From: Porphyromonas sp. COT-290 OH3588
Lineage (GTDB): Bacteria > Bacteroidota > Bacteroidia > Bacteroidales > Porphyromonadaceae
NCBI RefSeq assembly: GCF_000769075.1
Contig: NZ_JRFC01000026.1
Coordinates: 1-38,999, forward strand
Length of the DNA: 38,999 nt
Reading direction: 5' to 3'
Each line of letters opens with the position of its first letter. Position 1 is the stretch's first letter. The notes beneath the pieces are model-generated. The model made no database searches, was not told where the DNA came from, and saw only the letters and a list, made by a program, of their open reading frames with translations. The translations under genes and the position numbers were made by a program. Below, piece by piece: positions 1-38,999 of the stretch.

Positions 1-332
1 TGTTCGGTTGGTTTAGTTGCCATGTCGATACAGTTAATTACATATTAAAGATAGTAATAATCAGAGATATATACAACGTTTCTAACCGAAAAGAGGCAGA
101 ATGCCATGCAACGGTCTCAATTTGGAGAATAAGGTGCAGAAGGGCTTTTTCTCTGATTGGTTTGCTTGTCCCAAATAAGGAATAATTCGTTTGCAAACCT
201 TAACAGAAAAGATTAAAACTTAGTTTATCGCTCGTTAGTAATGAGAGAAGTATGAAACTTCGGCGCAATGTGGTATCTTTGGGTTCGCAAGACGAAGAAA
301 TTATCAACCCCTAATTATATAGTACAGTATTC
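1..332. other. Intergenic leader region upstream of the GH2 gene
   Basis: No convincing coding frame was seen in these 332 bases. The stretch is AT-rich. It contains an inverted repeat (GGTTTGC at 159-165 against GCAAACC at 193-199) and the promoter-like motif listed separately near its right end. The window begins here, so what lies upstream is unknown. Confidence 0.6.
274..281 (+). promoter_or_regulatory. Bacteroidota-type -7 element for the GH2 gene
   Basis: TATCTTTG matches the Bacteroidota sigma-ABfr -7 consensus TAnnTTTG exactly and lies 51 bases before the ATG at 333. No clear TTG-type -33 element is visible at the expected spacing. The assignment therefore rests on the -7 match and position only. 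Confidence 0.55.
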
Positions 333-2840
333 ATGAACCTAAAAACTCTCTATGCCGTACTGCTGGGCTCGACTATGTCGGTAGCCTCGCTTTCGGCACA
401 GCGTATTCATCAGACGCTGGAGAAGGACTGGCGCTTTACTCGTGCCGATGATCCCGCCTCTATGCGTCTAGATTTCAATGATCGTAAGTGGGAGAGCGTC
501 CGTGTACCTCACGACTGGGCAATTTATGGTCCATTCAGCTTCGACAATGACAAGCAACACCTCGCTATTACCCAAGATGGCCAGAAGGAGGCCATGGAGC
601 ATGCGGGGCGTACGGGAGGTCTACCCTTCGTTGGGGTGGGCTGGTACCGACGTAGCTTGGAGCTGCCCAATGACTTGTCGGGCAAGCGTGTCAAGCTCAT
701 TTTCGATGGAGCGATGAGTCAGGCTCGTGTCTATGTCAATGGCCAAGAAGTAGGCTACTGGCCTTATGGATACAATTCTTTCTATTTCGATATTACCCCC
801 TATGTACATGCTGGAGGTAAGAACGTAGTGGCTGTTCGCCTTGAGAATAAGCACGAGAGTAGCCGTTGGTATCCGGGGGCAGGGCTGTATCGCAATGTGC
901 ATCTTGAGATTACCAACGATATACATATTGCACACTGGGGTAACCAAGTGCAGACGCCGATCATTGAGGAGGAGTATGCTCGTGTAGAGGTACGTACTGT
1001 GGTACGCAACCTCTCAACCCTTGGTCAAGGCGAGATTGATGTGATTACCTCACTGATAGATCCGTCGGGGCGTGTCGTCTACAAGACTGGCGCATCTGGC
1101 TACTTCAGCCAGCACAATAGGGACTCGGTCTATCGTGGTCATCTGATTGCCCCCAAGCCTAAGCTGTGGGATATCAAACAGCCACACCTATATAAGTACG
1201 CCATAGAGCTACGTCAGGGGGATAAACTCCTCGATAGTGATACGACTACTTTTGGTATTCGCTCCATCAAGATGGTGCAGAATGAGGGTTTTTACCTCAA
1301 TGGTCGCAAGGTTAAGTTCCAAGGGGTCTGCCTGCATCACGACCAAGGCCCTCTGGGCGCTGTGGTTAATGAGGCGTCCTACCGCAGGCAGATACGCATC
1401 ATGCAGGATATGGGCGTTAATGCAATCCGCACGAGCCACAACATGCCTGCACCTGAGTTCGTTCGCCTATGTGACGAAATGGGTATGATGGTCATGGCTG
1501 AGAGCTTCGATAGCTGGCGCATACCCAAGGTCCCCAACGGATACAACCTGTACTGGGACGACTGGTATGAGAAGGATTTGGTCAATCTGCTCCATCAGTT
1601 CCGTAACAGCCCCTCGGTAGTCATGTGGTGTATCGGTAACGAAGTGAGTGAGCAGTGGCACCCCGATGGCTCTAAGCGTGCCTATACGCTACAGAATATC
1701 TGCCATAGAGAAGACCCAACTCGTCCAGTAACCAATGGTATGGATAGTCCTCTATCGGTAATCAAGAATGGTATGGCTGCCGTCATGGAGGTGCCGGGCT
1801 TTAACTATCGTCCACATCTGTACGACACGGCGCATCGTGTACTCCCACAGGGCTTCATTCTCGGTAGCGAAACAGCCTCTACACTCAGCTCTCGTGGGGT
1901 GTATAAATTCCCCGTGGAGCGGAAAAGTATGGCCAAGTATCCCGATCACCAAGCCTCTAGCTACGATGTGGAGCACTGCGGCTGGAGCAACCTGCCAGAG
2001 GACGATTGGATACGTCATGATGACCTACCATGGGCCATGGGTGAGTTTATCTGGACGGGCTTCGACTACATCGGCGAGCCAACACCCTACTATAGCGATT
2101 GGCCCAGCCACAGCTCTCTATTCGGAGCCGTAGACCTAGCGGGTATCCCCAAGGATCGCTTCTATCTCTATCGCAGCCATTGGAATAAGGAGGCCTCTAC
2201 ACTACACATACTCCCTCACTGGACATGGCCGGGTCGTGAAGGACAGGTAACTCCGATCTTTGTCTACACCAGCTACCCAGAGGCAGAGCTATTCATCAAT
2301 GGCAAGAGCCAAGGTAAGCTCAAGAAAGATCCGAGCATTGGCATTGATGCGACTGAGAATGATGAGGACAAGAAGAACTTCACACGCCAGAAGCGCTATC
2401 GTCTGATGTGGCTAAATACGAAGTATGAGCCGGGTGTGGTACAGGTCGTGGCATACGGCAAGGACGGTCGCTCGGCAGAGATTAAGGAGATCCGCACTGC
2501 TGGCAAGCCCGATAGACTGGAACTCGTGGTCGATCGCAGAGAGATCAAGGCTGATGGTAAGGATATTGCCTTCGTGACGGTTCGCCTCGTGGATAAGGAC
2601 GGTAACCTTATCCCCAATGATCAGCGCTTGATTAACTTCAAGGTCAAGGGAGCTGGTCGATTTAGAGCAGCAGCCTCTGGCAATCCAGCTTCTCTCGACT
2701 TATTCCACGAGCCACAGCATCACCTCTTCTCGGGTATGCTTACCGCTCTTGTTGAGAGTGGAGAGCGTGCCGGAGAGATTACCTTCACGGCATCGGCCAA
2801 GGGTGTGAAGTCTGCGAGCATCACCATTCGCACCAAGTAG
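333..2840 (+). CDS. Secreted glycoside hydrolase family 2 (beta-galactosidase type)
   Basis: An 835-residue GH2 enzyme predicted to release terminal beta-linked sugar, most likely galactose, from host or dietary glycans. The signal peptide is residues 1-23 (cut after SLSAQ), so it is exported to the periplasm or cell surface. Domains in order: jelly-roll sugar-binding (about 25-195), Ig-like (about 200-310), TIM barrel (about 315-600), DUF4982-like (about 645-720) and a C-terminal Ig/invasin-like domain (about 735-835). The acid/base is E437 in GNEVSEQW. The nucleophile is probably E513 in GSETAS, followed by the GEFIWTGFDYIGEP strand typical of Bacteroidota members. Length fits the family. 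No SusC/SusD pair or other glycosidase is adjacent, so it is not part of a visible polysaccharide-utilisation locus. The exact sugar specificity is inferred. Confidence 0.9.
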   Translation: MNLKTLYAVLLGSTMSVASLSAQRIHQTLEKDWRFTRADDPASMRLDFNDRKWESVRVPHDWAIYGPFSFDNDKQHLAITQDGQKEAMEHAGRTGGLPFVGVGWYRRSLELPNDLSGKRVKLIFDGAMSQARVYVNGQEVGYWPYGYNSFYFDITPYVHAGGKNVVAVRLENKHESSRWYPGAGLYRNVHLEITNDIHIAHWGNQVQTPIIEEEYARVEVRTVVRNLSTLGQGEIDVITSLIDPSGRVVYKTGASGYFSQHNRDSVYRGHLIAPKPKLWDIKQPHLYKYAIELRQGDKLLDSDTTTFGIRSIKMVQNEGFYLNGRKVKFQGVCLHHDQGPLGAVVNEASYRRQIRIMQDMGVNAIRTSHNMPAPEFVRLCDEMGMMVMAESFDSWRIPKVPNGYNLYWDDWYEKDLVNLLHQFRNSPSVVMWCIGNEVSEQWHPDGSKRAYTLQNICHREDPTRPVTNGMDSPLSVIKNGMAAVMEVPGFNYRPHLYDTAHRVLPQGFILGSETASTLSSRGVYKFPVERKSMAKYPDHQASSYDVEHCGWSNLPEDDWIRHDDLPWAMGEFIWTGFDYIGEPTPYYSDWPSHSSLFGAVDLAGIPKDRFYLYRSHWNKEASTLHILPHWTWPGREGQVTPIFVYTSYPEAELFINGKSQGKLKKDPSIGIDATENDEDKKNFTRQKRYRLMWLNTKYEPGVVQVVAYGKDGRSAEIKEIRTAGKPDRLELVVDRREIKADGKDIAFVTVRLVDKDGNLIPNDQRLINFKVKGAGRFRAAASGNPASLDLFHEPQHHLFSGMLTALVESGERAGEITFTASAKGVKSASITIRTK

Positions 2841-2889
2841 CCTACCTAGGGTTACTTGAGTCCTAATTCGTAATTATTTAGTAGTTTTG

Positions 2890-2923
2890 AAGTCTACCTC
2901 GGGGGCGTCCCCAAGGTGGACTT
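2890..2923 (+). terminator. Long hairpin between the GH2 gene and the lipoprotein gene
   Basis: The arms at 2890-2904 and 2909-2923 pair over 15 positions (13 Watson-Crick, one G-U, one C-A mismatch) around a 4-base loop. It lies 49 bases after the GH2 stop and only 10 bases before the next ATG. There is no following T run, so it could be a terminator, an attenuator, or a structure masking the downstream start. Confidence 0.5.
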
Positions 2924-2933
2924 CATCGTTATT

Positions 2934-4454
2934 ATGAATGCTCGTAAGACGCTCTATACTCTAGCTGGGCTACTACCTCTCGTCTATGTGCTCGGTGCAC
3001 TATCGGCTTGTGGAGATCAACGGGACCTATTCCCTATACCACAGGCACGAGATGGGTATAGCTATTCTCTCTCGGCAGACACCATACAGATGGACACGCT
3101 GCCCTCTCTACATCTGTCCTCGACCTACAATCTACGTATTTATAATCCGAGTAAGCAGACCATTCGGCTCAAACGTATCGCCCTTAGAGGAGGACAGGAG
3201 CGAGGTTATCAGATGAATGTAGATGGCCGAGCAGGTACCAGCTTCGGTAATCTAGAGATTGCCCCTCGAGATAGTGTTTTTGTTTTTGTGCGTGCCTTGC
3301 TCCCAGAGGGCTCTTCAGATCTGCCGACCGAGGTCAAGGACTCCATTATGATAGAGGAACAGACGGGTAGAGAGCGCTATATCCCTATTATCGCCGTTAG
3401 ACTAAACGTGGAGCGGCTACAAGTGCTCCATATTACTGCAGACACTGAGCTTGCTTCACCACGGGCTCTGCTTATAGAGGATAGCATTGTAGTCGAGCCC
3501 GGAGTCAGACTTCTTATTAAGCCTCCAGCTCGAGTCTTGATGTCGTCGGACGCATATATGAGGATTAATGGCCGCTTGGAGGTCAAAGCTAGTGCAGATC
3601 AACCAGTACGTATCGGTAGCCTGCGTTGGGATCAGTTTTTGCCACGTATTCCCTACACACGAGTTGCTGGGCAATGGGGAGGCATTATTTTGGGTTCGTC
3701 TGCTACGGCAGACCTAGAGGGACTTCATTTGACCAATAGTAAGTGGGGGATTTATATGCAGGAGCGAGAGAGTGCCAACGATGAGACTGTATTAAGGCTC
3801 GACCACTGTCGTCTTCATAATATCAGCGGAGTAGGTATTAGTGCCAATAGAGGACTACACAAGATCCATGATAGTGAGATCTCCAACACACTCGCCTCGT
3901 GCCTCTCTCTCTCTGGTGGTCGGTATGAGATAGAGCGGTCAAGCATCATCAATTATTACCCATGGCCCGGTATTCGTGCTGGTGCAGCTATTGTTTATCG
4001 AAATGCAGTCGATCGAGACCGTATCGTCAAGGGCATTTCAGGTAGTGCCCTGTATCTGCGGCACTGCGTTGTAGATGGTTCTATGCGTTTAGCGACGAAG
4101 GCTGATAAGTCCGCCACGGGAGGAGAGCTAGACATCTCTCTAGTAGCTCCGGTGAAGCAGGAGCAGGTTATACTGCGGGAGAGCTATCTGCGCTCCATCG
4201 ACTACAGCTCAAGAGAGGGGTGTAGGGTCGAGCAAATCATTTATACAGACCCCAAGATGCAGCCCGATAGTCTGTATATGTCCTTGGGCGTAGATGCACA
4301 GAAGCGTAGGGACTATTTTTTCGATTTTCGTCCTCGGTCTAGAGCTCCTTTTGTGCATCAGAGCCAAGATAACCAAGGATACACAGACCTAGATGGCAGA
4401 TCTAGATCTACGCCCATGACCTATGGGGCTTATGAGTATCAGCCCAAATCATAG
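2934..4454 (+). CDS. Lipoprotein with probable right-handed beta-helix
   Basis: The protein is 506 residues from ATG 2934. An ATG 18 bases earlier lies inside the hairpin arm and would add MDFIVI before the signal peptide, so the downstream start is preferred. A lipoprotein signal ends in the lipobox GALSAC, followed by GDQRD. An N-terminal region (about 30-170) with strand-like repeats resembles an Ig/abnormal-spindle-like fold. It is followed by short alternating strand and turn segments (for example WGGIILGSSATADLEGLHL and GIGISANR-like turns) of the kind seen in parallel beta-helix or NosD-type proteins. No catalytic residues are recognised. The family occurs widely as uncharacterised Bacteroidales lipoproteins. 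It may be co-transcribed with cls, 26 bases downstream. Function is unknown. Confidence 0.7.
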   Translation: MNARKTLYTLAGLLPLVYVLGALSACGDQRDLFPIPQARDGYSYSLSADTIQMDTLPSLHLSSTYNLRIYNPSKQTIRLKRIALRGGQERGYQMNVDGRAGTSFGNLEIAPRDSVFVFVRALLPEGSSDLPTEVKDSIMIEEQTGRERYIPIIAVRLNVERLQVLHITADTELASPRALLIEDSIVVEPGVRLLIKPPARVLMSSDAYMRINGRLEVKASADQPVRIGSLRWDQFLPRIPYTRVAGQWGGIILGSSATADLEGLHLTNSKWGIYMQERESANDETVLRLDHCRLHNISGVGISANRGLHKIHDSEISNTLASCLSLSGGRYEIERSSIINYYPWPGIRAGAAIVYRNAVDRDRIVKGISGSALYLRHCVVDGSMRLATKADKSATGGELDISLVAPVKQEQVILRESYLRSIDYSSREGCRVEQIIYTDPKMQPDSLYMSLGVDAQKRRDYFFDFRPRSRAPFVHQSQDNQGYTDLDGRSRSTPMTYGAYEYQPKS

Positions 4455-4480
4455 ATTGGAAGGGTAAAAGCTACTATGTG

Positions 4481-5926
4481 ATGGATTCGTACAACCTGAC
4501 AATTATTTGGCTGATTGTAGTCTTCTACTTCGTCACAGTACTTGGAGTAGTGGGTACGGTTTTGAGCGAAAATCGCAACCCACTCAAAGCCTCGGCTTGG
4601 GTCTTGATTGTCGTCTTCATTCCCCTAATCGGACTACTGGCTTATGTGCTTTTTGGGCAAGATCAGCGCAGGCTGTATAGGTTAAGTAAGCGCTTCTATC
4701 GGCGATTGATGCGAGCGCCCTATCAGCTTTCGGTTCCCAGATACCTAACTACTACAGAAACCATGCTCGAGGATAAGCACAAGCTAATTAGTCTGCTTGA
4801 GCACTCGGGTGATGCACCACTCTTGGAGCTACGTAGTAGTGAGATATTCGCATGGGGAGAGCAGATGTATGCACGTATGTTCGAGGATATACGCCAAGCG
4901 GAGGAACACATTCATCTGCAAGCCTACATATTTGATGCCGACGATCTTTTTGATCGCCTAGAGGCACTGCTTATAGAGCGTGCAGAGGCTGGCGTAGAGG
5001 TACGTATTATCTATGATTTCCTTGGCTCGTACGATGTGCCAGAGGCTAGGTGGAAGCAGATGAAGGCGCACGGGATACAGATTTATCCGTTTATGCGTGT
5101 GGCTATTCCGCTACTATCTAGTACGGTGAATTATCGCAATCACCGCAAGGTCGCTGTCATTGATGGACGTATTGGCTATGTCGGAGGAATGAATTTTGCT
5201 CAACGCTATCTTACGGGCAACCATTTGGGTAAGTGGAGAGATACCCATTTTCGTTTAGAGGGGGCGGCTGTCGGAGCTTTGCAGAGTGCTTTCTTACTAG
5301 ACTGGTATAGTGTGTCTAGGCGTGTGCTCAATATGGAGCGCTACTATGGGCACTACGAGAGTCTTAGTCTGCAGCCTCATAGGTGTATTCAACTTGTGCT
5401 TGGAGGGCCTATCAGCAAGTGGCCTACCATAGAGCAGGCCTTTATCTCCATGATACATCATGCTAGGGAGCAGATCCGCATTCAAACGCCCTATTTCCTG
5501 CCCACCGATGGGCTCAATAGTGCGCTTATTACAGCAGCACTCTCGGGTATTAGAGTAGAGTTGATGCTCCCTATTCGTACAGACTCTCGGGCTGCTACGT
5601 ATGCTACGGCATCTTATCTCGCCGATCTGCTCGAGGCAGGAGTTAGGATATATCAATACGAAGGGGGATTTCTACACTCCAAGCTCATGATGGTCGATGG
5701 CGAGATCTCGGCGATTGGTTCGGCCAATATGGACTTCCGGAGTTTGGAGCACAACTTCGAGATCACAGGTATTGCCTATGACAGACAGCTGACTCTAGAG
5801 CTGGAGCAGCTATTCGAGCAAGACAAGCAGAGTTGTAGGATCTTGGATAGAGAAGTTTGGGCGTCTAGAGGTGCTAGGCGTAAGGTGCAGGAGTCTGTTA
5901 TGAGGCTCTTTGCTCCTCTACTTTAG
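4481..5926 (+). CDS. cls: Cardiolipin synthase (phospholipase D superfamily)
   Basis: A 481-residue membrane enzyme that makes cardiolipin from two phosphatidylglycerols. Two N-terminal transmembrane helices (about 7-29 and 38-58) form the PLDc_N anchor and end in FGQDQRR. Two catalytic HKD motifs follow: HRKVAVIDG starting at H221 and HSKLMMVDG starting at H399, each trailed by the usual GG.N or GS.N box (GYVGGMNF, AIGSANMDFRS). The length matches bacterial Cls of about 480 residues. A GTG lies immediately before the ATG at 4481 and could be the start; the difference is one residue. The stop codon lies inside a hairpin shared with the convergent cbiB gene. Confidence 0.93.
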   Translation: MDSYNLTIIWLIVVFYFVTVLGVVGTVLSENRNPLKASAWVLIVVFIPLIGLLAYVLFGQDQRRLYRLSKRFYRRLMRAPYQLSVPRYLTTTETMLEDKHKLISLLEHSGDAPLLELRSSEIFAWGEQMYARMFEDIRQAEEHIHLQAYIFDADDLFDRLEALLIERAEAGVEVRIIYDFLGSYDVPEARWKQMKAHGIQIYPFMRVAIPLLSSTVNYRNHRKVAVIDGRIGYVGGMNFAQRYLTGNHLGKWRDTHFRLEGAAVGALQSAFLLDWYSVSRRVLNMERYYGHYESLSLQPHRCIQLVLGGPISKWPTIEQAFISMIHHAREQIRIQTPYFLPTDGLNSALITAALSGIRVELMLPIRTDSRAATYATASYLADLLEAGVRIYQYEGGFLHSKLMMVDGEISAIGSANMDFRSLEHNFEITGIAYDRQLTLELEQLFEQDKQSCRILDREVWASRGARRKVQESVMRLFAPLL

Positions 5927-5931
5927 AGGAG
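5913..5931. terminator. Hairpin between convergent cls and cbiB
   Basis: CTCCTCTA (5913-5920) and TAGAGGAG (5924-5931) form a perfect 8-bp stem with a 3-base loop, and the cls stop codon is in the right arm. It sits between two convergent genes, so it may terminate both. There is no strong T run on either side, so the call is tentative. Confidence 0.45.
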
Positions 5932-5945
5932 AAGCTAAAGTAAAG

Positions 5946-7043
5946 TTAGAATCTAAAGCAAATGGAGAAAATAGTCAGCCTGATGGCTATGGCTAGACCT
6001 AGCATCATGACCTCGCTACGGCGGTTGATACGTATCGCAACGTCTAGGTCTTCATGTGTGATCTCTCGATCATGTTCCCCGATAAATGGTTTGTCTACCG
6101 TCTGGCCAAAGTAATCGTGAGGGCCACCGAAGCGGCAGTCTAGAATGCCTGCTAGAGCAGCCTCTGGATAGCCAGAGTTGGGGCTGAGATGCTTGCGTCC
6201 GTTGCGCCAGACGAAGCCAACAAGATCTAGGCGGCCTGCTACGATGAGCATGCACAGAGCCGTTAGCCTAGCTGGAATATAATTGACTAGGTCGTCTAGT
6301 TTGGCGGAGAAATAGCCATAGTCGGCATAGCGCTCGTTCTTGTAGCCCACCATGGAGTCTTGTGTGTTGATCATTTTGTATGCGACCATGCCGGGAAGGT
6401 CGAGTAGCGCCCACCAGAATAAGGGAGCAGTGACGCCATCACTGAGGTTCTCACTCAAGGTCTCTAGTGCCGCAGTACGTACCTCCTGCTCGCTTAGGCT
6501 CTGTGTATTTCGCCCAACGATTCGGCCAACTTGCTCTCTCCCTCTCGCTAGAGAAGTCTGCAGGGCCTCAAAGACTAGCTCAACCTCCCGGACGAGTGTT
6601 GTCCCCGAGAGCATCAGGAAAGAGATCAGGCTCGTACAAATGAAGTAAAGGGCCCAAATCCATAGAACCTCTTGAGTACTATCTATAAAGAAACCTAGCG
6701 GATGTATGAGTTCAACCAGAATTTGTGCGACAGAGAAAGTGGCTAGGACTAGTCCGCCATTGTAGACGGCTCCTTTTAGCCGTTTATTAGCTCCCTTATT
6801 CAATCGATGCTCTCCCCAAGCTATAGCATTGCCCATGCCGACGATTGGGTGCCACCTCGTAGGGTCGGCATACCAGCGGTCTAGTATATAGCCATGTATT
6901 ATAGCCAAAGCTACCAAGCAGTATAAGCTACTCTTTAGACCAGAAGATAGCGACGGGTTGATTAGGATTGCTAGAACAGCTAATCCGATAGCGGCTAAGG
7001 TGCCCAAAAGGCAAGTAAGCAGAAGATGTAGAGAGTATCTCAT
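5946..7043 (-). CDS. cbiB: Adenosylcobinamide-phosphate synthase CbiB/CobD
   Basis: A 365-residue integral membrane protein that joins adenosylcobyrate (or cobyrate) to aminopropanol or its phosphate in the late cobalamin pathway. Family hallmarks are the ADPTRWHPIVGMG stretch near residue 60, the SENLSDGVTAPLFWW segment and the YKMINTQDSMVGYKNERY motif. Multiple hydrophobic helices are present throughout. It is slightly longer than most CbiB proteins (about 310-330) because of an extra N-terminal hydrophobic segment. It is the last gene of a minus-strand run, 7 bases after maf. No other cobalamin gene is in the window, so it is either a salvage-pathway enzyme or its partners lie elsewhere. 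Confidence 0.9.
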   Translation of the reverse strand: MRYSLHLLLTCLLGTLAAIGLAVLAILINPSLSSGLKSSLYCLVALAIIHGYILDRWYADPTRWHPIVGMGNAIAWGEHRLNKGANKRLKGAVYNGGLVLATFSVAQILVELIHPLGFFIDSTQEVLWIWALYFICTSLISFLMLSGTTLVREVELVFEALQTSLARGREQVGRIVGRNTQSLSEQEVRTAALETLSENLSDGVTAPLFWWALLDLPGMVAYKMINTQDSMVGYKNERYADYGYFSAKLDDLVNYIPARLTALCMLIVAGRLDLVGFVWRNGRKHLSPNSGYPEAALAGILDCRFGGPHDYFGQTVDKPFIGEHDREITHEDLDVAIRINRRSEVMMLGLAIAIRLTIFSICFRF

Positions 7044-7050
7044 ATCAGAC

Positions 7051-7632
7051 TTAGAAAGTCATTAGGATTGACGACAGCCGATGCACAGGAAGCCCCATAA
7101 CATTATAGAAAGATCCCTCAATTGATTGGATTGCTCTATAGCCAATCCACTCTTGTATGCCATATGCTCCTGCCTTGTCTAGAGGGCGATAATGCTCGAT
7201 GTAGTAATCTATATCTTCTGTAGTAAGATGTGCGAACCTTACTAGTGTTGTACAAGAGAAACGTTCGCATCGCTCCTGTGTCTGCACGCAAACACCCGTG
7301 ATAACTCGGTGTTCCTGTCCACTTAGCTTATGGAGCATACTTTTGGCTTCGGATAGATCTTGGGGCTTGCCCAGCACTTCATCGCCTAGTAGCACGATTG
7401 TATCCGCCGTAATGAGGAGTGTGTTACGATTCATGCGAGGACTATACGCACCCGCTTTTTGCACAGCGAGATACTCGGGGATTGCTTCTAGAGCCAATTG
7501 ATCTGGGTAGCTCTCGTCTAGGTCGGCCATAGCATCTTGCCTGAAGGTAATATCCAGTCCTCCTAATAGCTCCACACGACGAGGAGATTGTGACCCCAAG
7601 ATGATGTCATACTTATTCAGATTTTCCCACAT
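7051..7632 (-). CDS. maf: Maf-family nucleotide pyrophosphatase
   Basis: A 193-residue house-cleaning enzyme of the Maf/YhdE family that hydrolyses non-canonical or excess nucleoside triphosphates such as dTTP and UTP to monophosphates. It shows the N-terminal substrate loop GSQSPRR (S14-R19), the catalytic ADTIV with D77, the GKP loop, and KAGAYGIQEW near the C-terminus. This last motif (AYGIQ) is typical of the dTTP/UTP-specific subgroup. It lies 31 bases after the KdsC-like gene, and the DUF2520-KdsC-Maf order is common in Bacteroidota. Probably part of the same transcript. Confidence 0.93.
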   Translation of the reverse strand: MWENLNKYDIILGSQSPRRVELLGGLDITFRQDAMADLDESYPDQLALEAIPEYLAVQKAGAYSPRMNRNTLLITADTIVLLGDEVLGKPQDLSEAKSMLHKLSGQEHRVITGVCVQTQERCERFSCTTLVRFAHLTTEDIDYYIEHYRPLDKAGAYGIQEWIGYRAIQSIEGSFYNVMGLPVHRLSSILMTF

Positions 7633-7663
7633 ACTACTTGGTAAATGAATCTTTAATTGGATA

Positions 7664-8185
7664 TTACCAGCCGAACCCCTCTCCGAGATCCCACTGATCG
7701 TTGGCCTTGAGCGTTTGTTCTATTACATCACGTACCACGCCATATCCGCCATCACATAGGGAGATATAGCGAGCCACTTGCTTGACTTCTGGAGCTGCAT
7801 CGGCTGGAGCGCAGGGTAAAGCCACTAGGCGCATGATCTCAATGTCGGGGATGTCGTCGCCAATATAAACCATTTGCTGGCGAGTAATGCCGGAGAGTTG
7901 CTCTAGCTCCTCTAGCTTCTCCACCTTATCCTTGGCGCGCATATAGATATATTGGACGCCTAATTGCTCGAAGCGCATACGCATCGCATCACTTTGTCCG
8001 CCAGAGATGACCGCGATTGTATAGCCTCGCTTGACTGCGTACTGCATAGCATATCCGTCTTTTACATTAACGGTACGCATCGGCATCCCCGATATGTCTA
8101 CGGGGCTGACTGTGGCACTCACCACACCGTCCATATCAAGGACGAATGCTTTGACTTTTTTTAGGTCAAAAGGAATACTGCTCAT
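7664..8185 (-). CDS. kdsC: KdsC-like HAD phosphatase
   Basis: A 173-residue HAD-superfamily phosphatase without a cap domain, most similar in layout to KdsC, which removes phosphate from 3-deoxy-D-manno-octulosonate 8-phosphate in the Kdo branch of lipopolysaccharide synthesis. Motif I is LDMDG (nucleophile D17, D19), motif II ISGG, and motif IV GDDIPDIEIM. The length fits KdsC, which works as a tetramer. It lies 9 bases after the DUF2520 gene and upstream of maf. The exact substrate is inferred from family; other small HAD phosphatases of this type act on sialic-acid precursors, and some KdsC relatives are uncharacterised. Confidence 0.85.
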   Translation of the reverse strand: MSSIPFDLKKVKAFVLDMDGVVSATVSPVDISGMPMRTVNVKDGYAMQYAVKRGYTIAVISGGQSDAMRMRFEQLGVQYIYMRAKDKVEKLEELEQLSGITRQQMVYIGDDIPDIEIMRLVALPCAPADAAPEVKQVARYISLCDGGYGVVRDVIEQTLKANDQWDLGEGFGW

Positions 8186-8194
8186 CTTTGTCTA

Positions 8195-9001
8195 TTAATC
8201 GTTAGCTGCATTTTTGAGGTACATCTGTCCGATACTTTGGCTCAGCATTTGGTATAGCTTAGCCAGATTGGGGTTTACTTCGGAGAGCATCGTTTGGTGT
8301 TTGAGCATTGTGGTTTCATCTCCTCTTTTGGCAGGGCCAGTCTGCGCCTCTCGAGCTGTCATTACTTTGACTTTGGCTGCGGTTTCTTCTATCAAAGGCA
8401 GCAGGGCTTTAGGCTCAAGACTATGCCTAAGCATCCAATCCTCCGACAAGGTAAAAAGATGATTGACGAAGTTGCATGCTAGTACAGCTGCTAGGTGTAT
8501 CTGTTGCCTCTGCTCACTACTCGCTTCGTAAACCACGGAAGAGAGAACGGAAGCCAAATGCTCCACTCGCTTCTTAACGAATTCGTTGGCTCCCTCTATG
8601 TAGATTGGTAGACTGGACCAGTCCAACCTCCGCTCCTTGCTGAAGGTCTGTAGTGGGTAGAGAACGCCAGAGGCTGTATGGTAGGGCAACATAGTGGATA
8701 GAGGAACGCTCCCAGCCGTATGGAGCCAGATGCCAGAAGTGGGTGGCATATCTCTCCATACAGCAGGGAGAGCTGAGTCTGATATAGTGAAAATGTAGTA
8801 GTCGGCATCTAGAACGATCTCGCTGGTCTGATCTATAGCTTCAGGCTGAGAGTCCATTGCATCGGCCATCTCACGAGCTTTCTCTAGACGACGACCGTAG
8901 ATCTGTATGAGTACGAAATCCTCTGTTTGGTCTAGGCGTTTGGCCAGATGATAGGCGACGTTGCCCGTGCCCAAGAGGACGACCTTGAGTTTACGCTCCA
9001 T
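8195..9001 (-). CDS. Rossmann-fold DUF2520 protein
   Basis: The preferred start is the ATG at 9001 (268 residues, MERKLKVVLLGTGN). It begins directly at the dinucleotide-binding strand and leaves 16 bases after the nitroreductase stop. The longer frame from 9109 would overlap that gene by 92 bases and adds sequence unlike the family. It has an N-terminal NAD(P)-binding GTGNVAYHLA motif of the F420-dependent NADP oxidoreductase/6-phosphogluconate dehydrogenase type, and a helical C-terminal DUF2520 domain (AAVLACNFVNHL, TGPAKRGD). The TGPAxRGD motif is characteristic. The enzymatic role is not established. Its consistent linkage with kdsC and maf suggests a housekeeping role. Confidence 0.85.
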   Translation of the reverse strand: MERKLKVVLLGTGNVAYHLAKRLDQTEDFVLIQIYGRRLEKAREMADAMDSQPEAIDQTSEIVLDADYYIFTISDSALPAVWRDMPPTSGIWLHTAGSVPLSTMLPYHTASGVLYPLQTFSKERRLDWSSLPIYIEGANEFVKKRVEHLASVLSSVVYEASSEQRQQIHLAAVLACNFVNHLFTLSEDWMLRHSLEPKALLPLIEETAAKVKVMTAREAQTGPAKRGDETTMLKHQTMLSEVNPNLAKLYQMLSQSIGQMYLKNAAND

Positions 9002-9017
9002 AAATGCCCAATAGCTT

Positions 9018-9581
9018 TTATTCCTTATCCTCCCTAGGTATTTGATATTTACCCAAATGTATCTTTTCCCACTTGAGACTCTCTGTTGGGCGTTCGGGGG
9101 CATCGCCATTTACATAGCCCAAGCCCAAAACAGCCAAAACTTCTAACTGATAAGGTATGTCTAGTATCTTGCGAACATACTCGGCTGCATCTTGACCGCT
9201 AGGAGTAACCTTACCATGGATATCTCCCCAGCAAGACCCGATGCCAAGCTCCCAAGCTTGCAGCTGCATATAGCCAATGGCTAGACTAGCATCGGCAAGC
9301 CACTGCTGACACTCCATCGGTGATCCAAGTACTACAACAGCGAGAGGCACATCTTTGAGAAAGGCGATACCTTTCTCTCTGGCATGGCTCAAAGCTTCTA
9401 GAGTATTCTTGTCTTCAACCAATACGAATTGAGTGGTATGCCGATTCATCGAAGAGGGAGCTCGTAGCCCAGCTTCCATAATTACCTGTACTTGCTCTGG
9501 GCTCAGAGCGCGATCTGGGTGGTATATGCGGATGCTTCGGCGAGTGCGAATCGCATCCATTACCTTGATTTCTTTTTCCAT
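9018..9581 (-). CDS. Nitroreductase-family flavoprotein
   Basis: A 187-residue FMN-dependent oxidoreductase of the nitroreductase superfamily. The RTRRSIR FMN-phosphate contact is near residue 13, AGLRAPSSMNRHTTQF follows near 43, and GIGSCWGDIHGK lies in the C-terminal half. Length and order match small homodimeric members. Physiological substrate is unknown; such enzymes reduce quinones, flavins or nitro compounds with NAD(P)H. It sits between an acyltransferase gene (23 bases upstream) and the DUF2520 gene, apparently in one transcription unit. Confidence 0.88.
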   Translation of the reverse strand: MEKEIKVMDAIRTRRSIRIYHPDRALSPEQVQVIMEAGLRAPSSMNRHTTQFVLVEDKNTLEALSHAREKGIAFLKDVPLAVVVLGSPMECQQWLADASLAIGYMQLQAWELGIGSCWGDIHGKVTPSGQDAAEYVRKILDIPYQLEVLAVLGLGYVNGDAPERPTESLKWEKIHLGKYQIPREDKE

Positions 9582-9604
9582 AATTGAAGTTTTATATTAA
9601 AAAA

Positions 9605-10633
9605 TTATTGTTTGCGTTGTTCGCCGTATAGTATGAGAGATAGTATTCTATTTTGACGTACGAGATAGACGACCAAGAGTGTCGGGATAAGTACGGCGAG
9701 AGATCCGAGTGTGACTACTACTATTTCCCAAGTCAGAGCTCTTATTTTACTCGTAATGCTAAGAATATACTCAGATACATGTGGCATTGAGAAAAGAAAG
9801 AAGTAGTGGGTCAAGTAGATAGGTAAGCTCGCTTGTCCTAGTAGTTTGAGAGCTCTGTATATGGGATGACTGAGAGCATCATACTTTTGGATAGCTGTAT
9901 GAACCGTTCCATACACGAATATCAGCCCTGCAATAGACATCGGATAACCCTTCCATGGTTTGTAGCCATTGTATTCGATGTACAGGAGAGCCATGAATAA
10001 TAGGAAGCTCAATGCTACCACTAATGGCCGTCTGATAAAATCCTCTAACCAATAAAATCTTCCTACAAAGTACCCGAAGAGTAGATAGGGATATAACCAG
10101 TTGATATGCCTCCAGCTGAGAGTATTATATATCTCGGGAGATGATTTTGTTAGTAATGTATCGATTACGATGACTATCCCTATGCTAATGGTAGCCAAAT
10201 AAAAACTTCGATATGGCTTGTCCTCTGCTCGCATTATTATTACCGTCCATCTGAAAAAGAAAAATGGTATGAACATCAAAAATAGAGAAAAGGTAAACCA
10301 GTAGCCTCCGTGGTAAAGGCTAAAAAGCATTTGTTCGGTACTAATCTCGGCAGTGAGTGCGTAGAAATAAGGTATAATGATTAGTGGTAGTAGTAACTGA
10401 ATAGATTTTTTCGTCCAGTACTTAATGACTTTCTCACCCGTGAATTGTATTGGACGAGCCGAAAGGATCCCAGAGAGCATCACAAATAGAGGCATATGGA
10501 TGCTGCAAATCATACTAAAGATAGGGGAGCGAGCATAGTCAAGCCCGAAAATGAAGATATGCCCCATGATAACAAGGAGAATGGCAATCCCCTTGAGGAT
10601 GTCTACGTGTGGGAGGTAAGTGTTGTGCTGCAT
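9605..10633 (-). CDS. Membrane acyltransferase (acyltransferase 3 family)
   Basis: A 342-residue polytopic membrane protein of the acyltransferase-3 (OafA/fucose-4-O-acetylase) family, predicted to acetylate or otherwise acylate a surface carbohydrate. The start is the ATG at 10633; the frame extends two codons upstream to a TTG at 10639. The N-terminus shows the family pattern HVDILKGIAILLVIMGHIF with the conserved histidine, and about ten hydrophobic helices follow, ending in LVRQNRIL. The gene is visibly more AT-rich than its neighbours and separates the TRIC-type gene from the nitroreductase gene. It may be a later insertion into the run. Substrate is unknown. Confidence 0.83.
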   Translation of the reverse strand: MQHNTYLPHVDILKGIAILLVIMGHIFIFGLDYARSPIFSMICSIHMPLFVMLSGILSARPIQFTGEKVIKYWTKKSIQLLLPLIIIPYFYALTAEISTEQMLFSLYHGGYWFTFSLFLMFIPFFFFRWTVIIMRAEDKPYRSFYLATISIGIVIVIDTLLTKSSPEIYNTLSWRHINWLYPYLLFGYFVGRFYWLEDFIRRPLVVALSFLLFMALLYIEYNGYKPWKGYPMSIAGLIFVYGTVHTAIQKYDALSHPIYRALKLLGQASLPIYLTHYFFLFSMPHVSEYILSITSKIRALTWEIVVVTLGSLAVLIPTLLVVYLVRQNRILSLILYGEQRKQ

Positions 10634-10650
10634 ATACAATTGTTATTTTA

Positions 10651-11304
10651 CTATGCCTCTTGAGTGTCTTCCGTTGCTTCAAAAGTCGGAATACGGAAGT
10701 GGAAGAGGACCGCAAGTATTCGTAGCCCAAGTACTGCTGCGGCTGAAATGAACTGGATAATGGGTACGGACAATCCAGTCCAAGTCATCAAGGCGACATA
10801 GATAGCTCCACCGAAGAAACAAGCTAGGGCGTAGAAATCTTTGCGGAAAATAAGAGGCACCTCGTTGATGAGAATATCGCGAATGAGTCCACCAAACGAA
10901 CCCGTTATTGTCCCCATCACGATGCCGACCCACCATGGGAAGCCCGCCTCGAAAGTCTTGGCAATACCCACGACCACGAATAGCCCTAGCCCGACAGAGT
11001 CGAAAAAGAATAGTGAGTGATTGGCACGGACAACCTGCTTACGTAGAGCAATAGTGAAGAATAGAGCAAGCCCCGTAATGATTAGGTAAGAAGGTTGGAG
11101 GAGCCAAAAAGGAGGCACGTTAATCATGATATCTCTAAGTGTTCCTCCGCCTACGGCTGTTACCATACCTACAACGTAGGCACCAAACCAGTCAAAGCCC
11201 TTGGAAGCGGCCAATCGAATGCCACTGATAGCAAATGCAAACGTCCCGAGGTAATCGCACCATGCGACGAAGTCGTTCATGTTCGCTATTTGGTTAATAT
11301 CCAT
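10651..11304 (-). CDS. TRIC-type cation channel (UPF0126/YicG family)
   Basis: A 217-residue protein with about seven transmembrane helices. It has the internal duplication of the UPF0126 family: GTFAFAISGIRLA with GGGTLRDIM in the first half, and GTITGSFGGLIRDIL in the second. These glycine-rich kinks are the signature of prokaryotic TRIC channels, which conduct monovalent cations as homotrimers. It lies 18 bases after panB. A short charged C-terminal tail (ATEDTQEA) follows the last helix. Confidence 0.87.
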   Translation of the reverse strand: MDINQIANMNDFVAWCDYLGTFAFAISGIRLAASKGFDWFGAYVVGMVTAVGGGTLRDIMINVPPFWLLQPSYLIITGLALFFTIALRKQVVRANHSLFFFDSVGLGLFVVVGIAKTFEAGFPWWVGIVMGTITGSFGGLIRDILINEVPLIFRKDFYALACFFGGAIYVALMTWTGLSVPIIQFISAAAVLGLRILAVLFHFRIPTFEATEDTQEA

Positions 11305-11322
11305 TGCAGTGATGCCTGATGA

Positions 11323-12141
11323 TTAGTACCATTCATTTTGGTTGGGGAAAGTGCTGTCCTTAACGGCATCTACATACTCGCCAATAGCCGATGTGACGGC
11401 TTCCCCAAGGAGAGCAAATCGCCTTAGGAACTTGGGGCTAAAGCCTTCGTCTAATCCTAGCATATCTTGTAGCACCAAAACTTGACCATCTACGTCTACA
11501 CCAGCCCCGATGCCGATTACAGGTATTTCTAGCCTATCTGCTACTTGCTTGCCTAGTACAGCTGGGATCTTCTCCAGCACCAATGCACAGCAACCTAGGC
11601 GCTCTAGTGTTTCTGCCTCCTCTAGTAGCTTGTGGGCGGCGGCATCTTCTTTGGCTTGCAGGTTGTAGCCCCCGAACTGATGTACTGATTGAGGCGTTAG
11701 CCCAAGGTGACCAACTACGGGAATACCAGCCTGCACAATAAGTCGAATAGCCTCATAGACGGCGGAGCCTCCCTCGAGTTTGACAGCATCGGCTCCCGTT
11801 TCTTTCATAATACGCACCGCAGATTGTACCGCCTCTATTGGGCTAGTCTGATAGGAGCCAAAGGGCATATCTACCACGACCATGGCACGCTTTACCCCTC
11901 GCACGACCGATGCCCCGTGGTAGATCATCTGATCCAGTGTAATCGGGAGCGTTGTGCTGTGACCAGCCATGACGTTAGCAGCAGAGTCGCCAACCAAGAT
12001 CATATCTATACCCGAGGCATCGACCAGCTTGGCCATTGTATAGTCGTAGGCGGTGAGCATAGCGATGCGCTCTCCCGCTTGTTTCATTGCTATCAGGCGG
12101 CGTGTGGTTACTTTCTTGCCGTCTGCTTGATGTTTAGACAT
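11323..12141 (-). CDS. panB: 3-methyl-2-oxobutanoate hydroxymethyltransferase
   Basis: A 272-residue PanB, which makes ketopantoate from alpha-ketoisovalerate and methylene-tetrahydrofolate, the first committed step of pantothenate and CoA synthesis. Diagnostic stretches are MLTAYDYTMAKLVD, the metal-binding VGDSAANVM and GHSTTLPITLD, VKLEGG, and VGHLGLTPQSVHQFGGY. The catalytic-base glutamate is in LEKIPA. Length matches the family. It follows guaA after a 92-base gap that holds a 13-bp inverted repeat, and no -7 motif was found in that gap, so its promoter is not clear. Confidence 0.96.
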   Translation of the reverse strand: MSKHQADGKKVTTRRLIAMKQAGERIAMLTAYDYTMAKLVDASGIDMILVGDSAANVMAGHSTTLPITLDQMIYHGASVVRGVKRAMVVVDMPFGSYQTSPIEAVQSAVRIMKETGADAVKLEGGSAVYEAIRLIVQAGIPVVGHLGLTPQSVHQFGGYNLQAKEDAAAHKLLEEAETLERLGCCALVLEKIPAVLGKQVADRLEIPVIGIGAGVDVDGQVLVLQDMLGLDEGFSPKFLRRFALLGEAVTSAIGEYVDAVKDSTFPNQNEWY

Positions 12142-12160
12142 TGATGATGTATCTAATATG

Positions 12161-12200
12161 CAATAGCCCTAGGGCGGGATATGCCGACCTAGGACTATTG
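12161..12200 (-). terminator. Inverted repeat between guaA and panB
   Basis: CAATAGCCCTAGG (12161-12173) pairs with CCTAGGACTATTG (12188-12200) over 13 positions with one mismatch and a 14-base loop. It lies 33 bases past the guaA stop and 20 bases before the panB start. There is no T run, so it could be a terminator, an attenuator ahead of panB, or a protein-binding site. Confidence 0.45.
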
Positions 12201-12233
12201 GGTGATTTGATTATTCTTTAGACCCTAAGCTCG

Positions 12234-13754
12234 TTACTCCCACTCGATTGTGCTGGGTGGTTTAGAGGATATATCATAGACAACACGATTGATGCCACGT
12301 ACCTTATTGATGATTTCGTTCGATACCTTGGCGAGGAAGTCGTAAGGCAGATGCGCCCAGTCTGCACTCATAGCATCGGTAGAGGTCACTGCACGTAAGG
12401 CGACTGTGTACTCGTAGGTGCGCTCATCTCCCATAACGCCGACACTCTTGATTGGCAGTAGGATTGCTCCAGCCTGCCAAACATCGTCGTAGAGTCCCCA
12501 CTCACGTAGCATGGACATGTAGATGTCGTCTGCATTTTGTAGGATTTCTATCTTATCCTCGGTAAGCTCTCCAATGATCCGGATACCAAGACCGGGGCCG
12601 GGGAATGGCTGACGTTTGATCAAGTGAGGTTGCATACCTAGCTCAAGCCCTACACGGCGTACTTCGTCTTTGAAGAGCAAGCGCAGAGGCTCTACCAGTT
12701 TGAGGTTCATGCGCTCGGGTAGCCCTCCTACATTATGGTGGCTTTTGATGACTGTACCCGTGATGCTGAGCGACTCAATCACGTCGGGGTAAATAGTGCC
12801 CTGACCAAGCCATTTGATATCCTTGAGTTTTTTGGCTTCTGCATCGAAGACATCAATGAAGCCTTTGCCAATGATTTTGCGCTTCTGCTCGGGATCTGTA
12901 ACCCCCTTGAGGGCAGATAGGAATTGCTCCTTGGCATTTACCCCGATTACGTTTAGCCCCAGATGCTCATAGTCCTTGAGGACGTTCTCAAACTCATTCT
13001 TGCGTAGCAATCCGTGATCGACGAAGATGCAAGTCAGGTTCTTGCCGATCGCTCTATGTAGTAGCACAGCTGTCACAGATGAGTCTACACCTCCGGAGAG
13101 GGCTAGGATTACCTTCTCATCTCCTAGCGTTTGTTTCAACTGGGATACAGTACTCTCGATAAAAGAGGCAGGCGACCAGTTGCCTTTGATGCCCGTTACA
13201 TTGAGGAAGTTCTCCAGAATACGCATGCCTTGCTCGCTGTGGAAAGCCTCTGGGTGAAACTGTACACCCCAAGTTTGCTCCCCATCTACTCGAAAAGCTG
13301 CCGCAGCTACATCTTCTGTACTTGCGATAATGCGGAAGTTGTCAGGTAGGGTGGTGATTGTATCTCCGTGAGACATCCACACAATGCCCCCCTGCTCTAC
13401 ACCCTCCATGAGCGGATCATGAGCATGCTTGATATCTAGGTGTGCACGGCCATACTCCCGACTATTGCAGGGCTCCACCTTGCCTCCAGTTTGGTGTACT
13501 AGGCTCTGGGCTCCATAGCAAATACCCATTAGAGGCAGATGACCACGAAGCGCCGAAAGCTCTGTACGGAAAGCCTCTGGATCGTACACAGAATACGGGC
13601 TACCCGATAGGATAATCCCTGCGATACCGTCTAGGCTCTCTGGGAGTTTGTTGTAGGGGACAATCTCGCAGTAGGTGTTCAGCTCTCTGAGGCGTCGGCC
13701 GATAAGCTGAGTCGTTTGCGAACCGAAGTCAAGGATCAGGATCTTTTTTTGCAT
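12234..13754 (-). CDS. guaA: GMP synthase (glutamine-hydrolysing)
   Basis: A 506-residue bifunctional enzyme converting XMP to GMP with glutamine and ATP. The class I glutamine amidotransferase domain (about 1-190) has the nucleophile C79 in GICYGAQ and partners H167 and E169 in QFHPEA. The ATP-pyrophosphatase domain has the P-loop LSGGVDSS (residues 219-226). The C-terminal dimerisation domain ends in PPSTIEWE, the conserved terminus of GuaA. Length is typical. It has its own promoter-like -7 motif 36 bases upstream and a palindrome just beyond that. Confidence 0.97.
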
Positions 13755-13789
13755 GAATGATACGTTGTAAGTCTTATGTTATCTGTACA

Positions 13790-13797
13790 CAAAGGTA
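13790..13797 (-). promoter_or_regulatory. Bacteroidota-type -7 element for guaA
   Basis: Read on the minus strand, TACCTTTG matches TAnnTTTG exactly and lies 35 bases before the guaA ATG at 13754, giving a short leader of about 30 bases. No TTG-type -33 element is evident; that position is close to the palindrome at 13814-13827. Confidence 0.55.
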
Positions 13798-13813
13798 CAC
13801 ATTTTCTTGCGCT

Positions 13814-13827
13814 CTATCCATGGATAG
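13814..13827. promoter_or_regulatory. Perfect 14-bp palindrome upstream of guaA
   Basis: CTATCCATGGATAG is a perfect palindrome, extended by CTC/GAG-like flanks. It starts 16 bases upstream of the guaA -7 element, where the -33 box would be, so it could be an operator. It may also be a weak hairpin ending the folK transcript, whose stop is at 13845. Confidence 0.3.
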
Positions 13828-13844
13828 GGGCTCAACTCTGCACT

Positions 13845-14312
13845 CTACGAAACCTCTGCTAGTAGCTCTGTGGCTGTACATCTCAGTATAGGGTGTATTT
13901 GCTCGGGAGCTATCTGGCTTAGTGGCTCTAGGACGAAGCGACGTTTGTGCATCTGTGGGTGCGGAAGGGTGAGTCGATCGCTATGCAGTACGAGATCGTC
14001 GTAGAGTAGTATGTCGATGTCGATCGGGCGGTCTTGGTATGCGCCATTGTGGCTTTTCTCCCTCCGCCCTAGCTCTCTCTCTAGCTGCTGAGTGCGGTCT
14101 AGAAGCTCTGTAGGGCTAAGCTCTGTTTCGAGCTCTACCACAGCATTGAGAAACAATGAAGACGAGACGAAACCCCATGGCTCCGTCTCGATCATTGATG
14201 AGGTCTGTATGATCTGCCCCACATCTCGGCTGAGGCAGCCGATAGCTTGCTCCAGAAGCTCACGTCTATTGCCTTGATTGCTTCCAAGAGAGAGGAAGAT
14301 GCGATGCTCCAT
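13845..14312 (-). CDS. folK: 6-hydroxymethyl-7,8-dihydropterin pyrophosphokinase
   Basis: A 155-residue HPPK, which transfers pyrophosphate from ATP to hydroxymethyl-dihydropterin in folate synthesis. The start is the ATG at 14312 (MEHRIFLSLGSNQGNR), 4 bases after the queA stop; the longer frame from 14387 would overlap queA by 71 bases. Diagnostic residues are SLGSNQGNR, ETEPWGF, the HPPK signature RPIDIDILLYDD and LPHPQMHKRRFVLEPL. It is the last gene of the ftsX-to-folK run. Confidence 0.95.
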   Translation of the reverse strand: MEHRIFLSLGSNQGNRRELLEQAIGCLSRDVGQIIQTSSMIETEPWGFVSSSLFLNAVVELETELSPTELLDRTQQLERELGRREKSHNGAYQDRPIDIDILLYDDLVLHSDRLTLPHPQMHKRRFVLEPLSQIAPEQIHPILRCTATELLAEVS

Positions 14313-14316
14313 ACCT

Positions 14317-15366
14317 CTAAATAATGAGCAAGGCATCGCCGTAGGCACCGAAGCGATACTTCTCCTTGATGGCGACACTATAAGCATTCATCACATGGTC
14401 ATATCCTCCGAAAGCCGCCGTCATCATCAGTAGTGTAGACTTGGACATATGGAAGTTGGTGATCAGAGATGTTGGGATCACGAAGTCGTATGGGGGGAAG
14501 ATGAACTTATTCGTCCAACCATCGTACTCCTTGAGATGATACTCTGTGCCAGAAGCCGTCTCGATAGCTCTAAGGGTAGATGTCCCTACTGCACACACAC
14601 GCTTGGCTGCATCTTTGGCTGCATTGACGATTTGGCAGCAAGTCTTGGGGACGATCATCTGCTCGCTCTCCATTTTGTGCTTGGTCAGATCTTCTACATC
14701 GATATCCCGGTAGTTGCCGAGGCCGTTGTGTACTGTCAAGAAAGCTTTGTGGATATCGTATATCTCCATACGCTTGAGTAGCTCACGACTGAAGTGTAGG
14801 TTGGCTGCAGGAGCTACGACTGCCCCTTCGTGCTCTGCGAATAGAGTTTGGTAACGATCCACATCGTCTGCTGTGGGCTTACGATCCATATACTTGGGTA
14901 GGGGTGTCTCTCCCATTGAGAAGAGTGTCTTTTTGAACTCCTCGTGCGTGCCATCGAATAGGAAGCGTAGTGTGCGACCACGAGAGGTAGTATTGTCGAT
15001 TACCTCCGCCACTAGGCTGTCGTCCTTACCGAAATAGAGCTTGTTGCCGATGCGGATCTTACGGGCAGGGTCTACCAGTACGTCCCATAGCTTGAACTGG
15101 CTGTTGAGCTCACGCAGTAAGAATACCTCAATTTGAGCACCAGTTTTTTCCTTATTGCCATATAGACGAGCTGGGAATACCTTGGTATCGTTGAAAACGA
15201 ATACATCATCTTTGTCGAAGTAGCTCAATACATCTTTGAAGACCTTATGCTCGATTTCTCCTGTTGCTCGATGTAGAACCATCATACGTGACTCATCTCG
15301 GAAGTGGGTAGGCTTCTTGGCCAACAGGTTATCTGGTAGATCAATTTTAAACTGAGATAGTTTCAT
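14317..15366 (-). CDS. queA: S-adenosylmethionine:tRNA ribosyltransferase-isomerase
   Basis: A 349-residue QueA, which adds the epoxycyclopentane ring to 7-deazaguanine at position 34 of tRNA, a late step of queuosine synthesis. Recognised stretches are [12 protein letters not shown]-like [42 protein letters not shown] and [20 protein letters not shown]. Length and order match the family. It lies 16 bases after truB and is followed directly by folK. Confidence 0.96.
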
Positions 15367-15382
15367 TCCTCTATATTCTTAA

Positions 15383-16132
15383 TTATTGATTAGTCTTTGC
15401 TTGCTCTGCTTCTTGTCCCAGAGGCTCTACGTGTGCCTCTAGGAAAGGTGTGATGTCCTCGATCCGTAAGCAATCCTCTAGTCTAGCATTGCCCACCTGA
15501 GTACGTTGCAGTGCCGTGAGGTGGCCCCCAGAGCCTAATGCTACGCCTATATCTCGAGCCAGAGAGCGGATATAGGTCCCCTTGCCACAGACTACTCGAA
15601 TGCGTAGGTCGGGTAGTGAACACGAGAGTAACTCTAGCTCGTGGATCGTAATGAGCTTGGTGGGCATCTCTATATCACGACCCTTACGAGCTTGCTTGTA
15701 GGCACGCTTGCCGTCTACTTTGACGGCGGAGAAAATCGGTGGAATCTGCTCAATGGTCCCGATGAACTGCCACAAGGCCGAGCGAACCATCTCCTCGGTA
15801 ATATGCTCCGTGGGGAAAAATTCGGTTGGTTCGCTCTCTAGGTCTAGAGTAGGGGTGGTCTGTCCTAGACGTATATCTGCTATATACTCCTTGACGCCCT
15901 GCTGTAGACTCTCGATTTGTTTCGTATGCTTGCCCGTGCAGAGGATCATCACGCCTGTGGCGAGAGGGTCGAGTGTGCCAGCATGCCCCACTTTGAGCTT
16001 CTTGATGCCTAGATGACGACAAGCCTCGTAGCGGAACTTATTGACCAAACTAAAGCTGCTCCAGCCCAAAGGTTTGTCTAGATAAATCGTAGCTCCCTCC
16101 CTCAGGTCTAGCATACCTATCTTACTCTTCAT
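15383..16132 (-). CDS. truB: tRNA pseudouridine-55 synthase
   Basis: A 249-residue TruB, which makes pseudouridine at position 55 in the T-arm of elongator tRNAs. The catalytic aspartate D55 is in GHAGTLDPLATGV. YLDKPLGWSSFSLVNKFR near the N-terminus and GKGTYIRSLARDIG in the second half are further signatures. The C-terminus lacks a full PUA domain, as in many Bacteroidota TruB proteins. Only one base separates it from the uppP stop, so the two are translationally close. Confidence 0.95.
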   Translation of the reverse strand: MKSKIGMLDLREGATIYLDKPLGWSSFSLVNKFRYEACRHLGIKKLKVGHAGTLDPLATGVMILCTGKHTKQIESLQQGVKEYIADIRLGQTTPTLDLESEPTEFFPTEHITEEMVRSALWQFIGTIEQIPPIFSAVKVDGKRAYKQARKGRDIEMPTKLITIHELELLSCSLPDLRIRVVCGKGTYIRSLARDIGVALGSGGHLTALQRTQVGNARLEDCLRIEDITPFLEAHVEPLGQEAEQAKTNQ

Positions 16133-16133
16133 A

Positions 16134-16961
16134 TTAGCTTAGGTGAATGGGTACGCCCATGAGCATTAAGATGGCGAAAACGATCGCAATGACGATGCGG
16201 TAGTAGCCAAAAACTCTAAAGCCATATTTGGTGACAATGCCGATAAAGAGCTTGATAGCGGCAAGAGCAACCAAGAAGGCTACGACGTTGCCGATGAGTA
16301 GTGTTTGCCAGTTCTCACTAAAAACATCTATGCCTGAGCTCTTGTAGAGCTTGTAGGCCTTCAGGAGCGTTGCCCCAAACATCGTCGGGATAGCCAAGAA
16401 GAAGGAGAACTCTGCGGCCTGACGACGAGTGAGCCCCTGCTGCATACCTCCAAATATCGTAGCCATGGAGCGAGATACCCCCGGTATCATGGCCAAGCAC
16501 TGGAAGAGCCCAACCGTAAAAGCCCGTCGAGGCGTCACGGTGCGAGGTGTTTTGTTCGTAAATCGACGATCCATATAGATCATGACTAGACCACCGACGA
16601 AGAGCATTGCGATCACGACCCATAGGTTACCCAAAAGCTGGTCAATGTACTCCTCCAGTAGTAGTCCCAGTACACCGGCTGGTATGCAGCCTATGATCAT
16701 GAGGCCATAGAGGCTCCAGCCAGATAGCCCATAGTTCCCTCCTATGGGCTGATTGCGCCAAGGTAGGAAGCGCTCGAGGTAGAGCATGACTACGGATAGG
16801 ATAGCCCCAAACTGGATCATAACGGTAAATGCACGTAGGTACTCCGTATTCTCCATACGCATAAGCCCCTCTGCTAGTATCATGTGCCCAGTAGAGGACA
16901 CGGGTAGGAACTCGGTAAGCCCCTCCACTATGGCGATGATGATGCTCTCAAGGATCGTCAT
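16134..16961 (-). CDS. uppP: Undecaprenyl-diphosphatase (BacA type)
   Basis: A 275-residue membrane enzyme that dephosphorylates undecaprenyl pyrophosphate, recycling the lipid carrier for peptidoglycan and O-antigen; high expression gives bacitracin resistance. Catalytic region 1 is EGLTEFLPVSSTGH (about 13-26), and region 2 contains PGVSRSMATI. Seven to eight hydrophobic helices are present and the C-terminus ends after the last one. It is 6 bases from the DUF3098 stop in the conserved ftsX block. Confidence 0.96.
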   Translation of the reverse strand: MTILESIIIAIVEGLTEFLPVSSTGHMILAEGLMRMENTEYLRAFTVMIQFGAILSVVMLYLERFLPWRNQPIGGNYGLSGWSLYGLMIIGCIPAGVLGLLLEEYIDQLLGNLWVVIAMLFVGGLVMIYMDRRFTNKTPRTVTPRRAFTVGLFQCLAMIPGVSRSMATIFGGMQQGLTRRQAAEFSFFLAIPTMFGATLLKAYKLYKSSGIDVFSENWQTLLIGNVVAFLVALAAIKLFIGIVTKYGFRVFGYYRIVIAIVFAILMLMGVPIHLS

Positions 16962-16967
16962 ACCAGT

Positions 16968-17183
16968 TTATTTGCGTTTGGGTGAAGCTAGGATTGCATA
17001 GATCATCAGCAGAAATCCAGATAAACACACTATGGGAGCCACTACGATGCGGCGAGTCGAGAAGATCTCAGGATTGAAGGTTTCGGGATCGGTAGAGCCT
17101 CCTCCCGACATCAGCGCAAAGCCTACGATGATGATAGCCACAGATAGGGCTACGAGCAGATAGTTGTATTTGCTATACGTCAT
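16968..17183 (-). CDS. DUF3098 small membrane protein
   Basis: A 71-residue protein with two transmembrane helices (about 6-26 and 45-66) and a basic C-terminus (SPKRK). Its position between ftsX and uppP, and the pattern LMSGGGSTDPETFNPEIFS between the helices, identify it as the DUF3098 family found at this position in Bacteroidota. Function is unknown. Synteny with ftsX suggests an envelope or division role, which is inference. Confidence 0.9.
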   Translation of the reverse strand: MTYSKYNYLLVALSVAIIIVGFALMSGGGSTDPETFNPEIFSTRRIVVAPIVCLSGFLLMIYAILASPKRK

Positions 17184-17214
17184 AAACGATGAGGTTGTAT
17201 ATACTTCTTCAAGT

Positions 17215-18108
17215 CTAAATCAGATGGATTTTGTTGCCGTCCATACGAATGTACTTTCGGCTAGCTCTTAGGGCTGTAATGGAGCAGCTGAGCATACTCA
17301 CTAGGGATAGCCCCACGGCAGCCAGCACAAGCAGCTTGAGGTCTAAGCTCTGGGCGATAGGTAGGTCGAACCAGTGCTCCAGACCCACAACGAAAATACC
17401 CAACACCGCTATCGCCAGTATTGCCGACACTAGACCATCTAGGAGCGAACGCCCTACGATAGGGCGACGAATGAACCAGCTACTCGCCCCAACGAGGCTG
17501 AGTGTGCGTATTTTGAGCCTATCGGCATAGATGCCAAGCCTAGTGGTGTTGTTGAGTTGTATGAATGTGAATATGAGTTGTATCGCTAGTAGAGCCCAGA
17601 AGATCCACTCTAGGCGCTGTCGGTTGTACTCGACCGACTCGATTAGATCGCCTTGATAGCTAAGTTTAGTGGACAACCCCAGCTCGGCGACCTGTGCCTC
17701 TAGCCTCTGTAGACTATCGGGAGCTAGACTGCTAGCGTGTACTTGGAACTGAAACATTGGGCTGAAGGGATTGTAACCTAGCAGTCCGAGCATCTCCTCT
17801 CTAGTCTGACCGATTTGGTGGGCAACCACAGAGGCCGCACTATCGGCATTGATGTAGCTTAGGTTCATCACTCCCGGCAGTTTGGCTAGCTTGTCCTCTA
17901 GGGCTGTGATCTGCGTTTGCGTAGCCATGGGCTCAGGGATGTCTACAGAAAATGTTATCTGCTCCTTGACCGTCTGCCCAAGACTATAAACCCCTATGCG
18001 CATCAGGGCAATAAGACCGAGGGTAAATAGACTTACCGTAAGACCTGCTATGCTGACTAGGCGCATCTGCGTGAGCGTACTGCGTCTTTTATTGATGGGA
18101 GCTGACAT
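17215..18108 (-). CDS. ftsX: Cell division permease-like protein FtsX
   Basis: A 297-residue FtsX. In the family, FtsX with the ATPase FtsE controls peptidoglycan hydrolases at the septum. One N-terminal helix (about 18-38) is followed by an extracellular domain (about 40-165, including PGVMNLSYI) and three more helices, with LVGASSWFIRRPIVGRSLLDG in the cytoplasmic loop typical of FtsX. FtsE is not adjacent, as is usual in Bacteroidota. A -7 motif lies 93 bases upstream. It heads the run to folK. Confidence 0.93.
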   Translation of the reverse strand: MSAPINKRRSTLTQMRLVSIAGLTVSLFTLGLIALMRIGVYSLGQTVKEQITFSVDIPEPMATQTQITALEDKLAKLPGVMNLSYINADSAASVVAHQIGQTREEMLGLLGYNPFSPMFQFQVHASSLAPDSLQRLEAQVAELGLSTKLSYQGDLIESVEYNRQRLEWIFWALLAIQLIFTFIQLNNTTRLGIYADRLKIRTLSLVGASSWFIRRPIVGRSLLDGLVSAILAIAVLGIFVVGLEHWFDLPIAQSLDLKLLVLAAVGLSLVSMLSCSITALRASRKYIRMDGNKIHLI

Positions 18109-18200
18109 ATTTAGAAGAGCCTTTGTTCAGTGGCGAAATACAATATTGTTATGGACTGCCGTATGCCGTCCGTATGGACACAACTACGGCAATTTGCACG

Positions 18201-18208
18201 CAAAATTA
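18201..18208 (-). promoter_or_regulatory. Bacteroidota-type -7 element for ftsX
   Basis: Read on the minus strand, TAATTTTG matches TAnnTTTG and lies 92 bases ahead of the ftsX ATG. It would drive the ftsX-DUF3098-uppP-truB-queA-folK run. The surrounding sequence is AT-rich, so a chance match is possible. Confidence 0.4.
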
Positions 18209-18253
18209 CAAAAACTAATTCATACATCGGAGTCATTGATCCGTATCTGCACT

Positions 18254-18402
18254 CTAGTCGAAGCGACTATCGGCTATCCAGTCTAGTACGTCCATATTGA
18301 CCTCAGATACTCTAGCGTCTAGGTAACGCCATTTGCTGTACCACCCCATGCGCACAACCTCTTTGTCGTTTTTATAGCGAATCGAGAATAGAGGTGAGAT
18401 AT
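18254..18402 (-). other. Probable displaced C-terminus of the upstream lipoprotein gene
   Basis: Just past the stop of the lipoprotein gene, the -1 frame is open from about 18500 to a TAG at 18254-18256. It reads as protein-like sequence: VDISPLFSIRYKNDKEVVRM, then GWYSKWRYLDARVSEVNMDV and LDWIADSRFD. There is no ATG early enough to make this a separate gene. A single-base loss close to 18403 would produce exactly this arrangement, joining AREG to VDISPLF. It could be a natural frameshift, a sequencing error or, less likely, programmed slippage, as no classical slippery heptamer is seen. Confidence 0.6.
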
Positions 18403-19056
18403 CTACTCTCCCTCGCGGGCGATACGGATATGGCGTAGATCGTATGGCATAGGCGTAAACAGATTGTCTGCCTCTCTCAATGGAGCAACTCTATGTAGGC
18501 GCATTAGGGAGTCGAAGTGATGTTGCAAATATGGAGCGACACGCTTGGGTCTAGAATACCCCTCTATGGGAGTGGAGTAGCGGAACGTCAGAGGAAGATA
18601 CGGCTTCCCAGACCAACCTTCTACTGGACCATCTCCATTGATCTCACCCGGTCTTGTTCTATCTCCAAGACTAACGCCTGATGGTCTGCCGTAAGCCCAG
18701 ATAAGGTAGTAGCTTGTGTTGAATGGAATACCAAGGAACACTGCCTTTCTATCTCCTGTGTCTTTGAGTTTCTCCATCAACTCCGTGAAAAGAGAGTCGG
18801 CTCCTTTGGTTTGTCTGTGCTCAAAGGGCTCGGGGAGGTTGGGGAGATGAAGGGAGTCGATGTCAATAGGCTTTAGTCCAAGAGATTTCAGGGCTCTTAT
18901 ATGAGCCTCCTCAGGCTTAGGAACTGTTATTTCTCGCTTGCCAGATATGTCTTCTTTGTCAGGCGACTGAGGCAGGAGCGGCTTGTCTTGGTTACAGCTG
19001 TACGAGATGGCAATGACCAGAGCCGACAGGCATAGCGCTGTCAGTATCTTCTTCAT
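18403..19056 (-). CDS. Uncharacterised lipoprotein, probably 3'-frameshifted
   Basis: A 217-residue protein beginning with a lipoprotein-like signal (MKKILTALCLSALVIAISYSC, with the acylated cysteine probably C21). The mature part starts with a proline- and charge-rich stretch and holds AVFLGIPFNTSYYLIWAYG and a proline/glycine-rich centre (PGEINGDGPVEGWSGKPYLP). No family is recognised. The frame ends at 18403 with AREGE, but coding-like sequence continues in the -1 frame for about 50 more residues. The original product was therefore probably about 267 residues. No clear promoter was found upstream. Confidence 0.65.
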   Translation of the reverse strand: MKKILTALCLSALVIAISYSCNQDKPLLPQSPDKEDISGKREITVPKPEEAHIRALKSLGLKPIDIDSLHLPNLPEPFEHRQTKGADSLFTELMEKLKDTGDRKAVFLGIPFNTSYYLIWAYGRPSGVSLGDRTRPGEINGDGPVEGWSGKPYLPLTFRYSTPIEGYSRPKRVAPYLQHHFDSLMRLHRVAPLREADNLFTPMPYDLRHIRIAREGE

Positions 19057-19439
19057 AATGTGACTTGTGGCTATAATTTATGGTTTACAAATAGGTTGAT
19101 TTGTCCTCGTTAATCTTGTAAGAGATTCTCGTCTAGCAGAGGCTTTGTGGGGTAGTGCTACATTTATTGCATCGGCTGAGTTATTCTGCAAATAGTTTGC
19201 GAGTGATTGGCGCTAGCTCCTGCTTCTAGAGCATGCTACTTATCTGTTTTTGTTAAGTTATTACTTTGACAATGATACCAATGACTAGTTTCAGAAGTAA
19301 TCCTCGAAAATTTAACGACTTATATGCAGACCTCCAAAAACTAGCGCCACATATCTGGTAGGTTACTCGGTCTGTTTTATTTGGACTGCACCATGGTGTG
19401 CTTATCCTTACGCCTAATATCAACTGTCAGGTGTGCGAT
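19057..19439. other. Gene-free AT-rich stretch
   Basis: No credible reading frame, tRNA or strong hairpin was seen. The stretch lies upstream of the minus-strand lipoprotein gene and before the large repeat. It may carry that gene's promoter, but no exact TAnnTTTG motif was found on the minus strand. Confidence 0.5.
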
Positions 19440-19873
19440 CCTCATCTTTTTAGTTAAGGAGTGTTAATGATTTAGCCTTAAATTTGGTGTAATGGAAAGG
19501 TCGTTCGTAAAGATTAGTGGTGCTCTCTCGATAGATTGGAGGGAAGATTTTCTGACATTGGTGGACTAATCCCCTGCGATGTGTCCACTAATCGGAGCAG
19601 ATTGATGGGAAGAAAATGCTTTAAGTGCGCCAAGAAGCCGTGCAATGGCTCAAGAAAATGATATAAATATCTGTTTTCTAGAGAATTAAAGCTTTCTTGT
19701 TTAAGGCGACGATTTCCATAGGGCTAGGGTGAAGTGCCCAAACAGCAGTAAACGCAATATAGACGTCTCTACGGCGCTCATACGGGGTCTAGCAATTTCC
19801 CTCAATTGAACCAATCTCTAATTCAAATAAGATGAAAATTGTTAAAAAGAGTAATCCCGAAAATCTAAGCTGA
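19440..19873 (+). repeat. Large inverted repeat, copy 1 (candidate ncRNA or mobile remnant)
   Basis: This segment matches the reverse complement of 31201-31636. By eye the match is about 85-90% identical over 19443-19790 and weaker to 19873. Shared landmarks include GTTAAGGAGTGTTAATGA at the start, TCCCCTGCGATGTGTCCACT in the middle, GGGCTAGGGTGAAGTGCCC, and CTCTACGGCGCTCATACG. A TAAATTTG motif (19479-19486), matching the Bacteroidota -7 consensus, is conserved in both copies. A 25-codon frame at 19492-19569 is open in both copies, but all five differences between them are amino-acid changing, so it does not look coding. Confidence 0.75.
19479..19486 (+). promoter_or_regulatory. -7-like element conserved inside the large repeat
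   Basis: TAAATTTG fits TAnnTTTG exactly and is unchanged in the second repeat copy at 31587-31594 (minus strand). It would start a transcript near 19493 running through the most conserved part of the repeat. No -33 box is apparent. Confidence 0.35.
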
Positions 19874-19899
19874 GGGTCTTGCTTGTGATGCATTTGGGC

Positions 19900-20075
19900 G
19901 TATGGAAAAGGCGGTGTGTCATAATACGCAAACTGCTGTGTTACTTGCGACATTCGCCTTCAGTCACATACTCCAGTATGCTACTTTTGACCTCAGTCTT
20001 AGCGCCTTGCATTTCGCGTATTCTGAAACACCTAAAAGGGGCTGCAGCAAAAGTAAATTTTGCCACAGCCCCTTT
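19900..20075 (+). repeat. Short interspersed repeat with terminal hairpin, copy A
   Basis: It shares with 24915-25107 a start region (ATAATACGCAAACT here, ATGATACGCAAACT there), an internal small palindrome (ATACTCCAGTAT here, ATACTTGAGTAT there), and a terminal hairpin of the form GGGGCTG..GCAAAA/TTTTGC..CAGCCCC. Between these landmarks similarity is patchy and gapped. It directly follows large-repeat copy 1. The frames that cross it, ending in GAAAKVNFATAP, are by-products of the hairpin rather than genes. Confidence 0.6.
20034..20075. terminator. Strong bidirectional terminator after mazG
   Basis: AAAAGGGGCTG-CA-GCAAAA and TTTTGC-CA-CAGCCCCTTT form a long stem around a short loop, flanked by A and T runs on both sides. 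It lies 26 bases past the mazG stop on the minus strand, so it probably ends the divIC-to-mazG transcript. Confidence 0.75.
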
Positions 20076-20100
20076 ATAAAAATGAGGTTAGTCTATCGTA

Positions 20101-20886
20101 TTACTTTTCTAGTTCCTTGGCCTCTTCCCAGAAAACGTCCATCTGGGACAAGGTCATATTTTTGAGATTAAGCCCTAGTTCCTTGGCCTTGGCTTCTAGA
20201 TAGCCGAAGCGACGAATGAACTTTTGATTCGTCCGCTCTAGAGCATTGTCAGGATTAATCTTATAGAGGCGAGAGACATTGATCAGACTAAATAGGAAGT
20301 CACCAAACTCGTCCTCCTGCTCGTTCGTACCACCTTGCTCTATCGCTTCTCTCAGCTCAGACAGCTCTTCCATGACCTTAGCCCACACATCGCTTGGTTG
20401 CTCCCAGTCGAAGCCCACTCCTCGAGCTTTGTCTTGAATTCGGTAGGCTTTGATCAGAGCAGGCAGAGCACTCGGTACACCAGAGAGAACAGTCTTATTG
20501 CCACCAGCCTCACGCTGCTTGAGCTGCTCCCAGTTGTTGAGCACAGCTTCGGTTGTTTCTGCCTCAACATTGCCATAGATATGAGGGTGGCGGTAGATCA
20601 ACTTATCGCAGAGTGTATGACAAACATCAGCCACATCGAATTGCCCTTGTTCCTCAGCAATCTTGCTATAGAAGACGATGTGCAGCAAAACGTCGCCTAG
20701 CTCCTTTTTGATTTCAGAGGGGACGCCAGCCAGCAAAGCACTCGAGAGTTCGTAAGTTTCCTCAATCGTATTAGCCCGAAGACTTTCGTTCGTCTGCTCT
20801 CTATCCCATGGACACTCGGCTCTTAACCGATCCATAACATCAAGCAGACGGCCGAAAGCCTCCAGTTTCTCAGCTTTAGTATGCAT
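20101..20886 (-). CDS. mazG: Nucleoside triphosphate pyrophosphohydrolase MazG
   Basis: A 261-residue two-domain MazG, which hydrolyses all canonical NTPs to monophosphates and helps limit misincorporation and stress nucleotides. The N-terminal half has the metal-binding EETYEL and ELGDVLLHIVFYSKIAEE motifs, with CPWDREQT upstream and YRHPHIYG after. A second, degenerate MazG repeat follows (VMEELSELREAI, EFGDFLFSLINVSR). The ATG overlaps the stop of the DsbD-like gene by one base (TAATG), so the two are probably translationally coupled. A strong terminator follows. Confidence 0.95.
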   Translation of the reverse strand: MHTKAEKLEAFGRLLDVMDRLRAECPWDREQTNESLRANTIEETYELSSALLAGVPSEIKKELGDVLLHIVFYSKIAEEQGQFDVADVCHTLCDKLIYRHPHIYGNVEAETTEAVLNNWEQLKQREAGGNKTVLSGVPSALPALIKAYRIQDKARGVGFDWEQPSDVWAKVMEELSELREAIEQGGTNEQEDEFGDFLFSLINVSRLYKINPDNALERTNQKFIRRFGYLEAKAKELGLNLKNMTLSQMDVFWEEAKELEK

Positions 20887-23012
20887 TACTTAGACTGATT
20901 TTTGTATTCGTCTAGACCACCACGTAGCCACTTAATGTACTCAGGTACATCTTCGTCGTAGGCTCGAGATGGACTTAGTGGCTTACCGTTGTGGTCAAGT
21001 GCTACATAGAATGGCTGAGCATTAGCTCCAAACTTATGGCGCTGTAGATAGCTCCACTTGTCGCCTATGGTACGTAGCTTAACCTTTTGGCCATTCTCCT
21101 CTACTTCGATGATCTCGGGCAGTGCAGCCTTGTCATCAACCATAAGTGTGATGAGGACGTAGTCTTGTTCAAGAATGCGCTTCACCTCGTCGTTGATCCA
21201 TACAGAGGCTTCCATCTTTCGGCAGTTCACGCAGCCATAGCCAGAGAAGTCTACTAGGACAGGCTTACCCTGTTTGCGAGCATACTCCATACCGCTCTCG
21301 TAGTCATCGAACTTCGCGTGAACCTCGCCAGAGTACAGATTGAAGTCTTGAGTATTGAGCGGAGGAGCGAAAGCGCTAATGCTGCGCAGAGGTGCCCCCC
21401 AAAGACCGGGGATCATATAGACGGCAAAAGCCAGTGAGATGATACCCAAGAAAAGACCAGGTATACTTGTCTTCTCGCTAGGAGTGTCGTGTGGGAAATT
21501 GATCTTGCCCAGTAGGTACAAACCAAGTAGAGCGAAGATAACGATCCAAAGTGCGAGGAATGTTTCTCGGTCTAGGATATGCCACCCGTAAGCAAGGTCT
21601 GCTACAGATAGGAACTTGAGCGAGAGTGCCAGCTCCAAGAAAGCCAAAACAACCTTTACCGAGTTGAGCCAACCACCACTCTTGGGCATAGACTGTAGCA
21701 TACTTGGGAAAATCGCAAAGAGAGCAAAAGGCAGAGCCAAAGCAAGCGAGAAGCCAAACATACCTACAGCTGGGCCTAGTAGATCACCCATAGAAGCAGC
21801 CTGTACCAGTAGGGTGCCAATGATCGGGCCAGTACAGCTAAAGGATACAAGGGCAAGCGTGAAAGCCATGAAGAAGATGCTCAGCAGACCAGTCGTGCTG
21901 TCAGCCTTTTGATCAATCTTGTTCGTCCATGAAGCAGGTAGTACTAGCTCGAATGCTCCGAAGAAAGAAATCGCAAAGAAGACTAGCAGCAAGAAGAAGA
22001 TGATATTGAAAACCGCATTAGTGGCCAAATCATTGAGTGCTGCAGGACCAAAAATACCAGTTACCACAAGACCTAGCACTAAGTACACGACGATGATTGA
22101 TAGGCCATAAGTAATGGCATCACGAATCGACTTGCTACGATCCTTCGTGCGCTTGAGGAAGAAGCTCACCGTCATCGGGATCATTGGCCATACGCAAGGA
22201 GTCATCAGGGCAATCAGACCACCAAGAAAGCCATAGATGAAGATCATCCACAGCGACGAATTGGCTTGAGCATGACTTTTATCACCAAATGCTTTGAGCT
22301 CATCAATCACAGGCTCCCATAGAGCAGAGCTGGAGATCATAGGCACTGTGGTAGAGGCAACTTCTACCTCCGTCGCTTGGGTATCGGCAGGAGTAGCATC
22401 TTCCTCGGCAGGAGCTCCCATTGCTTCGCTGGCAGGCTCAACAGGATCTGTGGCCTTGAGAGGCTGAGGGGTTGCGTTAGCTTGAGGCTCTGATTCTTTT
22501 TTAGGCATAGAGATATTACCCAGTGCGGACTTGTCCAGAGAAAACTCATAGCCTGTAGGAGGGAGGCACTGGCTATCGTTGCAGACCATGTAGCGCACAG
22601 CTCCTTCGAAGACGAACTTCTCTGGATCGGTAATCTTGATCTTCTGTTTGAATGTAACGGCATTGTCAAAGTAACCGATTTGCATCTCAAACATCTGGTC
22701 ATATTTCTCAATAGGAGCAGTCGTAGAAGTTAGCTTACCTACAAGCTGTGCCCCGCTGATCTTATCGACCAATAGAGTAGTAGGCTGCGGTCCGCCCTCG
22801 GGCACAGTCGTAGAGTACATGTGCCAGCCAGCTCCAATTTTGGCTGAGAACACGAGGGTTCTCTCTGTATCACCAGTTTTTTCGACCGAATGGGACCATC
22901 GTACAGCATCCGATACGATCTGAGCCTTGGCTATACCAAAGCCAACAAAGAGGAGCGCAAGGCTCAAGATCAATCGGCGACTTAGGACGCCAATGCTTTG
23001 CTGTTTCATCAT
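20886..23012 (-). CDS. DsbD-like thiol:disulfide interchange protein
   Basis: A 708-residue protein that carries electrons from cytoplasmic thioredoxin across the inner membrane to periplasmic partners. A signal peptide (about 1-30) is followed by a DsbD-alpha-like domain with the cysteine pair C144 and C149 (CNDSQC), and an alanine/proline/acidic linker (about 165-225). Eight hydrophobic helices carry TPCVWPMIP and SFSCTGPIIGT cysteines. The C-terminal thioredoxin domain has the active site C594-V-N-C597. It is longer than E. coli DsbD (about 565) because of the linker and extra loops. It may also serve cytochrome maturation. A second ATG one codon later could be the start. Confidence 0.9.
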   Translation of the reverse strand: MMKQQSIGVLSRRLILSLALLFVGFGIAKAQIVSDAVRWSHSVEKTGDTERTLVFSAKIGAGWHMYSTTVPEGGPQPTTLLVDKISGAQLVGKLTSTTAPIEKYDQMFEMQIGYFDNAVTFKQKIKITDPEKFVFEGAVRYMVCNDSQCLPPTGYEFSLDKSALGNISMPKKESEPQANATPQPLKATDPVEPASEAMGAPAEEDATPADTQATEVEVASTTVPMISSSALWEPVIDELKAFGDKSHAQANSSLWMIFIYGFLGGLIALMTPCVWPMIPMTVSFFLKRTKDRSKSIRDAITYGLSIIVVYLVLGLVVTGIFGPAALNDLATNAVFNIIFFLLLVFFAISFFGAFELVLPASWTNKIDQKADSTTGLLSIFFMAFTLALVSFSCTGPIIGTLLVQAASMGDLLGPAVGMFGFSLALALPFALFAIFPSMLQSMPKSGGWLNSVKVVLAFLELALSLKFLSVADLAYGWHILDRETFLALWIVIFALLGLYLLGKINFPHDTPSEKTSIPGLFLGIISLAFAVYMIPGLWGAPLRSISAFAPPLNTQDFNLYSGEVHAKFDDYESGMEYARKQGKPVLVDFSGYGCVNCRKMEASVWINDEVKRILEQDYVLITLMVDDKAALPEIIEVEENGQKVKLRTIGDKWSYLQRHKFGANAQPFYVALDHNGKPLSPSRAYDEDVPEYIKWLRGGLDEYKNQSK

Positions 23013-23055
23013 TGTTTCGTGGTATCTAATACATTAATATTGTAAGTATGCTTGT

Positions 23056-24009
23056 TTATTTATCTACCTGCCGTAGCCATTTGCGAAACTCTGCAGGAAT
23101 AGGCTGATCGAAGTCGTATCGCTTGCCTGTAGTAGGGTGAACGAAGCAGAAAGCAATCGTTTCTAGAGCAACACGTCCTATGTCTTTGCGCTTGCTACCG
23201 TTGCGCCAATCGCCTAAAATAGGTGCTTTGAGTGCTGCGAACTGTTTGCGCAATCTGTTGTTGCGTCCGCTCTTGAGCTCTACGACTAATAGGCTCCCTA
23301 CAGGGGTATTGCTTACGGAACGGTAGTGTGCTAGGCCAGCCCGATCACGACCCTCGCTCTGACGCCTAGCAGGAGATCGTCTAGTCTTTTGGATAGACTC
23401 TTTGCTCTCGGAGGGTGGTGCTAAATAACCTTCAGGCTCTTTGAGATGTCCCTCAACGGCCACAGCGAAGGTTTGCGACAAGATGTACTCCTCCCAGCGC
23501 TCTGTTATCTCGGCTTGTAGCGAAGCACTCTTTGCCATTAGAACAAAGCCTGCACTATCCTTATCAACACGATTGAGTAGGAAAACCTTAGCTCTAGGGT
23601 TAAACTTCTTGAGATGCTCCGAGATAATCTGCATCGCTGTACGATCTCGCTCCATGCCGCTGGATACTGTCGGGATACCAGCCCCCTTGTGAATCATGAC
23701 CAGATCATCATCTTGCCAAAGGATATCTACAAGCGGATGCGATAGCTTAGCAGGCAAGGGCGTAGGGTGTAGAACTACCTTATCCCCATGCCTAAGCATC
23801 TTGTCGAACTGTGTCGTCGGCTCCTCATTGACTGAAATAAAGCGGTCGTGTAGTAGCTGCTTAACCGTCGTACGGCTCCGATCCTTGAGCGCATGCTCAG
23901 TAAGGAAGTCTAGCAGTTTGATCTCCTCTTCTAGACTAACCTCAAAAGTAAAGTGAGGCCTTGGAGCCCGAGGCAAACGTACTTGTTGTTTCTTATTATT
24001 CGTACTCAT
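23056..24009 (-). CDS. RluA-family RNA pseudouridine synthase
   Basis: A 317-residue pseudouridine synthase with an N-terminal S4-like RNA-binding domain (LLDFLTEHALKDRSRTTVK to GDKVVLH) and a RluA catalytic core. The catalytic motif is NRVDKDSAGFVL, where most RluA enzymes read HRLDRDTSG; the catalytic aspartate is kept. GRNNRLRKQF replaces the usual GRTHQIR. The central segment (SESKESIQKTRRSPARRQSE) is basic and specific to this subgroup. The target RNA is unknown. The start overlaps the stop of the membrane-protein gene by one base. Confidence 0.85.
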   Translation of the reverse strand: MSTNNKKQQVRLPRAPRPHFTFEVSLEEEIKLLDFLTEHALKDRSRTTVKQLLHDRFISVNEEPTTQFDKMLRHGDKVVLHPTPLPAKLSHPLVDILWQDDDLVMIHKGAGIPTVSSGMERDRTAMQIISEHLKKFNPRAKVFLLNRVDKDSAGFVLMAKSASLQAEITERWEEYILSQTFAVAVEGHLKEPEGYLAPPSESKESIQKTRRSPARRQSEGRDRAGLAHYRSVSNTPVGSLLVVELKSGRNNRLRKQFAALKAPILGDWRNGSKRKDIGRVALETIAFCFVHPTTGKRYDFDQPIPAEFRKWLRQVDK

Positions 24010-24371
24010 TATTTTTTATTCTTCTTGTCGTTCTTTCCCCTAAATATAGAGATGGCATTGGCATAAAGCATAAACACTAAGCCAAGTAGTAGAAAGAGTA
24101 TCCATAATTGCTGACCGTAGGCATCTAGCAGTCCGAAGCGGGCCAGAGCCGAGATCACAAAGAGAACAGAAGCAAAGACATTCATACGCACCAAGCGCTT
24201 AGTGCGAATATTGGCCTTGCTATCTGAGGCCACGATGAAGTATAGCCCATAGCCGAGGGCACCAAGTAAGTAGACTGCATCAAAAACGATATGATGCATC
24301 ATGCCCAGAGCAGCCCCAGTGAGCAGCATTAGAGCACTTACGATATAGAGGTATTTATACTCTGGCTTCAT
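24009..24371 (-). CDS. Small four-helix membrane protein
   Basis: A 120-residue protein with four predicted transmembrane helices (about 7-24, 30-48, 62-80 and 87-108) and a strongly basic tail (RGKNDKKNKK). No family is recognised with certainty. It overlaps the upstream DivIC-like gene by 4 bases and the pseudouridine synthase gene by 1, so it is clearly co-translated. Its function is unknown. Position next to divIC suggests a link to the envelope, which is only inference. Confidence 0.75.
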   Translation of the reverse strand: MKPEYKYLYIVSALMLLTGAALGMMHHIVFDAVYLLGALGYGLYFIVASDSKANIRTKRLVRMNVFASVLFVISALARFGLLDAYGQQLWILFLLLGLVFMLYANAISIFRGKNDKKNKK

Positions 24372-24727
24372 TCGGTATCTGCCGATTTGATGATGTAGAT
24401 CTCTTCACCCGGAGATTTCATGAGGTATCGCTCTCTGGCTATATGCTCGACCCTATCTCTGCCTGTCTTGAGATTGGTCAGGCGTGTGCTGTCGGCCTTG
24501 TAGATAGGTCTATAGATATCCATCTCATTCTTTATATGCATCTCTCTGCGCAGCAGGCTTGTGTACTCCCACAGAGTAGGCTCACTCAGAACGAATGTAT
24601 AGACAGACAAAAGGACAAAGACGATGACGTACTTAGCCCAGCAGTAGCGCTTATCCCAGACGTTCAGTTTGTCTAAGCCTTGTGCGAACCACCGACGATT
24701 ACCTTTACTCCATATTTTGAGGCTCAT
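24368..24727 (-). CDS. Septum formation initiator (DivIC/FtsB-like)
   Basis: A 119-residue protein with one transmembrane helix (about 33-50) followed by a coiled-coil periplasmic region (SLLRREMHIKNEMDIYRPIY) and the VEHIARERYLMKSPGEEIYII box typical of the septum-formation-initiator family. In the family, DivIC/FtsB with FtsL and FtsQ activates septal peptidoglycan synthesis. Length is typical. It starts a five-gene overlapping operon ending with mazG. No clear -7 motif was found just upstream. Confidence 0.88.
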   Translation of the reverse strand: MSLKIWSKGNRRWFAQGLDKLNVWDKRYCWAKYVIVFVLLSVYTFVLSEPTLWEYTSLLRREMHIKNEMDIYRPIYKADSTRLTNLKTGRDRVEHIARERYLMKSPGEEIYIIKSADTE

Positions 24728-24914
24728 AAATCAACTATTTTCCCTGATCAATGCACAGCTTTGTATTCGGTTGCTAAGTTACGAGTTCCCCTGCACTCAT
24801 ACAATAAGTATTGTCAATCCTTCTATTGTAGGCGAGGGAGTAGACACCTGCACTAGCTGTCTGCTTGGTTAGGGGATAATTTAAGCAATCAGCGTAGGCT
24901 AAGTATCCTTAGTA

Positions 24915-25107
24915 ATGAGAAATATAGTGGTCTGCATGATACGCAAACTACCCGAGTCGCTTGCAGTACGCTTTGACGTTCTTACTCATCGGCTTGAGAT
25001 CGGATACTTGAGTATGCTCTCGATTGCCTCAGCCTTACTGACTCGCATTTTATGCATTCTGCAATACATTACAGGGGCTGCCGCAAAATGGATTTTGCAA
25101 CAGCCCC
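24915..25107 (+). repeat. Short interspersed repeat with terminal hairpin, copy B
   Basis: Copy B of the element described at 19900-20075, in the same orientation. It starts with the shared ATACGCAAACT region, carries the ATACTTGAGTAT palindrome, and ends in a hairpin (25074-25107) of GGGGCTG-CC-GCAAAA paired with TTTTGC-AA-CAGCCCC. It lies between the small membrane-peptide gene and the divIC operon. Confidence 0.6.
25074..25107. terminator. Hairpin terminator of repeat copy B
   Basis: A near-perfect stem (GGGGCTG..GCAAAAT against ATTTTGC..CAGCCCC, with two mismatched positions) and a short loop. It lies about 150 bases past the minus-strand stop at 25259 and is closely related to the hairpins at 20034 and 38058. 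The flanking T run is weak. Confidence 0.55.
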
Positions 25108-25258
25108 ATACCAATTTGTTTTTAGTCCAAATCTACAACGAGCGCTTCAAGTCCTAATTGATGAAGTGATTAGCTGAGCGGGTCTAATACCCCCAGCCCT
25201 GACAATCCCTAGGTTGCCAAAGCCCAACGAGAGGTACAGACAATATCTACTAGTAGCC

Positions 25259-25423
25259 CTACTTGATGGACTTGCGCATCATGAAGATGTGCGTCAGATA
25301 ACCACCTATTACCAATAGGATACCCACTCCGAGAATGGTATTGTTATTGTCCGATGGATTAAACCCAGCCCAAATCAAGAGCAACGCGCCAATGAGTAGC
25401 ACGAAAACACCTAGATACTTCAT
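25259..25423 (-). CDS. Two-helix membrane peptide
   Basis: A 54-residue protein from the ATG at 25423 (MKYLGVFVLLIGALLLIWAG), which starts directly at the first transmembrane helix. The longer frame from 25483 adds 20 residues of unlikely sequence. The second helix is about 30-47 (GVGILLVIGGYLTHIFMM), and the tail is basic (RKSIK). Small proteins of this design are common in Bacteroidota and have no assigned function. It lies 143 bases after the ABC-F gene. Confidence 0.7.
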   Translation of the reverse strand: MKYLGVFVLLIGALLLIWAGFNPSDNNNTILGVGILLVIGGYLTHIFMMRKSIK

Positions 25424-25566
25424 TGTAGTAATATATTTTATTTTGTTATTGTCCTTGATGCAAAGAACGGAATAATTTGCCAATTATAGAAACCTTTCCT
25501 AAGAAATTTCTCGCAAAAGTTCTAGCGCCTAGCTAGCTCATCTACTCAATATACAGCAGGCGTTTC

Positions 25567-27489
25567 CTACTCTAGCTCTAGAGCGAGTTCCTCCCAGCGC
25601 TCCATAAGCTGGTTTTGCTCTGCCTTGAGAGCCTCATACTGCATGAATAGAGACTCCTGCGTCTTGCCTTGTGCCAGCTCTTCCTCTAGAGTTTTGAGTT
25701 CCTGATCAATATGCTCACTACGAGTTTCCAGTTCTTTTAACTCTCGTTCTAGGCCACGGCGCCGCTTAGACTCTTCTTTTTGCCGCTGATAATCCTTTGC
25801 TCCTGCTGTGGAAGTAGGTGTAGCCTGAATGCTTGCAGTGGAGATCTGTGCCCTCGGATTGCTCTTTTGGAGTGCTTCGTCTTGATCTTTTCGGTGTAGC
25901 CAGTCGTAGATACCGCCCATATGTTCGGTCACTCTACCTTGCTTAAACTCATAGATACGACTTACCAAGCCATCTAGAAACTCTCTATCGTGAGAAACTA
26001 AGATAACCGTACCATCAAAGCGCTCAATTGCCTCCTTGAGTACCTCCTTGGAGCGAATATCTAGGTGGTTGGTCGGTTCGTCGAGAATGAGCAAGTTGGC
26101 TGGCCTGAGCAGGAGCTCTATAATTGCCAAGCGGCCACGCTCCCCCCCGCTGAGTACTCCCACTTTCTTCTCGCTCGCCTCTCCACCAAACATAAACGCC
26201 CCGAGCAAATCATTAATCTTGGTGCGTATCTCTCCCTTGGCTTCTCTGTCGATGGTTTCGTAGACAGTGAGATTATTATCCAGCTCTTGGGCCTGCGTTT
26301 GGGCGAAGTAACCGATTTCGACTTGATGTCCTATCTCTAGCTTGCCACTATAGTCACGCACCTGCTGCGTGATGCACTTGATGAGCGTAGACTTGCCGGA
26401 GCCATTTTTGCCAACAAAGGCAACCTTCTCTCCTCGCTTGATCGTCATATTGACTCCAGAGAATACGGTATGGCTAGCGTAATCCTTGCGCAGATCTTCG
26501 ATAACGATTGGGTAGGCCCCCGAGTGGGTCGCTGGGATAAAGCGGAAATGCATGGCTCGGCGGTCAATCTCCTCCAGCTCGATCCGCTCTATCTTCTCGA
26601 GCTGTTTGATGCGGCTCTGTACCTGAACGGCCTTCGTCGCCTTGTAGCGAAAGCGCTCGATGAAGTCTTCTGTTTCTTGGATAGACTTCTGCTGATTTTC
26701 CCAAGCCCTGCGCTGCTGCTCTAGTCGCTCTTGGCGTAGCTGTAGGTAGTGAGAGTAGTTGGTCTTGTAGTCATGGACACGCCCTAACTCAATCTCGATG
26801 GTACGTGTGGTCGTTGCATCGAGAAAGGCTTTGTCGTGTGAGATCAGCAGCAGTGCACTAGACCCTGTGGCGATAAATCTCTCTAGCCAACGAATGGATT
26901 CAATATCTAGATGATTGGTTGGCTCATCAAGGAGCAAAACATCTGGCTTCTGCAACAAAATTTTCGCCAGCTCGATGCGCATACGCCACCCACCGCTGAA
27001 GCTCGAGCTCTGACGATGAAAGTCCTCTCGCTCGAAGCCAAGCCCGAGCAAAGTACGCTCGATGAGTGCATGATAGTTTCCAGCACTGATCATCGCCAGC
27101 TCGTCGCTACGCTGAGCATAGAGGTCGATCAACTCGCTGTACTCTGAGCTATCGTAGTCTGTACGCTCGGCCATCTCTGCGGCCAGAGCATCAACCTCTC
27201 TATCTAGCTCTGTGATGTGGTCGAAAACACGCTCGCACTCCTGATAGATCGTACGCCCATCTTCATGCTTCATCACCTGAGGCAAATATCCTAGACGCAG
27301 GCCTTTGGTGCAGCTGATTGTACCCATAGTAGGGCTCTCCAGCCCTGCAATAAGTTTGAGCATTGTGGACTTGCCAGCTCCATTTTTGCCCGCCAAAGCA
27401 ATGCGTTCCTTGGGTGCGACAACAAACGAAACATCTGAGAATAGAGTGAAACCGCCGAATAGCACGGCTACATTATTGAGAGATATCAT
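25567..27489 (-). CDS. ABC-F family ATPase
   Basis: A 640-residue soluble protein with two ATP-binding domains and no membrane segment. Walker A motifs are GKNGAGKST (first domain) and GKNGSGKST (second). Signatures SSFSGGWRMRIELAKIL and LSGGERGRLAIIELLL are each followed by LDEPTNHLD. A charged linker (about 235-300, QQRRAWENQQKSIQETEDFI) joins the domains, and the C-terminus (about 545-640) is a coiled coil rich in E, K and R. ABC-F proteins act on the ribosome; the C-terminal coiled coil resembles Uup/YheS types rather than antibiotic-resistance types. The start is 6 bases after the TPR gene stop. Confidence 0.93.
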   Translation of the reverse strand: MISLNNVAVLFGGFTLFSDVSFVVAPKERIALAGKNGAGKSTMLKLIAGLESPTMGTISCTKGLRLGYLPQVMKHEDGRTIYQECERVFDHITELDREVDALAAEMAERTDYDSSEYSELIDLYAQRSDELAMISAGNYHALIERTLLGLGFEREDFHRQSSSFSGGWRMRIELAKILLQKPDVLLLDEPTNHLDIESIRWLERFIATGSSALLLISHDKAFLDATTTRTIEIELGRVHDYKTNYSHYLQLRQERLEQQRRAWENQQKSIQETEDFIERFRYKATKAVQVQSRIKQLEKIERIELEEIDRRAMHFRFIPATHSGAYPIVIEDLRKDYASHTVFSGVNMTIKRGEKVAFVGKNGSGKSTLIKCITQQVRDYSGKLEIGHQVEIGYFAQTQAQELDNNLTVYETIDREAKGEIRTKINDLLGAFMFGGEASEKKVGVLSGGERGRLAIIELLLRPANLLILDEPTNHLDIRSKEVLKEAIERFDGTVILVSHDREFLDGLVSRIYEFKQGRVTEHMGGIYDWLHRKDQDEALQKSNPRAQISTASIQATPTSTAGAKDYQRQKEESKRRRGLERELKELETRSEHIDQELKTLEEELAQGKTQESLFMQYEALKAEQNQLMERWEELALELE

Positions 27490-27495
27490 ATATGA

Positions 27496-29571
27496 CTATT
27501 GGTTCATACGCTTGATGATGTTGTAAGCCTCGTATAGGCCCCACTGGCCCGCTTGGCTGAGATCCGCTATCCCCTCCTTGGTTTTGCCCTGTGAGAGATA
27601 GAGCAAGCCACGATTGTAGTAGGCCTCGACCAGTCGAGGTGCTAGAGCAATGGCTCTATTGTAGTCCCTCAGTGCGGCCTCGACCTCACCTGTCTGCCCG
27701 TAGAGAAGAGCTCTATTATAGTAGGCGTAGGCGAACTCAGGCGCAAGCTCAATGGTCCGATTGAGGTCTGTGAGCACAGAGGTGCTTGTGTTGATCGGAC
27801 GAAGGGCTGGCTTATCAATTGGGGTAACCATCTGTCCGCCAGGACCTGTAGTGACTAGCCCTCGAGAGGCAGACACCTCTGTCGAAGCTGTAGTCTCGGC
27901 GCCACGGCTTACCTCTACTAGTCTGCGCCTCTGACTAGCGATCGAGCGAGCGAAATAGGCCAAAGCCAACGAAGGATCTCTAGAGACAGCTCGGTCGAAG
28001 TCGGCAATCGCCTGCTCATAGTCCTGTAGTAGGCTGTAGATGATGCCACGATGCAGATAGTAGCCTGCGTCGTCTGCCCCCTCTCTGCCAGAGAGCTCGG
28101 TTTGGAGCCACTCGATCTGTTTGGGGGCTAGAGCTTGATTGTGGCTCTGTAGTCTAAGGGGATGAGCTAGATCTATGCGCCTATTGAACTGTACGAGCAG
28201 GTCGGCATGGTAGGTTGCCCCACTCTGGGGTTTGCCCTCTGGATCTTCTGACGCAAAGTAAGTCAGGTAGAGTGCACCCTGAGGCTCTACCTGAACCTCT
28301 CTATCCTGTACTCGTCCGCGAGCAGCACTGCTATAGCGTAGCTTCTCTGGCACTAGGCTTGGCTTCTCTTCTACGAGCATATTGTACTTGTCGATACTCT
28401 CATCGCCCGACAGACGTGTCTGATTGTCCTTGTTGCGAATCGCTCGCCCACGAGCCGAAGCTCTGTAATCCTTATTCTGGTGCAGATCCCACGCATGCCA
28501 GTAGTCACGCTCGGCTCCCTTGGTATTGCCGAGCTTCTTGCGAAGCTCGGATCGGAAGATAAATCCCTCAGCAAAAGAAGGGTACTGAGCTAGCACTACA
28601 TCTAGGTCGGTTAGTGCTTTCTGGGGTTGTCCTAGCCTCTGAGCAAGGAGTGCTCTATTGTAGCGTGCTATATAGTTTTTGGGCTCTGCCGTGACGATCC
28701 TATCCCAGTCCTCCAATGCCAGATTGCTCTCGCCGACAAGCTGACGCAGCAGGGCACGGTTGTGCAGGGCTACCCTGTTGCGAGGGTCGAGGTCGAGGGC
28801 TTGGTTGTAGTCCTTCATCGCTTCTCTGAGTTTGTTCTGCCTGTAATACAAGATACCTCTATGCGTGTAGAGATTGGCTTCTCTCGGCTCGAGGTCTATG
28901 GCCTTGTCTAGAGCCTCGACGGCCGGGGGCAGGTTATCCCGATTGGCTAGGATTTGAGCTTTCATCTTGTAGGGCATGGGCTGCAGAGAGTCTATAGCTA
29001 GCGACTCTTCGATGCGGCTAAGGGCTAGAGTAGTATCCCCCCTCTCTAGAGCTATGTTGGCTCTTAGGGTATAGGCATCTTTGTTTTTAGCCCAATATCT
29101 AAGTAGCTCGTCTATGCTTCGCTCGGCATCGTCGTATTGCTTGAGCTGAGTTTGTGCAAGGCTGAGGTTCAGATGCATGCCTAGATTGTCTGGTGCGAGC
29201 TTGAGGCCCTGCTTATAGTCTGCGATCGCTTCGGTCGTGAGGTTGAGGTTTTGCCGTGCAATGCCACGTAGCAGATAGGCTCTACTGATGAAGGGGTTGC
29301 GCTCCAGACAGAGCGTAGCGTCCTGCTCCGCCCCTTTGTAGTCTTCTAGATTGACCTTAGCCACGGCTCGATAGAAGTACGGATCCGCCAACCATGGGCG
29401 TGTATCAATAGCTTGGTTGAAGTAACCAATCGACACAACATAGTCGTTGAAGTATAGAGCATTGCGTCCAATAGAGATCACATGCTCCACATCAATCTGC
29501 CCCCATAGGGGAGCAACGGCGAGTACAAGAGCCCACAGGAGGGTCAAAAGTTGGCGACTATATCTATTCAT
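27496..29571 (-). CDS. Secreted TPR-repeat protein
   Basis: A 691-residue protein with a signal peptide (about 1-25, ending APLWGQ) and many tetratricopeptide repeats. Typical units read AIADYKQGLKLAPDNLGMHL, AMKDYNQALDLDPRNRVALH, AIADFDRAVSRDPSLALAYF and ALRDYNRAIALAPRLVEAYY. Two blocks (about 30-350 and 505-690) are separated by a repeat-free middle region (about 365-500) that ends in the basic and variable QRRRLVEVSRG part. TPRs mediate protein interactions, so it is probably a periplasmic scaffold. The partner is unknown. A -7 motif lies 105 bases upstream and it precedes the ABC-F gene by 6 bases. Confidence 0.88.
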   Translation of the reverse strand: MNRYSRQLLTLLWALVLAVAPLWGQIDVEHVISIGRNALYFNDYVVSIGYFNQAIDTRPWLADPYFYRAVAKVNLEDYKGAEQDATLCLERNPFISRAYLLRGIARQNLNLTTEAIADYKQGLKLAPDNLGMHLNLSLAQTQLKQYDDAERSIDELLRYWAKNKDAYTLRANIALERGDTTLALSRIEESLAIDSLQPMPYKMKAQILANRDNLPPAVEALDKAIDLEPREANLYTHRGILYYRQNKLREAMKDYNQALDLDPRNRVALHNRALLRQLVGESNLALEDWDRIVTAEPKNYIARYNRALLAQRLGQPQKALTDLDVVLAQYPSFAEGFIFRSELRKKLGNTKGAERDYWHAWDLHQNKDYRASARGRAIRNKDNQTRLSGDESIDKYNMLVEEKPSLVPEKLRYSSAARGRVQDREVQVEPQGALYLTYFASEDPEGKPQSGATYHADLLVQFNRRIDLAHPLRLQSHNQALAPKQIEWLQTELSGREGADDAGYYLHRGIIYSLLQDYEQAIADFDRAVSRDPSLALAYFARSIASQRRRLVEVSRGAETTASTEVSASRGLVTTGPGGQMVTPIDKPALRPINTSTSVLTDLNRTIELAPEFAYAYYNRALLYGQTGEVEAALRDYNRAIALAPRLVEAYYNRGLLYLSQGKTKEGIADLSQAGQWGLYEAYNIIKRMNQ

Positions 29572-29675
29572 GAGTTTGGGTTCATCTATATGTGGGTATG
29601 CTCAACGACACGCCCTAGGGCTACAACGCTCCATGGTACCCCTAGCGTATCACATACCATAACATATCGTCCGAG

Positions 29676-29683
29676 CAAAGATA
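29676..29683 (-). promoter_or_regulatory. Bacteroidota-type -7 element for the TPR/ABC-F unit
   Basis: Read on the minus strand, TATCTTTG fits TAnnTTTG exactly and lies 104 bases ahead of the TPR gene ATG. It is downstream of the symporter terminator, as expected for a new transcription unit. No -33 box stands out. Confidence 0.5.
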
Positions 29684-29731
29684 GTCAAAAACGCTCTTGC
29701 CCTGCTCTAGCCTTGGCACACAGCCCTGACC

Positions 29732-29779
29732 AAAAAGCGAGGAGATGTACTGGCTGCATGGCCAACGCACATCTCCTCG
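29732..29779 (-). terminator. Rho-independent terminator of the symporter gene
   Basis: On the minus strand CGAGGAGATGT (29779-29769) pairs with ACATCTCCTCG (29748-29738), a perfect 11-bp stem with a small internal TGGC/GCCA pairing, followed by GCTTTTTGG. It begins 36 bases past the symporter stop. This is the clearest classical terminator in the window. Confidence 0.85.
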
Positions 29780-29814
29780 AGCTCTCGACTGCTCGTCTGA
29801 GCTGCCCGACCTCG

Positions 29815-30990
29815 CTAGGCTGGGCTAATCTCTCTCTTGTTGAGTTGATCCACGACTTGGGCAATAGCCCCATCTCCCGTCACATTGCAGGCTGTGCCGA
29901 AGTTGTCCATGGTGATGTAGAGCGAAATCATGAGCGCCTGCTGCTCGGCATCGAAGCCCAAAATGGATTGAATAATCGCCAATGCGGCCATGATGGCGCC
30001 ACCCGGTACACCCGGAGCAGCAATCATCGTTACCCCAAGCATGAGGATAAACTCGGTAAATAGACCAAGGTCTTGAGGAATACCACGAGCGATCATGAGC
30101 GCAAGAGCACAAGACACTATCTTGAGAGTACTACCAGAGAGGTGTATCGTGGCGCACAGAGGAACCGTAAAGCCTGCTACCTCGCTACTCACCCCATTGA
30201 GCTGGGTCTGCTTGAGCGTGACAGGGATTGTGGCAGCAGAGGAGCATGTGCCAAGGGCAGTGAAGTAGGCTGGCATCATATTGCGTAGCATGGATAGCGG
30301 GTTACGCTTGCAGATGATACCAGCGATCCCAAACTGTAGGAGCAACAGGATAATATGTAGCAGAAAAATCACACCAATAATGCGTATGAAGACCTCAATG
30401 GTCGAGGCAACCTCGCCTGTATATGCCATACTGGAGAAAATACCGAATATATAAATAGGTAGTAGCGGAATGATGACACCGCCAATGAGCCTAGATATAA
30501 TCTCTTTGAGTTCATCTATCCCCGACTTGAGCCCTCGGCTATCTAGATGTGCCATACCAAGTCCCAGAATGAAGGCTAGAATCAGTGCCGTCATCACTCC
30601 AAATACCGCAGGCATCTGTATCGTAAAGTATGGAGCGACCCCCTCTGCCGTAGCTCTTAGGCTCTCTGTACTATTCGCTTCTAGTAACCGAGGGAAGACA
30701 GATATACCTGTGAAGTAAGCTAGATAGCCAGCAAATATGGTCGAGCCGTACGCAATACCCGTAGTAAGCAAGAGCATACGGCCAGCCTTGCGCCCTACGT
30801 CGGAGATAGCACTAGCCACTAGAGCAAAGATGATCAAAGGTATAGTGAAAGACAAAAATTCGCTAAAGACGGAGTTGAACGTCACTAGAAGGCGAACGAG
30901 AAATAAAGGCATAATGTGTCCTGCTCCTATCCCTAGCACTATGGCTATGAGAATGCGACCGAGCAGACCGATACGTGGTATTTTACTCAT
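29815..30990 (-). CDS. SDF-family cation symporter with altered binding motifs
   Basis: A 391-residue member of the sodium:dicarboxylate symporter (GltPh/SstT/DctA) family with eight helices and two re-entrant hairpins. Hairpin 1 has SSAATIP (250-256). Two signature sites depart from the family. The TM7 NMDGT sodium motif reads HLSGS (283-287). In TM8 the pattern DxxRTxxNVxGD reads DNFGTACNVTGD (362-373), with glycine in place of the arginine that holds the substrate side-chain carboxylate in glutamate and aspartate transporters. This points to a neutral or different substrate and perhaps altered ion coupling. The gene has its own strong terminator. Confidence 0.88.
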   Translation of the reverse strand: MSKIPRIGLLGRILIAIVLGIGAGHIMPLFLVRLLVTFNSVFSEFLSFTIPLIIFALVASAISDVGRKAGRMLLLTTGIAYGSTIFAGYLAYFTGISVFPRLLEANSTESLRATAEGVAPYFTIQMPAVFGVMTALILAFILGLGMAHLDSRGLKSGIDELKEIISRLIGGVIIPLLPIYIFGIFSSMAYTGEVASTIEVFIRIIGVIFLLHIILLLLQFGIAGIICKRNPLSMLRNMMPAYFTALGTCSSAATIPVTLKQTQLNGVSSEVAGFTVPLCATIHLSGSTLKIVSCALALMIARGIPQDLGLFTEFILMLGVTMIAAPGVPGGAIMAALAIIQSILGFDAEQQALMISLYITMDNFGTACNVTGDGAIAQVVDQLNKREISPA

Positions 30991-31200
30991 AATGTTGCGC
31001 TACTCCCCTAAGTTTGACATTGCTTCTAGGGGTGGTTAGACTTATTTGATTAGTTCTCTAGGGTAAAGTTAGCTGTTTTTTCTTTTTATCTGAGTTAGCC
31101 ACCTCTTTATTTCTAGACTAGGATACAGAGATACCTCCAATACGTGAGCAGGTACTCTCTGGTAATAGCAGGTATGCCGCCTAGCCAGCTTTATCCACTT
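30991..31200. other. Gene-free stretch before the second large repeat
   Basis: No coding frame was accepted here. Close to the symporter start there is a small stem, CCCCTA (31005-31010) with TAGGGG (31027-31032), within the likely symporter leader. The remainder is AT-rich, and no clear -7 motif for the symporter was found. Confidence 0.45.
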
Positions 31201-31636
31201 GCTCATCAATCTTGGGGATTACATTCTTTAACTATTTCTAGTCTATTCAGACCAAGCCCAGACGACTCTCTAGAAAAACCACCCGACCTCGTATGAGCGC
31301 CGTAGAGGCATCTGCATTGCGTTCACTGCTGTTGGGGCACTTCACCCTAGCCCTATAGAAATCGTCGCCTTAAACGCACTTTTTTAACTATCTAGAATAC
31401 ATGTGTTTATGTCATTTTCTTGAGTGATTGTATGCTTTTTGGACACACTTAAAGCATTTTCTTCCCATCAATCTGCTCCAATTAGTGGACACATCGCAGG
31501 GGATTAGTCCTCCAATGTCAGAAAATCTTCCCACCAATCTACCGAGAGAGCACCACCAATCTTTACGAACGACCCTTCCATTACACCAAATTTAAGGTTA
31601 ATTCATTAACACTCCTTAACCAAAAAGGTGATGAAT
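31201..31636 (-). repeat. Large inverted repeat, copy 2
   Basis: The reverse-complement partner of 19440-19873. It keeps the TAnnTTTG motif (31587-31594, minus strand), the TCCCCTGCGATGTGTCCACT core, the GGGC...GCCC stem and the CTCTACGGCGCTCATACG end. Both copies lie in long gene-free regions, in opposite orientation, about 11.3 kb apart. Small insertions and deletions separate the copies around 31370-31440. Confidence 0.75.
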
Positions 31637-31758
31637 AAGCTTCTCTTGCAGAAACCGAATGCCTCCGATTACTCTAGATATATCCTAGCACCTAGTGGGG
31701 GCGACCCTACTCAGCATCGCATATTGTAGGGATTTTTGGCTGAAAAAAACTTCCAATC

Positions 31759-31789
31759 TTGTTCACTTAACTTAAATAATCTACATTTG
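31759..31789 (+). promoter_or_regulatory. Bacteroidota-type promoter of the TonB receptor operon
   Basis: TTG (31759-31761) and TACATTTG (31782-31789) are separated by 20 bases, matching the -33/-7 arrangement of Bacteroidota promoters. Transcription would start near 31796, giving a leader of about 165 bases before the ATG at 31960. This is the best two-element promoter in the window. Confidence 0.65.
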
Positions 31790-31847
31790 CCACAACTAAA
31801 ACAACTCAAAAGACCAGCTAACTATGTTATTCGGCAACCAGTGTACA

Positions 31848-31944
31848 TAGGTTGGAGGGCTAATGCAGTATACTCAGCTCCATAGTGAGTACCCGAATCT
31901 CCATATATAGAGAGGCGAGGGTGGGTACTAGACACTCCAACTTA
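31848..31944 (+). ncRNA. Potentially structured 5' leader of the TonB receptor operon
   Basis: An outer stem joins TAGGTTGGAG (31848-31857) to CTCCAACTTA (31935-31944) with one G-U pair. Inside, TACTCA (31871-31876) can pair with TGAGTA (31886-31891). Alternatively, AGTACCC (31888-31894) can pair with GGGTACT (31923-31929), enclosing a small TCTC/GAGA stem (31898-31901 with 31910-31913). The last two helices share bases 31888-31891, so they exclude each other, as in a regulatory switch. It does not resemble the cobalamin or other leaders I can recognise. Confidence 0.4.
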
Positions 31945-31959
31945 TTGAACTTAAATTTT

Positions 31960-34407
31960 ATGTCCATAAACCTAAAAATAGCTATCCGAGGCTTGATAGC
32001 CACATCGCTCTTGGGTATTTGCGGTGTACAGCCGTCTTATGCCTCAGCGCCTACATCAATTTCTCATCAAACTAAGCTGCTTAGTCCGTCTTTTCCAGAT
32101 GCTGGCACAGTGTTAGAAAGCAACGAAAATAAGGTGCCCATAGAGCGAAACGTACAGATCCGTGTGCTCGATAAAAAGACACAAGAGCCCGTCGTCGGGG
32201 TTGTCCTCAAAACTGGAGGCAAGGTGTACTACACCGATCTTGATGGTTACTGCACCATACCCAGCGTTCGGAGTTCGAAGCTAGTGCTCTCACTTAGGGC
32301 GATTGGCTTCGATGAAATTGTATCGCAGACCTATACCTTGCGGGCCACTGGGAAACTAATAGTATACATGACGCCCTCGATCGAGAACCTTGGTGCTGTC
32401 TACGTTGAGGCGCAGCGCAAGCATACCACTCAGCTTCAGCAAGCTGTAGCGATAGATACCAAGACACTTGAGAAGAGTCCTGCGCTATCTCTGGCGCAGC
32501 TACTTGAGAAGGTCCCTGGTGTGAGCTCAATCAGTTCAGGTAGTACGATCTCCAAGCCTGTGATCCAAGGAATGCATAGTAGTCGCATTTTGCTAGTCAA
32601 TAATGGAGTGCGGCTAGAGAGTCAGAGCTGGGGGGCCGATCATGCGCCCGAGATCGACCACACGGGGGCGAGTGTCGTGGAAGTTATCAAGGGAGCCGAA
32701 GCTATTCGCTACGGTTATGGAGCTGTCGGTGGTGTAGTACTGTTTAATCAAGCACCTCTGCCATACGGAGCTAAGCGCCCATTGGTTAAAGGGCGTATGA
32801 ATGCTGGATATGCGACCAATGGGCATGGGTACGATGGAGCTGGTTCGCTTGAGATGGTATATAAGCGTGTCGGCATGAGGCTGCACGGTATGTACCAGAA
32901 GGCTGGAGACTACTCTACGGCAGAGTATATCCTCAACAATACGGGTTACAATAACATAAGCTACTCCGGCCTATTGGGTTATAGTGACCCTCGTGTCACA
33001 GCCACGCTATATTCTAGCCTTTACTACTCTCGTAGTGGTGTTTATTACGCCAGCAACATCTCCGATATTGATCAACTATTGGCTCGCTTCTTGGCTGGTA
33101 GACCCAATCCCGATACCTTTCATCCTTTCTCCTACGACATCAAACCTCCCTTCCAGCAGACTCAGCACTTTACGGTCAAGGGAGATCTCAAGTGGCAATT
33201 CCTCAAAGGGCACAACTTGGAGTTCAAGCTATCCTACCAAGACAATCTAAGGCAGGAGTTTGAGAACCGAAAAGTCGACAAGATTAGTTGGATACCTGTG
33301 CAGAACCTCCAGCTCACTACATATAGTGCCGAGGGAGTATGGGATGCAAACTGGACGTCTAATATGAGTTCACAAGTTGGGCTCTCGGCAATGTATCAGT
33401 ACAACTTCAATGTTCCCAATACCAAGCAACCAGCATTCATACCTAACTATGCAGCTCTGACAACTGGCTTCTTCTTGTTGCATAAGTTACGCTGGGGCAA
33501 ACTACAAGGTTCTGCTGGTATGCGCTACGACTATAGAGCTCTCGATGTAGATGGCTATACGAGCCTCTCGAGCTTCAAGTACTACAGCGATTTTAGGCTT
33601 TATAGCAACTTCACGGGGAGTATAGCTGCACACTACCAGATCACGGATAATATAGACGCGCGTGCCAATATCGGATGGGCTTGGCGACCACCCGATATCA
33701 ACGAGCTATACGCCACGGGGCTGCATCATGGCACCTACTGGGTGGTGGGAAATAAGTACCTCAAGAGTGAGCGTGGCTACAAGGCTGTTATGGGCGCACG
33801 CTACCGCAACACCTACCTGCTTATTGAGCCAAGCCTCTTCTACCAGCATGTAGAGAACTATATATATGACAATATAGGTAAGGGGTTAGACCGATTTCAC
33901 AATCACCCTAGTGGCAAGTACCCTAAGTTTATCTATGAGCAGGACAATGCACGCTTCGTCGGGGGGGATCTAAGTGCTACGTTTATACCTCTAGATGGGC
34001 TAAGCATTACGGGGAAAGGGGAGTGGATCAATGCCCGTAACCTAACACAAAATGCTTGGCTCCCTTTCATGCCTTCTGACCGCTATACCTTAGGTCTATC
34101 CTATGACCGTAACTTTGGCTACAAGGATCGTTGGCACTTCTTGTGCTCCCTCGAGGGGGTGTATGTGACCAAGCAGACACGATTCGACCCAGAGAAGGAT
34201 CTGGTCCCTGACTCGCCGGATGCTTATACCTTACTCAATGCTTCGGCTGAGCTAGGTACGACTCTTAGGAGTGGCACTCGAGTTAAATTTATGCTTCTTG
34301 GAGATAATGTCCTCAATGGCTTGTATAAGGAGTATACAGACCGCTTCCGCTATTATGCTCACTCAAGAGGGGCTCAGCTCACCCTAAGAACGATTATAAA
34401 CTTCTAA
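31960..34407 (+). CDS. TonB-dependent outer-membrane receptor
   Basis: An 815-residue outer-membrane barrel that imports a ligand with TonB energy. The start is the ATG at 31960, which begins the signal peptide (MSINLKIAIRGLIATSLLG to YASA); an in-frame ATG at 31885 would bury it behind 25 residues. A carboxypeptidase-regulatory-like domain comes first (about 45-125, NVQIRVLDKKTQEPVVGVV), then the plug (VPGVSSISSG, SKPVIQGMHSSRILLVNNG, VEVIKGAEAIRYGYGAVGGV). The barrel contains WRPPDINELYATGLHHG (about residue 573) and GNKYLKSERG, the pattern of heme/zinc-type receptors (FRAP/NPDL region), and ends in aromatic TIINF. It leads a four-gene operon. Its ligand is unknown; metal or heme is the best guess. 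Confidence 0.92.
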   Translation: MSINLKIAIRGLIATSLLGICGVQPSYASAPTSISHQTKLLSPSFPDAGTVLESNENKVPIERNVQIRVLDKKTQEPVVGVVLKTGGKVYYTDLDGYCTIPSVRSSKLVLSLRAIGFDEIVSQTYTLRATGKLIVYMTPSIENLGAVYVEAQRKHTTQLQQAVAIDTKTLEKSPALSLAQLLEKVPGVSSISSGSTISKPVIQGMHSSRILLVNNGVRLESQSWGADHAPEIDHTGASVVEVIKGAEAIRYGYGAVGGVVLFNQAPLPYGAKRPLVKGRMNAGYATNGHGYDGAGSLEMVYKRVGMRLHGMYQKAGDYSTAEYILNNTGYNNISYSGLLGYSDPRVTATLYSSLYYSRSGVYYASNISDIDQLLARFLAGRPNPDTFHPFSYDIKPPFQQTQHFTVKGDLKWQFLKGHNLEFKLSYQDNLRQEFENRKVDKISWIPVQNLQLTTYSAEGVWDANWTSNMSSQVGLSAMYQYNFNVPNTKQPAFIPNYAALTTGFFLLHKLRWGKLQGSAGMRYDYRALDVDGYTSLSSFKYYSDFRLYSNFTGSIAAHYQITDNIDARANIGWAWRPPDINELYATGLHHGTYWVVGNKYLKSERGYKAVMGARYRNTYLLIEPSLFYQHVENYIYDNIGKGLDRFHNHPSGKYPKFIYEQDNARFVGGDLSATFIPLDGLSITGKGEWINARNLTQNAWLPFMPSDRYTLGLSYDRNFGYKDRWHFLCSLEGVYVTKQTRFDPEKDLVPDSPDAYTLLNASAELGTTLRSGTRVKFMLLGDNVLNGLYKEYTDRFRYYAHSRGAQLTLRTIINF

Positions 34408-34414
34408 GACGATT

Positions 34415-35689
34415 ATGAGAACATTATTTATTGTACTACCCCTACTACTATGCTCCTTGCTACTCTCTAGTTGTAGTGACGAGCGTATGGAATCACTGAT
34501 GAGGGATTTGGTCGTGGCACCTCCCTCCACAATCGAGCGTGACGTCAAGGGGCACGAGCAGATCTACTCGATTCAAGCTATCTTGCGCCTAGCGCACAAG
34601 CGCAAAGACGGTAAAACCTTCGCAGCATACGATATTCCTTCAAGTGCTACGCCCCTGCCGATCTACCAAGAGATAGCCTTTAGCAAAGACAGTAATGGCA
34701 AGATGTCCATCACCTCGGCTCGGAAAGTATTTGATGTGGTCAAGGGTGAGGATATCTACTATGCACTAGAGCTAAAGTACTATGACCTCAATGGTCGTCT
34801 CATCAACCATCAGTTTTCGGGTTATGACCCCAAAGATGAGGCCAACTCTACGCTGTTGGTGCATCAGCATTTCTTTACGGTACAGGGGTATGCCTTGAGT
34901 GGGTATCCGCTTGTCTACCCTATGACGCTCGATAGCATCTATTACGACAAATACCTCTTCCAGCTCGATAGCAAGGGCAATCGTGTACGCGCTACTGCTA
35001 GCTCGCCTTCTATTGTCTATGCTCCCGAGGTACATCAGCCCAATTCACTTCGTTATAGCCTGCCATTAGCTATTAAGGCAACTGAAGTGGCTCTCACGCA
35101 GGAGGCTCAAGTGTCCTATACAGACCCACAGACAGGTAAGCTCTATCAACTCTACAAGACCATTGATGCTTTTGAGTTAAATGGGCTAGTGCCCAAAATC
35201 TTTACTTATGAGTATCGAGATACCGACCCTGTGGAGGAGGTACTAGGCTCTGCTATCGTTGGGCAAGATGATCTAGGGCGCATCCGTGCAGGGATACCCG
35301 TTATTAGGCTTCGCAAGAAGCGTAGCTTAGACCCAGGGACTCCACTAGATGCCTTAGGCTTCAAGGGAGTTCTCAAATTTCATCAGTCTAATATGGCCTT
35401 CCAGATGCGTACCTGCATCAGTCATATCATTACAGCCAACGGTAAGTACGATCTTACTGGGTACGAGAATCCGGGTGGAGTACATCGCTTCAATCAGCTC
35501 TCTCCTGCTTGGAATAGCTTCGATATCGACTACCCAGTCCCCTTCCGGATAATCGCAGATGTAGACCGAGATAAGGACGCGTGTGTGAGGGATATACAGC
35601 GCTTCTACCCCGAGGGGGAGCGAGCAGCTCTAGAGCAGATGCTTTGGGGCGAAGGATACTTCGATCGTATTCCCAAGATAACTATGTAA
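34415..35689 (+). CDS. Lipoprotein A of the receptor operon
   Basis: A 424-residue lipoprotein with lipobox LLSSC (C20), followed by SDER, which fits the Bacteroidota surface-export signal (S-D-E). It starts 7 bases after the receptor stop. It is a paralogue of the next gene. Shared landmarks are a strand pair ending in YDLNGRLINHQF here (YNKQGKLINEEI there), PKIFTYEYRDT (PKLLTYTYRDT), GFKGVLKFHQSN (GLKGHIRFDHDG) and VPFRIIADVDRD (LPIRVFTSTLDS). At the place where the paralogue has a histidine-rich loop, this protein reads LAHKRKDGKTFAAY, so the histidines are mostly lost. No known function; a surface ligand-capture role is inferred from context. Confidence 0.85.
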   Translation: MRTLFIVLPLLLCSLLLSSCSDERMESLMRDLVVAPPSTIERDVKGHEQIYSIQAILRLAHKRKDGKTFAAYDIPSSATPLPIYQEIAFSKDSNGKMSITSARKVFDVVKGEDIYYALELKYYDLNGRLINHQFSGYDPKDEANSTLLVHQHFFTVQGYALSGYPLVYPMTLDSIYYDKYLFQLDSKGNRVRATASSPSIVYAPEVHQPNSLRYSLPLAIKATEVALTQEAQVSYTDPQTGKLYQLYKTIDAFELNGLVPKIFTYEYRDTDPVEEVLGSAIVGQDDLGRIRAGIPVIRLRKKRSLDPGTPLDALGFKGVLKFHQSNMAFQMRTCISHIITANGKYDLTGYENPGGVHRFNQLSPAWNSFDIDYPVPFRIIADVDRDKDACVRDIQRFYPEGERAALEQMLWGEGYFDRIPKITM

Positions 35690-35704
35690 AATAGGATACT
35701 AGCA

Positions 35705-36988
35705 ATGAGTAAATTGTTCAAGATACTTTTCGCCTTGGCGATACTGCTTGGGACCAGCTTCTCGTGCAAGCGCTTTGTTTTTGGGGAGGTTGTGGTTGAT
35801 GAAGATAACAACCCCTTGGTTCAGAAGAAAGTCCCTCGTACGGGAGCAGATCTATTCGAGGCTCCCGTGGTCAATAGTCCAGATTTGCCTAACCCAGACC
35901 CGCAAGGAGCCTTTGCAGATTGGGCTACTTGTCTTGTGATGTTCAAAGAGGGGCATCCACATGGTGGAGGTAAGTTGCATGGCAACTTTGTCTATGCCAA
36001 AGCACCGTGGCGGCAAGAGCAGTTTGCCGTCATTCACAATAGAGCCTCTGGGGTCAAGGTAGAGGTCGATCGTAGTAGTGTCGTGACCTATCTGGAGAAA
36101 GAGGCTGGTAAGCAGGGCCCCAACCACTTTCGTATCATCGGAGGTAATAGTAAACTTTGGGGGCTCTGTTTCTATTTTTACAACAAGCAGGGTAAGCTCA
36201 TCAACGAGGAGATACTCAAGCACTCCGATCAATATCAGATCTTTTTTTCCATCAGTGATCTAGATGATAAGGGGCAGCCATACGAAGTGATGGACGTACG
36301 CTACACTGGCTCCGACCAAGGACCAGTACCATCTAAGTACTTCTCCAGTCGTAAGAGCTTTGATCAGCGTAGGCTCGCCACGCCTAAGTTGTTGACCTAT
36401 ACATATCGAGATACTTGGTTACACGACGACATGGCCGATGGTGTGCGAGAGCTTTTCAACCTCAAGCTACTTCCTCCCTATACGCGCAAAACCTATACTA
36501 AGGCCTATTCCGAGGATCAAGACTATGTTGGCCTCAAAGGGCATATTAGGTTTGACCATGACGGTTCCATAGACAGGCAGAGTGAGTGGCCTATCGTGCG
36601 TACCGATGGCAGGTACTACAATCGCGGGACGAATCTTCTGCCGCACTTTTATCTTGCCATTAGGGTGCTCAAGTGTCCTCCGGGCAAGAAGGCTATCTTC
36701 CCCAAGACAGAGCCTCGAGGAGAGAATAAATTTGTATGTGCGCCTTATTACGAACCCAACGAGGCGTCTTCTTGGCAGGAAATTATAAGAATTAATTTGC
36801 CTATTCGAGTCTTTACAAGCACCTTGGATTCCGACCCTACAGATGACGATCCCAACGAACCCTACTTCGTACACCTAGGGCGAGAAATAGGTTTGTCTGC
36901 ACAGGAGGCCTATAATGCCGTCAATAATATCATCATTCATGGAGATGATGGCTCTGGAGGATCGGGTTATGGTTCATGGTTTCTCTAG
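35705..36988 (+). CDS. Lipoprotein B with histidine-rich loop
   Basis: A 427-residue lipoprotein (signal ends LGTSFSC, then KRFVFGEV; no obvious surface-export signal). It starts 15 bases after its paralogue. Near residue 80 lies FKEGHPHGGGKLHGNF, with three histidines in a glycine-rich loop (H-P-H and a later H), a plausible metal or heme ligand set. The remaining body aligns with lipoprotein A. The tail is acidic then glycine/serine-rich (DPTDDDPNEP, GDDGSGGSGYGS). No characterised family is recognised. Gene order and histidine content suggest cooperation with the receptor. Confidence 0.83.
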   Translation: MSKLFKILFALAILLGTSFSCKRFVFGEVVVDEDNNPLVQKKVPRTGADLFEAPVVNSPDLPNPDPQGAFADWATCLVMFKEGHPHGGGKLHGNFVYAKAPWRQEQFAVIHNRASGVKVEVDRSSVVTYLEKEAGKQGPNHFRIIGGNSKLWGLCFYFYNKQGKLINEEILKHSDQYQIFFSISDLDDKGQPYEVMDVRYTGSDQGPVPSKYFSSRKSFDQRRLATPKLLTYTYRDTWLHDDMADGVRELFNLKLLPPYTRKTYTKAYSEDQDYVGLKGHIRFDHDGSIDRQSEWPIVRTDGRYYNRGTNLLPHFYLAIRVLKCPPGKKAIFPKTEPRGENKFVCAPYYEPNEASSWQEIIRINLPIRVFTSTLDSDPTDDDPNEPYFVHLGREIGLSAQEAYNAVNNIIIHGDDGSGGSGYGSWFL

Positions 36989-37034
36989 TATAATTAATTA
37001 TTCATATATCATACTTAACTAAAACACAAACTAA

Positions 37035-38030
37035 ATGAAACATTTGACGAATAGAGGGCTTGTAGTATTCGCTCTCGCAGCACTAGCACTGTCTAGTTGT
37101 AAGTCCAAAGAAGAACCAGATGACCCCAATCGTAAAAATAACGAGAAGGTAGCAACCTTAGATCATTTGATCATACAAGAGGTTTTCCACTCTGGTAACT
37201 GGCACCCACGTGGTTATCCTACCAAAGACGATGCGTACATCAAGATTTACAACCCCACCAACAAGACGGTATATCTTGATGGTATGGCTTTGTTGATGAC
37301 GCCTTTTAGTAGCAACATTCAACTTGAGTTAGGGCAAGACTGTGACTTCAGAGAAACTCATATTGCTGGCGACAAGGTAATTCAGTTCCCTGGTAAGGGA
37401 GAGGAGTATCCCATAGAGCCTGGTAAGGTAATCCTCGTAGCCCATACAGCCATAGACTATACCAAAGATGTCGAAGATGGTACAGCTGCCAATCCCAACT
37501 CGTTTGACCTCTCGAATGCCAATTTCGAATGGCTCACCAAAGAACAGATCAACGAGGACGATCGTAAGGACAACGAGAAAGTCCCCAATATGTCGGTAAT
37601 TTATTCTGGCAGGGAGTTCTTTGATCAGACTTCCCCCAACTTTACAATTAGTTCAGGTTATGGTTTGATCGCTCTAGTCAAATTGGGGGTGTCAGCCAAG
37701 GATCTTGAGAAAGATGAGTATAAGTGGGAGTGTACGTGGAATAATGCCTCTGGAGGTCACGGCCATGGAGGTAGTGGTACCTACCTCAAGATACCTAATG
37801 CTTGGATCGTTGATGCCGTAAATCTATGTCCCAAAGAGGCATTTAAGTGGTATATCTCTAGCCGCACGATCGACGCTGGGTGGACAAGTGCGATGATTCA
37901 CCGCCCTAGCAAGAAGAAACCTCTCGGCCTAGCGCTTGTACGCAAGCACGATGGCAAGAATTTCGTTGATACCAACAACTCTACCGTAGACTTTGAGGTA
38001 GTGGAACCTAGCCTCAGAGTGAAGAAATAA
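37035..38030 (+). CDS. DUF4876-like lipoprotein
   Basis: A 331-residue lipoprotein with lipobox ALSSC (C22) followed by KSKEEPDD, which resembles a surface-export signal. The N-terminal part (LIIQEVFHSGNWHP, DAYIKIYNPTNKTVYLDGM) matches the DUF4876/lamin-tail-like pattern found beside TonB receptors in Bacteroidota. A glycine/histidine patch, ASGGHGHGGSGTY, lies near residue 240, echoing the HPHG loop of lipoprotein B. It starts 46 bases after that gene and is followed by a terminator, so it is the last gene of the operon. Function is unknown. Confidence 0.83.
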   Translation: MKHLTNRGLVVFALAALALSSCKSKEEPDDPNRKNNEKVATLDHLIIQEVFHSGNWHPRGYPTKDDAYIKIYNPTNKTVYLDGMALLMTPFSSNIQLELGQDCDFRETHIAGDKVIQFPGKGEEYPIEPGKVILVAHTAIDYTKDVEDGTAANPNSFDLSNANFEWLTKEQINEDDRKDNEKVPNMSVIYSGREFFDQTSPNFTISSGYGLIALVKLGVSAKDLEKDEYKWECTWNNASGGHGHGGSGTYLKIPNAWIVDAVNLCPKEAFKWYISSRTIDAGWTSAMIHRPSKKKPLGLALVRKHDGKNFVDTNNSTVDFEVVEPSLRVKK

Positions 38031-38057
38031 GTCCTGCCATAGCTAAAAAAGGACGCT

Positions 38058-38097
38058 GGGGCTGTGCCAAAATTTGTTTTTGATGCGGCCCCTTTTA
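38058..38097 (+). terminator. Terminator of the receptor operon
   Basis: GGGGCTGTGCCAAAA pairs with TTTTTGATGCGGCCCC with several G-U pairs, followed by TTTTATTG. It lies 27 bases past the DUF4876-like stop. Its GGGGC...CAAAA design is the same as in the hairpins at 20034 and 25074. Confidence 0.75.
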
Positions 38098-38175
38098 TTG
38101 TGCATTAGATAGTCGTTCCTTAAATAGTCATTTAACACCTGTTATTCAGTATAATACCTTTCTAAATCCTTTGTC

Positions 38176-38221
38176 AAATCTGCAGGTTTTCGTATCTTCA
38201 AGGTATGAAACTTGCAGATTT
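38176..38221 (+). other. Long hairpin ahead of the transposase start
   Basis: The arms 38176-38196 and 38202-38221 pair almost completely (AAATCTGCAGG... against ...CTTGCAGATTT) with a one-base bulge and a 5-base loop. It ends 3 bases before the transposase ATG at 38225. Such hairpins near IS ends are thought to block read-through into the transposase; it may include the left terminal repeat. Confidence 0.65.
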
Positions 38222-38224
38222 TTC

Positions 38225-38935
38225 ATGATTACAAAGCCCCACAGCACCCCATCATTCTTCAGCAGTCTATCCTACATGCTGAACCAATCGCTCCCGCTCT
38301 ACAAACTATCCGACAAAATAGATTGGGCAAAATTTGACATAGTCTTCTCTCCTCTGTATTGTCAGAATAATGGTCGCCCTGCTAAGCCCATTCGTCTGAT
38401 GTGTGGCTTATTGATTCTCAAACACCTGCGAAATCTCTCTGATGAATCCGTTGCGGAGCAATGGAGTGAAAATGCTTATTACCAATACTTTTGTGGCATG
38501 CAAGAGTTCATCCCTAGTGCGCCCTGTGCCTCTTCTGATTTGGTACATTTTCGCAAGCGCATTGGAGCAAAGGGGATAGAACTCATTTTCCAAGAAAGCA
38601 TTCGTGTCAATAACGAAGATGATGATGACAAGCATCATAACGTTGCTTTTATCGACTCGATCGTTCAAGAGAAGAATATCACTTACCCTGACAGATGCCA
38701 AGTTGCATAAAATATTGTCCGCAAGGTTCTGGATATCTTCCATAAACTAGAGCCACCACTTCGCCAAAGCTACACCTTTGTATTGAAGCGTATCTATCGC
38801 GACCAACGTTTTCGCAATCATCCCAAGAATCACCAAAAGGCACTGAAAGCGGATAGGAAATTGCACACCATAGCAGGCAGATTAGTCCGAGAGCTCAAAC
38901 GCTGCACATTCCTCCTTCCAGCGCAACAATGTTGA
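38225..38935 (+). pseudogene. Decayed IS5-group transposase
   Basis: The N-terminal region (KLSDKIDWAKFDIVFSPLY, NGRPAKPIRLMCGLLILK, LSDESVAEQWSENAYYQYF) is the DUF772 domain of IS5-group transposases. The first catalytic aspartate is in FIDSIVQEKNITYP. Right after that the frame slips: the expected TDAKLHK appears one frame over (38688-38708), the original frame meets a TAA at 38708-38710, and from 38717 it again reads transposase sequence (VRKVLDIFHKLEPPLRQSYT, IYRDQRFRNHPK, AGRLVRELKR). A +1 and a +2 change thus compensate each other. It ends at a TGA at 38933-38935, so the second and third catalytic residues are absent. The start is the ATG at 38225; an earlier TTG (38171) precedes the hairpin. 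Confidence 0.85.
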
Positions 38936-38999
38936 TCTAAGTTAGTCCTAAAACTTGGCTTGGCGTTAGGTATCCTAGCCGTTTTCTGGGTCTTCGATT
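38936..38999. other. Unassigned right edge
   Basis: No feature is recognised in these last 64 bases. They may be the tail of the truncated insertion sequence or the flank; the window stops before this can be judged. Confidence 0.4.

Follow-up and report, generated by a model that had tools for sequence, protein, structure and literature searches.

The four-gene operon described here, from Porphyromonas sp. COT-290 OH3588, was judged with a probability of about one half to encode outer-membrane machinery dedicated to taking up a first-row metal in short supply, the likeliest being iron or haem iron. The whole stretch of DNA analysed, 38,999 nucleotides, is referred to as the window, and the genes are named T (TonB receptor), A and B (paralogous lipoproteins) and D (DUF4876 lipoprotein). 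The features of the operon were as follows.

31760-38099, + strand: operon T-A-B-D with promoter and terminator
31760..31789, + strand: promoter of the Bacteroidota type, TTG and then the -7 element TACATTTG at 31782-31789 (read from the sequence; kept in the relative L042)
31960..34407, + strand: T, TonB-dependent receptor, ZnuD/haem-receptor-like (open reading frame, Pfam, NCBIfam, PDB relative)
32638..32643, + strand: D227-H228 of T, aligned to ZnuD Asp99-His100 (each in 48/48 TABD receptors)
33724..33729, + strand: H589-H590 of T, H589 being aligned to ZnuD His499 (alignment)
34415..35689, + strand: A, lipoprotein and paralogue of B (open reading frame, alignment of relatives, hhalign)
35705..36988, + strand: B, lipoprotein with an invariant histidine motif (open reading frame, alignment of relatives)
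35954..35980, + strand: motif H84-P-H86...H92 of B (GHxHG...HGN), HPHGGGKLHG in the window (each histidine in 47/47)
37035..38030, + strand: D, DUF4876 lipoprotein (Pfam)
37752..37772, + strand: unconserved loop GGHGHGG of D (H242 in 2/64, H244 in 21/64)
38058..38099, + strand: intrinsic terminator, hairpin 38058-38092 and TTTTATT (shuffle test)

An initial annotation of this DNA had proposed a four-gene operon with its own promoter and terminator, and both the layout and its boundaries were borne out. The open reading frame coordinates gave intergenic gaps of 7 nt (T/A), 15 nt (A/B) and 46 nt (B/D); T most likely starts at the ATG at 31960 (signal peptide judged by eye) rather than at the GTG at 31885 given in the list of open reading frames. 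The close relative L042 retained the promoter element TACATTTG, although TANNTTTGC by itself was no rarer in the window than expected by chance (5 occurrences against 4.59). The terminator hairpin had a z score of -2.56, with 5/200 shuffles equally or more stable; a simple terminator scan of the window did not list it.

Co-occurrence of the genes in other genomes had been named beforehand as a condition for this reading, and it was found: with B as bait, the order T-A-B-D was present in 49 of the 50 named Bacteroidales loci, and the organisms keeping it included many relatives in Porphyromonas and Prevotella. Among 20 further stretches, T-A-B was present in 15 (11 of these being loci already in the named set) and T-A-B-D in 14. 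A C10-type peptidase gene lay downstream in 7/50 named loci (Pfam on one). According to excerpts of PMC10434189, the five P. intermedia genes PIOMA14_I_0804-08 were up-regulated 5.2-33.2-fold at low iron; this set fits the five-gene T-A-B-D-D arrangement of P. pallens (L157), a likeness that was drawn without sequence and was not counted.

Two protein families of the module, A and B, fall outside Pfam and NCBIfam. The best Pfam E-values were 0.21 for A and 0.034 for B, NCBIfam gave nothing for A and 0.09 for B, neither result being significant, and PHROG searches with both proteins gave no match at E 0.1, so that no unrelated known family was matched; the earlier view had been that none of the lipoproteins belonged to a recognised characterised family. 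B had no match in PLSDB plasmids. The claimed paralogy of A and B (424-427 aa) was confirmed by hhalign after removal of the signal peptides, with a probability of 95.9% over 47 columns compared to 0.1-1.6% for the control pairs A-D, B-D, B-T and A-T. Likewise, D was DUF4876-like as proposed, scoring 116 bits against PF16215 (gathering score 27.9), and its relative of solved structure was 4q1z. Residues H47 and H150 of A were each present in 50/50 relatives. The histidine/glycine-rich loops divided: the histidines of HPHGGGKLHG in B were invariant among its relatives, whereas those of GGHGHGG in D varied. The reading of the initial annotation was partly supported: a conserved operon with uncharacterised lipoproteins and plausible metal or haem capture stood, the loop in D did not, and the suggested surface complex with the receptor is putative.

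T was a plug and barrel receptor, with PF07715 and PF00593 both above their Pfam cut-offs and an N-terminal extension that was weakly carboxypeptidase-regulatory-like. Consistent with the haem/zinc-type pattern ascribed to it, the top NCBIfam match was TonB-hemin TIGR01785 (158.7 bits, under the cut-off of 316.85) and the best PDB relative was ZnuD, the Neisseria zinc receptor; the ZnuD family NF038289 ranked below TIGR01785, at 88.8 bits and far under its cut-off of 950. T reached the cut-off of none of the NCBIfam receptor families listed. The combination of a TonB receptor with a lipoprotein also recalls HmuYR and the TIGR01785 receptors, but T lay below the TIGR01785 cut-off and no HmuY match was found for A, B or D at E-values up to 1 (Pfam, NCBIfam).

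The window T has D227, H228 and H589 at the positions of ZnuD Asp99, His100 and His499, zinc ligands as named in excerpts of PMC6288298; the ZnuD residue offset was deduced from chain numbering, and the T-ZnuD alignment did not extend over the region of Glu340, a further zinc ligand. These positions are an argument for zinc uptake, with T as a ZnuD-type receptor and B as a zinc-capturing surface lipoprotein, a reading that we consider possible but unlikely. The D-H pair of the plug was constant in all 48 TABD receptors, although the plug histidine also aligned with a histidine of the haem receptor PhuR. The third position was more variable, being H in 11/48 TABD receptors and Q in 33/48 (His absent in 37/48), while the motif of B stayed constant, which speaks against zinc. 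An HxH...H arrangement such as that of B suits zinc. Receptors of the wider T-like clade had H at the 589 position in 32/34 cases and E or D at the 227 position in 33/34, and an upstream open reading frame of 90-150 aa with at least 5 histidines was present in 15/33 loci of this clade, in keeping with zinc. ZnuD is not known to have lipoprotein partners of such a kind.

Most relatives carry an iron-regulon-type box. The palindrome ATACCTA-N4-TAGGTAT was found within 400 nt upstream of T in 38/54 loci by a position weight matrix built on 27 sites (positives above 99% of the null, threshold 9.0), and in 30/39 loci outside the derivation of the pattern. The null for the palindrome itself was made by shuffling single bases, and was given fewer restarts than the search of the real sequences. 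Forty sites were inspected and 27 went into the matrix; the remaining 13 were excluded manually, namely 7 that were intragenic and 6 others including the pyruvate formate-lyase site. The distance from the box to the -7-like element was mostly 29 nt (14 loci) or 19 nt (12 loci). Sixteen of the 54 loci were under threshold at 400 nt, and a 1000-nt search, carried out after the 400-nt count and without correction for the longer stretch, added three boxes with the 19-nt spacing (L046, L133, L164). The exact palindrome occurred at 49 sites in 13 TABD-bearing genomes compared to 4 for the reversed control, and a related pattern gave 12 versus 0 in 12 other Porphyromonas genomes. Several box sites in the P. 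catoniae-type genome G021 resembled repeats, and the inspection covered 3 of the 8 G021 sites.

Neighbours of the box included FeoAB, rubrerythrin, a CobN-type chelatase, PDH E1-like and lipoate-ligase-like genes, and also pyruvate formate-lyase, C69 dipeptidase, TetR and TonB receptors. The same box also lay upstream of P. gingivalis PG1019, 19 nt before the -7 element, in a genome where the distance between the published PG1019 primers is exactly 126 bp. Since the box upstream of T also adjoins FeoAB, rubrerythrin and the iron-induced PG1019, most relatives look iron-controlled. This argues against zinc, and several H589 loci are among those with a box. The window promoter had no convincing box, its score of 1.0 and that of L042 (4.1) both being below 9.0; for this reason iron control in the window lineage can be proposed from the relatives only, and the missing box is in favour of zinc. 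The top box-like match in the window, at 31965 (13.1), was not counted because it lay inside the first codons of T.

A division of specificity, in which H589 types such as that of the window would take zinc or several metals and Q589 types iron or haem, overlaps for the window with the zinc reading and seems very improbable. At 400 nt, a box was present in 4/12 H589 loci compared to 32/40 others (Fisher p = 0.004, without correction for kinship), but p became 0.025 once L046 alone was added, an H589 locus whose perfect box lies at a greater distance upstream. L121 and L125, likewise H589 loci, had boxes scoring 18.0 and 16.0 approximately 790 nt upstream, without the 19- or 29-nt spacing, and the division is weakened by these three finds. 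Furthermore, a search for another palindromic operator in 7 promoters then thought to be box-less gave motif scores equal to those of shuffles, and the motif of B was identical in both types.

Known iron-regulated operons offer a partial parallel. In excerpts of PMC10434189, PG1019-PG1022 and BT3630-3633 of B. thetaiotaomicron have a DUF4876 protein beside a TonB receptor and are strongly iron-regulated, with a 20.8-214.5-fold rise for PG1019-22 on iron depletion. Excerpts of PMC10470040 report for a P. gingivalis DUF4876 gene, which may be PG1019 or another gene, a shift of 5.42 log2 units between haemin levels, HmuY shifting in the same direction. The PG1019 operon shares with T-A-B-D the DUF4876 protein, the TonB receptor and the box, but its gene order is different; as a search with B gave no match in the P. 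gingivalis genome, the findings on PG1019 bear on another operon.

Iron regulation can extend to other nutrients, and the functions of DUF4876 and of A and B are predicted only, which leaves some room for a peptide, a vitamin or a glycan fragment as cargo. Such a cargo appears highly doubtful, given that T resembles haem, zinc and copper receptors and that the histidine motif of B is invariant. Searches of Pfam and NCBIfam gave no SusD-type lipoprotein in the operon, and the SusC signature TIGR04057 scored 11.1 bits in T (cut-off 46.2).

T-like receptors were common in Bacteroidia, being present in 108/247 genomes at E 1e-70, and in 28/33 loci the receptor was followed within 250 nt by an open reading frame of 130-330 aa, mostly with a lipobox. 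These pairs share the receptor type with the operon, but have one small lipoprotein of approximately 190 aa instead of two of more than twice that length and a DUF4876 protein. Compared directly, the small family gave probabilities of 0.6% with A and 9.6% with B, neither significant. Bridging proteins connected the families: a first bridge profile, which included signal peptides and a diverged B copy, gave 96.9%, and once both were removed the values were 97.7% for A, 97.7% for B and 87.3% for the small family (E 3.8e-6), with 0.3% for D as the control. The lipoprotein that trails T-like receptors probably has its enlarged relatives in A and B. F. psychrophilum BfpR was considered as a T orthologue from its published description rather than from sequence; it seems to be without a partner, because most BfpR transcripts terminate 83 nt past the stop according to excerpts of PMC9331221.

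A history can be drawn from these comparisons, albeit one that we regard as unlikely, in which an iron/haem system evolved from a ZnuD-like receptor and lipoprotein pair and the window stands near the ancestral zinc-type state. The lipoprotein would have been duplicated and enlarged to give A and B, a DUF4876 lipoprotein would have been added, the operon would have gained an undescribed iron box, and the zinc ligand histidine would have been replaced in most lineages.

Iron or haem was favoured over zinc as the likely cargo because most relatives look iron-controlled, zinc being left in play by the lack of a box in the window and by the three ZnuD-type positions. The top substrate-type family of T, which is haem, also points to iron or haem, whereas the position of T below the cut-offs of all NCBIfam receptor families listed counts against it. 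In the proposed system A, B and D, which are probably surface-exposed, would capture the metal or a metal complex, in the case of B presumably with the HxH...H loop. T would then receive it from them and import it into the periplasm, driven by TonB.

In the open-licence papers searched, among them excerpts of PMC4222909, PMC6613475, PMC11960050 and PMC12119571, neither T-A-B-D nor the palindrome box was found described. With this analysis an uptake module of Bacteroidales receives a name; it has four parts, two of them from families outside Pfam and NCBIfam, and the invariant motif of B is a testable target. The promoter box connects iron-uptake genes with iron-sparing metabolism and with a P. 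gingivalis gene already known to be iron-induced, and the module provides a natural series for how one receptor type may change its metal.

The initial annotation proposed a four-gene outer-membrane metal or haem uptake operon at 31759..38097, and this is a real, conserved, undescribed-looking uptake operon. The promoter and terminator ascribed to it were present, and the gaps between T and A, A and B, and B and D were again found to be 7, 15 and 46 nt. Lipoprotein signal peptides, as read from the sequence, open A, B and D.

Layout of the operon in the window
31782-31789, + strand: promoter element TACATTTG (sequence)
31960-34407, + strand: T, TonB receptor (ORF and family match)
34415-35689, + strand: A, lipoprotein (signal peptide read from sequence)
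35705-36988, + strand: B, lipoprotein (signal peptide read from sequence)
37035-38030, + strand: D, DUF4876 lipoprotein (family match; signal peptide read from sequence)
38058-38092, + strand: terminator hairpin, then T-rich DNA

A transposase fragment (DUF772, PF05598) lies at 38171-38710, just 3' of the terminator.

As claimed previously, A and B are paralogues on sequence comparison (95.9% versus 0.1-1.6% in control pairs). The claim that the lipoproteins lie outside characterised families held for A and B, which had no significant match in the curated families searched; D is a DUF4876 protein. T-like receptors were detected in 108 of 247 Bacteroidia genomes (E 1e-70). Among 33 inspected loci, the receptor was followed within 250 nt by a 130-330-aa ORF in 28, mostly with a lipobox and of about 190 aa, and was preceded in 15 by a 90-150-aa ORF containing five or more His. 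On contig 32 of the window genome (L191), a paralogous receptor is followed by lipoproteins of 272 and 368 aa; the top box score there was only 6.4. A bridge profile, built from three bridging lipoproteins with signal peptides cut off and B copies excluded, matched A and B at 97.7% each and the small lipoproteins at 87.3% (E 3.8e-6), compared with 0.3% for the control, D. A common receptor partner was thus probably duplicated and enlarged to give A and B; confidence in their kinship with the small lipoprotein family is moderate.

Scanning named genomes with the B alignment gave 50 loci, and the expectation that the gene set would recur in other Bacteroidota was borne out by the order T-A-B-D in 49 of them. 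The sole deviant is an additional, divergent copy in Porphyromonas pasteri (L044 / L169), which has T-A-B, with B 30% identical and a non-DUF4876 lipoprotein as the fourth gene. Recorded hosts were Porphyromonas, Prevotella, Hoylesella, Hallella, Segatella, Alloprevotella, two Bacteroides species and several MAGs. The distribution is patchy: B was present in 6/26 genomes from the window's genus and 2/247 sampled across the order, and by profile both B and A were found in 1/296 sampled across the phylum, the window's own. A BspA-type leucine-rich-repeat protein follows the operon in 11/50 named loci, and 7/50 have a gene for a C10-type peptidase beyond the operon; Pfam analysis of one of each gave LRR_5 and Peptidase_C10 with Inhibitor_I69. 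Both proteins are encoded 3' of the operon in L157 (12166-16045) and six other Prevotella-group loci. The peptidase gene may have a link to interpain, which degrades haemoglobin in P. intermedia.

Residue counts were taken from alignments of unsplit copies, omitting T of L123, B of L161, T, A and B of L164, T and B of L167, and B and D of L168; L169 is without D. The histidine loop claimed for B was conserved (H84, H86 and H92 each 47/47), whereas the GGHGHGG motif of D was not conserved among relatives (H242 2/64, H244 21/64). Also retained were H280 of B (46/47), H47 and H150 of A (50/50) and D227 and H228 of T (48/48). In L123, L161, L164, L167 and L168 one or more of the four reading frames is split or short, through either sequencing error or decay. 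The relative L046 has a receptor gene (about 6100-8486) disrupted close to its start by a frame change and an in-frame stop.

A palindromic motif search 5' of T scored 140.4, compared with 102-109 for single-base shuffles. A matrix for this box, derived from 27 sites at other genes, exceeded 99% of the null in 38/54 operon promoters (400 nt), and in 30/39 loci outside the pattern derivation. The box mostly lies 29 nt (14 loci) or 19 nt (12 loci) ahead of a -7-like element. When the 16 remaining loci were later re-searched over 1000 nt 5' of T, boxes with the 19-nt spacing were found in L046 (27.2), L133 (18.7) and L164 (16.2), a weaker box in L049 (8.0), and boxes lacking that spacing in L121 and L125.

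Exact matches to TACCYANNNNTRGGTA numbered 49 in 13 operon-bearing genomes (reversed control, 4), and a related pattern had 12 sites in 12 other Porphyromonas genomes (control, 0). Seven of 40 inspected sites fall within genes. Genes adjoining other sites include FeoAB, rubrerythrin, TonB receptors, a TetR regulator, a CobN-type chelatase, pyruvate formate-lyase and a C69 dipeptidase, as well as PDH E1-like and lipoate-ligase-like genes, both below their own NCBIfam cut-offs. The window genome has five sites: one is inside a gene, and the others adjoin the PDH E1-like gene, a TonB receptor (L083), a receptor-like ORF judged by eye (L081) and, at a distance of 454 nt, the ligase-like gene. In L106 (3947-6849), an iron-type box precedes a 122-aa His-rich protein and a TonB receptor, and five Porphyromonas genomes (L170, L174, L176, L177, L180) share the same perfect box, ATACCTAGAAGTAGGTAT, 3' of one conserved gene.

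One genome was matched exactly by the published PG1019 primers, 126 bp apart as published, and its DUF4876 promoter carries a box (15.7) 19 nt ahead of the -7 element. PMC10434189 gives 20.8-214.5-fold induction of the PG1019 operon in low iron. A link between the box and iron is thus very probable.

The window T promoter had a box score of only 1.0, and the promoter of L042, a close relative whose B is 88% identical, scored 4.1. Zinc ligands of ZnuD include Asp99, His100 and His499, according to PMC6288298; D227-H228 and H589 of the window T align with them, the residue offset being deduced from chain numbering. The His499 position is His in 32/34 wider-clade receptors; in receptors of the operon it is His in 11/48 and Gln in 33/48. 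Boxes occurred in 4/12 loci with His589 versus 32/40 others (400-nt promoters; Fisher p = 0.004, kinship ignored). Adding L046 gave p = 0.025, and counting the L121 and L125 boxes would weaken the contrast further. Zinc is a possible cargo of the window copy. For the operon as a whole, the best-supported reading is that it would capture metal at the cell surface, this being iron or haem in most relatives.
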